Positions 1-64,000 of a stretch of DNA of 64,000 bases are shown in pieces. Under the pieces are notes generated by a model. That model was given only the letters and a program-made list of their open reading frames with translations. It was not told where the DNA came from and did no database searches. This stretch comes from Bacteroidota bacterium. GTDB taxonomy: Bacteria > Bacteroidota > Bacteroidia > UKL13-3. How positions within the stretch are numbered: position 1 is the stretch's first letter; the number at the start of each line of letters is the position of its first letter. The translations under genes and the position numbers were made by a program. The stretch is from positions 248,993 through 312,992 of the forward strand of contig CANHVU010000001.1 in the NCBI GenBank assembly GCA_947464275.1, in the 5' to 3' direction.

Positions 1-3000
1 GGCAAATGAGTGTTGCTGATAATAACAAAGTTTTATCATCTGGAAATTTTGAAAATGTTTCAAATTTTGGTAATGGTTTTTCACTAACTTCAAACGGAGG
101 AAGTGATGGATTTATTTGTGTGTTAGATAAATCAAATGGTACGACTTTAAATGCAATAAAAATTGGTGGATCTGGATCTGATTATTGTAATACTACCATT
201 ACGGACAATTTGGGTAATATGTACACTTGTGGTTTCTTTTCAAATACTGCTTCTTTCGGAGCAAATACATTAACAAGTTCTGGGACTGAGGATTCTTATT
301 TTGCAAAATTAGCACCAACAGCCCCTTTTAAACTTAAACCAACCAATACAAATATTTGCAGTGGTGATAGTGTTTTACTGCAACCCCTTGATTCTATGAA
401 TGGCATTTCTTTTCAATGGTTTAAGAACAATATTGCAATTGCTGGCGCTACTAAATTTAATTATTTTGCAAAAACATCGGGCACCTTCAAACTTAAGGTA
501 ACTAATAATTGTAGTGAAATAGATTCATCGGAAGAAATAACATTAACTTTAACAAATATCTCAGTTAATGCAGGCATTGACGCCACAATTTGTAGAGGTG
601 ATAGTGTTCAACTTACTGCTTCTGGAGCAACTTTTTACTTTTGGACACCATCCACAGGTATAAGCAATGCAAATATTTTTAACCCGATTGTAAAACCAAC
701 AGATACAATTAATTATATTGTGAGGGGTATTAGTGGAAGTTGTATTGCTTACGATACAGTAAAGGTTAATATTAAGCCTATTTTAGCTTTGGCTGGGATT
801 GATTCAACTATTTGTAATGGTGATAGTATAAGATTAAATGGAACCGCCATTGGTACATTTAAATGGGAAAGTACACCATTTTTAACAGATAGCAATGCAT
901 TAAACACTTTCACAAAACCAAGTATAACAACCAATTTTATTTTAAAAGTTACCAATTTAGGTTGCATAAGTAGAGATACAGTGAAAATTACAGTTAATAG
1001 TCCTACGGCAACGGCAGGTATTGATAAAACCATTTGTTTAGGCGATAGCATTCTGTTAAACGGCACAGGTACAGGTAGTTTACAATGGACACCAAAAAAC
1101 TACTTATCAGATACTTCAAATATTGTAACATTTGCTAAACCAACCATTAATAGTATTTACTATTTGATTGCAACAATTGGCAGGTGTGTTCAAAGAGACA
1201 CCGTTCAAATTTTAGTAAATCAGGTATTTGTTCAACTTGGTAAAGACACATCAATTTGCAAAGGTGATAGCATACAATTAAACGCAACAGCATTGGGTTC
1301 ATTTTTATGGCAAACAAATGCAAGTTTAACTAATCCTAATCAGCTTTCCCCCTATGTTAAACCGCAAACCTCCACACAATATATATTAGAATCCACAAGT
1401 GGAACTTGTACTAAGCGCGATTCCATTAACATTACGGTTTTTGCGCCAGTTAGCAATGCTTCAACTAGCCAAACTATATGCTTAGGCGACAGTATTCAAT
1501 TAAATGGCTCTGGAGCAAATACACTAAAATGGTATCCTAAATTAGGATTAACCGATAGTTTAATATCAAACACTTTTGCAAAACCAACAATTACAACAAA
1601 TTATATTTTATTAGCGCAGGATGGAAATTGTTTTGCTCGCGATACTGTTAAAATAACCGTGACCCAAATTGCTGCAAATGCAGGAACAAACAAAGGAATT
1701 TGCCCAGGTGATAGTGTTCAACTAAGTGGCTCAGCCATTGGCTCGTTTTTTTGGGAAACAAAAACAGGTCTTATTAATACAACTATTTTAAACCCATATG
1801 TAAAACCAAACATTTCAACATATTATGTATTGACCTCCATTGCGGGTACGTGCGTAAAACACGATACTGTTGATGTAGCCGTTTCTATACCTTTAACATT
1901 AAATGCAGGAGCAAACCTTGAAATATGTTTGGGAGATTCAGTTAGGCTTGATGCAACGGGTGGTTTTAATTATAATTGGATAAAGGCAATAAACATGAGT
2001 GATTCAACGATTTCAAACCCATTTGTAAAACCTAGTGTAACAACTGATTATATAGTCAAAAGTGGATTTAGTTCGTGTACTTATTACGACACAGTAAATG
2101 TGTTAGTAAGACCATTGCCATTGGTAGAGGCAGGTTTAGGTGGGCAAATATGTGAAAAGGACAGTTTTTTACTAAATGGTTCAGGCCAAGGAGTTGCCAA
2201 ATGGAATCCAGGAATTTTTGTTACTGATTCAAATGCTTTTGTTACCTATGCTAAACCTAGTTTGACAACTACCTATTATTTAACCTCAAATAATGGATTT
2301 TGTAAAAACACCGATAGTGTTAAAGTGGTAATAAATAATATCATTCCAATAAATGCGGGCGTTGATCAAACAATTTGCGAACATGATACAGCTACTTTAA
2401 GTGTTTCCAGTACGGGCCAAATTCGTTGGTTAAATCCACAATATTTAACTGACTCCACAAACTTAATTACAAAGGCATTTCCAACAATAACAACAGAATT
2501 TATTGCCAAAAGCATTAATACAGCTTGCCCTGCATTCGATACAGTTAAAGTTATTGTAAAACAAAAACCAATCGTAGATGCAGGTTTAGACACCACCATT
2601 TGTACTGGAACCAATTATCAATTAAAAGGAATTGCTACCAAAGGTGATATATTTAATTGGGAACCAGCCCTATTAGTTAGCAATCCTGGTATTTTAGACC
2701 CTAATTTAACAAATCCTAAAACTGGCTTTTACAAATTAACTGTTCAAAATAGTGATGGAAACTGTAAAACAGCAGATTCGGTAAAAATCTCTTTGGATAG
2801 TGCCATTGCAGATTTTAGCTCAAATTTAACAACTGGATTTATCCCTTTAACCGTTCAGTTTACAAATAATAGTATCAATGCTACAAAGTATATTTGGAAT
2901 TTTGAAAGCAATAACACTTCTACCCAAACGAGTCCCTCTTATACTTTTGAAAATGTTGGGAATTACAATGTTGTGTTAACTGCAATTAGTAAATTTGGGT

Positions 3001-3326
3001 GCATTGACACAGCTAGCTTAACAATTATTACTGACGGTGAAATAATTATTCAAATTCCTAATGTGTTTACCCCTAATGGAGATAATTTGAACGATTTTTT
3101 TGAAAACAAAGTAAATAATTTTAAATTTCTTAAATACCTGAATGGTTCTATTTGGAACAGATGGGGACAATTCATTTATGAATACCAAATGCCTAATGGA
3201 AAATGGTGGGATGGAAAATTTGAAGGAAACGATTGCCAAGAAGGCGTTTATTTTTACATAATAAATGCAGAAGGATCCAATGGACGAAAGTTTAACTTCC
3301 ATGGAACAGTTACTCTAATAAGGTAG
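1..3326 (+). CDS. Secreted multi-Ig/PKD protein with gliding-motility-type C-terminal domain (5' partial)
   Basis: The reading frame is open at the left edge, so the ATG at position 6 is probably internal and the protein is larger than the 1,106 residues seen. Residues 1-105 look like SBBP beta-propeller repeats. Residues 108-930 hold 11 units of about 75-90 residues, each starting with IC-x-GDS-x-x-L and ending with a second Cys before DTV, so one disulfide per Ig-like unit is likely. The last units degrade to ICEKDS, ICEHDT and ICTGTN. A PKD domain lies near residues 937-1020, followed by a CHU_C (gliding motility-associated) domain that starts NVFTPNGDNLND and ends in TLIR. By family knowledge this C-terminus directs export by the type IX secretion system and surface attachment. 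The role is probably adhesion; no catalytic domain is seen in the part present. Confidence 0.85.
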   Translation, partial: QMSVADNNKVLSSGNFENVSNFGNGFSLTSNGGSDGFICVLDKSNGTTLNAIKIGGSGSDYCNTTITDNLGNMYTCGFFSNTASFGANTLTSSGTEDSYFAKLAPTAPFKLKPTNTNICSGDSVLLQPLDSMNGISFQWFKNNIAIAGATKFNYFAKTSGTFKLKVTNNCSEIDSSEEITLTLTNISVNAGIDATICRGDSVQLTASGATFYFWTPSTGISNANIFNPIVKPTDTINYIVRGISGSCIAYDTVKVNIKPILALAGIDSTICNGDSIRLNGTAIGTFKWESTPFLTDSNALNTFTKPSITTNFILKVTNLGCISRDTVKITVNSPTATAGIDKTICLGDSILLNGTGTGSLQWTPKNYLSDTSNIVTFAKPTINSIYYLIATIGRCVQRDTVQILVNQVFVQLGKDTSICKGDSIQLNATALGSFLWQTNASLTNPNQLSPYVKPQTSTQYILESTSGTCTKRDSINITVFAPVSNASTSQTICLGDSIQLNGSGANTLKWYPKLGLTDSLISNTFAKPTITTNYILLAQDGNCFARDTVKITVTQIAANAGTNKGICPGDSVQLSGSAIGSFFWETKTGLINTTILNPYVKPNISTYYVLTSIAGTCVKHDTVDVAVSIPLTLNAGANLEICLGDSVRLDATGGFNYNWIKAINMSDSTISNPFVKPSVTTDYIVKSGFSSCTYYDTVNVLVRPLPLVEAGLGGQICEKDSFLLNGSGQGVAKWNPGIFVTDSNAFVTYAKPSLTTTYYLTSNNGFCKNTDSVKVVINNIIPINAGVDQTICEHDTATLSVSSTGQIRWLNPQYLTDSTNLITKAFPTITTEFIAKSINTACPAFDTVKVIVKQKPIVDAGLDTTICTGTNYQLKGIATKGDIFNWEPALLVSNPGILDPNLTNPKTGFYKLTVQNSDGNCKTADSVKISLDSAIADFSSNLTTGFIPLTVQFTNNSINATKYIWNFESNNTSTQTSPSYTFENVGNYNVVLTAISKFGCIDTASLTIITDGEIIIQIPNVFTPNGDNLNDFFENKVNNFKFLKYLNGSIWNRWGQFIYEYQMPNGKWWDGKFEGNDCQEGVYFYIINAEGSNGRKFNFHGTVTLIR

Positions 3327-3413
3327 GATTTAGTTTTTATTTTAATTAGTTATGCCATTATGAATTAATTAACCAAATTATTCTATTATTTTTGGCACTT
3401 TGAAATTTGTAAA

Positions 3414-4157
3414 ATGATAAACAAACTACTTAAGCCATTTAATTTTCAGCTGATAAAAACCAACCAAGTGGTCAATAAATTTCCTGATTTTGAACCTTCG
3501 TTCAATAAAATCATGGAAATGTGTAAACCTTATACCATGACCTCGGAAGAAAGACTTTATTCTTTTAACAAAGCTGTTGAATACATTGTAAAAAATAAAA
3601 TTGAAGGCGATATTGTAGAATGTGGCGTTTGGAAAGGTGGAAGTTCCATGTGTGCTATGTTAAGTTTGTCACAATTAAATGCGGCAAATCGTCAGTTTTA
3701 CCTTTACGATACTTTTGAAGGTATGAGCGAACCTACCGAAATGGATGCAGATTTATTAGGTAAAGATGCCAAAAACTTATTAAATCAATCAGAAAAAACA
3801 ACAGAAGATGTAATGTGGTGCTATGCACCCATTGATGATGTAAAGAATAACGTAGCTAAAACTAACTATCCTGCTAATTTAGTTAATTATGTGAAAGGAA
3901 AAGTAGAAGATACAATACCGGGAACGGTTCCTGAAAAAATTGCCATTTTACGTTTGGATACAGATTGGTACGAAAGTACTTACCATGAGTTGGTACATTT
4001 ATTTCCAAAATTAGTGAAAGGTGGTGTAATTATTATTGACGATTACGGACATTGGAAAGGTGCTAGAGAAGCTGTAGACCAATATTTTAAAGAGCAAAAT
4101 GTTCAAATATTATTGAACAGAATAGACTATACAGGTAGAATAGGAATTAAATACTAA
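3414..4157 (+). CDS. TylF/MycF-family O-methyltransferase
   Basis: A 247-residue protein of the macrocin O-methyltransferase (TylF) type. Visible marks are the SAM-binding motif VECGVWKGGSS near residue 65, YDTFEGM near 103, and two acidic metal-site motifs, LRLDTDWY near 181 and IIDDYGHW near 206. The family methylates sugar hydroxyls with SAM and Mg2+. It starts a run of four plus-strand genes with gaps of 3-4 nt, including a GT8 glycosyltransferase, so the likely substrate is a sugar on a surface glycan or glycolipid. The exact substrate cannot be read from the sequence. The start is the first ATG, 87 nt after the previous gene. Confidence 0.85.
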   Translation: MINKLLKPFNFQLIKTNQVVNKFPDFEPSFNKIMEMCKPYTMTSEERLYSFNKAVEYIVKNKIEGDIVECGVWKGGSSMCAMLSLSQLNAANRQFYLYDTFEGMSEPTEMDADLLGKDAKNLLNQSEKTTEDVMWCYAPIDDVKNNVAKTNYPANLVNYVKGKVEDTIPGTVPEKIAILRLDTDWYESTYHELVHLFPKLVKGGVIIIDDYGHWKGAREAVDQYFKEQNVQILLNRIDYTGRIGIKY

Positions 4158-4160
4158 ATT

Positions 4161-4823
4161 ATGCTTTACGAAGAATCGCTTTGGTTTAAAAACACTATTC
4201 AAAAACATGCGCAGCCTGGCTCGTTGGTGCTAAACATTGGTTCTAGCACAAAAGAGTTTATTGAGGTAACTCAACCATACATTAAGGCAAATCTTTTTGA
4301 TGAATTTGCTAAAAAAAATTGTGTTGTAAAAAACATTGACATCAAACAAGCTGAAGGTGTTGATTTGGTAGGAGATGTTACAGATCCTGAATTTATAGCC
4401 CAACTTAAAAGTTTGAATGCCTCCTTTATAATCTGTTCGAATTTATTGGAGCATTTAACTGAAAGAACAGCATTTTGCGAAGCATTGGTTAAAATTATGA
4501 ATACCGATACACAATTGATTATTTCGGTACCGTATAATTTTCCTTACCACGAAGATCCAATCGATACGATGTATCGCCCTGATTTAAATGAATTGCAACA
4601 AGCTTTTCCAACCTTAAAATTAGTGGAAGGTCAAATTGTTGATTGCGGAACTTACTTTAACTATTCAACCAAACATTTAGACCCTGTTACTAAATTCGTT
4701 TCGTTTTTTAAACTTTCATTAGCTAGCGCAATTGCTTCCATAACTAACAAAGAAAAACACGTAAGATTAGCTGCCAATTTTAAACATATTTCAGCTACTT
4801 GTGCCATTTATAAATTAAGCTAA
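4161..4823 (+). CDS. Class I SAM-dependent methyltransferase
   Basis: A 220-residue protein with a Rossmann-type methyltransferase core. LVLNIGSST near residue 22 is the glycine-rich SAM loop, VDLVGDVTDP near 68 supplies the second acidic site, and ICSNLLEHL near 92 matches the post-motif of Methyltransf_11 proteins. It starts 3 nt after the TylF-like gene, so the two are probably co-transcribed. The substrate is unknown; a sugar or glycan intermediate is inferred from the neighbours only. Confidence 0.75.
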   Translation: MLYEESLWFKNTIQKHAQPGSLVLNIGSSTKEFIEVTQPYIKANLFDEFAKKNCVVKNIDIKQAEGVDLVGDVTDPEFIAQLKSLNASFIICSNLLEHLTERTAFCEALVKIMNTDTQLIISVPYNFPYHEDPIDTMYRPDLNELQQAFPTLKLVEGQIVDCGTYFNYSTKHLDPVTKFVSFFKLSLASAIASITNKEKHVRLAANFKHISATCAIYKLS

Positions 4824-4826
4824 ACA

Positions 4827-5732
4827 GTGATTCACATAGCATGTGCAGCCGACAATAAGTACACACAACACACCATTGTGATGCTTACTTCATTGTTTGA
4901 AAACAACAAGGAAAACAAAATATACTTACATTTTTTTAGTGCCGATATTAACACAGAAAATAAAAAAATAATTGAAAAAACGGTTACTAAATACCAACAA
5001 AAATTTTCGTTTTATTCTTTAGACGCTGAACTTTTTAAAGATTGTTATGTGTCTGATCATGTGTCGTTTGCTACTTATTATAGAATTGTAATTCCAAATA
5101 TTTTAGTAAACCAAACTAGCAAAATATTGTATTTAGATACTGATATTGTGGTATGCAAAAACCTAAAACCACTTTGGGATTTAAACATTGAAAATTATAC
5201 CATAGCAGCAGCAAATGAAATAAACTTTGATGGACCTGCTCGATTGGGTTTTGATGAAAAATACAAATACTTTAATGCTGGAATTTTATTAATAAATGCT
5301 AAGAATTGGGTTGCTCAAAATTTACAAGAAACGCTTTTTTCTTATATAAAACTACATACCAACAAACTCACTTTTTGGGACCAAGACGCTTTAAATGCCA
5401 ATTTGTATAATAAACGATTAACTCTTGCACCACAATGGAATCAGTTAAGTCCGGTTTTTGAGGTAAATAATAACACTTTGCTAAAAGTTTATAGTGCTGA
5501 TGAAATAAGAATATTAAAAACATCACCTGGAATAGTTCATTATTCTGGTTCATCAAAACCTTGGAATTATTTAAATATTCATCCATTTAAAGGGGAATAT
5601 TATAAATATTTAAGCTTAACAGATTGGAAGGATTTTAAATCAACAGCCGATTTTAAAACCAAAATAAAATATTTGTTTTTAAAATTAGTAGGAAGAAATA
5701 TTTACACCAAATTCTTTTCTATATTTCAATAA
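4827..5732 (+). CDS. Glycosyltransferase family 8
   Basis: A 301-residue protein beginning HIACAADNKY with YLDTDIVV near residue 107, the DxD motif that binds metal and nucleotide-sugar in GT8 enzymes. NAGILLINAKNW near 152 and the WDQDALNA motif near 186 are also typical of the LPS galactosyl/glucosyltransferase branch, and a conserved HYSGSSKPWNY follows near 236. The start is GTG, 3 nt after the preceding stop. It is likely a cytoplasmic enzyme adding hexose to a lipid-linked or LPS core glycan. Donor and acceptor are not determinable here. Confidence 0.88.
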   Translation: MIHIACAADNKYTQHTIVMLTSLFENNKENKIYLHFFSADINTENKKIIEKTVTKYQQKFSFYSLDAELFKDCYVSDHVSFATYYRIVIPNILVNQTSKILYLDTDIVVCKNLKPLWDLNIENYTIAAANEINFDGPARLGFDEKYKYFNAGILLINAKNWVAQNLQETLFSYIKLHTNKLTFWDQDALNANLYNKRLTLAPQWNQLSPVFEVNNNTLLKVYSADEIRILKTSPGIVHYSGSSKPWNYLNIHPFKGEYYKYLSLTDWKDFKSTADFKTKIKYLFLKLVGRNIYTKFFSIFQ

Positions 5733-5736
5733 TAAT

Positions 5737-6441
5737 TTGTCAGATAATCAAATAATAAGGAAGAAGCTATTAGATCATTTTCCAGATGCAAACCTAATTG
5801 TTGGTGTATCAGAATGTCAAATTATTATTAATTACGGCTCTTTAAAAACTGCATTTTGGCTAGACGATTGGCACCATAAAAACGAAATTGTATTAAGCAT
5901 CATTGCTTCTATTTTAGGTAAAAACAAAACTATTTTTGCTCGAAATTGCCAAGTAAAAAAAGTAGATAAAGCCATTGCTGAAGCCTTTTTAAACGAAAAC
6001 CATTTACTAGGTTATTTAAATGCTTATCATAAATATGCCTTATTTTTTGATAATGAAATAATAGCCATAGCCACATTTAGCAAAGGCCGAAAAATGATCA
6101 GGTTAAGTTCTGAAAAGCGTGGTTTTGAATTGATAAGTTTTTGTTGCAAAAAAAATATTTCGGTTACAGGTGGATTAAGTAAACTGTTAAAAGCATTTAT
6201 AACCGATTTGCAGCCGGGTGATATTATGACTTACGTGGATAAAGATTGGAGTGAGGGCAAGGCTTATTTAAAAATTGGCTTTAAACTGCATAGCGAAACA
6301 CCTCCTCAAAGCTTTTTATTTAACACCAAAACATTAGCCAAACAAAAAGTTTCAATTGATTTTGAATTGGAAAGCAATAATGACAAAAACACCATTTTGG
6401 TTAAAAACAGCGGAAATTTGAAATTAGTTTACACACTTTAA
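5737..6441 (+). CDS. GNAT-like protein resembling phage Hef-associated proteins
   Basis: A 234-residue protein starting with TTG, 4 nt after the GT8 gene. Residues 70-190 resemble a GNAT-like fold family found in T-even phages and some bacteria: a conserved FLNENHLLGY segment, a FFDNEIIAIATFSKGR strand pair, ELISFCCKKN, GGLSKLLKAF and a final YVDKDWSEGKAYLKIGF. I recognise the pattern but know no established function; the phage relatives are often mentioned next to homing endonucleases. No nuclease motif is visible. Its place at the end of the glycan gene run suggests a sugar or aminoglycan acylation role, but that is inference from position only. Confidence 0.55.
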   Translation: MSDNQIIRKKLLDHFPDANLIVGVSECQIIINYGSLKTAFWLDDWHHKNEIVLSIIASILGKNKTIFARNCQVKKVDKAIAEAFLNENHLLGYLNAYHKYALFFDNEIIAIATFSKGRKMIRLSSEKRGFELISFCCKKNISVTGGLSKLLKAFITDLQPGDIMTYVDKDWSEGKAYLKIGFKLHSETPPQSFLFNTKTLAKQKVSIDFELESNNDKNTILVKNSGNLKLVYTL

Positions 6442-6570
6442 ATGGAGCTATCTTTACATTTTATTATACTATGGCAAAAAATGGGTAAAATTATGTAAAC
6501 AAAAATATGGCTTAACCAATTGGCTTAATTACATTCGCACTCATTATTTTAGTAAAATTTATTTTAAAAA

Positions 6571-7416
6571 ATGGCAAACATAGAACAACTTCAAGCTATT
6601 TCAAGTCAAATGCGAAGAGACGTATTAAGAATGGTACACGCAGTAAAATCAGGTCACCCAGGTGGTTCATTAGGCTGTGCTGATTTTCTTGCGGCTTTGT
6701 ATTTTCATATTATGAAACACAATCCATCGTTTGATATGGATGCTAAAGAAGAAGATGTTTTCTTTTTGTCGAACGGACATATTTCACCGGTATTTTACAG
6801 TGCATTAGCTCGTTCAGGTTATTTTGAAGTAAGTGAACTAAGCACTTTTAGAAAACTAAACAGCCGTTTACAAGGTCATCCGGCCACAGCAGAACATTTA
6901 CCAGGAATTAGAATGGCCAGTGGTTCGTTAGGTCAAGGAGTTTCGGTAGCAGCCGGAGCTGCGTTGGCTAAAAAACTAAATGGTGATACAAATTTAGTTT
7001 ATGTGTTAATGGGTGATGGCGAAATTCAAGAAGGGCAAAATTGGGAAGCATTTATGTTTGCCACTCACCATAAAGTAGATAATTTAATTGTTACCATTGA
7101 TTTTAATGGCCAACAAATAGATGGAAGCACCCAAAAAGTAATGGGAATTGGTGCTGATATTGAAGACAAAATGAAAGCTTTTGGTTGGAAAGTTTTACAC
7201 ATGGATGGGCATAATTTTGAAAGTATTTTAGCTACCATGGAAGAAGCTAAAAATGCCACAGGAAAAGGCCAGCCTATTTTTATTATGATGAAAACAGAAA
7301 TGGGCTATCCGGTAGATTTTATGATGGGAAGCCATAAATGGCATGGTGTATCGCCAAACGATGCAGAACTTGCCAATGCATTAAGCCAATTGCCAGAAAC
7401 CTTAGGTGACTATTAA
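6571..7416 (+). CDS. Transketolase, N-terminal (TPP-binding) subunit
   Basis: A 281-residue protein covering the N-terminal half of transketolase. SGHPGGSLGCADFL near residue 27 holds the active-site His, and GDGEIQEGQNWEA near 145 is the TPP/Mg2+-binding GDG motif. KTEMGYPVDFMMGSHKWHG marks the end of the domain. Together with the C-terminal subunit it would transfer two-carbon units in the non-oxidative pentose phosphate pathway in the cytoplasm. Split transketolases are known in many bacteria and archaea. Here the partner gene is not adjacent but about 2.6 kb downstream at 10037, which is unusual. The start is the only suitable ATG. Confidence 0.92.
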   Translation: MANIEQLQAISSQMRRDVLRMVHAVKSGHPGGSLGCADFLAALYFHIMKHNPSFDMDAKEEDVFFLSNGHISPVFYSALARSGYFEVSELSTFRKLNSRLQGHPATAEHLPGIRMASGSLGQGVSVAAGAALAKKLNGDTNLVYVLMGDGEIQEGQNWEAFMFATHHKVDNLIVTIDFNGQQIDGSTQKVMGIGADIEDKMKAFGWKVLHMDGHNFESILATMEEAKNATGKGQPIFIMMKTEMGYPVDFMMGSHKWHGVSPNDAELANALSQLPETLGDY

Positions 7417-7458
7417 TACATAAAGTTAAATATTAACGTTACTAATTTAAAAACAAGC

Positions 7459-8871
7459 TTGATAAATAATTTTAAAAATATTTGGAGAAAAAAATGGCTA
7501 CTTATTTTGGTAGCTGTTTTTTTATTAAACGGTTTACAAACTAGCATTGTCAATGCGCAACAAGTTTACCGTCCTGCCAAAACACGCATATTATTTTTGT
7601 TAGATGCAAGTGGAAGTATGTTTGCCAGAATGGAGCGAGATACCAGGATTAATGTCGCGAAAAAACTGCTTTCAAATATTGTTGATAGTTTGCAAGGTGC
7701 TACCAATGTGGAACTTGCACTCAGGGTTTATGGTCATACTTCTCCTCCAGCCAAACGCGATTGCCGTGATACAAGGCTAGAAGTTCCGTTTAGAAAAAAC
7801 AACCACGTTGATATCAAAAAACGAATTCAGTCTATATCACCAAAAGGAACAACCTTAATTGCCTATTCATTGCAGCAAGCAGCGTACGATTTTCCTTTAG
7901 AGCCAAATACCAGAAACGTTATTATATTAATTACTGATGGAATTGAAGAATGTCAAGGTGATCCTTGTGCTATTTCAGAAGCGTTGCAAAGCAAAGGTGT
8001 AGTTTTAAAACCGTTTATTATAGGATTAGGTAGCACCGCAGATTTTCAAAAGGCATTTGAATGTGTGGGCCGTTATTACGATGCTAATACTGAACAACAA
8101 TTTAACGATGTGTTAAATATGGTTGTTTCACAGGCACTTAACAATACTACTGCTCAAGTTAATTTATTAGATATATACAGCCGACCAACTGAAACCAATG
8201 TAAACATGACATTTTACGAAACAGAAAGAGGAACTATGCTGTATAATTACATGCACACCATTAATGAGCGCGGAAATCCTGATACAATTTTATTAGATCC
8301 ACTGTATAAATATAAAATGGTAGTTCATACCATTCCGCCTGTAGTAAAAGAAAATATATCAGTTACTGCTGGCAAACATACTATCATTGGCGTTGATGCT
8401 CCTCAAGGTGAGCTATTGGTTAAAATTGATGGTGTTACTAATTACGACAATTTAAAATTTATTGTTCGTCCTAGCAATCAAAACAAAACTTTACATGTAC
8501 AAAGTGCAAATATCAAAGAAAAGTATATTGTTGGAAAATATGATTTAGAAGTACTAACGCTACCAAGAATGTTTTTTAAAGACGCCTCCGTTGACCAAAA
8601 TATGGTTACAACGATACAAATTCCTCAGCCAGGAAAACTAAATATTACTTGTCCAATACAAACATTTTATGCCGATATTTATCAAGTAATTAGAGGTGAA
8701 TTAATTTGGATTCATAAACTTCCCGTTGATATCCAGAGGCAAACAGTAATTATTCAACCAGGTGATTATAAAATAATTTATAGAGGAAAGGGAGCTAACC
8801 GAAGTAATAATACCTTTATTAGAGAATTGAAAATTAGCTCTGGACAAGCTACTAACATTACATTAAATTAA
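7459..8871 (+). CDS. Exported von Willebrand factor A domain protein
   Basis: A 470-residue protein with a TTG start; no in-frame ATG precedes the hydrophobic signal sequence (residues 14-33, likely cleavage after VNAQ). The vWA domain covers about 42-230, with a complete MIDAS: DASGS near 49, the Thr in KGTTL near 136 and the Asp in ITDGIEEC near 165. The C-terminal 240 residues look like beta-sandwich repeats of no family I can name. The family binds proteins through a divalent metal. It has been placed between the two transketolase genes, where its role is unexplained. Confidence 0.75.
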   Translation: MINNFKNIWRKKWLLILVAVFLLNGLQTSIVNAQQVYRPAKTRILFLLDASGSMFARMERDTRINVAKKLLSNIVDSLQGATNVELALRVYGHTSPPAKRDCRDTRLEVPFRKNNHVDIKKRIQSISPKGTTLIAYSLQQAAYDFPLEPNTRNVIILITDGIEECQGDPCAISEALQSKGVVLKPFIIGLGSTADFQKAFECVGRYYDANTEQQFNDVLNMVVSQALNNTTAQVNLLDIYSRPTETNVNMTFYETERGTMLYNYMHTINERGNPDTILLDPLYKYKMVVHTIPPVVKENISVTAGKHTIIGVDAPQGELLVKIDGVTNYDNLKFIVRPSNQNKTLHVQSANIKEKYIVGKYDLEVLTLPRMFFKDASVDQNMVTTIQIPQPGKLNITCPIQTFYADIYQVIRGELIWIHKLPVDIQRQTVIIQPGDYKIIYRGKGANRSNNTFIRELKISSGQATNITLN

Positions 8872-8930
8872 TTTTAGTGTTTTGGCATGGTTTTTAATAA
8901 TAAGTAAAAAACAAAATAAATAAACAATAT

Positions 8931-9881
8931 ATGAAACAAACATTCAAATCACTTGTAATTGCTGGATTGGCAATTTCATTAGCACTAACATCTTGCTCAA
9001 AAGATGAAACAACGAAGGCTGCATCATCAACAACTCCAACAGTAGTATTAACAGATAGTACTGGCACAGGAAAAATTGACACCACAAACTTTTTTGTTCA
9101 TTCCTTCATGAAAATTAATGTAACTCCTGCATCAGGAACTACAATAGATTCTATGAAATTGGATATTAAAATTAATGGAATGTTATTTCCAGGTTCTGCA
9201 TTTGATGCCATTGACTCTAACCAAAAAACCGGATTTAGTGAAACCCTTCCAGTTGATGAAATTGTTTCTCAAGTTGGTCTTCCATTTGGAGCAACAATTA
9301 CCTTTATAGCTACTGCAAAAGATAATAAAGGCCAAACAGCTTCATCAGAAGTGACTTACAATATAGTTCAAGATAAAGGGATTATTTCATCGGGCGAAAT
9401 TGAGTTAGGAGCGCAAACAAATACTACAATTCCTTATAAATTTTTAGGTCTTGCCAATAGTTTTGCCACTTATACTGCGGGCTTATCAGGTACAGCAAAC
9501 AAAAACTCTGGAAATATTGATTTTGTTTACTATTTCGGAGATAACGATAAAAACGCCTTTGCTGCACCTAGCAACGCAGATGGTGCAAAGAAAATTTGGA
9601 GTTCGGAAATAAACACTTGGGCTCGCCAAAACCAAACTAAATTCAAAACCACAACATTAACCGCAGCGGAATTTGATAATATTAAGAACAACTCAAAAAT
9701 AGAAACAGACTTTGCAAATATTGATTTTGCAACTGGTACAACTGAAAAAGTTACTACCTTAGCTGTTGGTTCAGTAATTGCCTTTAAAACAGCTTATGGT
9801 GTTAAAGGCTTAGCTAAATTTACTGCAATTTCTGCTGATGCTACTGGCTCTACAAAAGTTGTTATTATTTGTCAAAACTAA
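8931..9881 (+). CDS. Hypothetical lipoprotein
   Basis: A 316-residue protein with a lipoprotein signal: positive N-terminus, hydrophobic stretch, then LALTSC with Cys at residue 22, followed by SKDE. It should be anchored in the inner or outer membrane. A beta-rich middle (about 60-150) with VTPASGTTIDSMKLDIKING suggests an Ig-like fold. I do not recognise the C-terminal half, which includes EINTWARQNQTKF. It is followed by a strong rho-independent terminator, so transcription of the vWA and lipoprotein genes ends before the second transketolase gene. Confidence 0.6.
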   Translation: MKQTFKSLVIAGLAISLALTSCSKDETTKAASSTTPTVVLTDSTGTGKIDTTNFFVHSFMKINVTPASGTTIDSMKLDIKINGMLFPGSAFDAIDSNQKTGFSETLPVDEIVSQVGLPFGATITFIATAKDNKGQTASSEVTYNIVQDKGIISSGEIELGAQTNTTIPYKFLGLANSFATYTAGLSGTANKNSGNIDFVYYFGDNDKNAFAAPSNADGAKKIWSSEINTWARQNQTKFKTTTLTAAEFDNIKNNSKIETDFANIDFATGTTEKVTTLAVGSVIAFKTAYGVKGLAKFTAISADATGSTKVVIICQN

Positions 9882-9903
9882 TTTTAACAATAGTTAATTA
9901 TTG

Positions 9904-9932
9904 AAGGCCGCCTTTTTAAGGCGGCTTTTTTT
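9904..9932 (+). terminator. Rho-independent terminator after lipoprotein gene
   Basis: The inverted repeat GCCGCC/GGCGGC (9907-9912 and 9920-9925) is followed by a run of seven T, 25 nt after the lipoprotein stop. It separates the lipoprotein gene from the downstream transketolase gene. Confidence 0.9.
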
Positions 9933-10036
9933 GTGCTAATTGTGAATAATAATAGAAATAAATTAGGTTTGTTTTAGCTTTTCATTGATTATTTTGCGAA
10001 TCGATAATAAATAACCATAATACAACAACCCTACAC

Positions 10037-10993
10037 ATGAAAACGTTTGAAATTCAAAATATTAAAGATACAAGAAGTGGATTTGGCGAAGGACTACACG
10101 AATTAGGAAAACAAAACGAACGCGTAGTTGCGCTTTGTGCTGACTTAATTGGCTCTTTAAAAATGGATGCTTTTATTAAAGATAATCCAAATCGTTTTTT
10201 TCAAGTAGGAATTGCTGAGGCAAATATGATGGGTGTGGCAGCAGGTTTAACTATAGGCGGACATATTCCGTTTACTGGAACATTTGCTAATTTTTCAACT
10301 GGTCGTGTTTACGATCAAATTCGCCAATCGATTGCTTACTCAAATAAAAATGTAAAAATTTGTGCATCACATGCTGGCTTAACATTGGGTGAGGATGGTG
10401 CAACACATCAAATTTTAGAAGATATTGGTTTGATGAAAATGCTGCCAAACATGGTAGTGATCAATCCTTGCGATTTTAACCAAACTAAAGCAGCTACCAT
10501 GGCAATTGCTGATTACGAAGGACCTGTTTATTTACGTTTTGGTCGTCCGGCTGTGCCAAACTTTACCCCTGTTGACCAAAATTTTGAAATAGGAAAAGCC
10601 TTAATGCTTAACGAAGGAACTGATGTTAGTATTTTTGCTACTGGACATTTGGTTTGGAAAGCAATTGAAGCTGGACATATTTTAGCAGAAAAAGGTATTA
10701 ATGCAGAAATTATAAATATTCACACTATTAAACCTCTTGATGCAACTGCAATTTTAGCAAGTGTTGCCAAAACTGGCTGTGCTGTAACTGCCGAAGAACA
10801 TCAAATGAATGGAGGCTTGGGAGATAGTATTTGTCAACTATTGGCGCTTAATAATCCAACACCATTAGAAATGGTAGCAGTTAACGATAGTTTTGGTGAA
10901 AGCGGAACACCTGACCAATTAATGGAAAAATATGGTTTAACGGCTGATGCCATTGTAGAAAAAGCTTTAAAGGCTATAGCTAGAAAAAAGTAA
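10037..10993 (+). CDS. Transketolase, C-terminal subunit
   Basis: A 318-residue protein with the pyrimidine-binding and C-terminal domains of transketolase. [17 protein letters not shown] near residue 56 contains the catalytic Glu that activates [18 protein letters not shown] near 116 follows, and the C-terminal domain contains [15 protein letters not shown] near 252. It should form a heteromer with the N-terminal subunit encoded at 6571-7416. Terminators stand on both sides, so it appears to be transcribed alone. The start is ATG with no Shine-Dalgarno, normal for this phylum. Confidence 0.92.
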
Positions 10994-11013
10994 TTAATTT
11001 AACTTGTGTAAGT

Positions 11014-11055
11014 AAAAAAGGGGCTGTTTTAAATTTTTAAAACAGCCCCTTTTTT
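11014..11055 (+). terminator. Strong terminator after transketolase C-subunit
   Basis: A perfect inverted repeat, AAAAAAGGGGCTGTTTT paired with its complement ending CCCCTTTTTT, with an 8-nt AT loop. It works in either orientation but fits the plus-strand gene ending at 10993. Confidence 0.9.
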
Positions 11056-11253
11056 GATAAATTCAAAATTATTTCATCTGTTTTTTACCTCCATAAGCAA
11101 AGCGTGATATTGCTAATAAAGTAATTCCTCAAGCTATTGTTAAATCTTGTGATTCGTCTTCAAAACCTCAGCCTATTTGGCTAATGTTAAACTTAATGTT
11201 ATGGCCGCTGCTGTTATTTTTTTACAATCAGGCATTTGGGCAAAATGATGAAT
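11056..11253. other. Intergenic stretch, no supported gene
   Basis: About 200 bp between two terminators. On the plus strand one frame runs without stop for about 52 codons and ends in a hydrophobic stretch followed by FGQNDE and a stop (about 11244), but it has no good start and no recognisable family. It may be a gene remnant. I see no RNA gene here. Confidence 0.3.
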
Positions 11254-11286
11254 AAAAAAAGCTTGCCTTTTTGGGGCAAGCTTTTT
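11254..11286 (-). terminator. Terminator for beta-helix protein gene
   Basis: Inverted repeat GCTTGCC/GGCAAGC (11261-11267, 11275-11281) flanked by A and T runs, 17 nt beyond the stop of the minus-strand gene ending at 11303. The flanking runs make it usable in both directions. Confidence 0.85.
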
Positions 11287-11302
11287 AATGATTTGAATAT
11301 TA

Positions 11303-13966
11303 TTATGGTGTAAAAATTATTACCCCATTAATACTATTTATATCAAGTAAAGGATAATCACCAAAATCTACTGAGCCATCACCGTTTATGTCGTAAGACA
11401 AGTAGCCTAGATCTCCATTGATACTACTTATGTCTAAATCCGGATAGTCAGCAAAATCTATTGACCCATCTTGGTTTATATCACCACTGAACAACATGAA
11501 TACGCCACCATCTTCTGCCATATTATTTCCATAAGCATTTGAAATTGAACTTGTGAAATCATAGTTGGTAGTTGCACTGAATGTAACTGGATTGGCTGAC
11601 CAAACAGCTATTGAGTTTCTATGACCAACTACCACATAATAACTGTTGCCATTTACAGAGCCGGGGAATGTAATAGTGGCATTTCCAGCAGTATCTAAAA
11701 GGCCTTTAATAGTATGAATAACGTTGAATGGAGTTGCATTCTCTCTCAATTCAACTGTTATGGTATCAGCAATATTTATTGGGCTTATTCCATCTGCACT
11801 GTAAGGTGCTGCTATCATTTTTCCATTTCCTAAATAAAGACCTTGTAGCATGGCTTTTAAATTAAAAGCAACAGCACCTGTCGTTACACTTAAAGTTAAA
11901 GTAGCAGCACTGTCACAACCTGCTGAATTTAACAAATTGGCTGTTTGAGTACCTGCTGAATCAAAGGTTAATCCATTCCAAGAATATGGCAGTTGGTTTG
12001 GATTGATGGTAATGCTATCAGTTGAACTTGTTGGTACATTTATAGTTAAGTTTAATTTTGCTATCGAATCACAGCCTTGGCTATTTGTGGTTGTAAATGT
12101 TTTTAGACCCGATGTTGTGTAGTTAATACCATTCCAAGTATATGGCGATGCACTTGAACAAATGGAAACAGTAGTGATTGATGATGTAGAAGGACAATAT
12201 TCATAAGAGCCAATGTCTTTTGCGTTTTTGGTACTTGCACCTCTTTGATCAGAGCTTGGAATATCTATGGTTGTTATACCAGCGTCTATAGCTGGACTGC
12301 CTGAAGCCAATGCAAAGGTTTTTGTATAACCGCCATTATTTGAAAGTGAAGCTAAAAGTGGGTTTTGACCAATTATACAATTGTTAAAATTACCAGTAAT
12401 GCTACCCATATTTGTATTGTTATCAATGATACAATTTGTTGCATTTAAGGTCATTGAAAAGGACGAAGCAAATTCTGGACCATCTGAAACTGCAGTGTTT
12501 CCATAAAAAATACTATTTATAAAGTTTGTAGAGGAAGCGCTACTTGCACCACCAAAATATGCCACCCCACCAGATATTCCTGCACTGTTACCGTTAAAAG
12601 TAGAATTAATAATTTTAATATCATTATCTGTTGGTCTTATTAATATCGCTGCCCCGTATTGACCGCAAATATTGTTGCTAAATGTACAATTCGTAACAAT
12701 CATTGTGTTTCCATAAGCTGATTGACCAAACCATGTAACTGCACCACCACCCATAAAGTCGCCAGGTCTATTAGAAACGGAATTATGTCGGTTGTTATGG
12801 AATGTAGTTCCTGTAGCTGAAAAGCTTCCATCAGCTACTCTTATTGCACCACCACCATCTCCATAATATGCATCGGGAGGCGTTGTATAAGCATAATTAG
12901 ACTCTACTGCACAGTTTACAAAGTTTACGTTTACTTGCCATGCTAAAACCCCACCACCATAATGTTCAGCATTTCCATTTCTTATGGTTAATTTCTCAAA
13001 ATTAACTGTATTAGATGATAAATAACTTGAAAATGAAATATTAAATACCCTATCTGTTGCAACACCAGGATTGGCATTTGCTTGCACAATGGTTTGTGTT
13101 GGGCTTTGACCAAGAATAGTTAGTGATTTATCATTAATATTAATACCAGATTCTGTAAAAGTTTGTGCCGCCAAACTCAATACATCAAAATCATTTGCTG
13201 CATTAACTGCACTTTGAATAGTGGCGTAAGTATTACCACTACCAACAGTTAATACTGCAATAAAATTTACCCCTAAAATAGAATTACTATTTACAGTATT
13301 AGAAGCATTATTATTACTAAATGCACTATTCGCAAAAACAACATTTAAGTTATTGATGTCATTGGCGTTGGCATGAGCAGTAGCTGAGCCTGTTAATGTA
13401 AAAGTTAAGTTAAGGTTATCGTTTCTAACAATAGAAGCAGTCAAACCTGACGGTATATTGTACACTGATACCTTTCCCCCGCTCACAAAATTATCACCAT
13501 TGTTTCCTGTAAATGTTGCCCCACCAAAGTTATTATGTGTAATAGTTATAGAGGTGGAAATTGTACCATTGTTTGTGCTGTTTTCAACAAATTGAGTTGA
13601 GCTAAAAATTAACTTGGGCGCTGCAATTTCTACAGTTAAGCCATTGCCCCAACCAGATGTAGGAGGTGTGGAACTACTTGAAAAATTATAATAATCAAAA
13701 GGCATCCAACCTCCACATGGACTCCCAGAAAATGAATAATCTCCAATTCCCCAATAATATCCATTATTAACAAGGGCATTTGTTCCTAAAACATAATAAG
13801 GAAATCCATTACATGTCCCTGAATAAACATAGGTTCCATTTTGGCTTGTGTTCCATGAACCTGAAACTAAATAGTTTTGTGCATTTGATTTTTGACTTAA
13901 ACCTGTAGATAATATAAGGCCGAAAAACATCAATTTAAAGATTTTTTGTGTAAACACTTTTTTCAT
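11303..13966 (-). CDS. Secreted right-handed beta-helix protein with dockerin-like C-terminus
   Basis: I take the ATG at 13966 (MKKVFTQKIFKLM) as start because a signal peptide ending in SNAQ follows at once; an earlier ATG at 14011 is possible but adds 15 odd residues. The 887-residue protein has an N-terminal region with a Cys pair, a beta-helix region with many short NCTF/NSTF turns (about 235-560), a choice-of-anchor Q segment (SPAIDAG then DQRG and DIGSYEY), two repeats of about 45 residues (YTWNGINY and YSWNGLTF, each ending GCDS), and a C-terminal pair of calcium loops, DINQDGSIDFADYPDLD and DINGDGSVDFGDYPLLD. The end resembles a type I dockerin rather than a T9SS sorting domain. It is likely a surface or secreted polysaccharide-related or adhesive protein; no catalytic residues can be assigned. 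Confidence 0.8.
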   Translation of the reverse strand: MKKVFTQKIFKLMFFGLILSTGLSQKSNAQNYLVSGSWNTSQNGTYVYSGTCNGFPYYVLGTNALVNNGYYWGIGDYSFSGSPCGGWMPFDYYNFSSSSTPPTSGWGNGLTVEIAAPKLIFSSTQFVENSTNNGTISTSITITHNNFGGATFTGNNGDNFVSGGKVSVYNIPSGLTASIVRNDNLNLTFTLTGSATAHANANDINNLNVVFANSAFSNNNASNTVNSNSILGVNFIAVLTVGSGNTYATIQSAVNAANDFDVLSLAAQTFTESGININDKSLTILGQSPTQTIVQANANPGVATDRVFNISFSSYLSSNTVNFEKLTIRNGNAEHYGGGVLAWQVNVNFVNCAVESNYAYTTPPDAYYGDGGGAIRVADGSFSATGTTFHNNRHNSVSNRPGDFMGGGAVTWFGQSAYGNTMIVTNCTFSNNICGQYGAAILIRPTDNDIKIINSTFNGNSAGISGGVAYFGGASSASSTNFINSIFYGNTAVSDGPEFASSFSMTLNATNCIIDNNTNMGSITGNFNNCIIGQNPLLASLSNNGGYTKTFALASGSPAIDAGITTIDIPSSDQRGASTKNAKDIGSYEYCPSTSSITTVSICSSASPYTWNGINYTTSGLKTFTTTNSQGCDSIAKLNLTINVPTSSTDSITINPNQLPYSWNGLTFDSAGTQTANLLNSAGCDSAATLTLSVTTGAVAFNLKAMLQGLYLGNGKMIAAPYSADGISPINIADTITVELRENATPFNVIHTIKGLLDTAGNATITFPGSVNGNSYYVVVGHRNSIAVWSANPVTFSATTNYDFTSSISNAYGNNMAEDGGVFMLFSGDINQDGSIDFADYPDLDISSINGDLGYLSYDINGDGSVDFGDYPLLDINSINGVIIFTP

Positions 13967-14020
13967 GTAATAATTTCTATTTGAAACCCGAAAAACAAGT
14001 TTTTTAATCAATCCCCCAAA

Positions 14021-14059
14021 ATTTTGGGACGAAATGCAGAAGTTTGTATATAATCTACA
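14021..14059 (-). promoter_or_regulatory. Conserved upstream element, copy 1 (before beta-helix gene)
   Basis: On the minus strand it reads TGTAGATTATATA, then CTGCATTTCGTCCCAAA. It lies 55-93 bp upstream of the beta-helix start. An element of the same length and nearly the same sequence lies at 16341-16379 upstream of the sensor-kinase gene. Conservation between two otherwise unrelated intergenic regions suggests a binding site, plausibly for the adjacent LytTR regulator. Confidence 0.55.
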
Positions 14060-14105
14060 AAAAGAGGGTGTTTTTGGCTAAGAATTAACCCAATAAACTA
14101 GGGTA

Positions 14106-16244
14106 TTATGCAAACAAAATGGTAAAACAAGCACCCCCATTATTTGAGTAATGTAATGTACCATTAAGCTGATCGGTAAAGAGACTTACAAGCCTTAAGC
14201 CAAGGGTATTAGGGTTTTTAGGTAATTGTCCATTTGGTAATCCTTTTCCATTATCTTGAATAATCAATTGGTATTTGTAATTGATTCTACTTATCTCCAA
14301 ATGGATTTCATTTCGCTCCAAACCAGTAAAGGCATGTTTTAGAGAATTTGTCACTAACTCATTTACAATCAATCCAATGGGAATAGCTGTGTCTAAGGTG
14401 GTTGAAAAATTTGTATTATCTACTATCTTATATTGAATAGGTTTTGTTGTGTTGTGAAATTGTTTTGCCAAAACATCAATCAATTCTTGCAAGTAATCCT
14501 TTAACAAAACACTAGTAATATTCTCTGTTGTATAAAGTTTTTCATGAACCATAGCGATGGCATGTAGCCTGTTTTCTGAATTTATCAAAGCATCTATTGC
14601 TGCCTTGTCTTCAATTGTTCGATGTTGCATGCGCAGCATAGCCACTATCAGTTGTAGGTTGTTTTTTACACGGTGGTGCAGTTCTTTCATCAATGTTTTT
14701 AAATCTTCGGCTTGTTTTTTTATTTGTTTGTTATCAGTTTGTTGATGCTTATAGCTTCTATAAAAGTTTATTCCAAAAGCAGTAAAACCAAGCATTGCAG
14801 CCAACATCAACCAACGTATAATTGTTTCATTTTTACTGTTTTCAGACATCAATTGGTTTTCCTTTGAAAGCACCTTGTTTAAAGCGATTTGTTGTTGCTG
14901 TTCTAATGCAACTTTCGCTATTTTTTGATTGTACTCAAAGTTAATTTGTTGTTCTTTAATTTTTTGTTCATAAATTAACTGTTTCTTTTCCTCCTTACTT
15001 TTGGCGGCTGCTTGCCTTTTCTGAAATTCAAGCTGCACCGCTTTTAAAGCCAGTTCTTTTTGATAGGTTAAATCTTTTTTATCCAATTCGTACTGCATTT
15101 GAGTCTGTGCAATTTGTTCTAAATTGTCTTCGTTTATAATACTATCACGATACATTATATACATTGTATAATTTTGAAATGCATCTTGCCATCTTTCAGT
15201 TTCAGTATTTTGCTCATAAAGCATTTTGTATGCATTTCTTGTTAAATCAAGTGCATTTATATCTTTTGAAAGTTCGATAGCACTATCAAGATAAGTTTTT
15301 GCTTCGCTATATTTATCAATGAACTGAAATGAATTGGCTGCATTGATATAACCTTGAGCAACACCATATTTGTTCCCCATGGTTTTATGTACTTGCATGG
15401 CTTTAAGATTATACTTTACTGCTTCGGCCCCATTTTGTTCTTGATTGTAGGCAGCACCAATATTCATGTACAAGTTTGCTTGTTCAAATTTTTCTCCCAA
15501 TTCTTCACATAATTGAAGTGCCGCAAAATAGTTTTTCAATGCCTCCTCGAATTTACTTTGTTTGTTGTAAATGTTACCAAAATTAATGTAAGAACTTAAA
15601 AGTCCTCGTCTATCACCCAATTCTTCCCTAATTTTCAATGCCTTTAAATGATACTTTAAGGCTTCCTTATCATTACCTAAACCAGTATAAACCTTTCCAA
15701 TATTGTTATAAGAATCTGCTATGCCTTTTTTGTCGGCCAATTCTTCTCTAATTTTTAATGCAGCCAAGTTGTTTTTTAAAGCTTCTGGAAAATTGGATTG
15801 CATGCTATACACAATAGCTATATTATTTGTGGTTTTTGCAAGCCCTTGTTTATATTTTATCTGCTCTGCAATTTTTAAAGCAATTGATAGATTATTTAAA
15901 GCTGCAGGAAAATCGCCTTGCCTAATATAACATATTCCCATGTTTTGATATGCTTCATATTCTCCTCTTTTAAATCTGATGTTGGGTGCAATCTTTAATA
16001 CTTCATCAATATACGTTTGTGCTTTTTCGTAGTTAGCCTTGTTGATAAATACTTGCGATAAACTATTTAATATGTTCACTCTTTGGGTATCACTTTTATC
16101 AAAGGTGGTTTTCTGTAATTTGGCCCTAAATTCTGTATTACGTTTTAATAATGCTTCCAGCGAATCAATAGTACTTGATTGTGAAAAGCCACTAAAAGCA
16201 ATACAGTGTAATACGAATAATATGATGAGAGATTTGTTTTTCAT
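14106..16244 (-). CDS. TPR sensor histidine kinase (HisKA_2 type)
   Basis: A 712-residue protein: signal-like hydrophobic N-terminus (1-21), about seven TPR units between residues 60 and 370 (repeated ALKIREELGD/YNNIGKVY patterns), a long coiled coil rich in Gln and Lys (about 380-470), one membrane segment (about 482-500), then a HisKA_2 domain with ELHHRVKNNLQLI carrying the phosphorylated His, and a HATPase_c domain with N box (GLIVNELVTNSLKHAF), G1 box (IIQDNGKGLP) and GLRLV. TPR domains probably lie outside the cytoplasmic membrane and sense a partner protein. The cognate regulator gene lies just upstream on the same strand. Confidence 0.88.
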   Translation of the reverse strand: MKNKSLIILFVLHCIAFSGFSQSSTIDSLEALLKRNTEFRAKLQKTTFDKSDTQRVNILNSLSQVFINKANYEKAQTYIDEVLKIAPNIRFKRGEYEAYQNMGICYIRQGDFPAALNNLSIALKIAEQIKYKQGLAKTTNNIAIVYSMQSNFPEALKNNLAALKIREELADKKGIADSYNNIGKVYTGLGNDKEALKYHLKALKIREELGDRRGLLSSYINFGNIYNKQSKFEEALKNYFAALQLCEELGEKFEQANLYMNIGAAYNQEQNGAEAVKYNLKAMQVHKTMGNKYGVAQGYINAANSFQFIDKYSEAKTYLDSAIELSKDINALDLTRNAYKMLYEQNTETERWQDAFQNYTMYIMYRDSIINEDNLEQIAQTQMQYELDKKDLTYQKELALKAVQLEFQKRQAAAKSKEEKKQLIYEQKIKEQQINFEYNQKIAKVALEQQQQIALNKVLSKENQLMSENSKNETIIRWLMLAAMLGFTAFGINFYRSYKHQQTDNKQIKKQAEDLKTLMKELHHRVKNNLQLIVAMLRMQHRTIEDKAAIDALINSENRLHAIAMVHEKLYTTENITSVLLKDYLQELIDVLAKQFHNTTKPIQYKIVDNTNFSTTLDTAIPIGLIVNELVTNSLKHAFTGLERNEIHLEISRINYKYQLIIQDNGKGLPNGQLPKNPNTLGLRLVSLFTDQLNGTLHYSNNGGACFTILFA

Positions 16245-16340
16245 TGAGAAGTATAGTTTTAAATCAATACTAGTGATTTCTTAAATTCAACTAGATTTTT
16301 ACAACATACAAAAAAGGCCAGTTGTTATAACAATAACAAA

Positions 16341-16379
16341 AATTTGGGACGAAATGCAGATTTATATATATAATCTACA
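16341..16379 (-). promoter_or_regulatory. Conserved upstream element, copy 2 (before sensor-kinase gene)
   Basis: The same element as at 14021-14059, lying 97-135 bp upstream of the kinase start and overlapping the last codons of the regulator gene. The block TCTGCATTTCGTCCCAAA and the block TGTAGATTATATA match the first copy with the same spacing. Its position fits autoregulation of the kinase gene by the LytTR regulator. Confidence 0.55.
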
Positions 16380-17130
16380 TTTTTAATTTTTTTAGTACCT
16401 CCAACTGTTCTGTTCTGCTTATAGCAATTTGTTGCCCTTTTATTTCAATAGAGTTACTATTAAAACTATCTACTTGGGTCATGTTAATAATTTGCTGCTT
16501 GTTGCACTTCACAAATTGATTAGCAGGCAATAGTGATTGTAGTTTTTTTAAGGATGCTCTTAACAAGTATTTTTTTTCAAGTGTATTAATTTCAATATAA
16601 TTTTTGTCTGATTCAAACCACAGAATATCTTTTAAAGGAACTTTAACATATCGATAGCCATCTTTTACTAAAAGTTGACCATTAATAATTAACCCATTTT
16701 CATTTTCTTCATTTGTTTTATCTGCAGAAAGGTTGTCTGCAGCATTAATTTTTGTGGAGTAATTAAAAAACGCTATTTCAATGGATGCTAATAGGTGTGC
16801 TTTATTATATGGCTTCAATAAAAAGGCAGAGGGCCTGGTTTGTTTCACACTCGCAATGGTTTCAGCATCTGAATAAGAGGTAATATAAATAAATGGAATG
16901 TGTAGGTTTTGATTAATTTGTAAGCCCAAATCAATTCCAGTTTTTGCATCATTCAAATTAATATCCAATAAAACTATATCTATACTATTGGAGTCAAAAG
17001 CCTCCATTGCTTGAATATAATTTCTTGCTCTAAAAACATTGGTGTAGCCAACTTCAAACAAGATTTCTTTTAAATCTTCGGCAATTAAAACTTCATCTTC
17101 TACAATTAATATATTTAAAGTTTTATGCAT
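16375..17130 (-). CDS. LytTR-family response regulator
   Basis: A 251-residue protein. The receiver domain covers 1-120: ILIVEDEVLIAEDL carries the acidic pocket, DIVLLDINL the phospho-acceptor Asp near residue 56, YITSYSD the Thr/Ser switch and LLKPYN the conserved Lys. A LytTR DNA-binding domain covers about 150-250 (ILWFESDKNYIEINT, LLRASLKKLQSLLP, FVKCNKQQIINM). It is the likely partner of the kinase encoded 130 bp downstream. Probable targets are the genes carrying the shared element at 14021 and 16341. Confidence 0.92.
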   Translation of the reverse strand: MHKTLNILIVEDEVLIAEDLKEILFEVGYTNVFRARNYIQAMEAFDSNSIDIVLLDINLNDAKTGIDLGLQINQNLHIPFIYITSYSDAETIASVKQTRPSAFLLKPYNKAHLLASIEIAFFNYSTKINAADNLSADKTNEENENGLIINGQLLVKDGYRYVKVPLKDILWFESDKNYIEINTLEKKYLLRASLKKLQSLLPANQFVKCNKQQIINMTQVDSFNSNSIEIKGQQIAISRTEQLEVLKKLKM

Positions 17131-17200
17131 TGTGATTAGTAAATACTGAATTCATCATAAAATTAGACAAACAAATGTACAATAAATCATAAAATAACAA

Positions 17201-17240
17201 AAAAAGAGGCTGCTTTCAATACAGAAAACAACCTCTTTTG
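17201..17240 (-). terminator. Terminator for fasciclin lipoprotein gene
   Basis: Two arms of 15 nt (17203-17217 and 17224-17238) pair fully if two G-U pairs are allowed, with a 6-nt loop. On the minus strand a T run follows. It lies 29 nt beyond the stop of the gene ending at 17269. Confidence 0.85.
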
Positions 17241-17268
17241 GTTTATTAGTAAAGGACTACTTTAAAAT

Positions 17269-18213
17269 TTATTTTGCAGGTAAAACCACTTTGTTAATTA
17301 CATGTACCACACCATTTGTTGCTTGAATATCAGCAGTGGTAACTGTTACATCCGTAACATCACCTCCACTAAATTTAACTCCTGCTGTAGTATTAAATGT
17401 TAACTTAGTATTGGTGTTTAAAGTAGTAGCCACATCGCCATTTTTAATTTGCGAAGATCTTACTTGTGTGCCTAAAACGTGAGCTGTCAAAATTGGAGTT
17501 AATTGCTCCTTGGTAAAATCTTCCAATTTAAAATTAATAGCATTAAACGCATCGTTGGTTGGAGCAAACACAGTAATAGAAGCACTTTCTTCTAATGTAC
17601 TTACCAATGTTGCTTTATCTAAAGCACCTACTAATGATGTAAAAGCAGGGTTATTTACTGCAATATCAACCACTGATTGCGGAGATAAAGGCATATCAAT
17701 AACATGAATAATTCCATTGCTTGCAGCAATATCGGCAGCTAATACATTGGCTTCATTGTTTAATTTTACAGGATTATTAGCTGTACGTAGCGAAACGCCA
17801 TTGCCATTTACCAAATATAAAGTTCCTACATAAGCATTAGGCACTTCAGTAGATTTTACTTTTGATGCTAAAACGTGGTAAAGTAAAGCGTTTTTTAAAG
17901 CTAAAATTTGGTCTGTATCAGTAATTGCGTTGATTAGTTCTACACTAACATCTTCTTTTCTAAATGCTGCATTATTAGGAGCAAAAACAGTATAGGTTCC
18001 TGCGTTGGTTAAAGTTTCTTTTAAACCTGTTTTGTCTAACGCTGCAATCAAAATACTAAAACTAGTATCGGCTTTTGCAATTTCATAAATGCTTTTTAAT
18101 GTAGGAGTAGTTGGAGTTGGGGTGGTTTTGTCATCATCTTTTTTGCATGAAGTGATCAATAAAGCACCAAAGGTTAAGCTTAATAAAGCCGTTTTAAAAA
18201 TGTTCTTTTTCAT
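17269..18213 (-). CDS. Lipoprotein with two fasciclin (FAS1) domains
   Basis: I start at the ATG at 18213 (MKKNIFKTALLS), giving 314 residues, because the lipoprotein signal LLITSC (Cys 23) follows directly; the longer ORF from 18258 adds 15 residues with no signal character. Two FAS1 domains follow, at about 42-175 and 180-314. Each has the H1 motif (YTVFAPNNAAF, ITVFAPTNDAF) and the H2 end (NGIIHVIDMPLSP, NGVVHVINKVVLP). FAS1 proteins mediate adhesion or binding outside the cell. It is a single gene with its own terminator. Confidence 0.9.
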   Translation of the reverse strand: MKKNIFKTALLSLTFGALLITSCKKDDDKTTPTPTTPTLKSIYEIAKADTSFSILIAALDKTGLKETLTNAGTYTVFAPNNAAFRKEDVSVELINAITDTDQILALKNALLYHVLASKVKSTEVPNAYVGTLYLVNGNGVSLRTANNPVKLNNEANVLAADIAASNGIIHVIDMPLSPQSVVDIAVNNPAFTSLVGALDKATLVSTLEESASITVFAPTNDAFNAINFKLEDFTKEQLTPILTAHVLGTQVRSSQIKNGDVATTLNTNTKLTFNTTAGVKFSGGDVTDVTVTTADIQATNGVVHVINKVVLPAK

Positions 18214-18391
18214 TTGTTTTATATGTTTATATAAGTAATAACCGTTTAAACATGACAATTAAATGATAAGTTTTTTTAATGATATGCTATGACAATTATT
18301 TTACGAAAGGCCTTGTAAAGCCAATGTTTTTACTTAAAATATTCTAAAATAAATTATTGGTAAAACTATTACTTTATTTGTTTTGTTAGGC

Positions 18392-18589
18392 TTAAATTAT
18401 TTTTATGATCTTTCTGATTTCAACACCACACATCAATAAAAACAAGATTGAAAGTACGATGTAAAATATAATTAAGCGCGCTGGTGTTTCTTTTAGGTTT
18501 TGTATAACTGCTTCTTCTGATAACATTCTTTGCGAAATTCTTGCGGTACCACAAATTTCATAATCACTTGATTGGTCTTTGTTAATCAA
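18392..18589 (-). CDS. Small hypothetical protein with one C-terminal membrane segment, possibly truncated
   Basis: A 65-residue ORF with a TTG start. The same frame stays open and protein-like for 23 codons further upstream (to about 18658) but offers no ATG, GTG or TTG there, so the gene may have lost its 5' end. Residues 39-57 form one membrane helix (LIIFYIVLSILFLLMCG) followed by a basic tail. I do not recognise the family. It could be a real small membrane protein or the end of a broken gene. Confidence 0.35.
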   Translation of the reverse strand: MINKDQSSDYEICGTARISQRMLSEEAVIQNLKETPARLIIFYIVLSILFLLMCGVEIRKIIKII

Positions 18590-18725
18590 TTCATTGTTAT
18601 TGAATGACGAGTAATAAAGCTTAAACTCATCATTATAAAACTCGTATAGCTGAATATTTTATTTGTAACAAACATAAAAAAGTTAACCACACTAAAATAG
18701 CATATAAATTTAGTTTTCGTTTTTT

Positions 18726-18858
18726 GTTGGCCGCTGTTCGAATTTCGAATTTCGAGCTTGGTGTTTCGAATTTTCTATTTCACCTATCGTCCATGGTCCA
18801 TCAACTAAACGCCAGAGGCCAAGAACTTACACCCAAACAGTCTTCACATTACAAAACT
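18726..18858. repeat. Intergenic repeat, copy 1, including a remnant aldehyde dehydrogenase tail
   Basis: Similar to 20047-20158 over most of its length, including GGCCGCTGTTC, TTTTCTATTTCACCTATCGT and ACTTACACCCAAA. On the minus strand the part from about 18852 to 18826 encodes FCNVKTVWV-stop, the same as the end of the aldehyde dehydrogenase at 20126 (FCNVKTIWV-stop) with mostly silent changes. Stops appear a few codons upstream, so it is a dead fragment. Confidence 0.6.
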
Positions 18859-18876
18859 ATCTTTATCCTAGAATTA

Positions 18877-19890
18877 CTATTCTCCAAATTTATACCTACC
18901 ATTTTCTGATGATCTAATCCATCTTCTAATTAATGAATCATTGCTATATAATTCCACTTTTTGATATTCAATTCCTTCAATTTTTCCGTAATTAAAATGT
19001 AAGTATACTTGATCAGGTAATTTATCTAGTTGTGGCAAGTAATAATTGTGTAAACGCCAATTAAGTTCTTTTAATTCATCAAAATAATTACACTCTTTAG
19101 CCTTCCAATTCGAATCATTTAAAAAAATTTGTTCACTTTTGTAGTACAATTTACTTTCTTTTTCATCCGAATAAGCCCACCTAAAATAATCTTTATTACA
19201 AGTGCTATCTTTTCTTTGCAATACGCCACTTTGGTAATATGTACATTTAACTTTGCTATTTAAATTATAAGTGATTTCTAACCAACCATCTCTATTATAT
19301 TCTTTCCAAGTATTAACGGGGACACCTTTTTTAAATTCAACTTCGCATAAAACATTACCGTTTTGGGTTTTGTAGTAAAACATTCCAGTAAGTTTTTGTT
19401 TTAAAATATTGATATACCTTTTTACTGACTGAATTTCAATAGAAGAATCTAGATTGTTGTTTTCTATTTCAACATATTTATAAATGTAAATGCCTTGTTT
19501 TTCATTTCTAAACATTAAATATTTATTACCCACTTTATAATAACTAGTTCCCAAAATATAAAAATAGTTCGTGTCTAATTTTCCTAAATAAACAGTGATT
19601 AATTCAACTAGGGTAGAGTCATTCCAATTTCTTCGATTTGAGACTCTAAAATGATTTTGGGTTGGGTATCCACTTTTACCAGATTCATTTTTTAGATTGT
19701 ATTCTTTTAATTTATCTGATTCTTTTATTACATTGATTACCCTACATAAAAAAACTGTTCCTATATCTACATTTGCGATGCGTTCGGCAAATGGCATTTC
19801 CCTTATTTCAGTGCTAGCAAAATTACTATTAATAAAACCCATTAATATAATTAGACTGAGTAAATATTTCTTAAAGTTTAATACAATCAT
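18877..19890 (-). CDS. Exported hypothetical protein with YwqK/MORN-like repeats
   Basis: The start is placed at the ATG at 19890 (MIVLNFKKYLLSL), which begins a signal peptide ending in NSNFAST; the frame opens earlier at 19956. The 337-residue protein has an N-terminal domain of about 130 residues that I do not recognise and a middle part with short strands such as FYYKTQNGNVLCEVEFKKGVPVNTW and YYQSGVLQRK, which resemble the MORN-like repeats of YwqK-type proteins. No catalytic motif is seen. The gene lies between two copies of an intergenic repeat, so it may have been inserted there. Confidence 0.55.
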   Translation of the reverse strand: MIVLNFKKYLLSLIILMGFINSNFASTEIREMPFAERIANVDIGTVFLCRVINVIKESDKLKEYNLKNESGKSGYPTQNHFRVSNRRNWNDSTLVELITVYLGKLDTNYFYILGTSYYKVGNKYLMFRNEKQGIYIYKYVEIENNNLDSSIEIQSVKRYINILKQKLTGMFYYKTQNGNVLCEVEFKKGVPVNTWKEYNRDGWLEITYNLNSKVKCTYYQSGVLQRKDSTCNKDYFRWAYSDEKESKLYYKSEQIFLNDSNWKAKECNYFDELKELNWRLHNYYLPQLDKLPDQVYLHFNYGKIEGIEYQKVELYSNDSLIRRWIRSSENGRYKFGE

Positions 19891-20046
19891 ATTTGTGGGT
19901 TGATTAATAATATTTGTTTTACTTGATGTATTATAAGTCAAAATAATTAATAGCAATGGTTGTCTTCAATTAGGTAAATCCATATTATTTTTAAAATTTA
20001 AACTCATAAAAGAACATAGAAATATAGTTTTCGGGTTCGTTTTTCG

Positions 20047-20158
20047 TTGGCCGCTGTTCAAATTTCGTGCTTCGTATTTTCTATTTCACCTATCGTCTAT
20101 GGTCTATCAACCAAAAGCCTAGAACTTACACCCAAATCGTCTTTACATTGCAAAACTC
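20047..20158. repeat. Intergenic repeat, copy 2, overlapping the aldehyde dehydrogenase 3' end
   Basis: Counterpart of 18726-18858. The part from 20126 upward is the true end of the aldehyde dehydrogenase gene; the rest is its downstream spacer with TATCGTCTATGGTCTATC. Confidence 0.6.
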
Positions 20159-21493
20159 TCTTAAGCCAAATTCTCCCAATTCGCGACCAAAACCCGATTT
20201 TTTAATACCTCCAAACGGAAACCTAGCATCACTTTTTACTATTTGGTTTATGTAAATCATGCCGCTTTCTATGTTATTGGCTATTTGTTTGGCCTGCATA
20301 ATATCTTTACTCCAAATACTGGCTCCTAATCCATAACTAGTAGCATTGGCTAAAGCAATGGCTTCATCAGTTTCGGTAAACGTATAAAAACTTATAACCG
20401 GACCAAACAATTCTTCGGTATAAGCCCTAGCCGCTTTTGGAATATTTCCTAAAATAGTTGGCGGATAAAAAAATCCTGTATCAGGTATATTTTTATTTTT
20501 ATATAAAATACTTGCTCCAGCAGCTACCGAATCATTTACTTGGTTTTGCAATAGCTCTTGCAAGTCTTTACGAGCCAATGGTCCAATGGAAACATGTTCT
20601 TCAGTTGGATTTCCAATAATCAATTTTTCAATGCTTTGGGTCAATTTTGTTAAAAACTCATCGGCTACATTTTGATGAACAATAAACCTTTTGGCCGACA
20701 CACAACTTTGTCCATTGTTTTGAAAGCGAGCCATCATAGCATTGCTTACGGCAAAATCTATATCAGCATCAGGCATTACAATAAAAGGATCGCTGCCTCC
20801 CAATTCTAATACTGATTTCTTGATGTTTTTTCCTGATAAACTTGCTACAGCCGAACCTGCTTTTTCACTGCCAGTTAAGGTAGTTGCAGCAATTCTTGAA
20901 TCATTAATAAGGTTTTCTATTTGTGTTTCACTAGCAAAAATGGTTTGTATAACTCCATTTCCAAAACCGCACTGATTCAGTAAATTTTGCAATGCCAAAC
21001 TGCTTTGAGGCACATTAGGAGCTGGTTTAATTAAAATACAATTGCCACTCATAATAATTGGAATGGCGCTGCGCAATACTTGCCAATAAGGAAAATTCCA
21101 AGGAAAAATACCTAAAACCACGCCAAGTGGTTCGTACTTAATTTCAACCATGGCGCCCGTCTCAGACTGGCTCAGTTTGCTTTGTAAAATATCGGCACTG
21201 CGCGTAGCATAATATTCGCAAAGGCGCACACTTTTCAAAACTTCAGCCTTGGCTTCGGTTTTAAGTTTGCCCATTTCGGTACTTGCTATCAAAGCTAACT
21301 CATCGGCATTGTCTTTTAAAAGTTCCGAAAGTTTAAGCACACATTTTGCCCTATCGGCAAAGGTAGTTTTGCGCCAAAAGCCAAAGTGTTCAGCCGCATT
21401 TCCAAGTGCGATATTTAAATTTTCATTGCTTATAAAGTCGTAATTTCCAATTACTTCTTCGGTAAAAGGATTGATTGATTTAAAATTTTTCAA
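20126..21493 (-). CDS. NAD(P)-dependent aldehyde dehydrogenase (succinate-semialdehyde type)
   Basis: A 455-residue enzyme of normal length for the short succinate-semialdehyde dehydrogenase branch. Visible are the PWNFPYWQ motif near residue 131, the catalytic Glu in LELGGSDPF near 230, the nucleophilic Cys in GQSCVSAKR near 263, and the C-terminal PFGGIKKSGFGRELGEFG. It oxidises an aldehyde to the acid with NAD(P)+ in the cytoplasm. Substrate preference is inferred from overall similarity only. The gene starts with ATG and is followed on the same strand by the YwqK-like gene. Confidence 0.9.
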   Translation of the reverse strand: MKNFKSINPFTEEVIGNYDFISNENLNIALGNAAEHFGFWRKTTFADRAKCVLKLSELLKDNADELALIASTEMGKLKTEAKAEVLKSVRLCEYYATRSADILQSKLSQSETGAMVEIKYEPLGVVLGIFPWNFPYWQVLRSAIPIIMSGNCILIKPAPNVPQSSLALQNLLNQCGFGNGVIQTIFASETQIENLINDSRIAATTLTGSEKAGSAVASLSGKNIKKSVLELGGSDPFIVMPDADIDFAVSNAMMARFQNNGQSCVSAKRFIVHQNVADEFLTKLTQSIEKLIIGNPTEEHVSIGPLARKDLQELLQNQVNDSVAAGASILYKNKNIPDTGFFYPPTILGNIPKAARAYTEELFGPVISFYTFTETDEAIALANATSYGLGASIWSKDIMQAKQIANNIESGMIYINQIVKSDARFPFGGIKKSGFGRELGEFGLREFCNVKTIWV

Positions 21494-21507
21494 AGTAAAA
21501 TAACAAT

Positions 21508-22968
21508 TTATAATTTAGCCAAAGCTGCTTTGGCTTGTTGTTGTAAATAGTTTTTGTAATCGTAGTTTTTATATTCAAAAACCTTGTTAAAATGGGATTT
21601 TGCCAATTGTTTAAAATTGAGCTTTTGGTAAATATAGCCTAGTTGCAAGCAAGCGTTTGCAGCCAAATATTCATTTCCTTTAAAATTGGTTTTTACAGTA
21701 AGTTCGTAATATTCAATGGCCTTGCTTAGCTTGTTGTGTTCATGGTAAATACGGCCCATGCGGTATAAATATTCCACCTTTTCCAAATCTGTTTTAAATG
21801 TGCCAATAGGCTTGGCTAACATAATTTGCTCAGCTTGCTCATAATAGCCACCATCAAAAAGGAGCCTGCCTTTTAGTAATGTTTTTTCAGGAAAACGGTC
21901 TTTTCCACCACTGGAGGCCAATTGGTTTTTTTCGCCTTTATCAGAAATATTTACTGCTATATTTCTATAGAGTAAATAACTGACAGTATCGTTTTTTAAC
22001 CAAGCACACCAACTCAATTTTTGGTATGCCTCTTTGTTATCGCTTTTTTCTTTATTAGAAGCTATGAACTTTTTAAAATGAACTACCGCATTTAAATCTA
22101 ATCGTTGCAATAAGGCAGAGCCATGCATCATTTCTAAATATGGAAACGAAATATAATCACTTCCTGTTGGTCTCAAGGTTAATGTTTCTACACAAGCTTC
22201 GTTATTATCAGTTCCTTTAGCTGCAAAAGCCCTGATACAAACGCTCATTAAGTTGGTTTTGTAATCAGCAGTATATTTATCGGCCAGTTTCCATGCTTCA
22301 GCCTTGTTTTTTAAAAAATTGAGATTGAACAATGCATAAAAGTATTGCGCATTTTTGCGCTCCATTAATATTTCTTTGTCATCGGCTTTTTCTACATATT
22401 CTTTCATTAGGGCCAATCCTTCGTTTAAATCAGCATTCATGCCTGCAATGCCAACTATCCAATGATAAGAATCTGGGATTGTTCCTAATATTGCTTTTAA
22501 AACACCAATGTCTTTTTTATTGGTAATAAAATTAGGAAATGCTTTTTGGTTTTGTTCCAAAAGCGAATAACAGGTTTTAAAATCCCAAGCTGCGCCAAGG
22601 TATTCTTCAAACATGCCTTTTAAAAAAGCATTTTGTAAATGTATTTCGGCTTGCCCAAAAAGTTTATACGGATTTGAATTATCAATGCGCTTAATGGCTT
22701 CAATTCTCATTGATTTAACTTTTTCGGCTGCATCAAAATCTTCTTTTTTTTGCAAACAAAGCACACGGTAAAAATCAATATAGTTGTCAAACAAATGAAC
22801 AGCCATATTCATTTTATTGGCTTGTTTTTCAGCTTCAACCAATGCTTTTCCTTTATCTAACCTTAAAGCAGCTATGTGTTTTTGGGCTTCTATTAAATTA
22901 GGCGAAAGCACAAAAGTATATGGGCTAGTGGCGTTTAAAAAACCGCACAAGCCCGTAAATTGAATCAA
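21508..22968 (-). CDS. TPR-containing exported protein
   Basis: About 486 residues from a TTG at 22968. In-frame codons upstream to the stop at 23002 read IKFIIKRLVFIL, the basic and hydrophobic start of a signal peptide that continues into FTGLCGFLNA; none is ATG, GTG or TTG, so translation may use a rare start or the TTG with a shortened signal. The mature part is helical with TPR-like units (YLYRMGRIYHEHNKLSKAIEYYEL, LGYIYQKLNFKQLAKSHFNKV near the end). The family is a common conserved hypothetical in this phylum. Its frame adjoins the thioesterase stop, so translational coupling is possible. Confidence 0.65.
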   Translation of the reverse strand: MIQFTGLCGFLNATSPYTFVLSPNLIEAQKHIAALRLDKGKALVEAEKQANKMNMAVHLFDNYIDFYRVLCLQKKEDFDAAEKVKSMRIEAIKRIDNSNPYKLFGQAEIHLQNAFLKGMFEEYLGAAWDFKTCYSLLEQNQKAFPNFITNKKDIGVLKAILGTIPDSYHWIVGIAGMNADLNEGLALMKEYVEKADDKEILMERKNAQYFYALFNLNFLKNKAEAWKLADKYTADYKTNLMSVCIRAFAAKGTDNNEACVETLTLRPTGSDYISFPYLEMMHGSALLQRLDLNAVVHFKKFIASNKEKSDNKEAYQKLSWCAWLKNDTVSYLLYRNIAVNISDKGEKNQLASSGGKDRFPEKTLLKGRLLFDGGYYEQAEQIMLAKPIGTFKTDLEKVEYLYRMGRIYHEHNKLSKAIEYYELTVKTNFKGNEYLAANACLQLGYIYQKLNFKQLAKSHFNKVFEYKNYDYKNYLQQQAKAALAKL

Positions 22969-23001
22969 TATGAATACGAGGCGTTTGATTATAAATTTTA
23001 T

Positions 23002-23520
23002 TTATTCTGTTATAAATAATGCTTTTAATTCGGTAGCCTCATTAGCTTTCATTTTACCTGCCAAAACCAAGCGTAATTGACGTCTGCGTAATGCACCATC
23101 AAAACGTTTTTGCTCTTCTTCGGTTTCAGGTTTTAAAGCAGGTACTTTAAGCGGAGAACCATTTCTATCTAAAGCCACAAAAGTGTAATAAGCCTCATTG
23201 CTTTTAAAACGTTCGCCATTAGGGATATTTTCAGCATGCACCACAATATGAATTTCCATAGAAGTATTAAATGCTCTTGAAACCTGAGCTTCTAAAGTAA
23301 CCACATCGCCTAAATGGATATTTTTATTAAAACTAACACTATCAACCGAAGCCGTAACCACTGTTTTGCCACTATGTTTTTGCGCTGCAATGGCCGCACA
23401 AATATCCATCCAATGCAATAATTTTCCGCCCATTAAATTGTTTAAAGTGTTGGTGTCGTTGGGTAAAACCAACTCATTCATAATGGTGTGGCTTTCCTTT
23501 GTCGATTTAATAATTTCCAT
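23002..23520 (-). CDS. Acyl-CoA thioesterase, hotdog fold
   Basis: A 172-residue protein of the YciA/ACOT cytosolic acyl-CoA hydrolase type. It has NTLNNLMGGKLLHWMD (residues 25-40), with the conserved Asn/Gly and helix start, and VTASVDSVSFNKNIHLGDVVTLEAQVSRAFNTSMEI, the central strands of the hotdog fold. It releases free fatty acid and CoA from acyl-CoA in the cytoplasm. It lies directly upstream of the TPR gene, which begins at its stop codon. Confidence 0.88.
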   Translation of the reverse strand: MEIIKSTKESHTIMNELVLPNDTNTLNNLMGGKLLHWMDICAAIAAQKHSGKTVVTASVDSVSFNKNIHLGDVVTLEAQVSRAFNTSMEIHIVVHAENIPNGERFKSNEAYYTFVALDRNGSPLKVPALKPETEEEQKRFDGALRRRQLRLVLAGKMKANEATELKALFITE

Positions 23521-23611
23521 TTTTAACTATAAATATGAGCGTGCAAGTTAGTAAAGCCCACATTTAATAAAAACGAAATAAATTATTTAAAGTTTTAAAT
23601 TTTTCAAACGG

Positions 23612-23619
23612 TATATTTG
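23612..23619 (+). promoter_or_regulatory. Promoter -7 box of tRNA-Arg
   Basis: TATATTTG matches the Bacteroidota -7 consensus TAnnTTTG and ends 9 nt before the tRNA. No clear TTG box is found at the usual distance. Confidence 0.45.
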
Positions 23620-23628
23620 CGCCCATAT

Positions 23629-23700
23629 GCATCCGTAGTTTAATGGATAAAATGTTAGATTCCGGTTCTGATGATGGGGGTTCGATTCCCTTCGGGTGCA
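23629..23700 (+). tRNA. tRNA-Arg (anticodon CCG)
   Basis: Cloverleaf by eye: acceptor arms GCATCCG and CGGGTGC pair over 7 bp; the D arm contains TAGTTTAATGGATAAAAT; the anticodon stem TTAGA/TCTGA encloses the loop TTCCGGT, so the anticodon is CCG (reads CGG, Arg); the T loop is TTCGATT. The CCA end is not encoded. Confidence 0.92.
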
Positions 23701-23729
23701 CACGTTTTAATTTACAACTGGCAAGAATT

Positions 23730-25538
23730 TTACTTTACCAAAATGTAATATGCTATGTTTTCAAAATTGTTGAGATAGTTTAATCTAATTTGCAGTAAAC
23801 GCAATTCTATTTTTTCGTTACCATTTATTAGAGGAATTGTGTAATTGTTAAAACGAATATTGTTATTGTTTGGTTCATTCTGCTTGAGAGCTAATAAATC
23901 ATTTTTCATCTTAACCAAATTAGCCACATACTTTTTATTTTGATATTTAATCCATAATTCGTCTAGTTTTTCGTTATGAAATGAAACAAGTTTTTCATTA
24001 TTAAATTCAAATACTTTTTCGCCATCAGCTAAATACCGTTCTCGTTTAAGTAAATATTTTGCACCATTTGTTTCATAAACAATATCTTCGTTAACACAAT
24101 TAAAATAGGTTTCAATATAGTTTATTGGCACAGACGAAACATTTAACAAGCTCAAAACAGAATCAGCAATTTTATATTGTTCAAATCTGGAATCGTAGTT
24201 TAGGTCGTTTTTAAGATGCTTCTCTATAGCTATTAAATCAATGCCACAAAGCGGACTTACATCATTGATATTATTGGCTTTTACCAAATATGAAACAATA
24301 GAACGAATTTGCTCCGCATCGGTTTTCTCTATTGGTTTTGGATTAGAAAAAATTTTTGTTCCGTCAAACAATTGGTTTTTTATCAATAATTTTTCTAACC
24401 TATTTTGCTGGCTTATACGCGAGACCATAAAACCATTTACTGGCCCAATTACCATTAACAAATGAATAATGGCTAAACTTAATGGAATCAATTTGATGTT
24501 TAAATTTTTAGAGATAACACCATAAAAAGTAATGCCTGCTAGCCATAAACTTATTCCTAAAATATAATAACGTTCAGGCGTAATTCCGTATTGGTTAATG
24601 CGCGCAAAAACGGAGACAAACAGCAGACCTAACAAAGGAATAATAGACCAATAAAAATATTTTAAAGTAGATTTTACCCATTTGTTCTCATCGTTATCTT
24701 TAATGGGGTGAAGTAACAAAAAGCAAAACAAACCCAATACTGCGTAAGCCAATACCAAACTTGAAACCCAACCTTTAGGCAACGAAAACTGAAAAATTAT
24801 TTTTATTTCGTAAGCATATAAAATGAATAAATAAAGCGCTGCAATAGGCAATAAAATATATTGTGCAAATATTTTTAAAGGATTTGGATAAACAATTTGC
24901 TCGGCATACAAATACTCCTTATTTTTAATTCCAGCCAAAAATATGCACGATTGGAAAAAGATATTGCACCAAATAAATAACGATAAATAAGTTTCACTAT
25001 TGGTAAAAAACCCAAACAATTCGTGGCTAGCTAGTATAGCCCCACTAAGGCCTAAATAAGTTACAATGGTATAAACGCTTGCAGTGATAAACCTTAAAAA
25101 CAAAGATTTATTAAACTCCCAAAACGAACTTAAATGTCCTTTTTGTAAATAAGCCGCAAACGCCACCGACAAATGACCAACTAACAACAACACATAATTG
25201 CGTTGAGCAATATTTTCTGACCAAATACTAGCAGAATTATAAATGCTAAAATAAAACAAAAAAGGAACCAACAAACCCAAAACATGCTTTAAAATAGTAT
25301 TTGTTTTGTTTTCGGCTTTTGATTCAAAAAACAAATAAATAGCCAAACTATAACATAAACCAACATAACTCGACAAGACCACTTTAACTAATATTAGGTC
25401 AAGACCTTCGTCTGAACTTTCTATCAGAATTTGCGATGCAACAGAAGCTGTTAAAGAACAAATAAACGTAACCGGAAAACGGTAAATCACTTTTAAAAGT
25501 TCAGTTACAATAAATTTGATGGAAATAAATTTAAGCAT
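23730..25538 (-). CDS. DUF4153 multi-pass membrane protein
   Basis: The start is taken as the ATG at 25538 (MLKFISIKFIVTELL), giving 602 residues; the longer ORF from 25565 is less likely. About 11 hydrophobic segments occupy the first 390 residues, followed by a soluble C-terminal region of about 210 residues. The layout and length match the DUF4153 family of Bacteroidota and others, of unknown function. It is a lone gene on the minus strand. Confidence 0.75.
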   Translation of the reverse strand: MLKFISIKFIVTELLKVIYRFPVTFICSLTASVASQILIESSDEGLDLILVKVVLSSYVGLCYSLAIYLFFESKAENKTNTILKHVLGLLVPFLFYFSIYNSASIWSENIAQRNYVLLLVGHLSVAFAAYLQKGHLSSFWEFNKSLFLRFITASVYTIVTYLGLSGAILASHELFGFFTNSETYLSLFIWCNIFFQSCIFLAGIKNKEYLYAEQIVYPNPLKIFAQYILLPIAALYLFILYAYEIKIIFQFSLPKGWVSSLVLAYAVLGLFCFLLLHPIKDNDENKWVKSTLKYFYWSIIPLLGLLFVSVFARINQYGITPERYYILGISLWLAGITFYGVISKNLNIKLIPLSLAIIHLLMVIGPVNGFMVSRISQQNRLEKLLIKNQLFDGTKIFSNPKPIEKTDAEQIRSIVSYLVKANNINDVSPLCGIDLIAIEKHLKNDLNYDSRFEQYKIADSVLSLLNVSSVPINYIETYFNCVNEDIVYETNGAKYLLKRERYLADGEKVFEFNNEKLVSFHNEKLDELWIKYQNKKYVANLVKMKNDLLALKQNEPNNNNIRFNNYTIPLINGNEKIELRLLQIRLNYLNNFENIAYYILVK

Positions 25539-25828
25539 AAAATATCTGATTTTATTTGAATGCAATGTATGAAATAGACTTTAAAACAAGTAAAGTAAAA
25601 ATTGGTTTGTGATTTATTATTCAAACAACCCCAAAATACCCCAAACAAACCATTACCCATCCGCAAACTATGGTCTATGGCCCAACTGCCAGACGCCAGC
25701 AGCCAGATGCTAGGAGCCACCTACCACAAAAGTCTGTAAAAACTGTAATCATTATCCTAACTTATGTAAGTGCTTGGCATAGTGCAATAGCTAATCTTGT
25801 AGGAAACAAATAAGTAAAAAATTCAATT
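25539..25828. other. Intergenic spacer with repeat-like sequence
   Basis: No gene is supported. From about 25670 to 25722 the run ATGGTCTATGGCCCAACTG followed by several CCAG units resembles the intergenic repeat at 18785-18820, so this is a third, shorter copy of that noncoding repeat type. Confidence 0.45.
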
Positions 25829-26590
25829 ATGAAACAGTTACAAGATAAAGTAGCCATCATAACAGGTGGTGCAGGCAGTATTGGAAAAGTTACCGCCAAT
25901 TTATTTTTAGAAGAAGGTGCCAAAGTTTTATTGGTTGATTTAAACGAAGACCAACTGAAAAAAGTAGTAGCTGAGTTAAACCACGAGCACGTGGCCTATT
26001 GTGTAGCTGATGTATCGCAGTCGATTCAAGTAGAAAAATATGTGCACGAAGCAGTTAGGTTATTTGGTAAAATTGATGTGTTTTTTAACAATGCAGGTAT
26101 TGAAGGCGTGGTTAAACCCATTGTTGATTATCCAGAAGATGAATTTGACAGAGTAATTTCAATAAATGTAAAAGGCACTTGGTTAGGGAACAAATATGTA
26201 TTACCCAAAATGAACCAAGGAGGCAGCATCATCATGACATCGTCAGTGGCGGGTTTAATTGGTTTTGCTAATTTAGGTGCTTATGTTACTAGTAAACATG
26301 CAGTAGTTGGCATTATGCGCACCACAGCTTTAGAAGCAGCGCCCTTAAATATTAGGGTAAATTCGGTGCATCCGGCACCTGTTAATAACCGAATGATGCG
26401 TTCAATTGAAGAAGGTTCATCGGCAGGACATGGAGAAGAGGTAAAGAAACTTTTTGTAGCAGCCATTCCATTAAAACGTTATGCCGAATCTATTGAAATT
26501 GCAAAATTGGTTTTGTTCTTGGCAAGCGATAACAGCCAATACATTACGGGTACCACCATGGTTATTGACGGTGGCATGTGCGCTCAGTAA
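25829..26590 (+). CDS. SDR-family oxidoreductase
   Basis: A 253-residue classical short-chain dehydrogenase. TGGAGSIGK near residue 12 is the cofactor glycine motif, D near 37 (VDLN) suggests NAD preference, NNAGIEG near 89 is the structural motif, and the catalytic Ser (TSSVAG near 140), Tyr and Lys (YVTSKHA near 153) are all present. The end GTTMVIDGGM is typical of the FabG/glucose dehydrogenase-like branch. The substrate is unknown. Promoter and start are simple: the first ATG, with no overlap with neighbours. Confidence 0.9.
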   Translation: MKQLQDKVAIITGGAGSIGKVTANLFLEEGAKVLLVDLNEDQLKKVVAELNHEHVAYCVADVSQSIQVEKYVHEAVRLFGKIDVFFNNAGIEGVVKPIVDYPEDEFDRVISINVKGTWLGNKYVLPKMNQGGSIIMTSSVAGLIGFANLGAYVTSKHAVVGIMRTTALEAAPLNIRVNSVHPAPVNNRMMRSIEEGSSAGHGEEVKKLFVAAIPLKRYAESIEIAKLVLFLASDNSQYITGTTMVIDGGMCAQ

Positions 26591-26857
26591 ACATGTTTAT
26601 GAACATAAAAAATTTTTTAATTCAAAAAAATTCACGATGCAGTTTAGCTTGTGTAAAAATACCAAGATAAAAAGAAAGAACCTAAATATAAAAACCAATA
26701 GTCCATTAACACGGTGCGCTGGGTCGGCAAAAAAGCGGGCCAGCCAGAGCCTGCGCGTGGAAGCATTTTTTTGCCTTGATTTTTTGTTTCTTTTTCATCT
26801 GAGGAAAAAGAAAGAAGAAAGTCATTTTACAATTAACTAAATAATATTTACACAACC
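26591..26857. repeat. GC-rich intergenic island, repeat-like
   Basis: No gene is supported. Positions about 26711-26763 are far richer in G+C than the surroundings and contain GTGCGCTGGG and GAGCCTGCGCGTGG, followed by an imperfect hairpin CTTTTTC/GAAAAAG near 26790-26810. It resembles dispersed intergenic repeats of this phylum, but I cannot test copy number. Confidence 0.4.
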
Positions 26858-27346
26858 ATGAACCAAACACATATTCATTTACTCATTACCCATCTTCCAA
26901 TATTTGGTTCTATTTTAGGCGCATTGGTGCTTTTGCATGGCATTGGCGTAAAAAGCGATCAAACCAAAATAGCAGCTTATTATGTATTTATACTTTCGGC
27001 TATTGGTGCAACGGTAGCTTATTTAACGGGTGAAGGTGCCGAAGAAGTAGTAGAAAAAATTCAAGGCGTGGTGGAAGAAAGCATTAAAATACATGAATAT
27101 TCAGCCACGGTTACTTTAATTTCCTTAATTGTTTTAGGAACAACCTCTGTAGTTGGAGTGTACCTTACCTTTAAAAAATCAATTTACACCACCGCTATAG
27201 CATTTATAGTTTTATTTGTATCCGTTTTCAGTTTTATATTGGTAGCCCGCACAGGTTATTTAGGCGGAAAAATTAGGCACACAGAAGTAAACGATTCGGT
27301 TATTTTAAACACAACAAGAACTAGTAAAGAGGAAGATAAAAATTAA
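26858..27346 (+). CDS. DUF2231-like four-helix membrane protein
   Basis: A 162-residue protein with four membrane segments (about 14-31, 39-58, 81-103, 110-130). The N-terminal HIHLLITHLPIFG and later IHEYSA hold His residues inside or near helices, and the protein ends GYLGGKIRH, matching the DUF2231 family, which may bind haem. Function is not established. It is a single gene ending at a strong terminator. Confidence 0.7.
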   Translation: MNQTHIHLLITHLPIFGSILGALVLLHGIGVKSDQTKIAAYYVFILSAIGATVAYLTGEGAEEVVEKIQGVVEESIKIHEYSATVTLISLIVLGTTSVVGVYLTFKKSIYTTAIAFIVLFVSVFSFILVARTGYLGGKIRHTEVNDSVILNTTRTSKEEDKN

Positions 27347-27401
27347 TAAATAGCCAAGTATATGAAAAACTAAAAAGCTGCGAACAAATGCTTTGAAGTG
27401 T

Positions 27402-27435
27402 AAAATAGAGAGCTAATGGCTCTCTATTTTTTTTT
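27402..27435 (+). terminator. Terminator after DUF2231-like gene
   Basis: AAAATAGAGAGC and GCTCTCTATTTT form a 12-bp perfect stem with a 5-nt loop, followed by a T run. It lies about 55 nt after the stop at 27346. Confidence 0.9.
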
Positions 27436-27589
27436 AAATGAATGTAGAAAAGGCCAAGTTGATTTGCTTCGAAAAAGATAAAATCATCAAAATAGCCAAA
27501 GTATATTTTTAAAATGCCATTTACTGATTTTAGTCGTAAGTTTTATTTTGTATAAATCCTATTTTCGCAACGCAAAAAATATAAAATAC

Positions 27590-28804
27590 ATGAAAACAGT
27601 TGATTCAATTAATTTTAGTGGTAAAAAAGCACTTGTCCGTGTTGATTTTAATGTGCCTTTAGACAAACAAACACTTGCAGTAACTGACGATGCGCGCATA
27701 CGTGCTACAGTGCCAACTATTAAAAAAATATTGGCTGATGGTGGTTCTTGTATTTTGATGAGTCATTTAGGCCGTCCACTAAAAAAATTAAAGGAAGATG
27801 GAACTGTTGATTTTGAAAAACATTCGTTAAAACATGTCATTGCTACTGCTTCTGAATTGTTTGGTGTTAATGTTCAGTTTGCCAACGATTGTATCGGTCA
27901 AGAGGCAATTGACAAAGCGGCTAATTTAAAAGCTGGAGAAATTTTATTATTAGAAAATTTACGTTTTTATAAAGAAGAAGAAAAAGGTGATGTAGGCTTT
28001 GCTGAAAAGTTAAGTAAGCTTGGAAATGTATATGTAAACGATGCCTTTGGAACTGCTCATCGTGCCCATGCTAGTACTGCAATTATTGCGCAGTTTTTCC
28101 CAACTGAAAAATGCTTTGGTTATGTAATGGCAAATGAAGTTGCCAATGCAGAAAAAGTAATGAAAAATGCAGAGCGTCCGTTTACTGCTATAACTGGTGG
28201 TGCCAAGGTTTCAGATAAATTATTAATCATTGAAAATTTAATCAATAGTGTTGACAATATCATCATTGGTGGCGGAATGGCTTATACTTTTTTAAAGGCG
28301 CAAGGTTACGAAATTGGTTCATCGCTTTGCGAAGATGATAGATTGGAACTTTGCTTAGATTTATTGAAAAAAGCGGAAGCCAAAGGTGTTAAACTTTTAT
28401 TGCCTGCAGATTCGGTTGTAGCTGATAAATTTGCAAATGATGCCAATATAAAAAATTGTAGCAATCATAAAATCGAAACAGGTTGGATGGGCTTAGATAT
28501 TGGAACGGAAGCAAGCCAAACTTTTGCCGATGTTATCAAAAATTCAAAAACTATTTTATGGAATGGTCCAATGGGTGTTTTTGAAATGAGTAATTTTGAA
28601 AATGGAACCAAAAGCGTTGCCATTGCTGTGGTAGAAGCTACTAAAAATGGGGCATTTAGTTTAATTGGAGGAGGAGATAGTGCTGCTGCGGTAGCTAAGT
28701 TTGGTTTTGAAGACCAAGTAAGTTATGTAAGTACAGGTGGTGGTGCATTGTTGGAGTATTTTGAAGGGAAAGAACTTCCGGGAATAGCTGCTATAAATAA
28801 TTAG
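27590..28804 (+). CDS. pgk: Phosphoglycerate kinase
   Basis: The ATG at 27590 ([13 protein letters not shown]) gives 404 residues, the normal length; the ORF opens 14 codons earlier without homology. The N-terminal half has [11 protein letters not shown] near residue 18 and SHLGRP near 60; the hinge and nucleotide domain have [20 protein letters not shown] and GGGDSAAA near the end. The enzyme interconverts 1,3-bisphosphoglycerate and 3-phosphoglycerate with ATP in glycolysis. The neighbour fumC is not in the same pathway step and is separated by a spacer with a palindrome. Confidence 0.97.
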
Positions 28805-28938
28805 CAATAGACAATAAGTAAAAAAAATTAGAACAAACGATGAATAGCCTTTCTCCAGAAAGCTTTCGAGATTAGCCAATGGAAATATATAATGGCACTT
28901 TGAAATAATTGATAATAACCAGAACAAAAGATGAATTG

Positions 28939-28958
28939 CCGTTGACTTTAGTCAACGG
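28939..28958. repeat. REP-like palindrome
   Basis: CCGTTGAC-TTTA-GTCAACGG, an 8-bp perfect stem with a 4-nt loop. No T run follows in either direction, so it is not a classical terminator. The preceding unit AGAACAAAAGATGAATTGCC repeats in altered form about 90 bp upstream (28831-28850). Confidence 0.6.
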
Positions 28959-28983
28959 AATAAAAAAAATAACAAATCAATAA

Positions 28984-30378
28984 ATGAGTTTTAGAATAGA
29001 ACACGATACTATGGGCGAGGTTCAAGTACCTGCCGAAAAATATTGGGGTGCACAAACAGAGCGTAGCCGCAATAACTTTAAAATTGGTCCTGAGGCAAGC
29101 ATGCCAAAGGAAATTATTCACGCATTTGCTTACTTAAAAAAAGCTGCCGCACATGCCAACACTGATTTAGGTGTATTGCCTGCTGAAAAGCGCGATTTAA
29201 TTAGCAAAGTTTGTGATGAAATTTTAACTGGAATGCACGATGGAGAGTTTCCATTGGTAATTTGGCAAACTGGCAGTGGTACACAAAGTAACATGAACTC
29301 TAACGAGGTAATTGCTAACCGTGCACACGTTTTAAATGGTGGTAATTTATTAGACGAAAATAAAGTATTACATCCAAATGATGATGTAAATAAATCGCAA
29401 TCAAGTAACGATACTTTCCCAACTGCTATGCACATTGCTGCATACAAACAAACGGTAGAAATTACATTACCAGGTTTAACTTTATTGCGAAATACTTTAG
29501 ATAAAAAAGCAAAAGATTTTAAAAATATAGTTAAAACAGGTAGAACCCATTTTATGGATGCTACGCCTTTAACTTTAGGACAAGAGTTTAGTGGTTATGT
29601 ACAACAATTAGACAACTCTATTAGATGCATCAATAGTGCATTGACTATGATTTTAGAATTGGCTTTAGGTGGTACTGCAGTAGGAACAGGCTTAAATGCT
29701 CCTAAAGGTTATGATGTATTGGTAGCTAAAAAAATTGCTGAATTTACAGGTTATCCTTTTGTTACAGCACCAAATAAATTTGAAGCATTGGCAGCTCATG
29801 ATGCCATGGTGGAATTAAGCGGTGCTTTAAAACGTACAGCAGTTTCGTTAATGAAAATTGCCAACGATATTCGTATGTTATCATCAGGTCCACGTAGCGG
29901 AATTGGTGAAATAATTATTCCTGATAACGAACCAGGTTCATCTATCATGCCGGGTAAAGTAAATCCAACACAGCCAGAAGCTATGACCATGGTTTGCGCT
30001 CAGGTAATTGGTAACGATGTAGCGGTTACTGTGGGTGGTATGAACGGTCATTTTGAATTAAATGTTTTTAAACCAGTGATGGCAGCAAACGTATTACAAA
30101 GCGCTCGTTTAATTGGTGATGCTTGTGTTTCATTCAACGATAAATGTGCCATTGGTATTGAAGCTAACAACGATATTATTCAACGTCATTTAGAAAATTC
30201 ATTAATGTTAGTTACCGCTTTAAACCCGCATATTGGTTACGAAAAAGCCGCTAAAATTGCTAAAAAAGCACATAAAGAAAACAAAACTTTACGCGAAGCA
30301 GCAGTGGAATTAGGCTACTTAACCAGCGAAGAATTTACAGCTTGGGTTAAGCCAGAAAATATGGTTGGAAACCTATAG
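28984..30378 (+). CDS. fumC: Fumarate hydratase class II
   Basis: A 464-residue protein of normal length. It has [12 protein letters not shown] near residue 21, [18 protein letters not shown] near 97, [13 protein letters not shown] near 138, [11 protein letters not shown] near 184 with the catalytic His, and the fumarase signature [11 protein letters not shown] near 317. It hydrates fumarate to malate in the TCA cycle. It fits with maeB in the window only in a broad metabolic sense. Confidence 0.97.
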
Positions 30379-30394
30379 TTTGAAAAATTAATAT

Positions 30395-30426
30395 AAAAAC
30401 GCACCGAATTACGGTGCGTTTTTTTT
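30395..30426 (+). terminator. Terminator after fumC
   Basis: AAAACGCACCG and CGGTGCGTTTT (30396-30406, 30412-30422) form an 11-bp stem with a 5-nt loop, followed by T residues, 17 nt after the fumC stop. Confidence 0.92.
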
Positions 30427-30459
30427 GCCCTGATTTCACTATTATTGCATCTAATTATT

Positions 30460-31140
30460 ATGTTAAAACTAATTAAACCTTTTATACTGCTTGTTTTATT
30501 AGCAATTACACCTGCACTTCATGCGCAACAAGAGGAAATTATTGATTCAACAATTGCAGATGATGAAGAACGACCAGTTAAAGTTTTACCAGACGATAAG
30601 TATAAATTTGGAATAAAAATAGGGGGACAATTTAGTACTATAGTTGGGGCAGAGAATGAAAACAATACCTTAAGATTTGGAGTGAATGGTGGGTTGTACA
30701 TGCGAAAAAAATTCAAGAATGAAAAGTGGGGATATCAAATTGAATTAAATGGAAGTTTACGTGGCAGTAATTACAATTCAACTAAAGATGACTACAGTGC
30801 TTTGAGATTGGTTTATGTTGATTTGCCAACTTATCTTTTTGTGAATTTAACAAAAGACCAAAACCAAAAAGTATTAGTAGGGCCTCAATTTTCTTATTTA
30901 CTCTCATCGTCTTTATATAAAGGGACTTCGAATTTGGCATATAATCAAGAGCCTAGTTTAGTTAATCATGATATTTTAGCTTGTGCAGGATATCAAATTA
31001 GGCTTGGGCATGTGTCTATTCAAAGTGTATTTAAGTTTGGCTTTGTCAATATAAATGATGGTTTGTTGCCAGAGGCTACCCCCAAGAACAAAGGACAGAA
31101 TATGAACAATATTTTATTAGAAGTGAACTTACTATTTTAA
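30460..31140 (+). CDS. PorT-like outer-membrane beta-barrel protein
   Basis: The start is set at the ATG at 30460 (MLKLIKPFILL), giving 226 residues with a signal peptide ending ALHAQ; five residues further upstream add nothing. The mature part has alternating strands such as KFGIKIGGQFSTIVG and GVNGGLYMRKKF and ends in the aromatic ILLEVNLLF, typical of an outer-membrane barrel. The general layout is that of the PorT/porin-family proteins of Bacteroidota. The exact role is unknown. Confidence 0.7.
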   Translation: MLKLIKPFILLVLLAITPALHAQQEEIIDSTIADDEERPVKVLPDDKYKFGIKIGGQFSTIVGAENENNTLRFGVNGGLYMRKKFKNEKWGYQIELNGSLRGSNYNSTKDDYSALRLVYVDLPTYLFVNLTKDQNQKVLVGPQFSYLLSSSLYKGTSNLAYNQEPSLVNHDILACAGYQIRLGHVSIQSVFKFGFVNINDGLLPEATPKNKGQNMNNILLEVNLLF

Positions 31141-31156
31141 AATTATAATTAATAAA

Positions 31157-31957
31157 GTGACTAAACAAGAACTCATTCAGCAAATTAAGTTAAAGAGAAG
31201 TTTTTTATGTGTAGGCTTAGATAGCGATTTAACTAAAATTCCGAAGCATTTATTAACCACCGAGGATCCAATTTTTGAGTTCAATAAAGCCATTATTGAC
31301 GCCACAAAAGATTATTGTGTAAGTTATAAAATTAATACTGCTTTTTACGAAGCAGAAGGAATTAGTGGTTGGCAAAGTATGGCCAAAACTTTGGCTTATA
31401 TACCTGAAAATATTTTAACAATTGCCGATGCAAAACGTGGGGATATTGGTAATACTAGTAACATGTATGCAAAGGCATTTTTTGAAAAAATGAATTTTGA
31501 TGCTATTACGCTTGCACCCTACATGGGTAATGATAGTTTAGCACCGTTTTTTGAACATAAAAACAAATGGGGCATTGTATTGGCATTAACTAGTAATGCA
31601 GGAAGTTCCGATTATGAACAACAAAAAATTGAAGGTGAATTTTTATACGAACACGTAATAAAAAACACTTGTAAATTAGCATCAGATGAGCAGTTAATGT
31701 TTGTAGTTGGTGCTACCAAACCGCAAGATTTTACAACCATCAGAAAGCATGCGCCTACCCACTTTTTGTTGGTTCCAGGTGTTGGTGCACAAGGCGGTAG
31801 CTTAGCAGAAGTGGTGAAGTATGGAAAAACCGATGAAATTGGTTTGTTAATCAATGCTTCTAGAAGTATTATTTATGCAAGCAATGGAGTTGATTTTACT
31901 GAAGCTGCTCAATCAGAAGCAAAGAAAATGGCTGAAGAAATGAGCGAATATATTTAG
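31157..31957 (+). CDS. pyrF: Orotidine 5'-phosphate decarboxylase (type 2)
   Basis: A 266-residue protein starting with GTG. CVGLDSD near residue 18 binds substrate, YKINTAFYEAEG near 58 carries a key Lys, IADAKRGDIGNTS near 94 is the catalytic Lys-Asp network, and VPGVGAQGG near 202 is the phosphate loop. It makes UMP, the last step of de novo pyrimidine synthesis. Its stop codon (31955-31957) directly abuts the stop of the convergent gene, with no base between them. Confidence 0.95.
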   Translation: MTKQELIQQIKLKRSFLCVGLDSDLTKIPKHLLTTEDPIFEFNKAIIDATKDYCVSYKINTAFYEAEGISGWQSMAKTLAYIPENILTIADAKRGDIGNTSNMYAKAFFEKMNFDAITLAPYMGNDSLAPFFEHKNKWGIVLALTSNAGSSDYEQQKIEGEFLYEHVIKNTCKLASDEQLMFVVGATKPQDFTTIRKHAPTHFLLVPGVGAQGGSLAEVVKYGKTDEIGLLINASRSIIYASNGVDFTEAAQSEAKKMAEEMSEYI

Positions 31958-32503
31958 TTAATTTCTTACAGTTATTACCCAATTATCCGAAATTTTATTC
32001 TTTGGATTTTCGGGTAAAACAAATGCATTAATTACTGAAGTTGCCGTTCCAATTCCTACCGAAATGAGCACTGTTTGCCATGTTTCTAATTGGGTATTCC
32101 TGAACAAATCGATGGTGCCAAAAAATGTACCTAACATAATAGTAGAAGATAGTAAACTTTTTCCTAAAGTTCTACCTGCGGTAATTCGCCTAAAAGCCAC
32201 AATATCTTTGATATCAACAACTCTATAATTGGGTTCAAATTTTTTACTTAGTTTTTGAGTCCAAACAGGTGGTTCATCTGCCTCATGTCCTAAAACTATG
32301 TTGGAATCATTGATTTCAGTTACAATATTTTTTACATAAAATATCTGATTGTTATAGCCTTTAAATTTAATTGAAAGTGTTTGACCAACACTTACCTCAA
32401 GGGTTTCGTTGGTTTTGGTATTTAAAAAAATCAAACTTTTTTGAGCAAAACCTTGACAAGAAAAAAGTAAAATAATGATAAAGCTTAATAGATTTTTTTT
32501 CAT
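31958..32503 (-). CDS. Hypothetical exported protein
   Basis: A 181-residue protein with a signal peptide (MKKNLLSFIIILLFSCQGFAQ). Cys 16 does not sit in a convincing lipobox, so cleavage after FAQ is likelier. A beta-rich region (about 22-95) precedes a membrane-like stretch (TLGKSLLSSTIMLGTFFG, near 112) and another near 140-155. I do not recognise a family. It follows the DUF2851 gene by 10 nt, so the two probably share a transcript. Confidence 0.6.
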   Translation of the reverse strand: MKKNLLSFIIILLFSCQGFAQKSLIFLNTKTNETLEVSVGQTLSIKFKGYNNQIFYVKNIVTEINDSNIVLGHEADEPPVWTQKLSKKFEPNYRVVDIKDIVAFRRITAGRTLGKSLLSSTIMLGTFFGTIDLFRNTQLETWQTVLISVGIGTATSVINAFVLPENPKNKISDNWVITVRN

Positions 32504-32513
32504 AAAAAAATGG

Positions 32514-33788
32514 TTAATTATTATTCAAAATATGAAATCCAATTTCACAATTTAAACATTTTTTGTTGGCGCAATATTCATTTTTTAATTGTAACAATGC
32601 TTGTGTTTGTGCTGCATTTTGTGCTTTTATTTTTAAGCCTTCCCAAAAAGTAACAATATTGTTTTTTTCAGGGCTTAATTGTTCCAACCAATTTACTGCC
32701 TTATCACACTTTGATTCATCAAAGCGGAGCTTGCCATATAAAAACACAATGGGAACAACTGTATTGATAATAATGGTGTTGATAGCAGATTTGCCCAAGT
32801 CGGTTTTTACTGCATCAAAATCATGGTTACTTAACTCGCTTAAATGAATCAAATGTATATGTTTTAGTTGATATAAGCCTTGTAATTCTTTAATAGTATC
32901 AATTGTTAAAACCTTTGAAAACAAGTGACTGCTTTGGTATAAAAGTGCTGCAAATTGCATCAGCCTAATAGTTGGAAAATTACTTGGACGCATTTTTCCA
33001 AACTTCCAAATAGATTTATCGATACTTACTAAATCGTATTTTTTTTGAAGGTAAAAATATTCTTTTTGCAAAAATTTTAAGTAATCATCTTTTAACTCTT
33101 TATCAAAAAAACCAGCAGTACCAAGCACCAACGCCTCTATTTGACTTAATTTGTCTTTGTGTTTTGCAATTATTTGTAGTGGTAAATTTTTGGCTAACCA
33201 TTCAAAAGCTTGTTCATTGGTTTTTTGTCCAAAATATTGTGCTGTTAGCATATAAAAAGTCTGTTCCCAATTGTTGTTATTGGCTTTTAGCAACGTTTCA
33301 ATTCTACCACATTTATTTTCCAATCGCTCAAATACTAACCTATGAAGCCAATGGTTTAATTTAAATTCATTTGGTAAATTAAATATGGGTTCGCATGGAA
33401 TTTCATTTTTTTGATATTGTAGTATTTGGTATTTATTTAGCAATTCAGGGTTTAAATAATTTTTAAGTTCCAAAGTTAACAAGGGAAGATTATGGTGGTC
33501 AAAAATGGGTTTGTCGTTTTCATAAACCACATGTAAAATCACATTTTCGTATTTTTTATCTCCTGTATGTTTGTGGTTAAGCCAATCGCTAGCTTTGATG
33601 TGAATTTCAATATTTCCAACTAAAATTTCATTGTCAATTTTTATTTTAGCATTAAAAAAATCTGGGCCTGCATCTTGGTTTAAAGTCCCAATACTTATTA
33701 TTTCAATAGGATTTTTATCTGATAATAGGAGGTTTTGCTTGAGTAAAATCTTGCTTTGCCAAATAAAATGTAATAAATCTTCTTTCAT
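32514..33788 (-). CDS. DUF2851 family protein
   Basis: A 424-residue soluble protein typical in length and sequence for DUF2851 of Bacteroidota: ISIGTLNQDAGPDFFNAKI near residue 30, VGNIEIHIKASDWLNHKH near 57, VILHVVYEND near 82, and near the end a cluster of Cys (YCANKKCLNCEIG) that could bind metal. No function is established. The start is ATG; the ORF is complete. Confidence 0.85.
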   Translation of the reverse strand: MKEDLLHFIWQSKILLKQNLLLSDKNPIEIISIGTLNQDAGPDFFNAKIKIDNEILVGNIEIHIKASDWLNHKHTGDKKYENVILHVVYENDKPIFDHHNLPLLTLELKNYLNPELLNKYQILQYQKNEIPCEPIFNLPNEFKLNHWLHRLVFERLENKCGRIETLLKANNNNWEQTFYMLTAQYFGQKTNEQAFEWLAKNLPLQIIAKHKDKLSQIEALVLGTAGFFDKELKDDYLKFLQKEYFYLQKKYDLVSIDKSIWKFGKMRPSNFPTIRLMQFAALLYQSSHLFSKVLTIDTIKELQGLYQLKHIHLIHLSELSNHDFDAVKTDLGKSAINTIIINTVVPIVFLYGKLRFDESKCDKAVNWLEQLSPEKNNIVTFWEGLKIKAQNAAQTQALLQLKNEYCANKKCLNCEIGFHILNNN

Positions 33789-33924
33789 ATAAATTTCGAT
33801 ATGGCAAGATATAAATATTGTATTTTTATTTAAGTTAAAAAATGCTAACGATTAATTTACAATACCATATTATTTTTATAGTATTAAAAGTTTTACATTG
33901 CCAAGCTTTTTAAATAGCAAAATT

Positions 33925-36711
33925 ATGTTTAAAAAAATTTTACTCAATTTAGGTTTTTGTGCAGTTGCTATTGCATCACAAGCACAAGCATTATTACCAA
34001 CATCATGGAATTTTTCAACCCCATCTAGTTCTGCTGTCCCAGTTGGCTGGACATTGGGTTTGGGAACAAATGGTAATTTAACATATGGTTTTGGTGTTGG
34101 AGATGCGATTTCTTGCAGATTGGATGCTGCAGGTGAATATGTATTAATCAATATAGCAGATAAACCAGGTGTTTTAAGTTATTATTTAAGTCCTCAAAAT
34201 GCAGGTAATCCGTGGGCGGGTCAATTTGATATTCAAGAAAGTGACAATGGAACTACATGGAGTAATGTTCGTTCTATTACTTCAAAAGCTACTACAGCTA
34301 CAAACTTTACAGGAGGTAAGTATTCCGACTCTAATTTGAAGCAAACAACCAGATTTGTAAGGTTTTTTTTCACAACAAAAATAGCAGGAGGTAGTGCCTC
34401 TATTCCAGGTGGAAATATTGCTTTGGATAGTGTTTTGATTTTGCCAGCATCTGCAGCAACTACTCCTACTATTCAAATAAGTAGAAATAACGCAATTATT
34501 GCGAATAATTCGCAAAATGTGGTTGGAAATAATGCTAATTTTTCATTTAAAATTAAAAATTTGGGTTTGACTGATACTTTATTAATTGACAGTGTAAGTT
34601 TTACAGGAATTAATGCAACTGAATACTCTTTCTCTAATCCATTGCCAATAAAGATTGCAGCTAAAGATTCATTTTTTTTAAATTGTGTTTTAGATACAAT
34701 TGGAAAGGGAAGTAAAATAGCAGCTATTAATATTTTTAACAATGATATTGACAAATCAAAATTCACCATAAATTTATACGGTATTGGTGGAAATTTAGCT
34801 ACCGAACCTAGTTTCAAATCTACCAATTTAAGCTTTACAAACGTTACGGCTTATGGAATGAATGTAACGATTGAGGATACAAACACAACTACTGAAAATT
34901 ATTTAGTTTTACGTAAAAGAAATGGAACAATTTCTGAGGTTCCAGTAGATGGAGTTACCTACCAAAGAGGAGATTATATAGGTGATGCACAAGTAGCTTA
35001 TGTTGGAAAAATAGGAACATTTAAACCAACTTATATTCTGGCAAATAACAATTATAGTTATTCGGTTTTTTCATTTAATGGACCAGCTACTTATGAAAAT
35101 TATTTAACAAATAGTATTAATTCAAGTTCTACACAATCATTAACCGGAAATCCAGGAAATTACTATAACAATATTGATCCGGCTTCTAGCACCTTTATTA
35201 CAAATTTAAGTGCCAAGGTAAATGTTCATGATACCGTTTTTTACAGTAACTATATAACAACTGTAATCAATAATTTTTTAACAAGAGATACAACATTAGG
35301 CAAAAAGGTTGTAAATTGTGTTTATACAGGACTACCTTATATTTATGCTGAACCTTTTGTATGGAATGCAAGTGGCAATACAGGTATTTTAACAAGAGAA
35401 CATACACGTGCACAAAGCACCATGCCGAGTAACAATGCAACGCAAAATCCTAATTGGCCTCGTAGTCCAACAAACTTTGAATTACCTGAATACAATGATT
35501 TACATAATTTATTCCCTGCTCATCAAACATTAGCTAATGCGCCACGTTCCAACAATCCTTTTGGCGAGTGTGTAACAATAACGTCTACCTCTCCATCTGG
35601 TTTTGGTAAATTAGGAAAAGACGCAAATGGCAATACTGTTTATGAACCAAAAGATACGCAAAAAGGTGATTTAGCTAGGGCATTGTTTTATATGTCGGTT
35701 AGTTACAATGGCATAAATGGAAATGTTTGGACTTTACCTGCTGATCAAGGTTTAGCAGTTTTATTAAAGTGGCACCAACAAGATCCACCAAGTGAAGAAG
35801 AAATTGCTCGCCATGAATACATAGCTTCAGTTCAAAAAAACCGTAATCCATTCATTGATAATCCTAGTTGGGCAAACTTGATTGATTTTAAAACAATGAC
35901 TTTAATTCAAACCAAAGTTCTAGCAGTTAATACACCTAATGGTGGCGAAAATTTAGTAGCAGGAAAATCTACCAATATTACTTGGTTAGCTGCAAATATT
36001 ACTGGTAAAGTAAAATTAGAATACACCACTAATGGAACCGATTTTGTTTTTATTGATTCAGTAGATGCAAGTACAGCAACTTATACTTGGACTGTTCCTT
36101 CAGTTGCAACAACTACAGCAAAAATTAAAATTACAACTTTAGATAATGCTAACTCTGATTTAAGCAATGCTAACTTTACCATTAATGTTCCTACTTTAAA
36201 ATTGTTAACTCCAGTGGCAAACGATATTTGGAAAGAAACCGAAGTAAAAACAATTACATGGCAAAGCTCTTTTGTAGATTCGGTTTCAATTAAACTTGTA
36301 ATAAATGGTGTTACTGAATTATGGAAGAAAAAGGAATTAGCAAGCAAAGGAAGTCATACATTAACCGTTCCTTTTGCAAATACAGCAAATGCTAAAATAT
36401 TTATTAATGAAATTGGCGGAAATTTAAAAGATAGCAGCTCTACCTTTACCATCCAGCCGTCAATTGGTGTAAATGAGGTTTCAAACGCTAATTTTAATAT
36501 TTATCCTAACCCAAGTAATGGAACTATTTTCTTCACCACTGATTTAAATTTACAAAATGCTTCATTCGAAATATTTGATGTAACAGGTAAATTAATTATC
36601 AAAGATGAATTGAATAAAACCAATTCAATTGCTATTCATTCTAAAGGAATTTTCGTACTAAAAGCAATGATTGATGGTAAATCAATTATTAGAAAAATAG
36701 TAGTGGAATAA
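33925..36711 (+). CDS. Secreted endonuclease I family protein with T9SS sorting domain
   Basis: The start is taken at the ATG at 33925 (MFKKILLNLGFCAVAI), with a signal peptide ending SQAQA, giving 928 residues. The order is: beta-sandwich region (about 25-180) with a choice-of-anchor look, a region similar to fibronectin/HYDIN-type modules (about 180-380), an endonuclease I domain (about 430-660) with REHTRAQS, EYNDLHNLFPAHQTLANAPRSNN and RNPFIDNP, an Ig-like module (about 690-850), and a type A sorting domain with NIYPNPSNG and a final RKIVVE. The nuclease would cut DNA outside the cell, for nutrient or phosphate use. The active-site HNLFP and downstream Asn/Arg are present. Confidence 0.88.
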   Translation: MFKKILLNLGFCAVAIASQAQALLPTSWNFSTPSSSAVPVGWTLGLGTNGNLTYGFGVGDAISCRLDAAGEYVLINIADKPGVLSYYLSPQNAGNPWAGQFDIQESDNGTTWSNVRSITSKATTATNFTGGKYSDSNLKQTTRFVRFFFTTKIAGGSASIPGGNIALDSVLILPASAATTPTIQISRNNAIIANNSQNVVGNNANFSFKIKNLGLTDTLLIDSVSFTGINATEYSFSNPLPIKIAAKDSFFLNCVLDTIGKGSKIAAINIFNNDIDKSKFTINLYGIGGNLATEPSFKSTNLSFTNVTAYGMNVTIEDTNTTTENYLVLRKRNGTISEVPVDGVTYQRGDYIGDAQVAYVGKIGTFKPTYILANNNYSYSVFSFNGPATYENYLTNSINSSSTQSLTGNPGNYYNNIDPASSTFITNLSAKVNVHDTVFYSNYITTVINNFLTRDTTLGKKVVNCVYTGLPYIYAEPFVWNASGNTGILTREHTRAQSTMPSNNATQNPNWPRSPTNFELPEYNDLHNLFPAHQTLANAPRSNNPFGECVTITSTSPSGFGKLGKDANGNTVYEPKDTQKGDLARALFYMSVSYNGINGNVWTLPADQGLAVLLKWHQQDPPSEEEIARHEYIASVQKNRNPFIDNPSWANLIDFKTMTLIQTKVLAVNTPNGGENLVAGKSTNITWLAANITGKVKLEYTTNGTDFVFIDSVDASTATYTWTVPSVATTTAKIKITTLDNANSDLSNANFTINVPTLKLLTPVANDIWKETEVKTITWQSSFVDSVSIKLVINGVTELWKKKELASKGSHTLTVPFANTANAKIFINEIGGNLKDSSSTFTIQPSIGVNEVSNANFNIYPNPSNGTIFFTTDLNLQNASFEIFDVTGKLIIKDELNKTNSIAIHSKGIFVLKAMIDGKSIIRKIVVE

Positions 36712-36729
36712 ATTAAAACACTCAAACAG

Positions 36730-36763
36730 AAAGCCGATTCTAATTTTAGAGTCGGCTTTTTTA
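36730..36763 (+). terminator. Terminator after endonuclease gene
   Basis: AAAGCCGATTCTA and TAGAGTCGGCTTT (36730-36742, 36747-36759) pair over 13 bp with one G-T pair and a 4-nt loop, then a T run. Confidence 0.92.
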
Positions 36764-36858
36764 TGTTTAATGGAGGTGTTTTGAATAGAAAATCAAATAA
36801 AAAATATAAGAATAAAACTCCAAAAAAAGTAGCATATTTGCCGCTTTATTGATACAAA

Positions 36859-38688
36859 ATGAAAGGTTATTGGAAATTTATAAAATTTACTTTTAAATAT
36901 AAATACTATGCTTTGATGAATATTCTATGTAATATTTTATCAAGTATTTTTGGCCTATTTTCTATTGCCACCATCATGCCCATACTAGAGGTATTGTTCA
37001 GTACCCAACAAGGTCCAAAAACTATAAGAACCGTTAAGGTAGGATTCAGCTTTAATAAATATTTTGATTTGCTGAAGGATAATATTTGGGAATACAAAAA
37101 CTTATATGGTTCAGAAAGGGTTTTGCTTTTTATATGCGTGTTTGTGGTATTAATGATAACTTTAAAGAACTTGTTTCGATATTTGGCATTATTTTTTATG
37201 GTGCCTATGCGAAACTACATTGTGAGTGATTACAGAGTTGCGGCATATAACAGAATCTTGGTTTTGCCTTTATCTTATTTCAGCAATGAAAAAAAAGGTG
37301 ACTTATTAAGTAGAATGACAAGCGATATGCATCAAATAGAAGCTGCTGTTATGAGTTCATTGGAAGCCTTTACTAAGGAGCCTATAGCCATTATTATTTC
37401 GTTAGTATCTCTTATTTGGATTAGTCCACTCTTAACCTTTATTGTATTTTGTACCTTGCCAATTAGTGCGCTTTTTACTGCTTTAATTGGGAAACTTTTA
37501 AAACGACAAACTGGAAGAAGTCAGGCTAAATTTGGTGAAGTTGTTTCATTGGTTGAAGAAACTTTAATGGGAGTTAGGGTTATCAAGGCATTTAACGCAC
37601 AAGATTTTTTGTTTAAACGATTCAATTTACAAAATAAGCTATACACCAATTTGAATATTAAAGCAAATAGAACTAGCGATGGTTCATCACCCATTAGTGA
37701 AACCATCAGTGTTTCGGTATTTGCCATCATATTATGGATTGGGGGAGGAATGGTTTTAGATAATGATGGTAGCTTAACAGCTTCTGTTTTTATTGGTTAT
37801 TTGGCAGTATTCTCACAATTACTTTCACCGGCAAAAGCGTTTAGTACTGCCTATAATTCTATGAACAAAGGTTTAGCATCTATTGAACGAGTAGAGGAAA
37901 TAATTAATAGTCATGAAGTAATTATAGAAAAGCCAAAAGCCATCTCTGTTTCAAATTTTAAAGAAGCCATTGAATTTAAGAACGTAAGTTTTAGATATGA
38001 GGATGAACTGGTAATTAAGAACCTGAATTTAAAAATTAATAAAGGACAAACAGTTGCATTAGTTGGTCCTTCAGGTAGCGGAAAATCAACCCTTACAGAC
38101 TTAATACCGAGGTTTTACGACCCTGTGGAAGGTTCTATTACTATTGATGGAATTGATTTAAGAGAGTATAAAATTCTTGAATTAAGGGCCTTAATGGGTA
38201 TTGTAACCCAAGAAAGTATTTTGTTTAACGATAGTATTGCAAACAATATTGGTTTTGCAAAACAAAACATAACTAAAGAACAAATTGAAAATGCTGCTAA
38301 AATTGCAAATGCACATCAATTTATAACTGAAACTGAAAATAGTTATGAAACCAATATTGGTGACAGAGGAAATAAATTAAGCGGTGGTCAGAAGCAAAGA
38401 CTAAGTATAGCTAGAGCGGTTAATACAAACCCTGATATTTTAATTTTAGACGAAGCTACCTCGGCTTTGGATACTGCTAGTGAGCGTTTGGTGCAAGATG
38501 CATTAAGCAATATCATGTTAAATAGAACCACCATTATTGTAGCACATAGATTAAGTACTATTAAAAATGCCGATTTAATAGTAGTGCTTGAAAAAGGAAA
38601 AATAGTACAGCAAGGAAATCATGCTGAATTAATTTTACAAGAAGGAATGTATAAACAATTAATAGAAATGCAGCAAATTCCTGAGTAA
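36859..38688 (+). CDS. ABC exporter, fused permease and ATPase (MsbA-like)
   Basis: A 609-residue half-transporter. Six membrane segments lie in residues 1-320. The ATPase domain has Walker A GPSGSGKST near 401, Q-loop VTQES near 447, signature LSGGQ near 508, Walker B LILDEATSALD near 530 and the H-loop AHRLS near 560. Family members export lipid A or other lipids and peptides as homodimers in the inner membrane. The glycosyltransferase gene 2 nt downstream suggests a lipid-linked glycan substrate, by inference only. Confidence 0.93.
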   Translation: MKGYWKFIKFTFKYKYYALMNILCNILSSIFGLFSIATIMPILEVLFSTQQGPKTIRTVKVGFSFNKYFDLLKDNIWEYKNLYGSERVLLFICVFVVLMITLKNLFRYLALFFMVPMRNYIVSDYRVAAYNRILVLPLSYFSNEKKGDLLSRMTSDMHQIEAAVMSSLEAFTKEPIAIIISLVSLIWISPLLTFIVFCTLPISALFTALIGKLLKRQTGRSQAKFGEVVSLVEETLMGVRVIKAFNAQDFLFKRFNLQNKLYTNLNIKANRTSDGSSPISETISVSVFAIILWIGGGMVLDNDGSLTASVFIGYLAVFSQLLSPAKAFSTAYNSMNKGLASIERVEEIINSHEVIIEKPKAISVSNFKEAIEFKNVSFRYEDELVIKNLNLKINKGQTVALVGPSGSGKSTLTDLIPRFYDPVEGSITIDGIDLREYKILELRALMGIVTQESILFNDSIANNIGFAKQNITKEQIENAAKIANAHQFITETENSYETNIGDRGNKLSGGQKQRLSIARAVNTNPDILILDEATSALDTASERLVQDALSNIMLNRTTIIVAHRLSTIKNADLIVVLEKGKIVQQGNHAELILQEGMYKQLIEMQQIPE

Positions 38689-38690
38689 AA

Positions 38691-39560
38691 ATGAAAGTAG
38701 CCGGTTTTACCTTTATAAAAAATGCCATTAAGTTTGATTATCCTATTGTAGAGGCCATCAATTCCATTATTCCTTTATGCGAAGAAGTATATGTAGCTCT
38801 AGGAAAATCAGACGATGAAACGGAGGAATTGATAAAAAGTATAGATCCTCATAAAATAAAAATTATTAAAACCCTCTGGGACGAAACTTTAAAAGAAGGT
38901 GGTAAAGTATTGGCTGTTGAAACCAATAAAGCATTTCAAGCCATCCCTGCATACTATGATTGGTGTTTTTATATTCAAGGCGATGAAGTAATTCATGAAA
39001 AATATTTACCCGTTATAAAAAGTGCCATGTTATCGTTTAAAAATAACCCTAAAATAGATGGATTGCTTTTTAAATACCTTCACTTTTATGGCTCGTATAA
39101 TTATGTTGGAAATTCGAGTACATGGTATAACAATGAAATTAGAATTATAAAAAACAATAAACAAATATACTCCTATAAAGACGCCCAAGGATTTAGGAAA
39201 AATAACAATCAAAAATTAACTGTAAAAGCCATTGATGCTTATGTTTATCATTATGGTTGGGTAAAAGACCCTAGAGCTATGCAACTTAAACAAGAGCAGT
39301 TTCATAAACTTTGGCACGACCAAGAATGGATTGATAAAAATGTAATAAAAGCTGAAGCTTTTGACTACAGTAAAATTGATTCATTATCTAAATTTATGGG
39401 TACTCATCCTAAAGTAATGCTTACGCGTATAGCTCAAAAAAATTGGGAATTTGAGTTTGATTTAAGCTATAATAAAGTAAAGTTGAAAGATAAATTAAAA
39501 CGCATTGCTTACTTATTATTTGGTTGGGAAATTGGCTATAAAAACTACAAACTGCATTAA
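38691..39560 (+). CDS. Glycosyltransferase family 2-like protein
   Basis: A 289-residue protein. The N-terminus VAGFTFIKNAIKFDYPIVEAINS and the acidic motif FYIQGDEVIHEKY near residue 99 fit the GT-A fold of family 2-like transferases, in which the QGDE site coordinates the metal. HYGWVKDPRAMQLKQ near 189 is typical of this group in Bacteroidota. It follows the ABC exporter by 2 nt, so the two are co-transcribed and likely act on the same envelope glycan. Donor and acceptor are unknown. Confidence 0.8.
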   Translation: MKVAGFTFIKNAIKFDYPIVEAINSIIPLCEEVYVALGKSDDETEELIKSIDPHKIKIIKTLWDETLKEGGKVLAVETNKAFQAIPAYYDWCFYIQGDEVIHEKYLPVIKSAMLSFKNNPKIDGLLFKYLHFYGSYNYVGNSSTWYNNEIRIIKNNKQIYSYKDAQGFRKNNNQKLTVKAIDAYVYHYGWVKDPRAMQLKQEQFHKLWHDQEWIDKNVIKAEAFDYSKIDSLSKFMGTHPKVMLTRIAQKNWEFEFDLSYNKVKLKDKLKRIAYLLFGWEIGYKNYKLH

Positions 39561-39674
39561 TCTTCTTTCATGTTTATTAATCTTTTTATTCACTATAAAC
39601 TATACTAACTGTAAATTAGTGCAAAAGAAATCCAATATATTAATAATGTAAATTGTATTAATATTTTTCATTAA

Positions 39675-41177
39675 TTGAAAAGTATTGTGAATACACATCA
39701 TCAAACATTAAAACAGTTTTCGGTAATAATACGGAATTGTATTATGGTGATCATGTTATTTCATTTCAACTGTTTAACTGCACAAAATTATTTTGGTGTA
39801 GTATTAGATAATTACTCAGGTGTAAATAGTTTACAAGCCAATCCAGCGGGTATTTGTTATCAGCCATTCAAATTTGATATTAATATTTTGGGTGTAGATG
39901 CCTATATTAACAATAATAACTTTTATACAGATGCAACCAATACCGTAAAACTCCTTTTCAGTAGTAGCTTAAATAAACTGGTATTAAAAAACAACAAGTA
40001 CAATCCTGACGCAGCAAATGTTGGAGATTTTACTTTAAATGCTGATATTAAACCCAATGGTTATGCATTTGGTGGACTAACCATAAATGGACCTTCTGTT
40101 TTATATGCCATTACTAAAAAAAAATCCGTAGCATTTAGTATTAATTATAGAAATGCATTTAACATTACTCAGCTGTTACCTTTAACTGCTAAAATATTAT
40201 TTGAAGGACCAAGTTATAATAGTTTACGCAATCAGAAATACGATTTTTTAAATGCTAAGTTTTCATTTGCTAATTGGATTGAAACAGGCATAAGTTATGC
40301 TCAAGTAGTGGGTAGAGATAAAAAATATGTTCAAAAATTAGGTGGTAGTTTTAAAGTGTTGTGGGGTTTAAATGGTGGGTATATTTTTGACAATGGATTT
40401 AACGGTGATAATACCAACGGACGAGATTTAATATTAAAAAATGCAAGCTTTAATTATGCTTATGCAGGACCTAATAACGATAAAAAATCAGTATCGAGCG
40501 ATATAAATGCGTTAAGAGGAATGGGAGCTAGCATTGATTTAGGCTATATTATTCAAAGAAAAAACAATCAAAACCTAATTGCTTGTCCGGATATGTATAA
40601 AATTAATGAAGAAACCACTAATTATAGATGGAAAGCGGGCGTTTCATTATTAGATTTTGGGGCTATTAATTTTAACCAAAGTGCATTTAGTACTGCCGTT
40701 TCCAATGCTAATCTTAATTGGTATAAGTATGATACCATATTTAAGCAAGACCTTTTTAAGATTGATAGTGTTTTTAAAAGTTATTTAGGGAGCAATCAAG
40801 TAAAAAGTTCCAATAATTTTTGGATGGTATTACCTGCTGCATTTAGCATTCAGTTCGATTATAAACTAAACGATGTATTTTTTTTAAATACCACCTTTAT
40901 TCAAAGATTAACACCAGCCAAACTTGGCTCTTTGTCTAGAATGAATACCATTGTTTTTTCACCTCGTTTCGAAACACCAAATCTTTCCTTTAACCTGCCT
41001 ATAAGTTTAATTGAATACAAAGATGTAAACTTTGGTGCAGCCATTAGGTATAAATACTTAACTATAGGCAGTGATAGAATAGGGGAAACATTGGGTTTTC
41101 AAACTGTTTATGGAGCAAATGTTTACTTGCTTCTTAAGTTTAATATTTTAAGTAAATCGGGCAAAAGTTCTTTTTAA
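39675..41177 (+). CDS. DUF5723 family outer-membrane protein
   Basis: About 500 residues. The start is uncertain: TTG at 39675, GTG at 39687, or an ATG at 39744 that leaves only a short signal. The hydrophobic segment IMVIMLFHFNCLTAQ ends the signal peptide. NYSGVNSLQANPAGI near residue 47 and the long succession of amphipathic strands match the DUF5723 family of predicted outer-membrane barrels of Bacteroidota. Function unknown. It is followed by the repeat-rich accessory region. Confidence 0.75.
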   Translation: MKSIVNTHHQTLKQFSVIIRNCIMVIMLFHFNCLTAQNYFGVVLDNYSGVNSLQANPAGICYQPFKFDINILGVDAYINNNNFYTDATNTVKLLFSSSLNKLVLKNNKYNPDAANVGDFTLNADIKPNGYAFGGLTINGPSVLYAITKKKSVAFSINYRNAFNITQLLPLTAKILFEGPSYNSLRNQKYDFLNAKFSFANWIETGISYAQVVGRDKKYVQKLGGSFKVLWGLNGGYIFDNGFNGDNTNGRDLILKNASFNYAYAGPNNDKKSVSSDINALRGMGASIDLGYIIQRKNNQNLIACPDMYKINEETTNYRWKAGVSLLDFGAINFNQSAFSTAVSNANLNWYKYDTIFKQDLFKIDSVFKSYLGSNQVKSSNNFWMVLPAAFSIQFDYKLNDVFFLNTTFIQRLTPAKLGSLSRMNTIVFSPRFETPNLSFNLPISLIEYKDVNFGAAIRYKYLTIGSDRIGETLGFQTVYGANVYLLLKFNILSKSGKSSF

Positions 41178-41203
41178 AATGATATAAATATTTTGTCTTT
41201 TTT

Positions 41204-41283
41204 CCATCCGTTGTTGTCGTCCTCACCCAAATCAATATATTTGAATAAAGCTAATAATTGCAGGCGAGGAAGGCTGCAATGGC
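41204..41283 (+). repeat. Array repeat copy A
   Basis: Full-length copy of the 80-bp element. The 5' part is CCGTTGTTGTCGTCCTC, the centre AATCAATATATTTGAATAAA, the 3' part GCGAGGAAGGCTGCAATGGC. TTG is followed after 19 bp by TATATTTG (41236-41243). It precedes the small membrane-protein gene at 41303. Confidence 0.8.
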
Positions 41284-41302
41284 GAGTTATGCGTAACTTT
41301 AA

Positions 41303-41854
41303 ATGATGACACGACCAAACATATACATTTTACTCGGGACAGTTTTTATAATTCTGACTTGGCTTTTTGTTGGACTATATCGAGATGACGAATTTTACGA
41401 GCCACACTTGTTTACAAAGTACCGACCGACAATTAAAGTAAATTTTTATTCTCCAATTGGTATGTCAGACCAAACTGTTATAGACCTTCCGATAGACAAG
41501 CAAGTAGAAGAAATATCTTTTCAAGAGTTTGTAATTAAGCGACATATCCAAAACAACAGTAATGCCCAACTTTGGTATTTACCAATAATACTTATTCAGC
41601 TGACATTGACATTTTTTAGTATTGGCATTTTAAAAAGTAAACTTGAATTGGTATATAAGAAATGGTATTTGCCGACACATTTTGTTATCTGTTTAATAAT
41701 TACCTCAATTGGGCTTGGTTTCATCTTGTCATTTGATAATTTATTTTCAACAGTAATCAGTGGGTTATTAATACTGATAATTAATTATTGGGCTCTTATT
41801 TTGCTATCTAAACAAAGGTTTGCAAAGAACGGAAATGAGAAAAACTACATATAA
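41303..41854 (+). CDS. Small membrane protein, array gene 1
   Basis: A 183-residue protein with an N-terminal membrane segment (about 7-25), a soluble loop of about 65 residues, and three further hydrophobic segments (about 93-110, 126-146, 150-170). The order, a short exposed loop between the first and second helix, is seen in several uncharacterised small proteins. I recognise no family. It lies between repeat copies A and B, is AT-rich like the rest, and has no other partner gene. Confidence 0.6.
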   Translation: MMTRPNIYILLGTVFIILTWLFVGLYRDDEFYEPHLFTKYRPTIKVNFYSPIGMSDQTVIDLPIDKQVEEISFQEFVIKRHIQNNSNAQLWYLPIILIQLTLTFFSIGILKSKLELVYKKWYLPTHFVICLIITSIGLGFILSFDNLFSTVISGLLILIINYWALILLSKQRFAKNGNEKNYI

Positions 41855-41900
41855 CTGCACCAACCCAAAAGGCGGGGTTTCGTGTTCCAAAGACAGTTTT

Positions 41901-41979
41901 AGCCAATGTTGTCGTCCTCACCAAAACCAATATGTTTTGAATAAAGCTAATAATTGCAAGCGAGGATGCCTGCAATGGT
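41901..41979 (+). repeat. Array repeat copy B
   Basis: Full-length copy with AGCCAATGTTGTCGTCCTC at the 5' end and GAGGATGCCTGCAATGGT at the 3' end. The -7-like box is changed to TATGTTTTG. It is followed at once by a palindrome block. Confidence 0.8.
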
Positions 41980-41984
41980 AGAAA

Positions 41985-42142
41985 ATGAAAGTAGTATTAA
42001 TTGGTGCGGGAAATTGTAGAGACGTAACATGTTACGTCTCCAGCTAAAAAGACGTTGCGTGCAACGTCTCTACATGGTTGTTAGAGAATTCGATGGTTTT
42101 CTTGGGTCAAGGTAGAGACGTTTAATTAAACGTCTTTACAGC
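41985..42142. repeat. Palindrome block 1 (three REP-like hairpins)
   Basis: Contains three near-perfect palindromes at 42019-42040, 42050-42069 (AGACGTTGCGTGCAACGTCT) and 42116-42135 (AGACGTTTAATTAAACGTCT). All share the arm AGACGT. The block starts with ATGAAAGTAGTATTAATTGG, which reads as MKVVLIGAGN, the start of a Rossmann-fold protein that is not continued. A second copy lies at 46010-46166. Confidence 0.8.
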
Positions 42143-42217
42143 CGATGTTGTCGTCCTCTTCAAAATCAATATATTTGAATAAAGCTAATAATTGCAAGCG
42201 AGGACGCATGTAATGGC
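42139..42217 (+). repeat. Array repeat copy C
   Basis: Full-length copy. CAGCCGATGTTG, 19 bp, then TATATTTG; 3' part GCGAGGACGCATGTAATGGC. CGTCCTC in the 5' half can pair with GAGGACG in the 3' half (7 bp). Confidence 0.8.
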
Positions 42218-42224
42218 AGGAAGG

Positions 42225-42313
42225 CGAAAACATCATAGCTTTTAAATATATTTGTTTTATGAATGTTTTGGTAAAAAGCGGTTTCAAATACAAACTAGGG
42301 GGATAATCAAGTA
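42225..42313 (+). repeat. Leader repeat 1
   Basis: About 80 bp upstream of array gene 2, with TTTGTTTTATGAATG and GGTAAAAAGCGGTTT. The same leader follows repeat copy D at 43049-43130. It contains TATATTTG (42247-42254), matching the -7 consensus, but no TTG at the right distance. Confidence 0.6.
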
Positions 42314-42329
42314 CCAATTGCAAATACAT

Positions 42330-42974
42330 ATGAAAACTTTTTTTCTTAGCAATAAAATTTTTATATTTTTTATATTCTTTTGTTCAAATTTAATTGGACA
42401 AAACATTCAAGATAGTGCTAAAATTTATTGTAATAGCTTATTTGAAAAGAAAGGACTAAATGATATCGAATCTTTAGATTCTCATCAGATATTGGAAAGT
42501 ATTTCCAAGGATATTGCTTTTTTTAGTGTGTATAATAGGCTAATATCACATGGTCCATTAATTGGTTATTGCGCTGTTTATAAGTCAACTGGTAAAATAT
42601 TCATAGTTAATACTATTACTGATTTTAATAGGTTGATGGATTTTGTTGATTTTAAAAGAATAACTCCATTAGAAAAATTGATGCTTTACATTAGGCTATC
42701 TAAAGAATTTCAATTTGATGAAATATTATTGGATAAAGATGATAGCATTTGTTTTAATAAACAAATTATTGATGACTTAAACTTACGCTTTCTCACTTTA
42801 CCAAATTGTTTGACTAAAGAAAGTAATTTTAAAAACCATATTTTAAAAATAAACATAAGAACACATCTTCAAGTAGTAAATTTAAGAATAAAATCAAGTG
42901 AGAAGTACATTTACATGAAAAAGAAAAAACCTATTGAAGCTAATGGCTGCTTTAAAAATTTAATATGGAAATAA
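42330..42974 (+). CDS. Exported hypothetical protein, array gene 2
   Basis: The start is placed at the ATG at 42330 (MKTFFLSNKIFIFFIFF), which begins a signal peptide ending NLIGQ; the ORF opens at 42252 inside the leader repeat. The 214-residue product would be periplasmic or outer-membrane located. The mature part is mixed helix and strand with LDSHQILESISKDIAFFS near residue 42. I recognise no family. It lies between repeat copies C and D. Confidence 0.55.
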   Translation: MKTFFLSNKIFIFFIFFCSNLIGQNIQDSAKIYCNSLFEKKGLNDIESLDSHQILESISKDIAFFSVYNRLISHGPLIGYCAVYKSTGKIFIVNTITDFNRLMDFVDFKRITPLEKLMLYIRLSKEFQFDEILLDKDDSICFNKQIIDDLNLRFLTLPNCLTKESNFKNHILKINIRTHLQVVNLRIKSSEKYIYMKKKKPIEANGCFKNLIWK

Positions 42975-42994
42975 GCCGGGAAGTAAGCATTTTA

Positions 42995-43048
42995 CAGCCA
43001 ATGTTGTCTTCCTCGCCAACATTAATATATTTGGGTAATGCCAATAAA
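42995..43048 (+). repeat. Array repeat copy D (5' half only)
   Basis: Contains CAGCCAATGTTGTCTTCCTC, 19 bp from TTG, then TATATTTG (43026-43033), but breaks off before the GAGG hairpin and joins the leader repeat. Confidence 0.7.
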
Positions 43049-43130
43049 AACATCATTGCTTTTAAATACATTTGTTTTATGAATGGTTTGGTAAAAAGCG
43101 GTTTGCAAATACAAAACTAGACGGATAATA
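43049..43130 (+). repeat. Leader repeat 2
   Basis: Second copy of the leader seen at 42225-42313, with TTTGTTTTATGAATGG and GTAAAAAGCGGTTTGCAA. Its -7-like box is TACATTTG (43067-43074). It directly precedes the lipoprotein gene at 43133. Confidence 0.6.
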
Positions 43131-43132
43131 TT

Positions 43133-43714
43133 ATGAAATACTTCACATACTTTATTTTTCTATTGGCTTTATATTCTTGTGATAGAAAATCAAATAATAA
43201 TTTAGACTGTGTTCAAAATAACGATAGTTTAAATATGGATTCCATTGTTAAAGAAGTGGAGTTGTCCTCAACAACTCCTTTTTTAAATAATTCATTATTC
43301 AGTTACAACGCAACAGGTTTAGATAAATTTGAAGACACTATTTACGCTTATGAAATTGACACCTTTCTAAAAAATTACCCAAGTGATGGCTCAACTTTTG
43401 GTGACATGAAAAGCTACTATCAAGCAACTGAAAAACTTGATAAAATGATTGAAGAAGTTTATAAGAAAATTTATAAAAAACTCAAAAACAAACAGGACAA
43501 AAAGTTATTCAAAATATCACATGACAACTGGAAAAGATATTTCGAAAGTGAAGCAACTTTTTTACACGAAATTTATTATACCAAAGAAATAGAATATGGG
43601 TTTGGAAGAGAGCATTCAGTAACACAAGCACAATGGGTATTTCAAATAGCTAGGCAAAGACTAATTTTACTGAAAAACATTGACGAGCAGACTTATACAA
43701 ATAATTACAATTAG
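43133..43714 (+). CDS. LprI/DUF1311-like lipoprotein, array gene 3
   Basis: A 193-residue lipoprotein: signal ending LLALYSC with Cys 16. The C-terminal 110 residues, with a heptad-like DKMIEEVYKKIYKKLKNKQDKKLF, HDNWKRYFESEATFL and a final QWVFQIARQRLILL, match the helical layout of the lysozyme inhibitor LprI-like (DUF1311) family, in which Gln/Trp and Arg positions are conserved. The usual Cys pair is not evident. If the match is right it could protect the cell wall against muramidases. It lies between copies D and E. Confidence 0.6.
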   Translation: MKYFTYFIFLLALYSCDRKSNNNLDCVQNNDSLNMDSIVKEVELSSTTPFLNNSLFSYNATGLDKFEDTIYAYEIDTFLKNYPSDGSTFGDMKSYYQATEKLDKMIEEVYKKIYKKLKNKQDKKLFKISHDNWKRYFESEATFLHEIYYTKEIEYGFGREHSVTQAQWVFQIARQRLILLKNIDEQTYTNNYN

Positions 43715-43723
43715 TATGTTTAC

Positions 43724-43801
43724 CAGCCGATGGTTGCACCTCACCCAAATAAATATATTTGAATAACGCTAATAATTGCAAGCGAGGTTGCTTGCAATGG
43801 C
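43724..43801 (+). repeat. Array repeat copy E
   Basis: Full-length copy. CAGCCGATGGTTG, 17 bp, TATATTTG. The 3' hairpin is a perfect 8-bp inverted repeat, TTGCAAGC-GAGGTT-GCTTGCAA. The 5' pairing partner is changed to ACCTC, matching GAGGT, a compensatory change against the TCCTC/GAGGA of the other copies. ATG of the last ATGGC may be the start of gene 4. Confidence 0.8.
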
Positions 43802-44243
43802 AGAAATTTTACTAATGAAAAACGATCAAATACATTCCAATTTAATAGTTTTTGCTACACTATTTTTTAGTGTTGCTATTGTTATACTTTTCTTTATTAT
43901 TAATTGGAAGGACGATAATTCCATTCCTTACAACATAAAGTTTATTATTAATTTTTGGCTAACAATTGCTTCTTTGGTTAATATTATCACTCTCTTAAAC
44001 TGGAAATTTGTTTACTATGATATTGACCATATTTATTATCGTCCCATGTATTCAAAAAAGATGGTAGTAGTGAAGAAAACAGATATTATTACATTAACTA
44101 ATCTGTTTACATTTAATGATTATTTGAATTACAGAATACAATATAAAAATATTTCAGGAGAAATTCAATCAATAGTTTTCCTAAGTTTGAAATCAAAAAA
44201 AGAAATTCGATACATTATAGACCAAATTAAGTATGAGGATTAA
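43797..44243 (+). CDS. Small membrane protein with PH-like domain, array gene 4
   Basis: About 148 residues from the ATG at 43797, which is the last ATGGC of repeat E; an ATG at 43815 is equally possible. Two membrane helices (about 17-38 and 48-68) are followed by YYDIDHIYYRPMYSKKMVVVKK and alternating strands ending DQIKYED, like the bacterial PH-type domains of small membrane proteins. It is followed 5 nt later by gene 5, so the two form one transcription unit within a single cassette. Confidence 0.55.
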   Translation: MAEILLMKNDQIHSNLIVFATLFFSVAIVILFFIINWKDDNSIPYNIKFIINFWLTIASLVNIITLLNWKFVYYDIDHIYYRPMYSKKMVVVKKTDIITLTNLFTFNDYLNYRIQYKNISGEIQSIVFLSLKSKKEIRYIIDQIKYED

Positions 44244-44248
44244 ATTAT

Positions 44249-44641
44249 ATGGTGAAGTTATCTTTTAAAACAACTGCCTTAATAATATTATTTGCGGGCT
44301 TATTGATGTTTTTATATTTTAAAAATCGTAAAAAAGTAATCAGGGATGACTTTAAATTATATTATTATGATAATTACGGCTATTGCAATGTTTATCTTGG
44401 AGGAATGGCTGTATTGCCATCTGGCTGTGATTCTGCCAAATGGAACGATTTAATCATTGTAACAAAAAGCGATAAATGGAGATGTTCAATAGATAAAGAA
44501 TGCTACTTTATTATTGATATGAATAAATATTTGGCAGACCCAAGGCAAGAGTTAAGTTCAGGAGTTAAAGGCCCCTACAGTTTGGAGGAGTTTTCTCTAA
44601 TTGATCCTTTAAAAGAAGTTTCCTTTGAAGGAGCTTATTAA
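44249..44641 (+). CDS. Small membrane-anchored protein, array gene 5
   Basis: A 130-residue protein: one N-terminal membrane segment (about 8-24) and a soluble domain with two Cys-bearing parts (GYCNVYLGGMAVLPSGCDSAKW, CSIDKECYFII). The exposed domain is predicted outside the cytoplasm. I recognise no family. It lies directly upstream of repeat copy F; a remnant of its first codons is repeated at 45350. Confidence 0.55.
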   Translation: MVKLSFKTTALIILFAGLLMFLYFKNRKKVIRDDFKLYYYDNYGYCNVYLGGMAVLPSGCDSAKWNDLIIVTKSDKWRCSIDKECYFIIDMNKYLADPRQELSSGVKGPYSLEEFSLIDPLKEVSFEGAY

Positions 44642-44649
44642 GTTTGTTC

Positions 44650-44728
44650 CAGCCGATGTTGACGTCCTCTCCAAAATCAATAAATTTGAATAACGCTAAT
44701 AATTGCAAGCGAGGAAGCCTGCAATGGC
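44650..44728 (+). repeat. Array repeat copy F
   Basis: Full-length copy. CAGCCGATGTTG, 19 bp, TAAATTTG (the variable nn position of the consensus differs here), 3' part GCGAGGAAGCCTGCAATGGC. No gene follows for 90 bp; the next repeat copy comes at once. Confidence 0.8.
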
Positions 44729-44765
44729 GATATACTTGTAGTTAGTAAAAAATGAATAACAATTT

Positions 44766-44821
44766 TAGCCGATGTTTGCCTCCTCACCAAAATAAATATA
44801 TTTGAATAAAGCTAATAATTG
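44766..44821 (+). repeat. Array repeat copy G (3' end lost)
   Basis: TAGCCGATGTTTG, 18 bp, TATATTTG, then it breaks off at GCTAATAATTG, where gene 6 begins. The TTG of the repeat may act as its start codon. Confidence 0.75.
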
Positions 44822-45004
44822 AAAACAGTGAAAATTGGAAATTTTTTAAATACGGTTGATAAGAAATACCTATATAGTTTAGGATTAGCATTTATTGTTA
44901 TAAGTGTTATTAATTCTGTTATTGTAAAAGAAATTGATTTTTTAGCACTTATAACGGGGCTATTAATTTTAATATTTACGCATAAATATAAAAGAAATGG
45001 ATGA
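44819..45004 (+). CDS. Two-helix small membrane protein, array gene 6
   Basis: A 61-residue protein with TTG at 44819 inside repeat G, or GTG at 44828, as start. Two hydrophobic stretches (about 18-35 and 40-54) are separated by a short KEIDF turn and end in a basic KYKRNG. It overlaps gene 7 by 8 nt (ATGGATGA), so translation is probably coupled. No family recognised. Confidence 0.5.
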   Translation: MKTVKIGNFLNTVDKKYLYSLGLAFIVISVINSVIVKEIDFLALITGLLILIFTHKYKRNG

Positions 45005-45344
45005 ATTTTTTAGCACAAAGGTTATTAAATTATTCTTGTTAATAGCATTGATTATGGGGGTTCCCATGTTAATTGAATCTCATTTTGTGTTTTCGAATTC
45101 TCCAGAATATAAAGTTTTACAAGATTCAATAGTTTCTTTATATAAAGCCAAAAATCAAGATATTGAATTTGGTTTTTTTGTAGGAGGTGACTTAAATATT
45201 TTAGATGAAAAAGATAGCACCTATAAAAGTAAATTGTATTTTAAAATATACAACGATTTTGAAAAGAAAAGTGTGGTAGGTGTTGTGTTTAATAAAAAAG
45301 AAACCTCCATAAACACTATACAATCCATAATGTATGAGGATTAA
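44997..45344 (+). CDS. Small membrane-anchored protein, array gene 7
   Basis: A 115-residue protein with one N-terminal membrane helix (about 8-24) and an exposed domain of about 85 residues: helix, then FGFFVGGDLNIL and alternating strands, ending SIMYED. The end is like that of gene 4 (KYED), and the next 26 nt (TTAAATTATATG...) repeat the sequence after gene 4. No family recognised. It lies between copies G and H. Confidence 0.5.
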   Translation: MDEFFSTKVIKLFLLIALIMGVPMLIESHFVFSNSPEYKVLQDSIVSLYKAKNQDIEFGFFVGGDLNILDEKDSTYKSKLYFKIYNDFEKKSVVGVVFNKKETSINTIQSIMYED

Positions 45345-45345
45345 A

Positions 45346-45366
45346 TTATATGATGAAGTTATCTTT
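45346..45366 (+). pseudogene. Remnant start of a gene-5-like gene
   Basis: After the stop of gene 7, ATGATGAAGTTATCTTT matches the start of gene 5 (ATGGTGAAGTTATCTTTT) and then turns directly into repeat copy H (CCAGCC). It appears to be a deletion scar that removed all but the first six codons. Confidence 0.55.
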
Positions 45367-45367
45367 C

Positions 45368-45446
45368 CAGCCAATGTTGTTGTCCTCGCCAAAATCAATA
45401 TATTTGAATAAAGCTAATAATTGCAAGCGAGGTTGTTTGGGATGGC
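45368..45446 (+). repeat. Array repeat copy H
   Basis: Full-length copy. CAGCCAATGTTG, 19 bp, TATATTTG, 3' part GCGAGGTTGTTTGGGATGGC, in which the hairpin is degraded. It precedes the SUKH gene. Confidence 0.8.
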
Positions 45447-45467
45447 GAAACATTAAGACTCAAATTT

Positions 45468-45950
45468 ATGACACCGACAATTGCCGACATTATAAACACA
45501 ATTAAGACAAACCACGAAGAGTTTGGAATTACGCTTTATGACGAAGCTACTGATTTTGACATTGCAGAATTTGAAAAGAATAAACTTGTATTACCTCAAG
45601 ATATTAAAGCTTTTTATAAGTTCAGTAATGGTTTTTACTCTAAGGAGGACATGTTTAGAATTATTCCATTGGACGAAGTAATTTCAAATGGATGTGACAA
45701 TTATATTGAAGGAGAGTATGCCTTTCATATTGCAGAATATATGATTTATTGTGATATGTGGACACTTAGTATTAATCCCAAAGACAAAAATGTTTATACC
45801 ATTTACAACAAGACCAATGAATTAGTAATATTGACAAATTCGTTTGCTGAATTTTTGGAGAGATTTTTATCTGGCGGGGTTTTCAAAGGACTTTATGACT
45901 GGAGAGAACAAATAATATCAAATAGAAAACCTACTGCTAACAACACTTAA
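45468..45950 (+). CDS. SMI1/KNR4 (SUKH) family protein, array gene 8
   Basis: A 160-residue soluble protein of the SUKH superfamily. Recognisable are LPQDIKAFYKFSNGFY near residue 42, with the helix and SNG turn that opens the fold, RIIPLDEV near 63 and a final NSFAEFLERFLSGG. SUKH proteins often act as immunity proteins against nuclease or deaminase toxins of contact systems. No toxin gene is present in the window, so it would be an orphan immunity gene. It lies between copy H and palindrome block 2. Confidence 0.75.
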   Translation: MTPTIADIINTIKTNHEEFGITLYDEATDFDIAEFEKNKLVLPQDIKAFYKFSNGFYSKEDMFRIIPLDEVISNGCDNYIEGEYAFHIAEYMIYCDMWTLSINPKDKNVYTIYNKTNELVILTNSFAEFLERFLSGGVFKGLYDWREQIISNRKPTANNT

Positions 45951-46009
45951 CAACCTAATCTTCATAGTCTTGTGTGCAGGGCAAAGAGGAGGGTACTAAG
46001 AATTAATAA

Positions 46010-46166
46010 ATGAAAGTAGTATTATTTGGTGCGGGAAATTGTAGAGACGTAACATGTTACGTCTTTAGCTAAAAAGACGTTGCGTGCAACGTCTCTACAT
46101 GGTTGTTGGGAAATTCTAAGGTTTTCTTGTGGCAAGGAATAGACGTTTAATTAAACGTCTTTGCAG
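46010..46166. repeat. Palindrome block 2
   Basis: Second copy of the block at 41985-42142, in the same orientation, with the same three palindromes and the same truncated ATGAAAGTAGTATTATTTGG start. Together the two blocks flank array genes 2-8 as direct repeats. Confidence 0.8.
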
Positions 46167-46268
46167 CATTCGCCCACGTTGGTTTTGGGTGTGTTTGTTT
46201 TGTTACCATACTATCGTTCCTATGGAGCTTTTAGTTTTGGGGAAGCATTTCATGTTAATCATCCAATT

Positions 46269-46296
46269 TATTGCAAGCGAGGATGCCTGCAATGGC
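46269..46296 (+). repeat. Array repeat copy I (3' end only)
   Basis: TATTGCAAGCGAGGATGCCT followed by GCAATGGC, equal to the 3' part of copy B. No 5' half is found. It marks the end of the array. The rest of 45951-46332 holds no gene apart from the palindrome block. Confidence 0.65.
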
Positions 46297-46332
46297 AGGA
46301 AAATGATTGTGGTAATAAAAACTATTTACACA

Positions 46333-46363
46333 AAAAAAGCTGCCCTTGTGAGGCAGCTTTTTT
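46333..46363 (-). terminator. Terminator for DUF2723 gene
   Basis: AAAAAAGCTGCC and GGCAGCTTTTTT form a 12-bp stem with a 7-nt loop. It works both ways and lies 19 nt beyond the stop of the minus-strand gene. Confidence 0.88.
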
Positions 46364-46381
46364 ATTGGGTTTACTTATAAA

Positions 46382-49300
46382 TTACAAGCCTGAACTAATA
46401 GCATTTAGTTTATCAGTAAACTCTTTGGCTACTGCTTCTTGTTGGTTCATTTGAGCCACTTGCATACAGTAGGTCATAATTTGAATATTTTCTTCTAACT
46501 CAGGTTTAACCAATTTGTATTTGCTTGAACTACGGAAAGTTTTGTAGTATTTAGCTTTGGTTTCGCATGTATTTAAAATTTCGCGTAATAAGGCGTTTGC
46601 TTTATCTGCAGAACCAGCTAAGAAATAACCTTCGGCCAAACGTACCGAAAACACATCGTGCGCAATGGTTTTTGATGGCAATACTTTTTGGCAATAGTCT
46701 AATGCTTTTATGGCGCTGTCTTTTTTACCTTCTCTAACCAATTGTTCAGCTAAACGATAGAATATGTTACGGAAATTTTTAGTTTGACGTAAAATAGTTT
46801 CATCTAAATATACACCAGGTTGATCCATATTACCCCACTTAAATTTAGTCATTAAGTTGGTCCATAAAATTTTGCTGTTAATGCGTCCAGGGCTTGGATC
46901 ATTAGGATCTTGTTGGTTAAATATAGGTACCAAACGGTAAGTTAAACCTTCCATTTGGAAATGGCTTTGCATATTTAAATATACATCGCTACCAGTAGTA
47001 ATAGCCCAATAAATTGGTCTTTTGTTAATATTAGTTGCTACAATATCTAAAGTTAATAAATCAGGTTTTAGCATATTGCTGCTATTGCTAATTTCAAACT
47101 TAATACTATCCACCATTAAAGCTGCATCTTCAGGTTGAACTACACCATTTTTCAAACAAGCTTCTTTGTCAATTTTTACACTGAAACGTTTGGTAGGATA
47201 ATAGTTAATATACTCGCCACCTTGCAATTGAACTTGGCTTTCTTTATTATCGTCACCCATAAACTGTAATAATTTTCCTAAATCGTAGTAGTCAGTTTTG
47301 TTTAAACCCAAAGCAGGATTTTCATAGTAAACTACATAATTTCTTTTATCAGCTGCATAAGTTTCAGGACTCCAGCTAAATTCTACTGGTTTTCCATCAT
47401 AGGCAGGGCGTCTTAAGCCATCTGCATACCAATCGGTTCCTAATAAACTTAAATTAATAATTCTGATGTCACTTCTAATATTTTCTACGTTTTGAGCATA
47501 CCAAAGTGGGTAAGTATCGTTATCGCCATTGGTAAATAAGATGGCATCTTTAGCACAACTATTTAAATAATCTTCAGCAAAATGTAAAGCCGTAAAACGA
47601 TTAGAACGGTTGTGGTCATCCCAGTTTTGTTCTGCCATTAAAATAGGTGCGCCTAATAAACAAGCTATGGTAGTAATACCTGTTGCTGCCATAGCATTCA
47701 TTTTTTTCGATAACCAATCAATAATTGCTAAAACGCCCAAGCCAATCCAAATAATAAAAGTTTGGTATGAACCTACATAAGCATAATCACGTTCACGCGG
47801 CTGATGTGCAGGGAAATTCAAATATAAAATGATGAAGAAACCTGTAAATAGAAACAAAGTAGTAACCACAGTTGCATCTTCCTTTTGTTTTTTGAAATGG
47901 AAAATCAAACCTAAAATACCCAATATTAATGGAATACCAAAATATACATTTCTGGCTTTGTTTTCCTTAATAATGGCAGGCATATCTTTTTGAGGACCTA
48001 ATCTCCATTCGTCAATAAAACTAATTCCACTTATCCAATTTCCTCTGGTAGCATCGCCATAACCTTGGTCATCATTCTGTCTACCAACAAAGTTCCAGAA
48101 GAAATAACGCCAATACATAAATCCTAATTGGTACGACAATAAGAAATCAATGTTTTTACCAAAAGTAGCTTTTTTGCCTTCAGGAATATTTTCCCAACTA
48201 CGGTATGCTTGCACATAATCACCTCTATCAGCCCACATACGTGGTAATACAGTACAATCTTTAGGGTCGTAAACTCTTTCTAATTTTTCGCCTGCTTCTA
48301 CATAACTTTCTTTGCCATTAGCATCAGTTAATCTGCGGTAGTTCATTCCTTTCGATTTCGTATCGATTGGACGAGCGTAAAAATATTGACCATACAATAA
48401 AGGATTATCGCCATATTGCTCACGGTTAATGTATGATAACAAAGCAAAAGGTTGGTCAGGGTCGTTCATGTCAATTGGCGGATTTCCTAACGAACGAATG
48501 ATAATCATTGCGTAGCTCGAAAAACCAATTACAATAAATGAAAATGCTAAAACCATGATGTTTTTTACCGCATTGCTAATTTTAGCATAAAAGAATATTA
48601 TATAAATTAAACCTGTTAAAAAAGCCCAACCTACTAATGTTCCAAATCCTGAATTGATATTAAATGAAACCAATACCAACGATGTATAACATGCAATGGC
48701 AATGTATAAACTAGTTTTCTTATTGGTTTGGGTGTAATGTAAACCTGAGGCCATTAAAACCAACATGATTACAATTAACAACAATGCACCAGAGTTAGTG
48801 CCCATACCTAATGAGTTTACAGTAAAATAATCTAATTTAGTAGCTAAAGTTGGTAAACCTGGAATAACACCAAATTGAACAAAACCAATGGCTAAAATGG
48901 CTACAGCACTGGCTTTTAAGAAACCTGGTAAAGTGTATTTGTTCTTTTTAAAGTAGTATACATAAACAATAGCTGGAATAACCAATAAGTTCAATAAATG
49001 GACACCAATAGCCAAACCAATTAAATAAGCAATTAATACTATCCAACGGTCAGCGCCTTTTTCGTCAGCGTTGTCTTCCCATTTTAAAATACACCAAAAA
49101 GTTAAGGTAGTAAAGAAACTTGATGAAGCATAAACCTCAGCTTCAACAGCCGAAAACCAAAATGTATCGCTAAAAGTTAATACCAAAGCACCTACTAAAC
49201 CTGCAGCCATTACTGCAAAAGTTTGTTGGCCACTAATTTCGTCAACTGTTTTGTTAACTATTTTACGGCCTAAGTGTGTAATGGTCCAAAAGGTAAACAT

Positions 49301-49570
49301 AACACATAAAGCACTGGTAGTAGCCGAAACCATATTAACCATAAAGGCTACTTTGCTAGGATCGGCAGCAAAAAGCGAAAACACACGGCCAATCATTAAA
49401 AACAAAGGTGCTCCTGGCGGATGGCAAATTTGTAAACGATACGATGCTGAAATAAACTCACCACAATCCCAAAAACTAACAGTAGGTTCTAGCGTAAGTG
49501 TGTAAGTAATAATTGAAATAATAAATGTAACCCAACCGAGTACATTGTTGCTTAATTTGTATTGATTCAT
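46382..49570 (-). CDS. DUF2723 family (TMEM260-like) membrane glycosyltransferase-like protein
   Basis: A 1,062-residue protein. The N-terminus has YTLTLEPTVSFWDCGEFI near residue 22 and HPPGAPLFLMIGR near 50, the DUF2723 signature in which Asp and Glu of WDCGEF resemble the first-loop acidic site of GT-C transferases. About 12-14 membrane helices occupy 1-660; the C-terminal 400 residues are soluble with helical repeats near 960-1050. Human TMEM260 of this family is an O-mannosyltransferase, so protein O-glycosylation is a fair inference. It is transcribed alone. Confidence 0.85.
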   Translation of the reverse strand: MNQYKLSNNVLGWVTFIISIITYTLTLEPTVSFWDCGEFISASYRLQICHPPGAPLFLMIGRVFSLFAADPSKVAFMVNMVSATTSALCVMFTFWTITHLGRKIVNKTVDEISGQQTFAVMAAGLVGALVLTFSDTFWFSAVEAEVYASSSFFTTLTFWCILKWEDNADEKGADRWIVLIAYLIGLAIGVHLLNLLVIPAIVYVYYFKKNKYTLPGFLKASAVAILAIGFVQFGVIPGLPTLATKLDYFTVNSLGMGTNSGALLLIVIMLVLMASGLHYTQTNKKTSLYIAIACYTSLVLVSFNINSGFGTLVGWAFLTGLIYIIFFYAKISNAVKNIMVLAFSFIVIGFSSYAMIIIRSLGNPPIDMNDPDQPFALLSYINREQYGDNPLLYGQYFYARPIDTKSKGMNYRRLTDANGKESYVEAGEKLERVYDPKDCTVLPRMWADRGDYVQAYRSWENIPEGKKATFGKNIDFLLSYQLGFMYWRYFFWNFVGRQNDDQGYGDATRGNWISGISFIDEWRLGPQKDMPAIIKENKARNVYFGIPLILGILGLIFHFKKQKEDATVVTTLFLFTGFFIILYLNFPAHQPRERDYAYVGSYQTFIIWIGLGVLAIIDWLSKKMNAMAATGITTIACLLGAPILMAEQNWDDHNRSNRFTALHFAEDYLNSCAKDAILFTNGDNDTYPLWYAQNVENIRSDIRIINLSLLGTDWYADGLRRPAYDGKPVEFSWSPETYAADKRNYVVYYENPALGLNKTDYYDLGKLLQFMGDDNKESQVQLQGGEYINYYPTKRFSVKIDKEACLKNGVVQPEDAALMVDSIKFEISNSSNMLKPDLLTLDIVATNINKRPIYWAITTGSDVYLNMQSHFQMEGLTYRLVPIFNQQDPNDPSPGRINSKILWTNLMTKFKWGNMDQPGVYLDETILRQTKNFRNIFYRLAEQLVREGKKDSAIKALDYCQKVLPSKTIAHDVFSVRLAEGYFLAGSADKANALLREILNTCETKAKYYKTFRSSSKYKLVKPELEENIQIMTYCMQVAQMNQQEAVAKEFTDKLNAISSGL

Positions 49571-49857
49571 TCTTGCTATATAGTTTCTAGTTATAAATTT
49601 TTACTGGTTTTAGCTTAAAAGGCAAACATAAGCGAAAATGCCTTATAGCGCAATAGTAATTATTTTGCTTTTTAAAATTGTATAGGCTGACTAAGTCGCT
49701 GTTTTTTTAGTTGCATGGCAATTGTTAAAATCCTTATTTTAAGTTTTTTATAAGTTTTTTCGTTTGGTTTTTGTGGGCAATTGTTGGTTTTTGTCGTTTA
49801 CCCGACAATTGCCTATTATCATAAATATTTCCTTTGTGACATACAATTGAAATAAAT
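49571..49857. other. Divergent intergenic region
   Basis: Separates the minus-strand DUF2723 gene from the plus-strand YHS operon, so promoters for both must lie here. I see no clear TTG/TAnnTTTG pair, hairpin or RNA gene. Confidence 0.4.
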
Positions 49858-50325
49858 ATGAAACATTTTTTTTTAGCAGCAATATTTGGTTTGTTAACCT
49901 TTTCGGTTTTTGCTCAAACCGATTTTAATACCCGCAAAAAACATTTTAACTTGGATAAAAATAGTTTGGCTATTCAAGGTTACGATCCTATTTCTTATTT
50001 TGAAGGAAAACCGCAAAAAGGTGTAGCTCAATTCTTGGTTTTTTACAAAGGCGTTCAATATTATTTTATTTCAAATGCTCATAAAGAGCAATTTTTAAAA
50101 ACTCCCGAAAAATTTGAACCTGCTTATGGAGGTTGGTGCGCTTATGCAATGGGCGAGTATGGCGATAAAGTGGAAATTGACCCAACGTCTTACAAAATTA
50201 CAAACGGTAAACTTTATTTGTTTTACTACAGCTTTATCAATAAAACATTGAATAAATGGAATTTAGATGAGGCTAATTTAAAGGCCAAAGCCGATAAAAA
50301 TTGGGAACTATTAATAAAAAAATAA
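49858..50325 (+). CDS. YHS-domain exported protein
   Basis: A 155-residue protein with a signal peptide (1-20, ending VFAQ). The YHS domain covers about 35-90: LAIQGYDPISYFEGKPQKG, then FYKGVQYYFISNAHKEQFLKTPEKFEPAYGGWCAYAMG, the usual form in which Cys near 97 and nearby residues can bind metal. It is the first gene of a run of five with gaps of 1-12 nt or overlap. A redox or metal role is likely but not shown. Confidence 0.85.
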   Translation: MKHFFLAAIFGLLTFSVFAQTDFNTRKKHFNLDKNSLAIQGYDPISYFEGKPQKGVAQFLVFYKGVQYYFISNAHKEQFLKTPEKFEPAYGGWCAYAMGEYGDKVEIDPTSYKITNGKLYLFYYSFINKTLNKWNLDEANLKAKADKNWELLIKK

Positions 50326-50326
50326 C

Positions 50327-51319
50327 ATGAAAGCAGTAAAATTTTATTTGTTAGGCTTGGTAATGCTGGCCTCTAATTTATTAAATGCCCAAAACCAAAG
50401 TGTGTTAGTGGAGCATTTTACCAATACGCTTTGCTCTATTTGTGCTTCACGCAATCCGGGTTTTTACCAAAATTTGCAAAGTCAGCAAGATGTATTGCAC
50501 ATAGCATATCATCCTAGCTCGCCTTATGCAGCTTGTGTTTTAAATAAACATAACAAAACCGAAAATGACGACCGAACCAATTATTATGGCATTTATGGTG
50601 GAACTCCACGTTTGGTAATTAATGGTGTAGTTCAATCAAGTTCTAACAACTACGCAAGTGCAGCTATTTTTAACCCATTTAAAAATATTACTGCCGATGT
50701 GTTGATAAAAGCCAATCAAGTTATAGTTGGTGATAGTATAAAAAGTTTCGTAACCATAAAAAGATTAACCAATCAAGTTTTATCAAATTTGAAATTGCAG
50801 GTGTTGTATGTAGAAGATACCTTGTTTTACAGTGCACCAAATGGCGAAAGCAAACACTTTGATGTGTTTAGAAAATCAGCAAGTGGCTGGCAAGGTTTAA
50901 CAGTAAATCTTCCCGCCCAAATTAACGATTCAGTTGTAATACAAACAGCTACTGTTATTAATTCAGCATGGAATAAAAATAGCATTTACACCTTAGCATT
51001 TTTACAAAATACTACCGATAAAACTATACTAAATGTAGCTAAGTCAACCAACAATAAAACATCAAATACAGGGATTAAATCAATCCAGGATTTAGGAGTA
51101 AAAGTTTATCCTATTCCAGCAAATAATTACTTGACTATTGAACAATCTACTAATGTAAATACTCAAATTTCTCTAATAAATATTTTGGGAGAAGTGGTGC
51201 TAAATAAACAAATAAATTATACAGAAAACATAGATTTATCAGGACTTTCAAAAGGACTTTATTTTTTAAGTCTTGAAAACTCAAACGGAAAAGCCATTCA
51301 AAAAATTATCATTCAATAA
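50327..51319 (+). CDS. Omp28-like thioredoxin-fold protein with T9SS sorting domain
   Basis: A 330-residue protein: signal peptide (1-21), then VLVEHFTNTLCSICASRNPGF with a CxxC motif at Cys 36/39 as in Omp28-related thioredoxin-fold proteins, then YGIYGGTPRLVINGVV with the cis-Pro turn near 92. After an Ig-like region a type A sorting domain begins near 255 (KVYPIPANNYLTI) and ends QKIIIQ. It would be secreted by T9SS and kept on the surface. The gene follows the YHS gene by 1 nt. Confidence 0.85.
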   Translation: MKAVKFYLLGLVMLASNLLNAQNQSVLVEHFTNTLCSICASRNPGFYQNLQSQQDVLHIAYHPSSPYAACVLNKHNKTENDDRTNYYGIYGGTPRLVINGVVQSSSNNYASAAIFNPFKNITADVLIKANQVIVGDSIKSFVTIKRLTNQVLSNLKLQVLYVEDTLFYSAPNGESKHFDVFRKSASGWQGLTVNLPAQINDSVVIQTATVINSAWNKNSIYTLAFLQNTTDKTILNVAKSTNNKTSNTGIKSIQDLGVKVYPIPANNYLTIEQSTNVNTQISLINILGEVVLNKQINYTENIDLSGLSKGLYFLSLENSNGKAIQKIIIQ

Positions 51320-51331
51320 ATAACTATACCT

Positions 51332-51745
51332 ATGAAAAAAATTATCATCAACATTGCCAGATTTGGCGCAGCAGCTATTTTATTACAAACTTTGTTTTTT
51401 AAATTTACCGCGGCCCCTGAGTCGGTTTATATATTTAGTACCTTAGGCATAGAGCCTTATGGAAGAATTGGAAGTGGCATTGCAGAATTAATAGCTGCCA
51501 TATTGTTATTATGGCCAAGTAAATCGCTTATTGGTGCTTTGCTTTCTATGGGTGTTATGAGTGGAGCTATTTTATCGCATGTATTTATTTTAGGTTTTCA
51601 AATTATGGATGATGGTGGATTACTTTTTGCTTTGGCCTTAATAGTGTTTTTATTAAATGCAGTAATTGTGCTTTTTAACTTTAAAAAAGTAATTGGCATA
51701 AACCTATTTCAGCCTTTACAAATTATTGATCAATTGAGTTTATAA
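51332..51745 (+). CDS. DoxX-like membrane protein
   Basis: A 137-residue protein with four membrane helices (about 6-24, 43-63, 68-88, 93-115). RFGAAAILLQTLFFKFTAAPE at the start and a conserved GIAELIAAILLL fit DoxX-like family proteins. Members act with thioredoxin-fold or YceI-type neighbours in redox protection in some bacteria. Function here is inferred from the operon only. Confidence 0.78.
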   Translation: MKKIIINIARFGAAAILLQTLFFKFTAAPESVYIFSTLGIEPYGRIGSGIAELIAAILLLWPSKSLIGALLSMGVMSGAILSHVFILGFQIMDDGGLLFALALIVFLLNAVIVLFNFKKVIGINLFQPLQIIDQLSL

Positions 51746-51747
51746 TT

Positions 51748-52494
51748 ATGAAAAAAATAATATTACTCTTTAGCATTTTAATTATAGCCATTAGTTGGTG
51801 TTATGGGCAGAATAACAATGTATCGTACTTTAAAAATGGTTTAAATAATTTAGATTTAAATGTTTCGGGTAATGGTACTTCATCTATTTTTACTTTTGGC
51901 GCTAATCATTTGCATACAGTTACTAAAAATAAAAAATTTAGAATTGGCTACGGATTTAGGCTCAATTCAAGTAACGGAAGTGGTAATTTTATTACGGCTC
52001 CAGCTAAGTTAACCAGCGGAGTGGAAAGCTCTTTGGTAATTTTCAGCGATGATAAATTGGAAAATTTTGACACCATCGGAATCAGTAGTTTTAATGTAAA
52101 TAGTTTAAACGCATCTATTCATTTAAATTATACTTTTACAAAAAAGTGGGAAGTTGAGTTTAATATAGATGCCATTGGATTTAGTTTTGGCAATGCTGTA
52201 AATGCGCATTACCAAAGCAGTAAACGCACAATTGAAAGCGTTAATCAAAAAGCCAATCCATCAGCATTTAACTTGTTGCTAATTAGCGATAACGATTTAG
52301 GGAATTTAAACTCGGAAATTAAAATTAAATACTATTTTCGTAATAATTGGGCAATTAATTTTGGTGGTACTTTTATTTTTACTGAATTTACTACCAATAA
52401 TAAATTGTTTAAAGATAACGATAGGTTCAGGCAAAAAGCGTTTGTACCAATGATAGGAATTTCGTATTCACCATTTAAAAATACACACCAATGA
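51748..52494 (+). CDS. Hypothetical outer-membrane beta-barrel protein
   Basis: A 248-residue protein with a signal peptide (1-20, ending WCYGQ) and regular amphipathic strands (FRIGYGFRLNSS, LNASIHLNYTFTKKWEVEFNIDAIGFSFG, WAINFGGTFIFTEF) ending in a strand (MIGISYSPF). I recognise no narrower family. It overlaps the YceI gene by 4 nt (ATGA), which indicates coupled translation. Confidence 0.65.
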   Translation: MKKIILLFSILIIAISWCYGQNNNVSYFKNGLNNLDLNVSGNGTSSIFTFGANHLHTVTKNKKFRIGYGFRLNSSNGSGNFITAPAKLTSGVESSLVIFSDDKLENFDTIGISSFNVNSLNASIHLNYTFTKKWEVEFNIDAIGFSFGNAVNAHYQSSKRTIESVNQKANPSAFNLLLISDNDLGNLNSEIKIKYYFRNNWAINFGGTFIFTEFTTNNKLFKDNDRFRQKAFVPMIGISYSPFKNTHQ

Positions 52495-53015
52495 AAATAA
52501 GATCAATCTTACAAATTGCTATTTTGTTATTGTTAGCTCATTTCAGTTTTGCTCAAACACCTTTAAAAGTGGTATCAAGCGCTATTACTTTTACCATAAA
52601 AAATGCAGGATTAACAGTTAATGGTTCACTTAGTGAATTAGAAGCTGAAATAAAATTTAGTCCAACTGATTACAAAACCTCAACCATTAAAGCTTCTGTA
52701 AGTTCAAATACCATAAAAACAGGAATTGATGCCAGAGATAATCATTTAAAAAAGGCCGAATATTTTGATGTAGGTAATTTTCCTAAAATTAACATGGAGT
52801 CAAATTTTTTTGGTAAAGAAAACAATCGTTTTATTGGTTATTTTAAACTTACCATTAAAGGAATTACCAAAGATGTTACTGTGCCTTTTACATTTGAAAA
52901 CAATGTTTTTAAAGGTAGTTTCACCATTGATAGACGCCAATTTAAAGTAGGAGGAAATAGCTTTATCTTAAGCGATAATGTAAAAGTTGATTTATTAATC
53001 AATACCAAAAACTAA
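52491..53015 (+). CDS. YceI family protein
   Basis: A 174-residue exported protein (signal 1-21, ending FSFAQ). The YceI lipocalin-like barrel is complete: SAITFTIKNAGLTVNGSLSELEAEIKF, IDARDNHLKKAEYFDVGNFPKINM with the classical D-x-H-L-x-x-x-x-F-D motif, and GYFKLTIKGITKDVTVPF. It binds polyisoprenoid-type lipids in known cases. It is the last gene of the operon that starts with the YHS gene. Confidence 0.92.
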   Translation: MKIRSILQIAILLLLAHFSFAQTPLKVVSSAITFTIKNAGLTVNGSLSELEAEIKFSPTDYKTSTIKASVSSNTIKTGIDARDNHLKKAEYFDVGNFPKINMESNFFGKENNRFIGYFKLTIKGITKDVTVPFTFENNVFKGSFTIDRRQFKVGGNSFILSDNVKVDLLINTKN

Positions 53016-53055
53016 ATTTAAAATTTTATCGTAATTACACCATTAACTTACCCCT

Positions 53056-53568
53056 ATGACTTTAAATGTGTTGAAACAAAGCACCGTAACTATTCTACAG
53101 CAAGTAGCCAACTTGGTGCAACAAATTGATGATAACCATTATTCTGAACAGCTTGATTTATTGAGCAAAAATACCATTGCTAAACATGTAAGGCATATAT
53201 TGGAATTGTATGTTCAGTTGGTGGCAGGTTTGCCTCAAAATGAAATAAATTATGATAAAAGAGAACGTAATTTATTGCTGGAGCATAATAAAAATTATAC
53301 CATTGATTTTATTAATGAATTAAAAACTGCCATTTTAAATTTAGAAACTGATTTGAATGCATTGCAATTGCGAACATTGATTCAAAATGACGAATTAATA
53401 GTATATACAACTTTGGAGCGCGAGTTGGTTTATAATATTGAACATGCCATACACCACATGGCAATTATGCAAATAGCATGCAATCATTGTTTTAAATATA
53501 TAAATTTAGATAAAAATTTTGGTGTAGCTTATGCTACAGTTCAATATACTAATACATGTGTACAGTAA
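53056..53568 (+). CDS. DinB-like four-helix protein
   Basis: A 170-residue protein with helical layout and the three metal-binding His positions of the DinB/YfiT superfamily suggested by IAKHVRHILELYVQL (about 37-51) and YNIEHAIHHMAIMQIA (about 137-152). Members are thiol-dependent S-transferases or of unknown function. Its 3' end overlaps the next gene by 13 nt, so the two are co-expressed. Confidence 0.75.
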   Translation: MTLNVLKQSTVTILQQVANLVQQIDDNHYSEQLDLLSKNTIAKHVRHILELYVQLVAGLPQNEINYDKRERNLLLEHNKNYTIDFINELKTAILNLETDLNALQLRTLIQNDELIVYTTLERELVYNIEHAIHHMAIMQIACNHCFKYINLDKNFGVAYATVQYTNTCVQ

Positions 53569-54290
53569 CTTTTATACCTTATAATAACGGAAACGGTTAT
53601 ATTTTAACCTCGAGTAGAGATGAAAAAACATCGCGACCAAATGCTTTAACTCCTCAAAAATACAATGTGTTTCAACAGCAAGTTTTTTTTCCTAAGGATA
53701 AGCTAGCTGGAGGAACTTGGGTGGCTACATCGCTTAATAATTTTACTTTGTGTTTGTTAAATGGTGCTTTTAATTTTCATTTATCAAAACCGCCATATAG
53801 GCTTAGTCGTGGGTTAATGCTGCTCGATTTTTTTAGGTATAACAATGTGAATGATTTCGTACAAAACTACGATTTTTCAAATATTGAAAATTTTACACTT
53901 ATTATAGTTAATGCCAATAATAAATTGCAATTAACTGAATTGCGTTGGGATGGAGTAAACTTATATCAATCAGAGTTAGATGCTAGTTTAAAATATATTT
54001 GGAGTTCTTGCACTTTATATCAACCTGAAGCTATTTTAAATAGAAAAAATTGGTTTACTAATTTTTGTAACAATACACCTGAAATAACCAAAGACGATAC
54101 CATGCTTTTTCATCAAAATGCAGGCGATGGGAGCTTGGAAAATAGTATTTTAATGAACCGTGAAAACCGCGTAAAAACAGTTAGTATTACCTGTATTGAC
54201 CATTCGGTTAATGGCTATACCATGCAGTATTTAGACATAGAAACGATGCAAAACAATACATTGCGCATTTTTAAATCAGAAAGCCAATAG
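53556..54290 (+). CDS. NRDE family (TANGO2-like) protein
   Basis: A 244-residue protein starting MCTVTFIPYNNGNGYILTS followed by SRDEKTSRP, the NRDE motif region in which Cys 2 is the probable N-terminal nucleophile. Downstream LAGGTWVATS near residue 51 is also conserved in the family. In eukaryotes TANGO2 is linked to haem/lipid handling; in bacteria the role is unknown. Confidence 0.85.
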   Translation: MCTVTFIPYNNGNGYILTSSRDEKTSRPNALTPQKYNVFQQQVFFPKDKLAGGTWVATSLNNFTLCLLNGAFNFHLSKPPYRLSRGLMLLDFFRYNNVNDFVQNYDFSNIENFTLIIVNANNKLQLTELRWDGVNLYQSELDASLKYIWSSCTLYQPEAILNRKNWFTNFCNNTPEITKDDTMLFHQNAGDGSLENSILMNRENRVKTVSITCIDHSVNGYTMQYLDIETMQNNTLRIFKSESQ

Positions 54291-54298
54291 TTACAAAC

Positions 54299-55321
54299 AT
54301 GAACAAGTTAAAATTTTGGATTATAAAAAACACCCGTTTTGAGTTTTGGCCTTATTGGTTTGCTTATATACCTGTTTATTTTTACTTTATTTATTTAAGC
54401 TTTAAAGCAAAAAGTTTAACCTTTTTTACAGCAGCTAATCCTGGTATTTACTTAGGTGGCTTTGTAGGTGAGTCAAAAAAAAATATCCTTAAAAAAATAA
54501 ATCCTGCTTATTTACCATCTACCATTTATTGTAAAAACGAATACAATGTCTCCAAAATTTTAGAACTGCTAAAAGCAGAACAAATGCAGTTTCCTTTAAT
54601 AGCCAAGCCCGATGTAGGCGAACGAGGAAGTAATGTAGAAAAAATTACCAACGAGCAAGAACTAGAAAAATATGTACATACCATTGGCGAAGATTTTATT
54701 ATTCAATCGTTTGTTGATTACGAAATAGAGTTGGGGGTTATGTATTTTCATTACCCAAATGGAAAAAAATCAGGAATAAATAGCATTGTGCTAAAAGAAT
54801 ATTTGAGTATAGTTGGAAATGGGATTGATACTATTGAAACACTCATCAAAAACCATTTGAGAGCGCAAGGCAGGTTAGCTTATTTGTTAAATAAATTTAG
54901 CCAAAACTTGCATGAAGTATTGCCCTCAAACGAAAAATTATTACTAGAGCCAATTGGTAACCACATTAGAGGAACTAAGTTTTTAAATGGCAATCATTTA
55001 ATTAATGAACAATTGGTAAAAGTTTTTGATGAAATAGCCAAACCAATAGCTGGTTTTTACATTGGAAGATTTGATTTAAAAGTAAAATCGATAGCTGATT
55101 TATACGAAGGTAAAAATATAAAAATAATGGAGCTTAATGGCGTAACCTCAGAGCCTGCGCATATTTACGACCCAAGTACTTTTATAATAAATGCTTACAA
55201 AGCTTTGTTCCAACATTACAAATTAATTTACATCATAGCCAAACAAAACATTAATTTAGGAGAAAATTATGTGCCTTTTTGGTTGGTTTGGAAACAGATA
55301 AAAATGCACTTAAGTAAGTAA
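54299..55321 (+). CDS. ATP-grasp family protein
   Basis: A 340-residue protein. A membrane-like N-terminus (about 17-38) precedes an ATP-grasp domain. FPLIAKPDVGERGSNVEKI near residue 98 holds the Lys and glycine loop that bind ATP, IIQSFVDYEIELGVMYFHYP near 136 the adenine hinge, and FDLKVKS and KIMELNGVTSEPAH near 259 and 281 the metal-binding Asp/Glu/Asn. It resembles D-Ala-D-Ala ligase-like proteins that ligate amino or carboxyl groups; the substrate is unknown. It begins an operon with LysE, Crp/Fnr and possibly kinase genes. Confidence 0.8.
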   Translation: MNKLKFWIIKNTRFEFWPYWFAYIPVYFYFIYLSFKAKSLTFFTAANPGIYLGGFVGESKKNILKKINPAYLPSTIYCKNEYNVSKILELLKAEQMQFPLIAKPDVGERGSNVEKITNEQELEKYVHTIGEDFIIQSFVDYEIELGVMYFHYPNGKKSGINSIVLKEYLSIVGNGIDTIETLIKNHLRAQGRLAYLLNKFSQNLHEVLPSNEKLLLEPIGNHIRGTKFLNGNHLINEQLVKVFDEIAKPIAGFYIGRFDLKVKSIADLYEGKNIKIMELNGVTSEPAHIYDPSTFIINAYKALFQHYKLIYIIAKQNINLGENYVPFWLVWKQIKMHLSK

Positions 55322-55324
55322 CAA

Positions 55325-55939
55325 ATGGATTATTTTTTTGCATTTGCTTTAGCTTTTATCATAAGTTTATTTGGTTCCGTTCAACCTGGTCCGGTTAATT
55401 TGGCGGTGTTAACATCAAGTATTCAACGTAAATATAAAAATGCTTTTTTTATTGCATTGGGTGGCTCTTGGCCCGAATTTATGTTTAGTTTTATAGCTTT
55501 TAAATTAGCTGCTTTTGTGATGGTTTTACCAATTTTTATTGCTTATTTTAAAATTGCCATTATAATAGTTTTAATAATTTTAGCCATTTATCTTTGGTTC
55601 AGTAAGGCCAATATTAGCGCTAGTGTAAGTAATAAAAATGGCTTTGTATTAGGTAGCTTGTTGGCCATTTTAAATCCACAACTTATTTTATTTTGGCTAG
55701 CAGCCATTGCCTACATACAAACCAATCAAATTTTAAATTTATTCCATAATAATTATATATTGGTTTTGTTTTGTTTGGGTGCTATGTTTGGTGCATTGGT
55801 TTTCCATATTTTATTAATTTATTTGAGCAAAAGATGGTTTAGTAATATGACAACTGTTTTTTTAAAATATGCTGATAAAATAGTGGCGAGCATATTTGCG
55901 TTTTTAGCAATTTTTCAAATTATAAAAATTTTTAATTAA
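55325..55939 (+). CDS. LysE-family exporter
   Basis: A 204-residue membrane protein with six hydrophobic segments. The N-terminal FGSVQPGPVNLAVLTSSIQRKYKNAFFIALGG is the LysE/RhtB signature (PGP with the following helix), and NPQLILFWLAAIAYI near 116 is the second conserved repeat. The family exports amino acids and related compounds. It starts 3 nt after the ATP-grasp gene and ends at the base before the Crp-type gene. Confidence 0.82.
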   Translation: MDYFFAFALAFIISLFGSVQPGPVNLAVLTSSIQRKYKNAFFIALGGSWPEFMFSFIAFKLAAFVMVLPIFIAYFKIAIIIVLIILAIYLWFSKANISASVSNKNGFVLGSLLAILNPQLILFWLAAIAYIQTNQILNLFHNNYILVLFCLGAMFGALVFHILLIYLSKRWFSNMTTVFLKYADKIVASIFAFLAIFQIIKIFN

Positions 55940-56626
55940 ATGGCCGAAGTTGATTTAAAATATTGGTACTTGCGTGATCATAAGTTGTTTTGGAAACTAA
56001 GCAATAGCGATTTAAAAGATTTATGTGTAATAGTAGGTTTTAAAAAAGCCTTCAAATCGGAAATGATATATTTTGCCGATGAACATATTCCGCGCATTTA
56101 TTTGCTTAAACGTGGCATGATAAAAATATGCGAAACCGACAATAATGGCAATGAAATCATAAAAGAGATAATAAAAAAAGGCGATTTGTTTGGGCAAATG
56201 AGCTTAGACGAAACTCAAGAAAACAGCAGCCATGAATATGCGCAAGCACTTACCGATGTAAGTATTTGCTCCTTTAAAATGGACGATTTTGAACGCATTT
56301 TAGAACGTAATCCAAGCATTGCCATTGGTTATACTAAATTTATGGGTTTAAAAATTAAACGCATTGAAAATAGGTTTAACAATGTAGTTTTTAAAGATGT
56401 GCGCTCTAGGTTAGTTCAGTTTTTAAAAGATTGGGCCGAAAGCGATGGAGAACAAATTGAAAATAAAGTATCACTTAAAAATTACCTTACCCAACACGAT
56501 TTGGCAAAGTTGGTATGCAGCACCAGGCAAACGGTTACTACATTGCTAAATGAAATGGAAAAAGAAGGATTACTTTCTTATGATCGGAAAGAAATAATAA
56601 TTAATAATATTACCATTTTAAAATAG
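55940..56626 (+). CDS. Crp/Fnr-family transcription regulator
   Basis: A 228-residue protein with a cyclic-nucleotide-binding-like domain (about 25-140, IYLLKRGMIKICETDNNGNE, GDLFGQM) and a Crp-type HTH (about 150-225), with LTQHDLAKLVCSTRQTVTTLLNEMEKEGLL as recognition helices. No Cys cluster for an iron-sulfur centre is seen near the N-terminus. It probably regulates the surrounding operon or a wider set. It starts on the base after the LysE stop. Confidence 0.9.
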   Translation: MAEVDLKYWYLRDHKLFWKLSNSDLKDLCVIVGFKKAFKSEMIYFADEHIPRIYLLKRGMIKICETDNNGNEIIKEIIKKGDLFGQMSLDETQENSSHEYAQALTDVSICSFKMDDFERILERNPSIAIGYTKFMGLKIKRIENRFNNVVFKDVRSRLVQFLKDWAESDGEQIENKVSLKNYLTQHDLAKLVCSTRQTVTTLLNEMEKEGLLSYDRKEIIINNITILK

Positions 56627-56666
56627 TTTACAAAGCAAAAAAATAACTATTTTCGTTTTTACTTAT

Positions 56667-57821
56667 ATGCGTTTATACGAACAAAAAAAATGGTGGAAGC
56701 GTGCCTTGGCCTTAATAGCAGTTTGCATTGGTGTTTTTTCAATTTGGTACACCAGTAAATTGGTAAAACAACTGGCTAATGAGGAACAGAAAAAAATTAA
56801 ACTTTGGGCCAATGCCACACAATCAATGGCAAAAGCAGAAGGTAATATTGATTTTTTACTTGATATTGTAACAGGAAATGAAACGATACCAATCATACTG
56901 ACTGATAATAACGATAAAATAATTAGTTATAGAAATTTAGATTCAATTCAAGCGAGGGATACTGCTTTTTTAAATGCGGAATTGATTGAAATGAAGAATC
57001 AACACGACCCAATTAAAATTGTGTATGATGCAGAAAATAATTTTTATAATTTATTGTATTACAAAAATTCAGTCATTTTAACACAATTAAAAGCATATCC
57101 CGCCATTCAATTAGCACTTATTAGTTTTTTTGCTATCATGAGTTATTTGGCATTAAGCAGTAGCCGAAGAGCCGAACAAAATCAAGTGTGGGTGGGTATG
57201 AGTAAGGAAACGGCTCATCAACTTGGAACACCCATTTCATCACTTAATGAATGGATAAATTTATTACGCGAAACACCTAAAGAAGAACAAGATTATTTAT
57301 TAGACGAACTGCAAAATGATACTAAACGATTAGAACTAATAACTGAACGTTTTAGTAAAATAGGTTCTGAGCCAGTCCTTAAAGAGGAAAATATGGATTT
57401 GGTAGTTGAGAACTCCATGCAGTATTTAAAAACTCGTGTTTCAAGTCAAGTGGCAATTCAAATAAACATTACACAGCCAGGAAATTGGGCAAAAATAAAT
57501 ATTCCATTATTTGATTGGGTTCTTGAAAATTTGTGTAAAAATGCCATTGATGCCATGAATGGTAAAGGGGAATTGAATATCAATATCAGCAGCGATATTA
57601 AACATGTATATATTGATATTAGAGATACTGGAAAGGGCATTCCCAAATCAAAATTTAATACAGTATTTAAACCAGGCTACACTACTAAAAAACGTGGTTG
57701 GGGACTTGGCTTATCACTTGTTAAACGTATAGTAGAAGAATACCACAAAGGAAAAATATTTGTCAGGAACAGTGAAGCTGGAAAAGGCACCACATTTCGA
57801 ATTATGCTGAATGCTATTTAG
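56667..57821 (+). CDS. Membrane sensor histidine kinase
   Basis: A 384-residue protein: membrane helices at about 12-31 and 147-165 enclose a sensor domain of about 115 residues. The H-box is KETAHQLGTPISSLNEW, with the phosphorylated His near 184, and the ATPase has N box ENLCKNAIDAMNG, G1 DTGKGIP and G2 RGWGLGLSLVKRI. The dimerisation helix is short for its class. No response regulator is adjacent. Its stop overlaps murQ on the other strand by 8 nt. Confidence 0.88.
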   Translation: MRLYEQKKWWKRALALIAVCIGVFSIWYTSKLVKQLANEEQKKIKLWANATQSMAKAEGNIDFLLDIVTGNETIPIILTDNNDKIISYRNLDSIQARDTAFLNAELIEMKNQHDPIKIVYDAENNFYNLLYYKNSVILTQLKAYPAIQLALISFFAIMSYLALSSSRRAEQNQVWVGMSKETAHQLGTPISSLNEWINLLRETPKEEQDYLLDELQNDTKRLELITERFSKIGSEPVLKEENMDLVVENSMQYLKTRVSSQVAIQINITQPGNWAKINIPLFDWVLENLCKNAIDAMNGKGELNINISSDIKHVYIDIRDTGKGIPKSKFNTVFKPGYTTKKRGWGLGLSLVKRIVEEYHKGKIFVRNSEAGKGTTFRIMLNAI

Positions 57822-58632
57822 CGTAATTCGTTATAGCATTTCTTACGTTTCCGTGGGTTTTAAGCAATTGTTTGGCCTTGGTTTCACTAATTTTCAGTTC
57901 ATCCATTATCATTTTAGTGCCGCGGTCAATTAGCTTATTGTTGCTTAGTTGCATATCTACCATTTTGTTTCCTTTTATGCGTCCAAGTTTTATCATTAAG
58001 CTGGTGCTAATCATATTCAAAACAAGCTTTTGAGCAGTACCAGCTTTCATACGCGTGCTTCCTGTTACAAATTCTGGCCCAACTACTATTTCAATAGGAA
58101 ATTGCGCTTCTTGAGCTATTACACTGCCTTTATTACAAACTATACATGCAGTTTTATTTCCATTTTTATTGGCTTTTTGCAATGCACCTAATACGTATGG
58201 AGTAGAACCACTGGCTGCTATGCCAATTATAAAATCGTTTTTTGTAATGTTATATTCGGCTAAATCTTTCCAACCTTGTTTGGTGTCGTCTTCAGCAAAT
58301 TCTACAGCTTTTCTAATAGCTTGGTCTCCACCAGCCATAATACCTACTACCAATCCATGAGGAACGCCAAAAGTTGGAGGACACTCGCTAGTATCCACTA
58401 TACCGAGTCGGCCGCTAGTGCCTGCACCAAGGTAAAATAACCTGCCACCACTTTTCATTTCCTTGTAAGCCTCGTTTACCACTTTTTTTATTTTGGGTAA
58501 TACTTTTTTTATGGCCATTGGAACTGTTTGATCTTGTTCATTTATACTTTTTAGCAGCTCATCGGTGCTCATTTTTTCTAGATTATTATATAACGAACTT
58601 TGTTCGGTGGTTCTAGTGGTTTTATTTGTCAT
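57814..58632 (-). CDS. murQ: N-acetylmuramic acid 6-phosphate etherase
   Basis: The start is taken at the ATG at 58632 (MTNKTTRTTEQSSLYNNLE), giving 272 residues; the upstream ATG at 58662 lacks family similarity. The SIS domain has YLGAGTSGRLGIVDTSECPPTFG near residue 63 and GIAASGSTPYVLGAL near 117; GSTRMKAGTAQKLVLNMIST is the second substrate loop. The C-terminal helical segment is the expected UBA-like end. It cleaves the lactyl ether of MurNAc-6-P during cell-wall recycling. Confidence 0.95.
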   Translation of the reverse strand: MTNKTTRTTEQSSLYNNLEKMSTDELLKSINEQDQTVPMAIKKVLPKIKKVVNEAYKEMKSGGRLFYLGAGTSGRLGIVDTSECPPTFGVPHGLVVGIMAGGDQAIRKAVEFAEDDTKQGWKDLAEYNITKNDFIIGIAASGSTPYVLGALQKANKNGNKTACIVCNKGSVIAQEAQFPIEIVVGPEFVTGSTRMKAGTAQKLVLNMISTSLMIKLGRIKGNKMVDMQLSNNKLIDRGTKMIMDELKISETKAKQLLKTHGNVRNAITNYAK

Positions 58633-58672
58633 TATTTTAAAAATTAAAACTTTAAAAGGCAAAAATGCTTTC

Positions 58673-58680
58673 TATATTTG
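58673..58680 (+). promoter_or_regulatory. Promoter -7 box of S41 peptidase gene
   Basis: TATATTTG matches the consensus TAnnTTTG, 26 nt before the start codon. The usual TTG box upstream is degenerate (TTT). Confidence 0.4.
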
Positions 58681-58706
58681 CGCAGCAAATTAAATAAAAT
58701 TATTAC

Positions 58707-60299
58707 ATGAATAACAGTTCGCATAAATGGCAACCCTTTATATATTCAATTTTAATAGTACTTGGTATTGGTATCGGCATTATTTTACGACCAACTAGTG
58801 CTACTAGATTTATAGGTTCGCAAAATAAGTTTAACGAGCTGATGGGTATTATTCAAAGCGATTATGTTGACACTGTGAATATGGAAGACATAGAATCGCA
58901 AGCATTTAATGATTTATTAAATAAACTTGACCCACATTCTGTTTATATTCCTGCAAAAGATTTACAAGCAGCTAACGAACCTTTGGATGGAAACTTTGAA
59001 GGAATTGGAGTAGAGTTTAATATTGTGAATGATACTATCATGGTAGTTTCGGCTATCAGTGGTGGCCCTTCTGCCGATTTAGGAATACAAAGTGGAGATA
59101 GAATTGTTAAGGCTGATACCACTAATTTAGCAGGTGTAAAAATTACAAACGATCAAGTTGTAAAATCGTTAAGAGGTAAAAAAGGAAGCAAGGTTTTGGT
59201 GACAATTTTTAGGCCATCTACCAATCAAAAAATTGAATATAATATTACCAGAAATACTATTCCTATATACAGTGTAGATGCTAGTTTTATGTTAGATAAT
59301 AAAACGGGTTATATTAAAATTAGTCGATTTGGAGCCACTACTCACGAGGAATTTATTGAAGCCATTGCAAAGCTGAAAAAGCAAAACATGCAAAGTTTGG
59401 TTCTTGATTTAAGAGGTAATCCGGGTGGTTATTTAAAAGCTGCAACCGACATTGTAGATGAACTTTTAGATGATGGTAAAATGATAGTTTACACAGAGGG
59501 AAGAGCAAAACCTCGCCAAAGTTATAAAACGGAAAAATCAGGCATTTTTGAAGAAGGAAAATTGGCCGTTTTAATTGATGAAGGTTCGGCAAGTGCTAGC
59601 GAAATTGTGAGTGGAGCAATTCAAGATTGGGATAGAGGTTTGGTAATTGGCCGCAGAAGTTTTGGAAAAGGTTTAGTACAAGAACCTTTTGAACTAAGCG
59701 ATGGAAGTGCCATTAGATTAACCATAGCGAGGTATTATACCCCAAGTGGACGTTGCATTCAGAAAAAATACAGCGAAGGTTACGATAAATATGAAGAGGA
59801 TTTATTAAACCGTTTTGAAAATGGTGAGCTTGAAGACGAAGAAAAAATAATTATAAACGATACTACCAAATATTTTACCAAAACAAAAAATCGTGTGGTT
59901 TACAGTGGTGGTGGCATTTCGCCTGATTTTAAAGTAACAATTGATACTTCATTTAACTCTAAATTTTTAACTCATATAGCTGCAGCAGGTTTGTTAAACA
60001 AAGCCAGTTACCAATATGTTGATGCAAACAGAACTAAACTAAAAAGTTTTGCTTCGTTAGAACAATTTATTACCAAATTTGAGGTAGGAAATGATTTGAT
60101 TCAACAGTTAATTACTTTAGCCGAATCTGAAAAAATATCCAAGCCAACTGCTTTGGAATTAACTCGTTCTGAAACGTTTATTAAACAACAGATAAAAGCA
60201 TTAATTGCTCGTCAAATATGGCGCGATGGTGGTTATTTTAAAGTAAATAGTATAAAGGATAGAACCATTCAAAAAGCGATTTTAGAATTAGGTAAATAA
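58707..60299 (+). CDS. S41 family C-terminal processing peptidase
   Basis: A 530-residue protein with a membrane anchor (about 9-26), a PDZ domain (about 90-175, with FEGIGVEFNIVNDTIMVVSAISGGPSADLGIQSGDRI) and an S41 core. The catalytic Ser lies in DEGSASASEIVSG near 292 and the Lys in SFGKGLVQ near 318. It degrades or trims proteins in the periplasm as CtpA-like enzymes do. It is followed by a convergent polyprenyl synthase gene. Confidence 0.93.
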   Translation: MNNSSHKWQPFIYSILIVLGIGIGIILRPTSATRFIGSQNKFNELMGIIQSDYVDTVNMEDIESQAFNDLLNKLDPHSVYIPAKDLQAANEPLDGNFEGIGVEFNIVNDTIMVVSAISGGPSADLGIQSGDRIVKADTTNLAGVKITNDQVVKSLRGKKGSKVLVTIFRPSTNQKIEYNITRNTIPIYSVDASFMLDNKTGYIKISRFGATTHEEFIEAIAKLKKQNMQSLVLDLRGNPGGYLKAATDIVDELLDDGKMIVYTEGRAKPRQSYKTEKSGIFEEGKLAVLIDEGSASASEIVSGAIQDWDRGLVIGRRSFGKGLVQEPFELSDGSAIRLTIARYYTPSGRCIQKKYSEGYDKYEEDLLNRFENGELEDEEKIIINDTTKYFTKTKNRVVYSGGGISPDFKVTIDTSFNSKFLTHIAAAGLLNKASYQYVDANRTKLKSFASLEQFITKFEVGNDLIQQLITLAESEKISKPTALELTRSETFIKQQIKALIARQIWRDGGYFKVNSIKDRTIQKAILELGK

Positions 60300-60320
60300 G
60301 GGTAGTTTTATCTATTTAAC

Positions 60321-61292
60321 TTAATTTTTTCTGTCAATAATATACTCAACCAACATAGCAAGCTTTTCGGCTATTTCTCGGTTTGGTTGGTTTGCTAAAA
60401 TGGCAAGTGCTTTTTGTTTATAATCAATCATGGCTTTTCTTGTATATGCTATGCCATCATGTTCATTTACATATTTTATTACCTCAGCTACACGAGATTT
60501 ATCGGTATTATTATTTTTTATAGAATTAATAATATAATTACGGGTTGCCTTATCAGCATTATTGATGGTATAGATAATAGGTAAAGTTAGTTTTTTTTCT
60601 TTTAAGTCTATTCCTGTTGGTTTCCCTATATCATCATCACCATAATCTAATAAATCATCTTTAATTTGAAATGCAATTCCAATATACTCGCCAAATAAAC
60701 GCATTTGTTCAATTTGTTCGGAATTTGCCCCAGCACTCGCTGCTCCTATTGCGCAGCATGATGCAATAAGTGATGCAGTTTTTTTGCGAATAATATCAAA
60801 ATAAATTTCTTCTGAAAGATTGAGATTACGTGCTTTTTCAATTTGTAGTAACTCGCCCTCACTCATTTGCTCTACAGCGGTACTTACAATTTCAAGTAAG
60901 TTAAAGTCTTTATTTTTTATAGCTAAAAGCAAGCCTTTGGATAGTAAATAATCGCCAACCAAAACGGCAATTTTGTTTTTCCATAAAGCATTAATACTAA
61001 AAAATCCTCTACGTTCATCACTATCATCAACTACGTCATCGTGAACTAAAGTAGCTGTGTGTAAAAGTTCTACCAAACTAGCGCCTCTGAATGTTGCCTC
61101 TGTAACATTGTTAAATAACTTGGCACAATAAAACACAAACATAGGTCTAACTTGCTTGCCTTTGCGTTTTACGATGTAGGTCATAATAGTATCAAGCAAG
61201 GCCACATTACTTTTCATAGCTCCTTTGAATTTGTCTTCAAAGGCTGCTAGTTCATTCGATATTGGCTGTTTTATGATATCTATTTTACTCAA
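60321..61292 (-). CDS. Polyprenyl diphosphate synthase
   Basis: A 323-residue protein with a TTG start. The first Asp-rich motif is HDDVVDDSDERRG (residues 84-96) and the second KDDLLDYGDDD (211-221), both complete. QVRPMFV near 47 and the length suit a long-chain trans-prenyl synthase, such as the octaprenyl type for the quinone side chain. The product chain length cannot be read with certainty. Confidence 0.92.
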   Translation of the reverse strand: MSKIDIIKQPISNELAAFEDKFKGAMKSNVALLDTIMTYIVKRKGKQVRPMFVFYCAKLFNNVTEATFRGASLVELLHTATLVHDDVVDDSDERRGFFSINALWKNKIAVLVGDYLLSKGLLLAIKNKDFNLLEIVSTAVEQMSEGELLQIEKARNLNLSEEIYFDIIRKKTASLIASCCAIGAASAGANSEQIEQMRLFGEYIGIAFQIKDDLLDYGDDDIGKPTGIDLKEKKLTLPIIYTINNADKATRNYIINSIKNNNTDKSRVAEVIKYVNEHDGIAYTRKAMIDYKQKALAILANQPNREIAEKLAMLVEYIIDRKN

Positions 61293-61374
61293 AAAAGTAG
61301 GTTATTAATGGATGCAAATATTACTATTTGCATCCAAATTTTGTTATAACTTATATTAGCTTAATTAAAATAAA

Positions 61375-63633
61375 TTATGACTTGCTTTGTGCATCCACAA
61401 CAGCAATTGTAATCATATTTACAATTTCGCGCACACTACTACCTAATTGTAACACATGTGCCGATTTTTTTAAGCCTAAAAGAACTGGGCCAACAGCTTC
61501 TGCAGAACCAAGCTCTTGTAACATTTTATAGGTAATATTTCCTGCTGATAACGATGGAAAAATTAAGGTATTAACGGGCTCTCCATTTAATTCGCTAAAT
61601 GGAAAATTAGCACTTAATAGTTTTTGGTTTAAAGCTACATTAGCCTGAATATCACCATCAACTACCATGTTAGGATATTTTTCTTTTAATGTATTGCGCA
61701 CCTTGGTCATTTTTTGAGGCACTTCACCATCAGCCGAACCAAAATTGCTGTAACTTAATAAAGCAATACGCGGTTCAATATTGAATTTTTTAACAGCTTT
61801 GTAAGTTGAATAGGTAATATCTACTAAATCGTCAGCACTTGGGTAACGGTTAACGGTAGTGTCAGAAAAGAATAATGTTCCTTTTTTGCTCAACATAATA
61901 TACATGCCAGCTACATTTTTGGTTCCATCTTCTTTTCCTAAAATTTGTAAAGCAGGCTTAATTGATGTTGGATAATTTTTGGTTAATCCGCTTATCATGG
62001 CATCTGCTTCACCCATTTCAACCATCATTGGAGCATAATAATTTCTTTCGCGCATTAACTTGCGAGCCTCGTGTAAGGTTACTCCTTTTCGTTGGCGTTT
62101 CATAAAGAAAATATCAGCGAATGCATGGCGTTTTGCTTCTTCTTCTAAAGGATCAATAATGTTTACATCGCCTAATTTGATATGGTTTTCGGCTATAATT
62201 GCATTTATTTTTTCTCTATTTCCTAATAAAATTGGAATAGCTATTCCTTCATCTTTTACTATTTGCGCAGCGCGCAATATTTTATAATTATCAGCTTCTG
62301 TAAATACAACACATTTTGGATTTAATTTAGCTTTATCGGTAATGGCCCTAACAAAATTGCTTTCTTTTCCTAATCGGGCTAATAATTGATGGTTGTATTT
62401 TTCCCAGTCATGAATTGGGTTTTTAGCCACTCCACTATCCATAGCAGCTTTGGCCACAGCAGGCGAAACGGTTGTAATTAAACGAGGGTCAATTGGTTTT
62501 GGAATGATATAATTTTTACCAAAAGTTACATTCTTTTCGTTGTAAGCTAAATTTACTATTTCAGGAACAGGCTCTTTGGTTAATTGTGCCAAAGCGTGTA
62601 CAGCCGCAATTTTCATTTCCTCTGTAATTTTAGTAGCTCTTACATCTAAAGCACCTCTAAAAATGTATGGGAAACCTAATACATTATTTACTTGGTTAGG
62701 ATAATCGCTGCGGCCTGTAGCCAAAATAATATCGGGGCGCGAAGCCATTGCCAAATCGTACGATATTTCAGGATTTGGGTTTGCCAAAGCAAATACAATA
62801 CAATCTTTAGCCATGCTGCGTAGCATATCTTGGCTAACTACATCGGCTTTTGATAAACCAACAAATACATCTGCATTTTGCATAGCATCTGCTAATGTAT
62901 TTAAGTTACGGCTGGTGGCAAATTGTTTTTTAGTATTGTCTAAATTAGGGCTATCAGTTCTAATAACTCCTTTACTGTCGCACATAATTAGGTTTTCTTT
63001 TTGAACACCTAAAGCCAACATAATTTTAGCACAACTAATGGCTGATGCACCTGCACCATTGTAAACTACTTGTACATCTTTAATATTTTTACCAACTAGT
63101 TCTAATGCATTTAATAAGGCAGCACCAGTAATAATGGCTGTTCCGTGCTGGTCATCGTGCATAATTGGAATATCCAACTCTTCTTTTAAGCGTTGTTCTA
63201 TTTCAAAACATTCAGGTGCTTTAATATCTTCTAAGTTAATACCTCCAAAAGTACAAGCTATATTTTTTACGGTATTGATAAACTCTTCCGTATTTTTTGT
63301 GCTGATTTCAATATCAAAAACATCAATATCGGCAAATATTTTGAATAATACCCCCTTGCCTTCCATTACTGGTTTTGAAGCCTCGGGACCAATATCTCCA
63401 AGTCCTAAGACTGCTGTTCCATTTGATATTACAGCAACTAAATTCCCTTTGGCAGTATATTTATAAACATCATCAGGATTTTCGGCAATAGCTAAACATG
63501 GCTCTGCTACTCCTGGCGAGTAGGCTAAACTTAAATCGCGTTTGGTATTGGTGGGTTTGGTAGGTACTACAGCTATTTTTCCTGGACGGCCTTTACTGTG
63601 GTATTTTAATGCATCTTCTTTTAATTGACTCAT
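61375..63633 (-). CDS. maeB: NADP-dependent malic enzyme (malic enzyme-phosphotransacetylase fusion)
   Basis: A 752-residue two-domain enzyme. The malic enzyme half (1-425) has LAYSPGVAEPCL near residue 37, NGTAVLGLGDIG near 71, KAPECFEIEQRLKEELDIPIMHDDQHGTA near 134 and VVYNGAGASAISCAK near 189, the NADP loop. The C-terminal half (about 430-752) is phosphotransacetylase-like (FTEADNYKILRAAQI, MVDGDIQANVAL, FPSLSAGNITYKMLQ). It decarboxylates malate to pyruvate; the second domain is usually regulatory. The ATG start is the only good one. Confidence 0.95.
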   Translation of the reverse strand: MSQLKEDALKYHSKGRPGKIAVVPTKPTNTKRDLSLAYSPGVAEPCLAIAENPDDVYKYTAKGNLVAVISNGTAVLGLGDIGPEASKPVMEGKGVLFKIFADIDVFDIEISTKNTEEFINTVKNIACTFGGINLEDIKAPECFEIEQRLKEELDIPIMHDDQHGTAIITGAALLNALELVGKNIKDVQVVYNGAGASAISCAKIMLALGVQKENLIMCDSKGVIRTDSPNLDNTKKQFATSRNLNTLADAMQNADVFVGLSKADVVSQDMLRSMAKDCIVFALANPNPEISYDLAMASRPDIILATGRSDYPNQVNNVLGFPYIFRGALDVRATKITEEMKIAAVHALAQLTKEPVPEIVNLAYNEKNVTFGKNYIIPKPIDPRLITTVSPAVAKAAMDSGVAKNPIHDWEKYNHQLLARLGKESNFVRAITDKAKLNPKCVVFTEADNYKILRAAQIVKDEGIAIPILLGNREKINAIIAENHIKLGDVNIIDPLEEEAKRHAFADIFFMKRQRKGVTLHEARKLMRERNYYAPMMVEMGEADAMISGLTKNYPTSIKPALQILGKEDGTKNVAGMYIMLSKKGTLFFSDTTVNRYPSADDLVDITYSTYKAVKKFNIEPRIALLSYSNFGSADGEVPQKMTKVRNTLKEKYPNMVVDGDIQANVALNQKLLSANFPFSELNGEPVNTLIFPSLSAGNITYKMLQELGSAEAVGPVLLGLKKSAHVLQLGSSVREIVNMITIAVVDAQSKS

Positions 63634-63796
63634 TATTTAAAAATTACTCTTTTTAGATTTTTGATTGAACAATAATCTTATAAAAAACAAACGTACTAAT
63701 TGTTTTTGATTATAAAAATTTGATAAAAAATATAGTTGCAACTATTTTTACATAATTGCAACTATACGTGTCGTAAGACTTTGATTTTATGAATAT

Positions 63797-64000
63797 TTAG
63801 TGTGTTTTTAAAACATACTTCAATACTTTTTGATATAGCTCATCTGGCTTAAAGGGCTTGGTAACAAAATCGTTCATACCAGCTTCTAATACTTTATTTC
63901 TGGTTTCTAAAAATGCATCAGCACTTAAAGCTATAATAGGCACTTCGCGGTTTTTAACGGGTGTATTTGGTGAGCGAATTAACTCTGCAGCTTCAAAACC
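63797..64000 (-). CDS. Response-regulator receiver domain, C-terminal part (cut by window edge)
   Basis: The last 67 codons of a minus-strand gene that continues beyond position 64000. IALSADAF with the switch Thr/Ser region, AGMNDFVTKPFKPDELYQKV with the conserved Lys, and the stop after LKTH identify the end of a receiver domain. The ending right after the domain suggests a stand-alone regulator or the C-terminus of a hybrid kinase. Confidence 0.85.
   Translation of the reverse strand, partial: GFEAAELIRSPNTPVKNREVPIIALSADAFLETRNKVLEAGMNDFVTKPFKPDELYQKVLKYVLKTH

Follow-up and report, generated by a model that had tools for sequence, protein, structure and literature searches.

The short repeats that separate the genes of a same-strand array in the window (here the whole 64-kb stretch of DNA that was analyzed) are probably elements of RAYT/REP origin that contain a sigma-A promoter of their own and have been kept in that array as seams for expression and recombination. 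Judged from its sequence, the repeat goes back to two inverted REP hairpins (NGCC-stem-GGCG TCCT CGCC-stem), which have since decayed. The promoter match within it is real, appropriate to the host, and better kept in its −7 half than the surrounding bases, so that a promoter in the repeat is, on balance, the best reading. A functional promoter resting on the −7 box is likely; the −33 half adds little weight to this reading.

Array layout and promoter matches

The array (positions 41204 to 46300) comprises eight copies with a 5′ half (A to H) and one 3′ half (I), all on the plus strand, and the ORFs between them lie on the same strand as the copies. A two-box motif directed toward the next gene (TTG-N17/18/19-TA(T/A)ATTTG) is present in seven of the eight copies that have a 5′ half, and in five of these the gap is 19 (TTG-N19-TANNTTTG). 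Copy A, a full REP doublet (41204 to 41290), has its TTG at 41214 to 41216 and the box TATATTTG at 41236 to 41243, with an ORF of 183 aa beginning 67 nt from the box start. Full doublet C (42135 to 42221; TTG at 42148, TATATTTG at 42170 to 42177) is followed by a 214-aa ORF at 160 nt, and copy D, which has the 5′ half only (42991 to 43047; TTG at 43004, TATATTTG at 43026 to 43033), by a 193-aa ORF at 107 nt. Full doublet F (44646 to 44732; TTG at 44659) carries the variant box TAAATTTG at 44681 to 44688 and has copy G as its next feature, while full doublet H (45364 to 45450; TTG at 45377, TATATTTG at 45399 to 45406) precedes a SUKH-family ORF at 69 nt. The gap is 17 in full doublet E (43719 to 43805; TTG at 43734, TATATTTG at 43754 to 43761), where the ORF lies at 43 nt and its ATG falls within the 3′ end of the repeat, and 18 in the 5′ half copy G (44762 to 44820; TTG at 44776, TATATTTG at 44797 to 44804), where a GTG start, replaced by ATG in the sister species, lies at 31 nt. 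The remaining full doublet, B (41896 to 41984), has a TTG at 41909 to 41911 and then a spoiled −7 box (TATGTTTTG, 41931 to 41939); a palindromic module follows, and there is no ORF within 110 nt. All of these box positions and gaps, including the spoiled box of B, bear out those of the earlier note. Copy I (46270 to 46300), a 3′ REP hairpin without a promoter box, forms the right edge of the array and adjoins a conserved flank, which from 46270 on matches the related genome G004 at 95%. The protein behind copy H (45468 to 45950, plus strand, 160 aa) is a SMI1/KNR4 (SUKH-1) protein (E = 1e-8); no other array protein exceeded a curated cutoff, and an Rfam scan of the window returned a single match, a tRNA.

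Across the whole 64-kb window, TTG-N17-21-TANNTTTG occurs 12 times on the plus strand and 9 times on the minus strand; 7 of the 12 plus-strand matches are the array repeats, and 5 lie elsewhere. Dinucleotide shuffles gave, for a single copy on the plus strand, a chance of 0.0008 to 0.004 for the two-box match and of 0.013 to 0.046 for the −7 box alone. Since the copies are related, the seven matches amount to one ancestral occurrence and its retention, not to seven independent hits.

The host is a freshwater bacterium of the Bacteroidota. Over 464 kb of its genome (218 genes with upstream gaps of at least 80 bp), TAHHTTTG was found between −50 and −11 on the same strand 35 times and on the opposite strand 5 times, with a peak at −30 to −21 before gene starts, and the −33 TTG was mildly enriched at gaps of 18 to 19. 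This pattern agrees with those of Flavobacterium johnsoniae (PMC6847099) and F. psychrophilum (PMC9723704). In F. johnsoniae the −7 box is TAHHTTTG, the −33 element is weak, and transcripts start 4 to 5 nt past the box (PMC6847099), a value that replaces the 6 to 9 nt given in the earlier note. A scan of the array with an Escherichia coli sigma-70 model, which is uninformative for this phylum, gave 40 promoter-like sites (30.6 ± 5.0 expected).

REP doublets and RAYT genes

In its undamaged, genus-wide form the element reads AGCC-GATGTTGGCG-TCCT-CGCCAACATC, spacer, ATTGCAGGCG-AGGA-CGCCTGCAAT-GGCT, full copies thus holding two REPs in inverted orientation. Among 65 distinct contexts in the genus, the NGCC foot was present in 57 and the arms were fully paired in 37, with four covarying arm types (ATTGCA/TGCAAT, GTTGCA/TGCAAC, GATGTT/AACATC, and ATTGTA/TACAAT); the canonical GTAG/GGAG foot is absent, and NGCC stands in its place. 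Relative to these genus copies, the REPs of the array are degenerate. The 5′ hairpin in the window is ruined: the copies that were folded gave 0 to −4.6 kcal/mol, versus −16.2 kcal/mol for the undamaged type. Most 3′ hairpins of the window copies still fold (−4.6 to −10.8 kcal/mol), so that in full copies a transcript from the box would start with a stem-loop. Short-spacer doublets and single REPs outside the array are without the box, so that it does not belong to REPs of this family in general.

REPs of this type lie beside RAYT genes. At G002:C229 they flank a RAYT on both sides, within about 60 bp (E = 3e-17 against NF047646, which is under the model cutoff). In G003, the pond MAG C8_MAG_00008, a RAYT fragment at a contig end (G003:C43) has one directly before it, and another sits in frame within what is left of a RAYT. 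Further RAYT clades in the genus are accompanied by GCC hairpins of their own. The host genome itself contains a 78% identical RAYT, with a degenerate upstream REP and no other REP flanking it, and yields 11 Y1 transposase matches. Several RAYTs are present in the host, and any action of theirs on the array copies, with their degenerate hairpins, would be conjectural, which counts against the main reading. The start codon of the G003 RAYT is preceded by TTGAATAAAGC, the 11 bases that end and follow the box in the long spacer (TTTGAATAAAGC), and the leader of the host RAYT reads TAATTTTG-TAACGC-ATG. The long spacer may be a remnant of a RAYT leader, although the likeness is suggestive only.

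Retention of the −7 box and exchange of genes

Long-spacer copies were found in arrays of the host genome, G003, and G004. Among the matches listed from a scan of 58 genomes of the family there was no other strong full-length match; the listed REP matches were otherwise weaker or incomplete and came from 3 of the 14 genera. In 18 aligned array copies from three related genomes (the misaligned copy g3b was left out), the −7 box showed 2 changes in 108 positions, where approximately 11 would be expected, versus 78 in 792 for the rest of the repeat (P = 0.0018, a value that serves as a guide only, as the copies share ancestry and kinship was ignored). The nn positions of the box had changed in 6 of 36 cases, as TAHHTTTG predicts. 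No constraint on the −33 TTG was visible in the same 18 copies (8/54 versus 78/792; P = 0.24): it is gone from four sister-species copies that have kept the −7 box, it falls in the ruined stem of the REP hairpin, and although it occurs in the window at gaps of 17 to 19 (versus an expected 19 to 21), the TTG itself is not conserved between species. The built-in promoter proposed in the earlier note finds support in one half, the host's own −7 word, conserved and aimed at the gene, but no clear support in its TTG. The same note had read the box of copy F, as differing only at free positions, as a sign of promoter selection; TAAATTTG is not private to F, TAAA being present in several sister-species copies, which rules out private neutral drift. 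The variant is perhaps an old allele and not a recent neutral change.

Box retention also varies with gene context. The box was kept in 12 of 13 long copies with an ORF at ≤110 nt and in 6 of 13 without one (one-sided P = 0.015; n = 26, post hoc grouping), although shared ancestry of the copies means that neither this test nor that of conservation is independent. Boxless copies, 8 of the 26, include B, g3f, and the C36 and C32 copies of G003. Where the 3′ hairpin is missing (the half copies G in the window and g3c and g4b in sister species), the box stands 29 to 31 nt before the start codon, a spacing that adjoins the genome-wide box peak of the host.

The order and content of the array differ between the host and its relatives. 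One two-ORF cassette (43797 to 44641, plus strand; 148 and 130 aa) is shared with G004 (97 and 95% amino acid identity), and G003 has both ORFs, split. A second two-ORF cassette (58 and 115 aa; 44828 to 45344, plus strand) is mobile: its 115-aa ORF (G-ORF2) is present only in G000 and G003 among 10 genomes of the genus, at different places in the array. A 54-nt joint at 44212 to 44265 (plus strand) is duplicated at 45313 to 45366 and is the presumed second crossover site of this cassette. The order in the host is E-ORF1, joint, E-ORF2, F, G, G-ORF1, G-ORF2, joint with a stub of E-ORF2, and H; in G003 it is E-ORF1, joint with stub, element, G-ORF1, G-ORF2, joint, E-ORF2, and element; G004 has E-ORF1, joint, and E-ORF2, without the G genes. 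One joint of the two-gene cassette at its two positions (host versus sister species) is thus the 54-bp repeat and the other a repeat copy, which suggests that the copies serve as recombination seams. The simplest path would be a circle of joint, stub, element, and G genes, whose link to the chromosome would run through the 54-nt joint in one species but through an element in the other, with a crossover within the promoter half. We infer that ordinary homologous recombination is enough for these joints.

Taken together, these observations are consistent with the following scheme. The spacer of a decayed REP doublet would carry a sigma-A promoter of the Bacteroidota type, and in three related species one long-spacer form of this doublet would now form the seams between the genes of a same-strand array. 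Recombination between copies, or between other short repeats, would carry genes in and out, leaving a 5′ half before the incoming gene and with it a TAnnTTTG about 20 to 110 nt upstream of the start. The 5′ REP hairpin would have decayed while the −7 box was retained, and the 3′ hairpin of most full copies would form a leader stem-loop. Transcription from the boxes is itself a prediction drawn from their sequence and placement.

A less probable, though still plausible, account is that the box is a passenger. A chance TAnnTTTG in a long-spacer doublet, possibly one that originated in the leader of a RAYT gene, would have been multiplied by unequal recombination and kept by kinship, and the genes would use other promoters or scarcely be expressed. 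That all copies form one family, that the −33 element is unconstrained, and that 8 of the 26 copies have done without the box all suit such a history, and the position of TTGAATAAAGC directly before the ATG of the G003 RAYT means that the box could be a relic. However, kinship sits poorly with the shortage of changes in the −7 box, with its retention ahead of downstream genes, and with its placement in half copies at the distance usual for the host, and these favor a promoter in the repeat. It is improbable that the doublets are an integron-like gene-capture platform built from RAYT/REP parts, serving as recombination site and promoter while RAYT moves cassettes via single-stranded hairpins; each captured gene would then be transcribed from the seam that it came to lie behind. 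A shade more doubtful still is an integron analogue in which flanking REP hairpins let RAYT excise and insert genes as single-stranded circles. In G006 (L131) a non-transposase gene does lie between two inverted REPs, cassette joints fall at elements, and Y1 transposase matches are available in the genome (11, as above); yet the hairpins of the array have degenerated, with hardly any fold left in the 5′ one, the observed joint is accounted for by homology, and no empty site lacking homology turned up.

The earlier note had framed the array by reference to integrons, and the unrelated small same-strand ORFs, the SUKH gene, the 87-bp repeats at gene boundaries, and the presence of a cassette in two places would all suit a CALIN, with repeats as attC sites for IntI and promoters as incidental. 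A CALIN may be without IntI. Nevertheless, the core sites RYYYAAC or GTTRRRY were found in none of the 8 copies, and a profile search of the genome gave nothing over the TIGR02249 cutoff for IntI; the integron/attC identity is rejected on these two grounds, leaving it the least credible of the readings considered. Against it stand also the structure of the repeat (two separate hairpins, common to RAYT flanks, so that the repeat is better framed as a REP doublet with links to RAYT transposases), the persistence of half copies without one or the other hairpin, and the second joint, a 54-bp repeat unrelated to attC. A single long attC-like hairpin was rejected, as whole-copy single-stranded DNA folds were mostly no better than those of shuffles on either strand.

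Relation to known elements

If the boxes fire, an incoming gene would land behind a ready-made promoter, and a REP-derived repeat would act as both joint and switch for shuffled genes; position in the array would not set expression, unlike under a single upstream promoter. The earlier note drew this contrast with integrons too sharply: in large chromosomal integrons, promoters of their own are found in many cassettes (PMC8876359). Integron arrays and CALINs share with this array the small same-strand ORFs, the boundary repeat, and gene exchange, but here attC core sites and IntI are lacking and the promoter lies in the repeat, not in the cassette. Little work has been done on RAYTs and REPs in the Bacteroidota; the array, if this reading is true, would offer a new case for the open question of how REPINs benefit their hosts.

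A close likeness by structure is to REP/REPIN sequences with RAYTs of Bacteroidetes subclass 2.6, inverted pairs of short intergenic hairpins with a conserved foot that flank Y1 transposase genes (PMC6006769). The structures flanking RAYTs of this subclass are described as atypical, with further copies at other genomic sites (PMC6006769), and the RAYTs and REPs found here would fit it, with atypical hairpins. The array repeats differ in their NGCC foot, in place of GTAG/GGAG, in their long spacer with a promoter box, in their decayed hairpins, and in being ordered as seams of an array. CGTC-tagged REPs (PMC3733652) are likewise palindromic and reported in Bacteroidetes, and the GGCGTCC of the present repeat contains CGTC; however, CGTC is an unpaired end tag in those elements, whereas these bases lie within stem and loop in the array repeat. 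Precedents for small promoter-carrying elements exist in the Correia elements of Neisseria and in BrickBuilt of Porphyromonas gingivalis, the latter from the same phylum as this host, both small, non-autonomous MITEs with built-in promoters near genes (PMC10969869, PMC4596501). Those elements are scattered, whereas the array copies share one orientation, lie between genes, serve as joints, and have a box of the sigma-A TAnnTTTG type. What appears unusual is the combination of a REP doublet, a promoter, and the seam of a shuffled array in one repeat.

Palindromic and leader modules

A 160-bp module made up of nested palindromes (GTAGAGACG...CGTCTCTAC), its head a ATGAAAGTAGTATTA gene-start fragment, occurs twice in the window (41983-42142 and 46008-46167; 92% identity between copies). 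The first comes right after repeat copy B, and in two related genomes (G003 and G004) the module is placed after several repeat copies; it looks like a separate cluster of REPs (short palindromic hairpins), of GTAG type. A 58-bp leader module with TATATTTG/TACATTTG of its own is also present in two copies (42227-42284 and 43047-43104; 95% identical), one between copy C and its ORF and one between copy D and its ORF, and four further copies were found in a single G003 locus (L037).

Array cargo and right edge

The lipoprotein-like ORF at 43133-43714 matched LprI (lysozyme inhibitor) weakly, under the Pfam cut-off (E = 0.001). This match and the SUKH (SMI1/KNR4) gene at 45468-45950, behind copy H, hint at immunity-type cargo. 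A strong intrinsic terminator (46333-46363) sits at the array's right edge, between copy I and a convergent TMEM260-like gene.

RAYT genes and REPs at other loci

The host genome carries a second clade of RAYT, the Y1 transposase associated with REPs (L173; G000:C14:49381-49875), flanked by hairpins of its own, GGTTGGTG-TTCT-CACCAACC with a GCC foot, of which there are at least four copies. In G003, a RAYT gene remnant (L046 1-297; G003:C10) holds a REP hairpin inserted in frame within its 3' end, yielding the peptide MIAGEDACNG. In another relative, two inverted REPs enclose a gene for a 230-aa lipoprotein-like product (L131 1010-1895; G006:C3), possibly a REP-bounded passenger, in a placement like that of RAYT genes.
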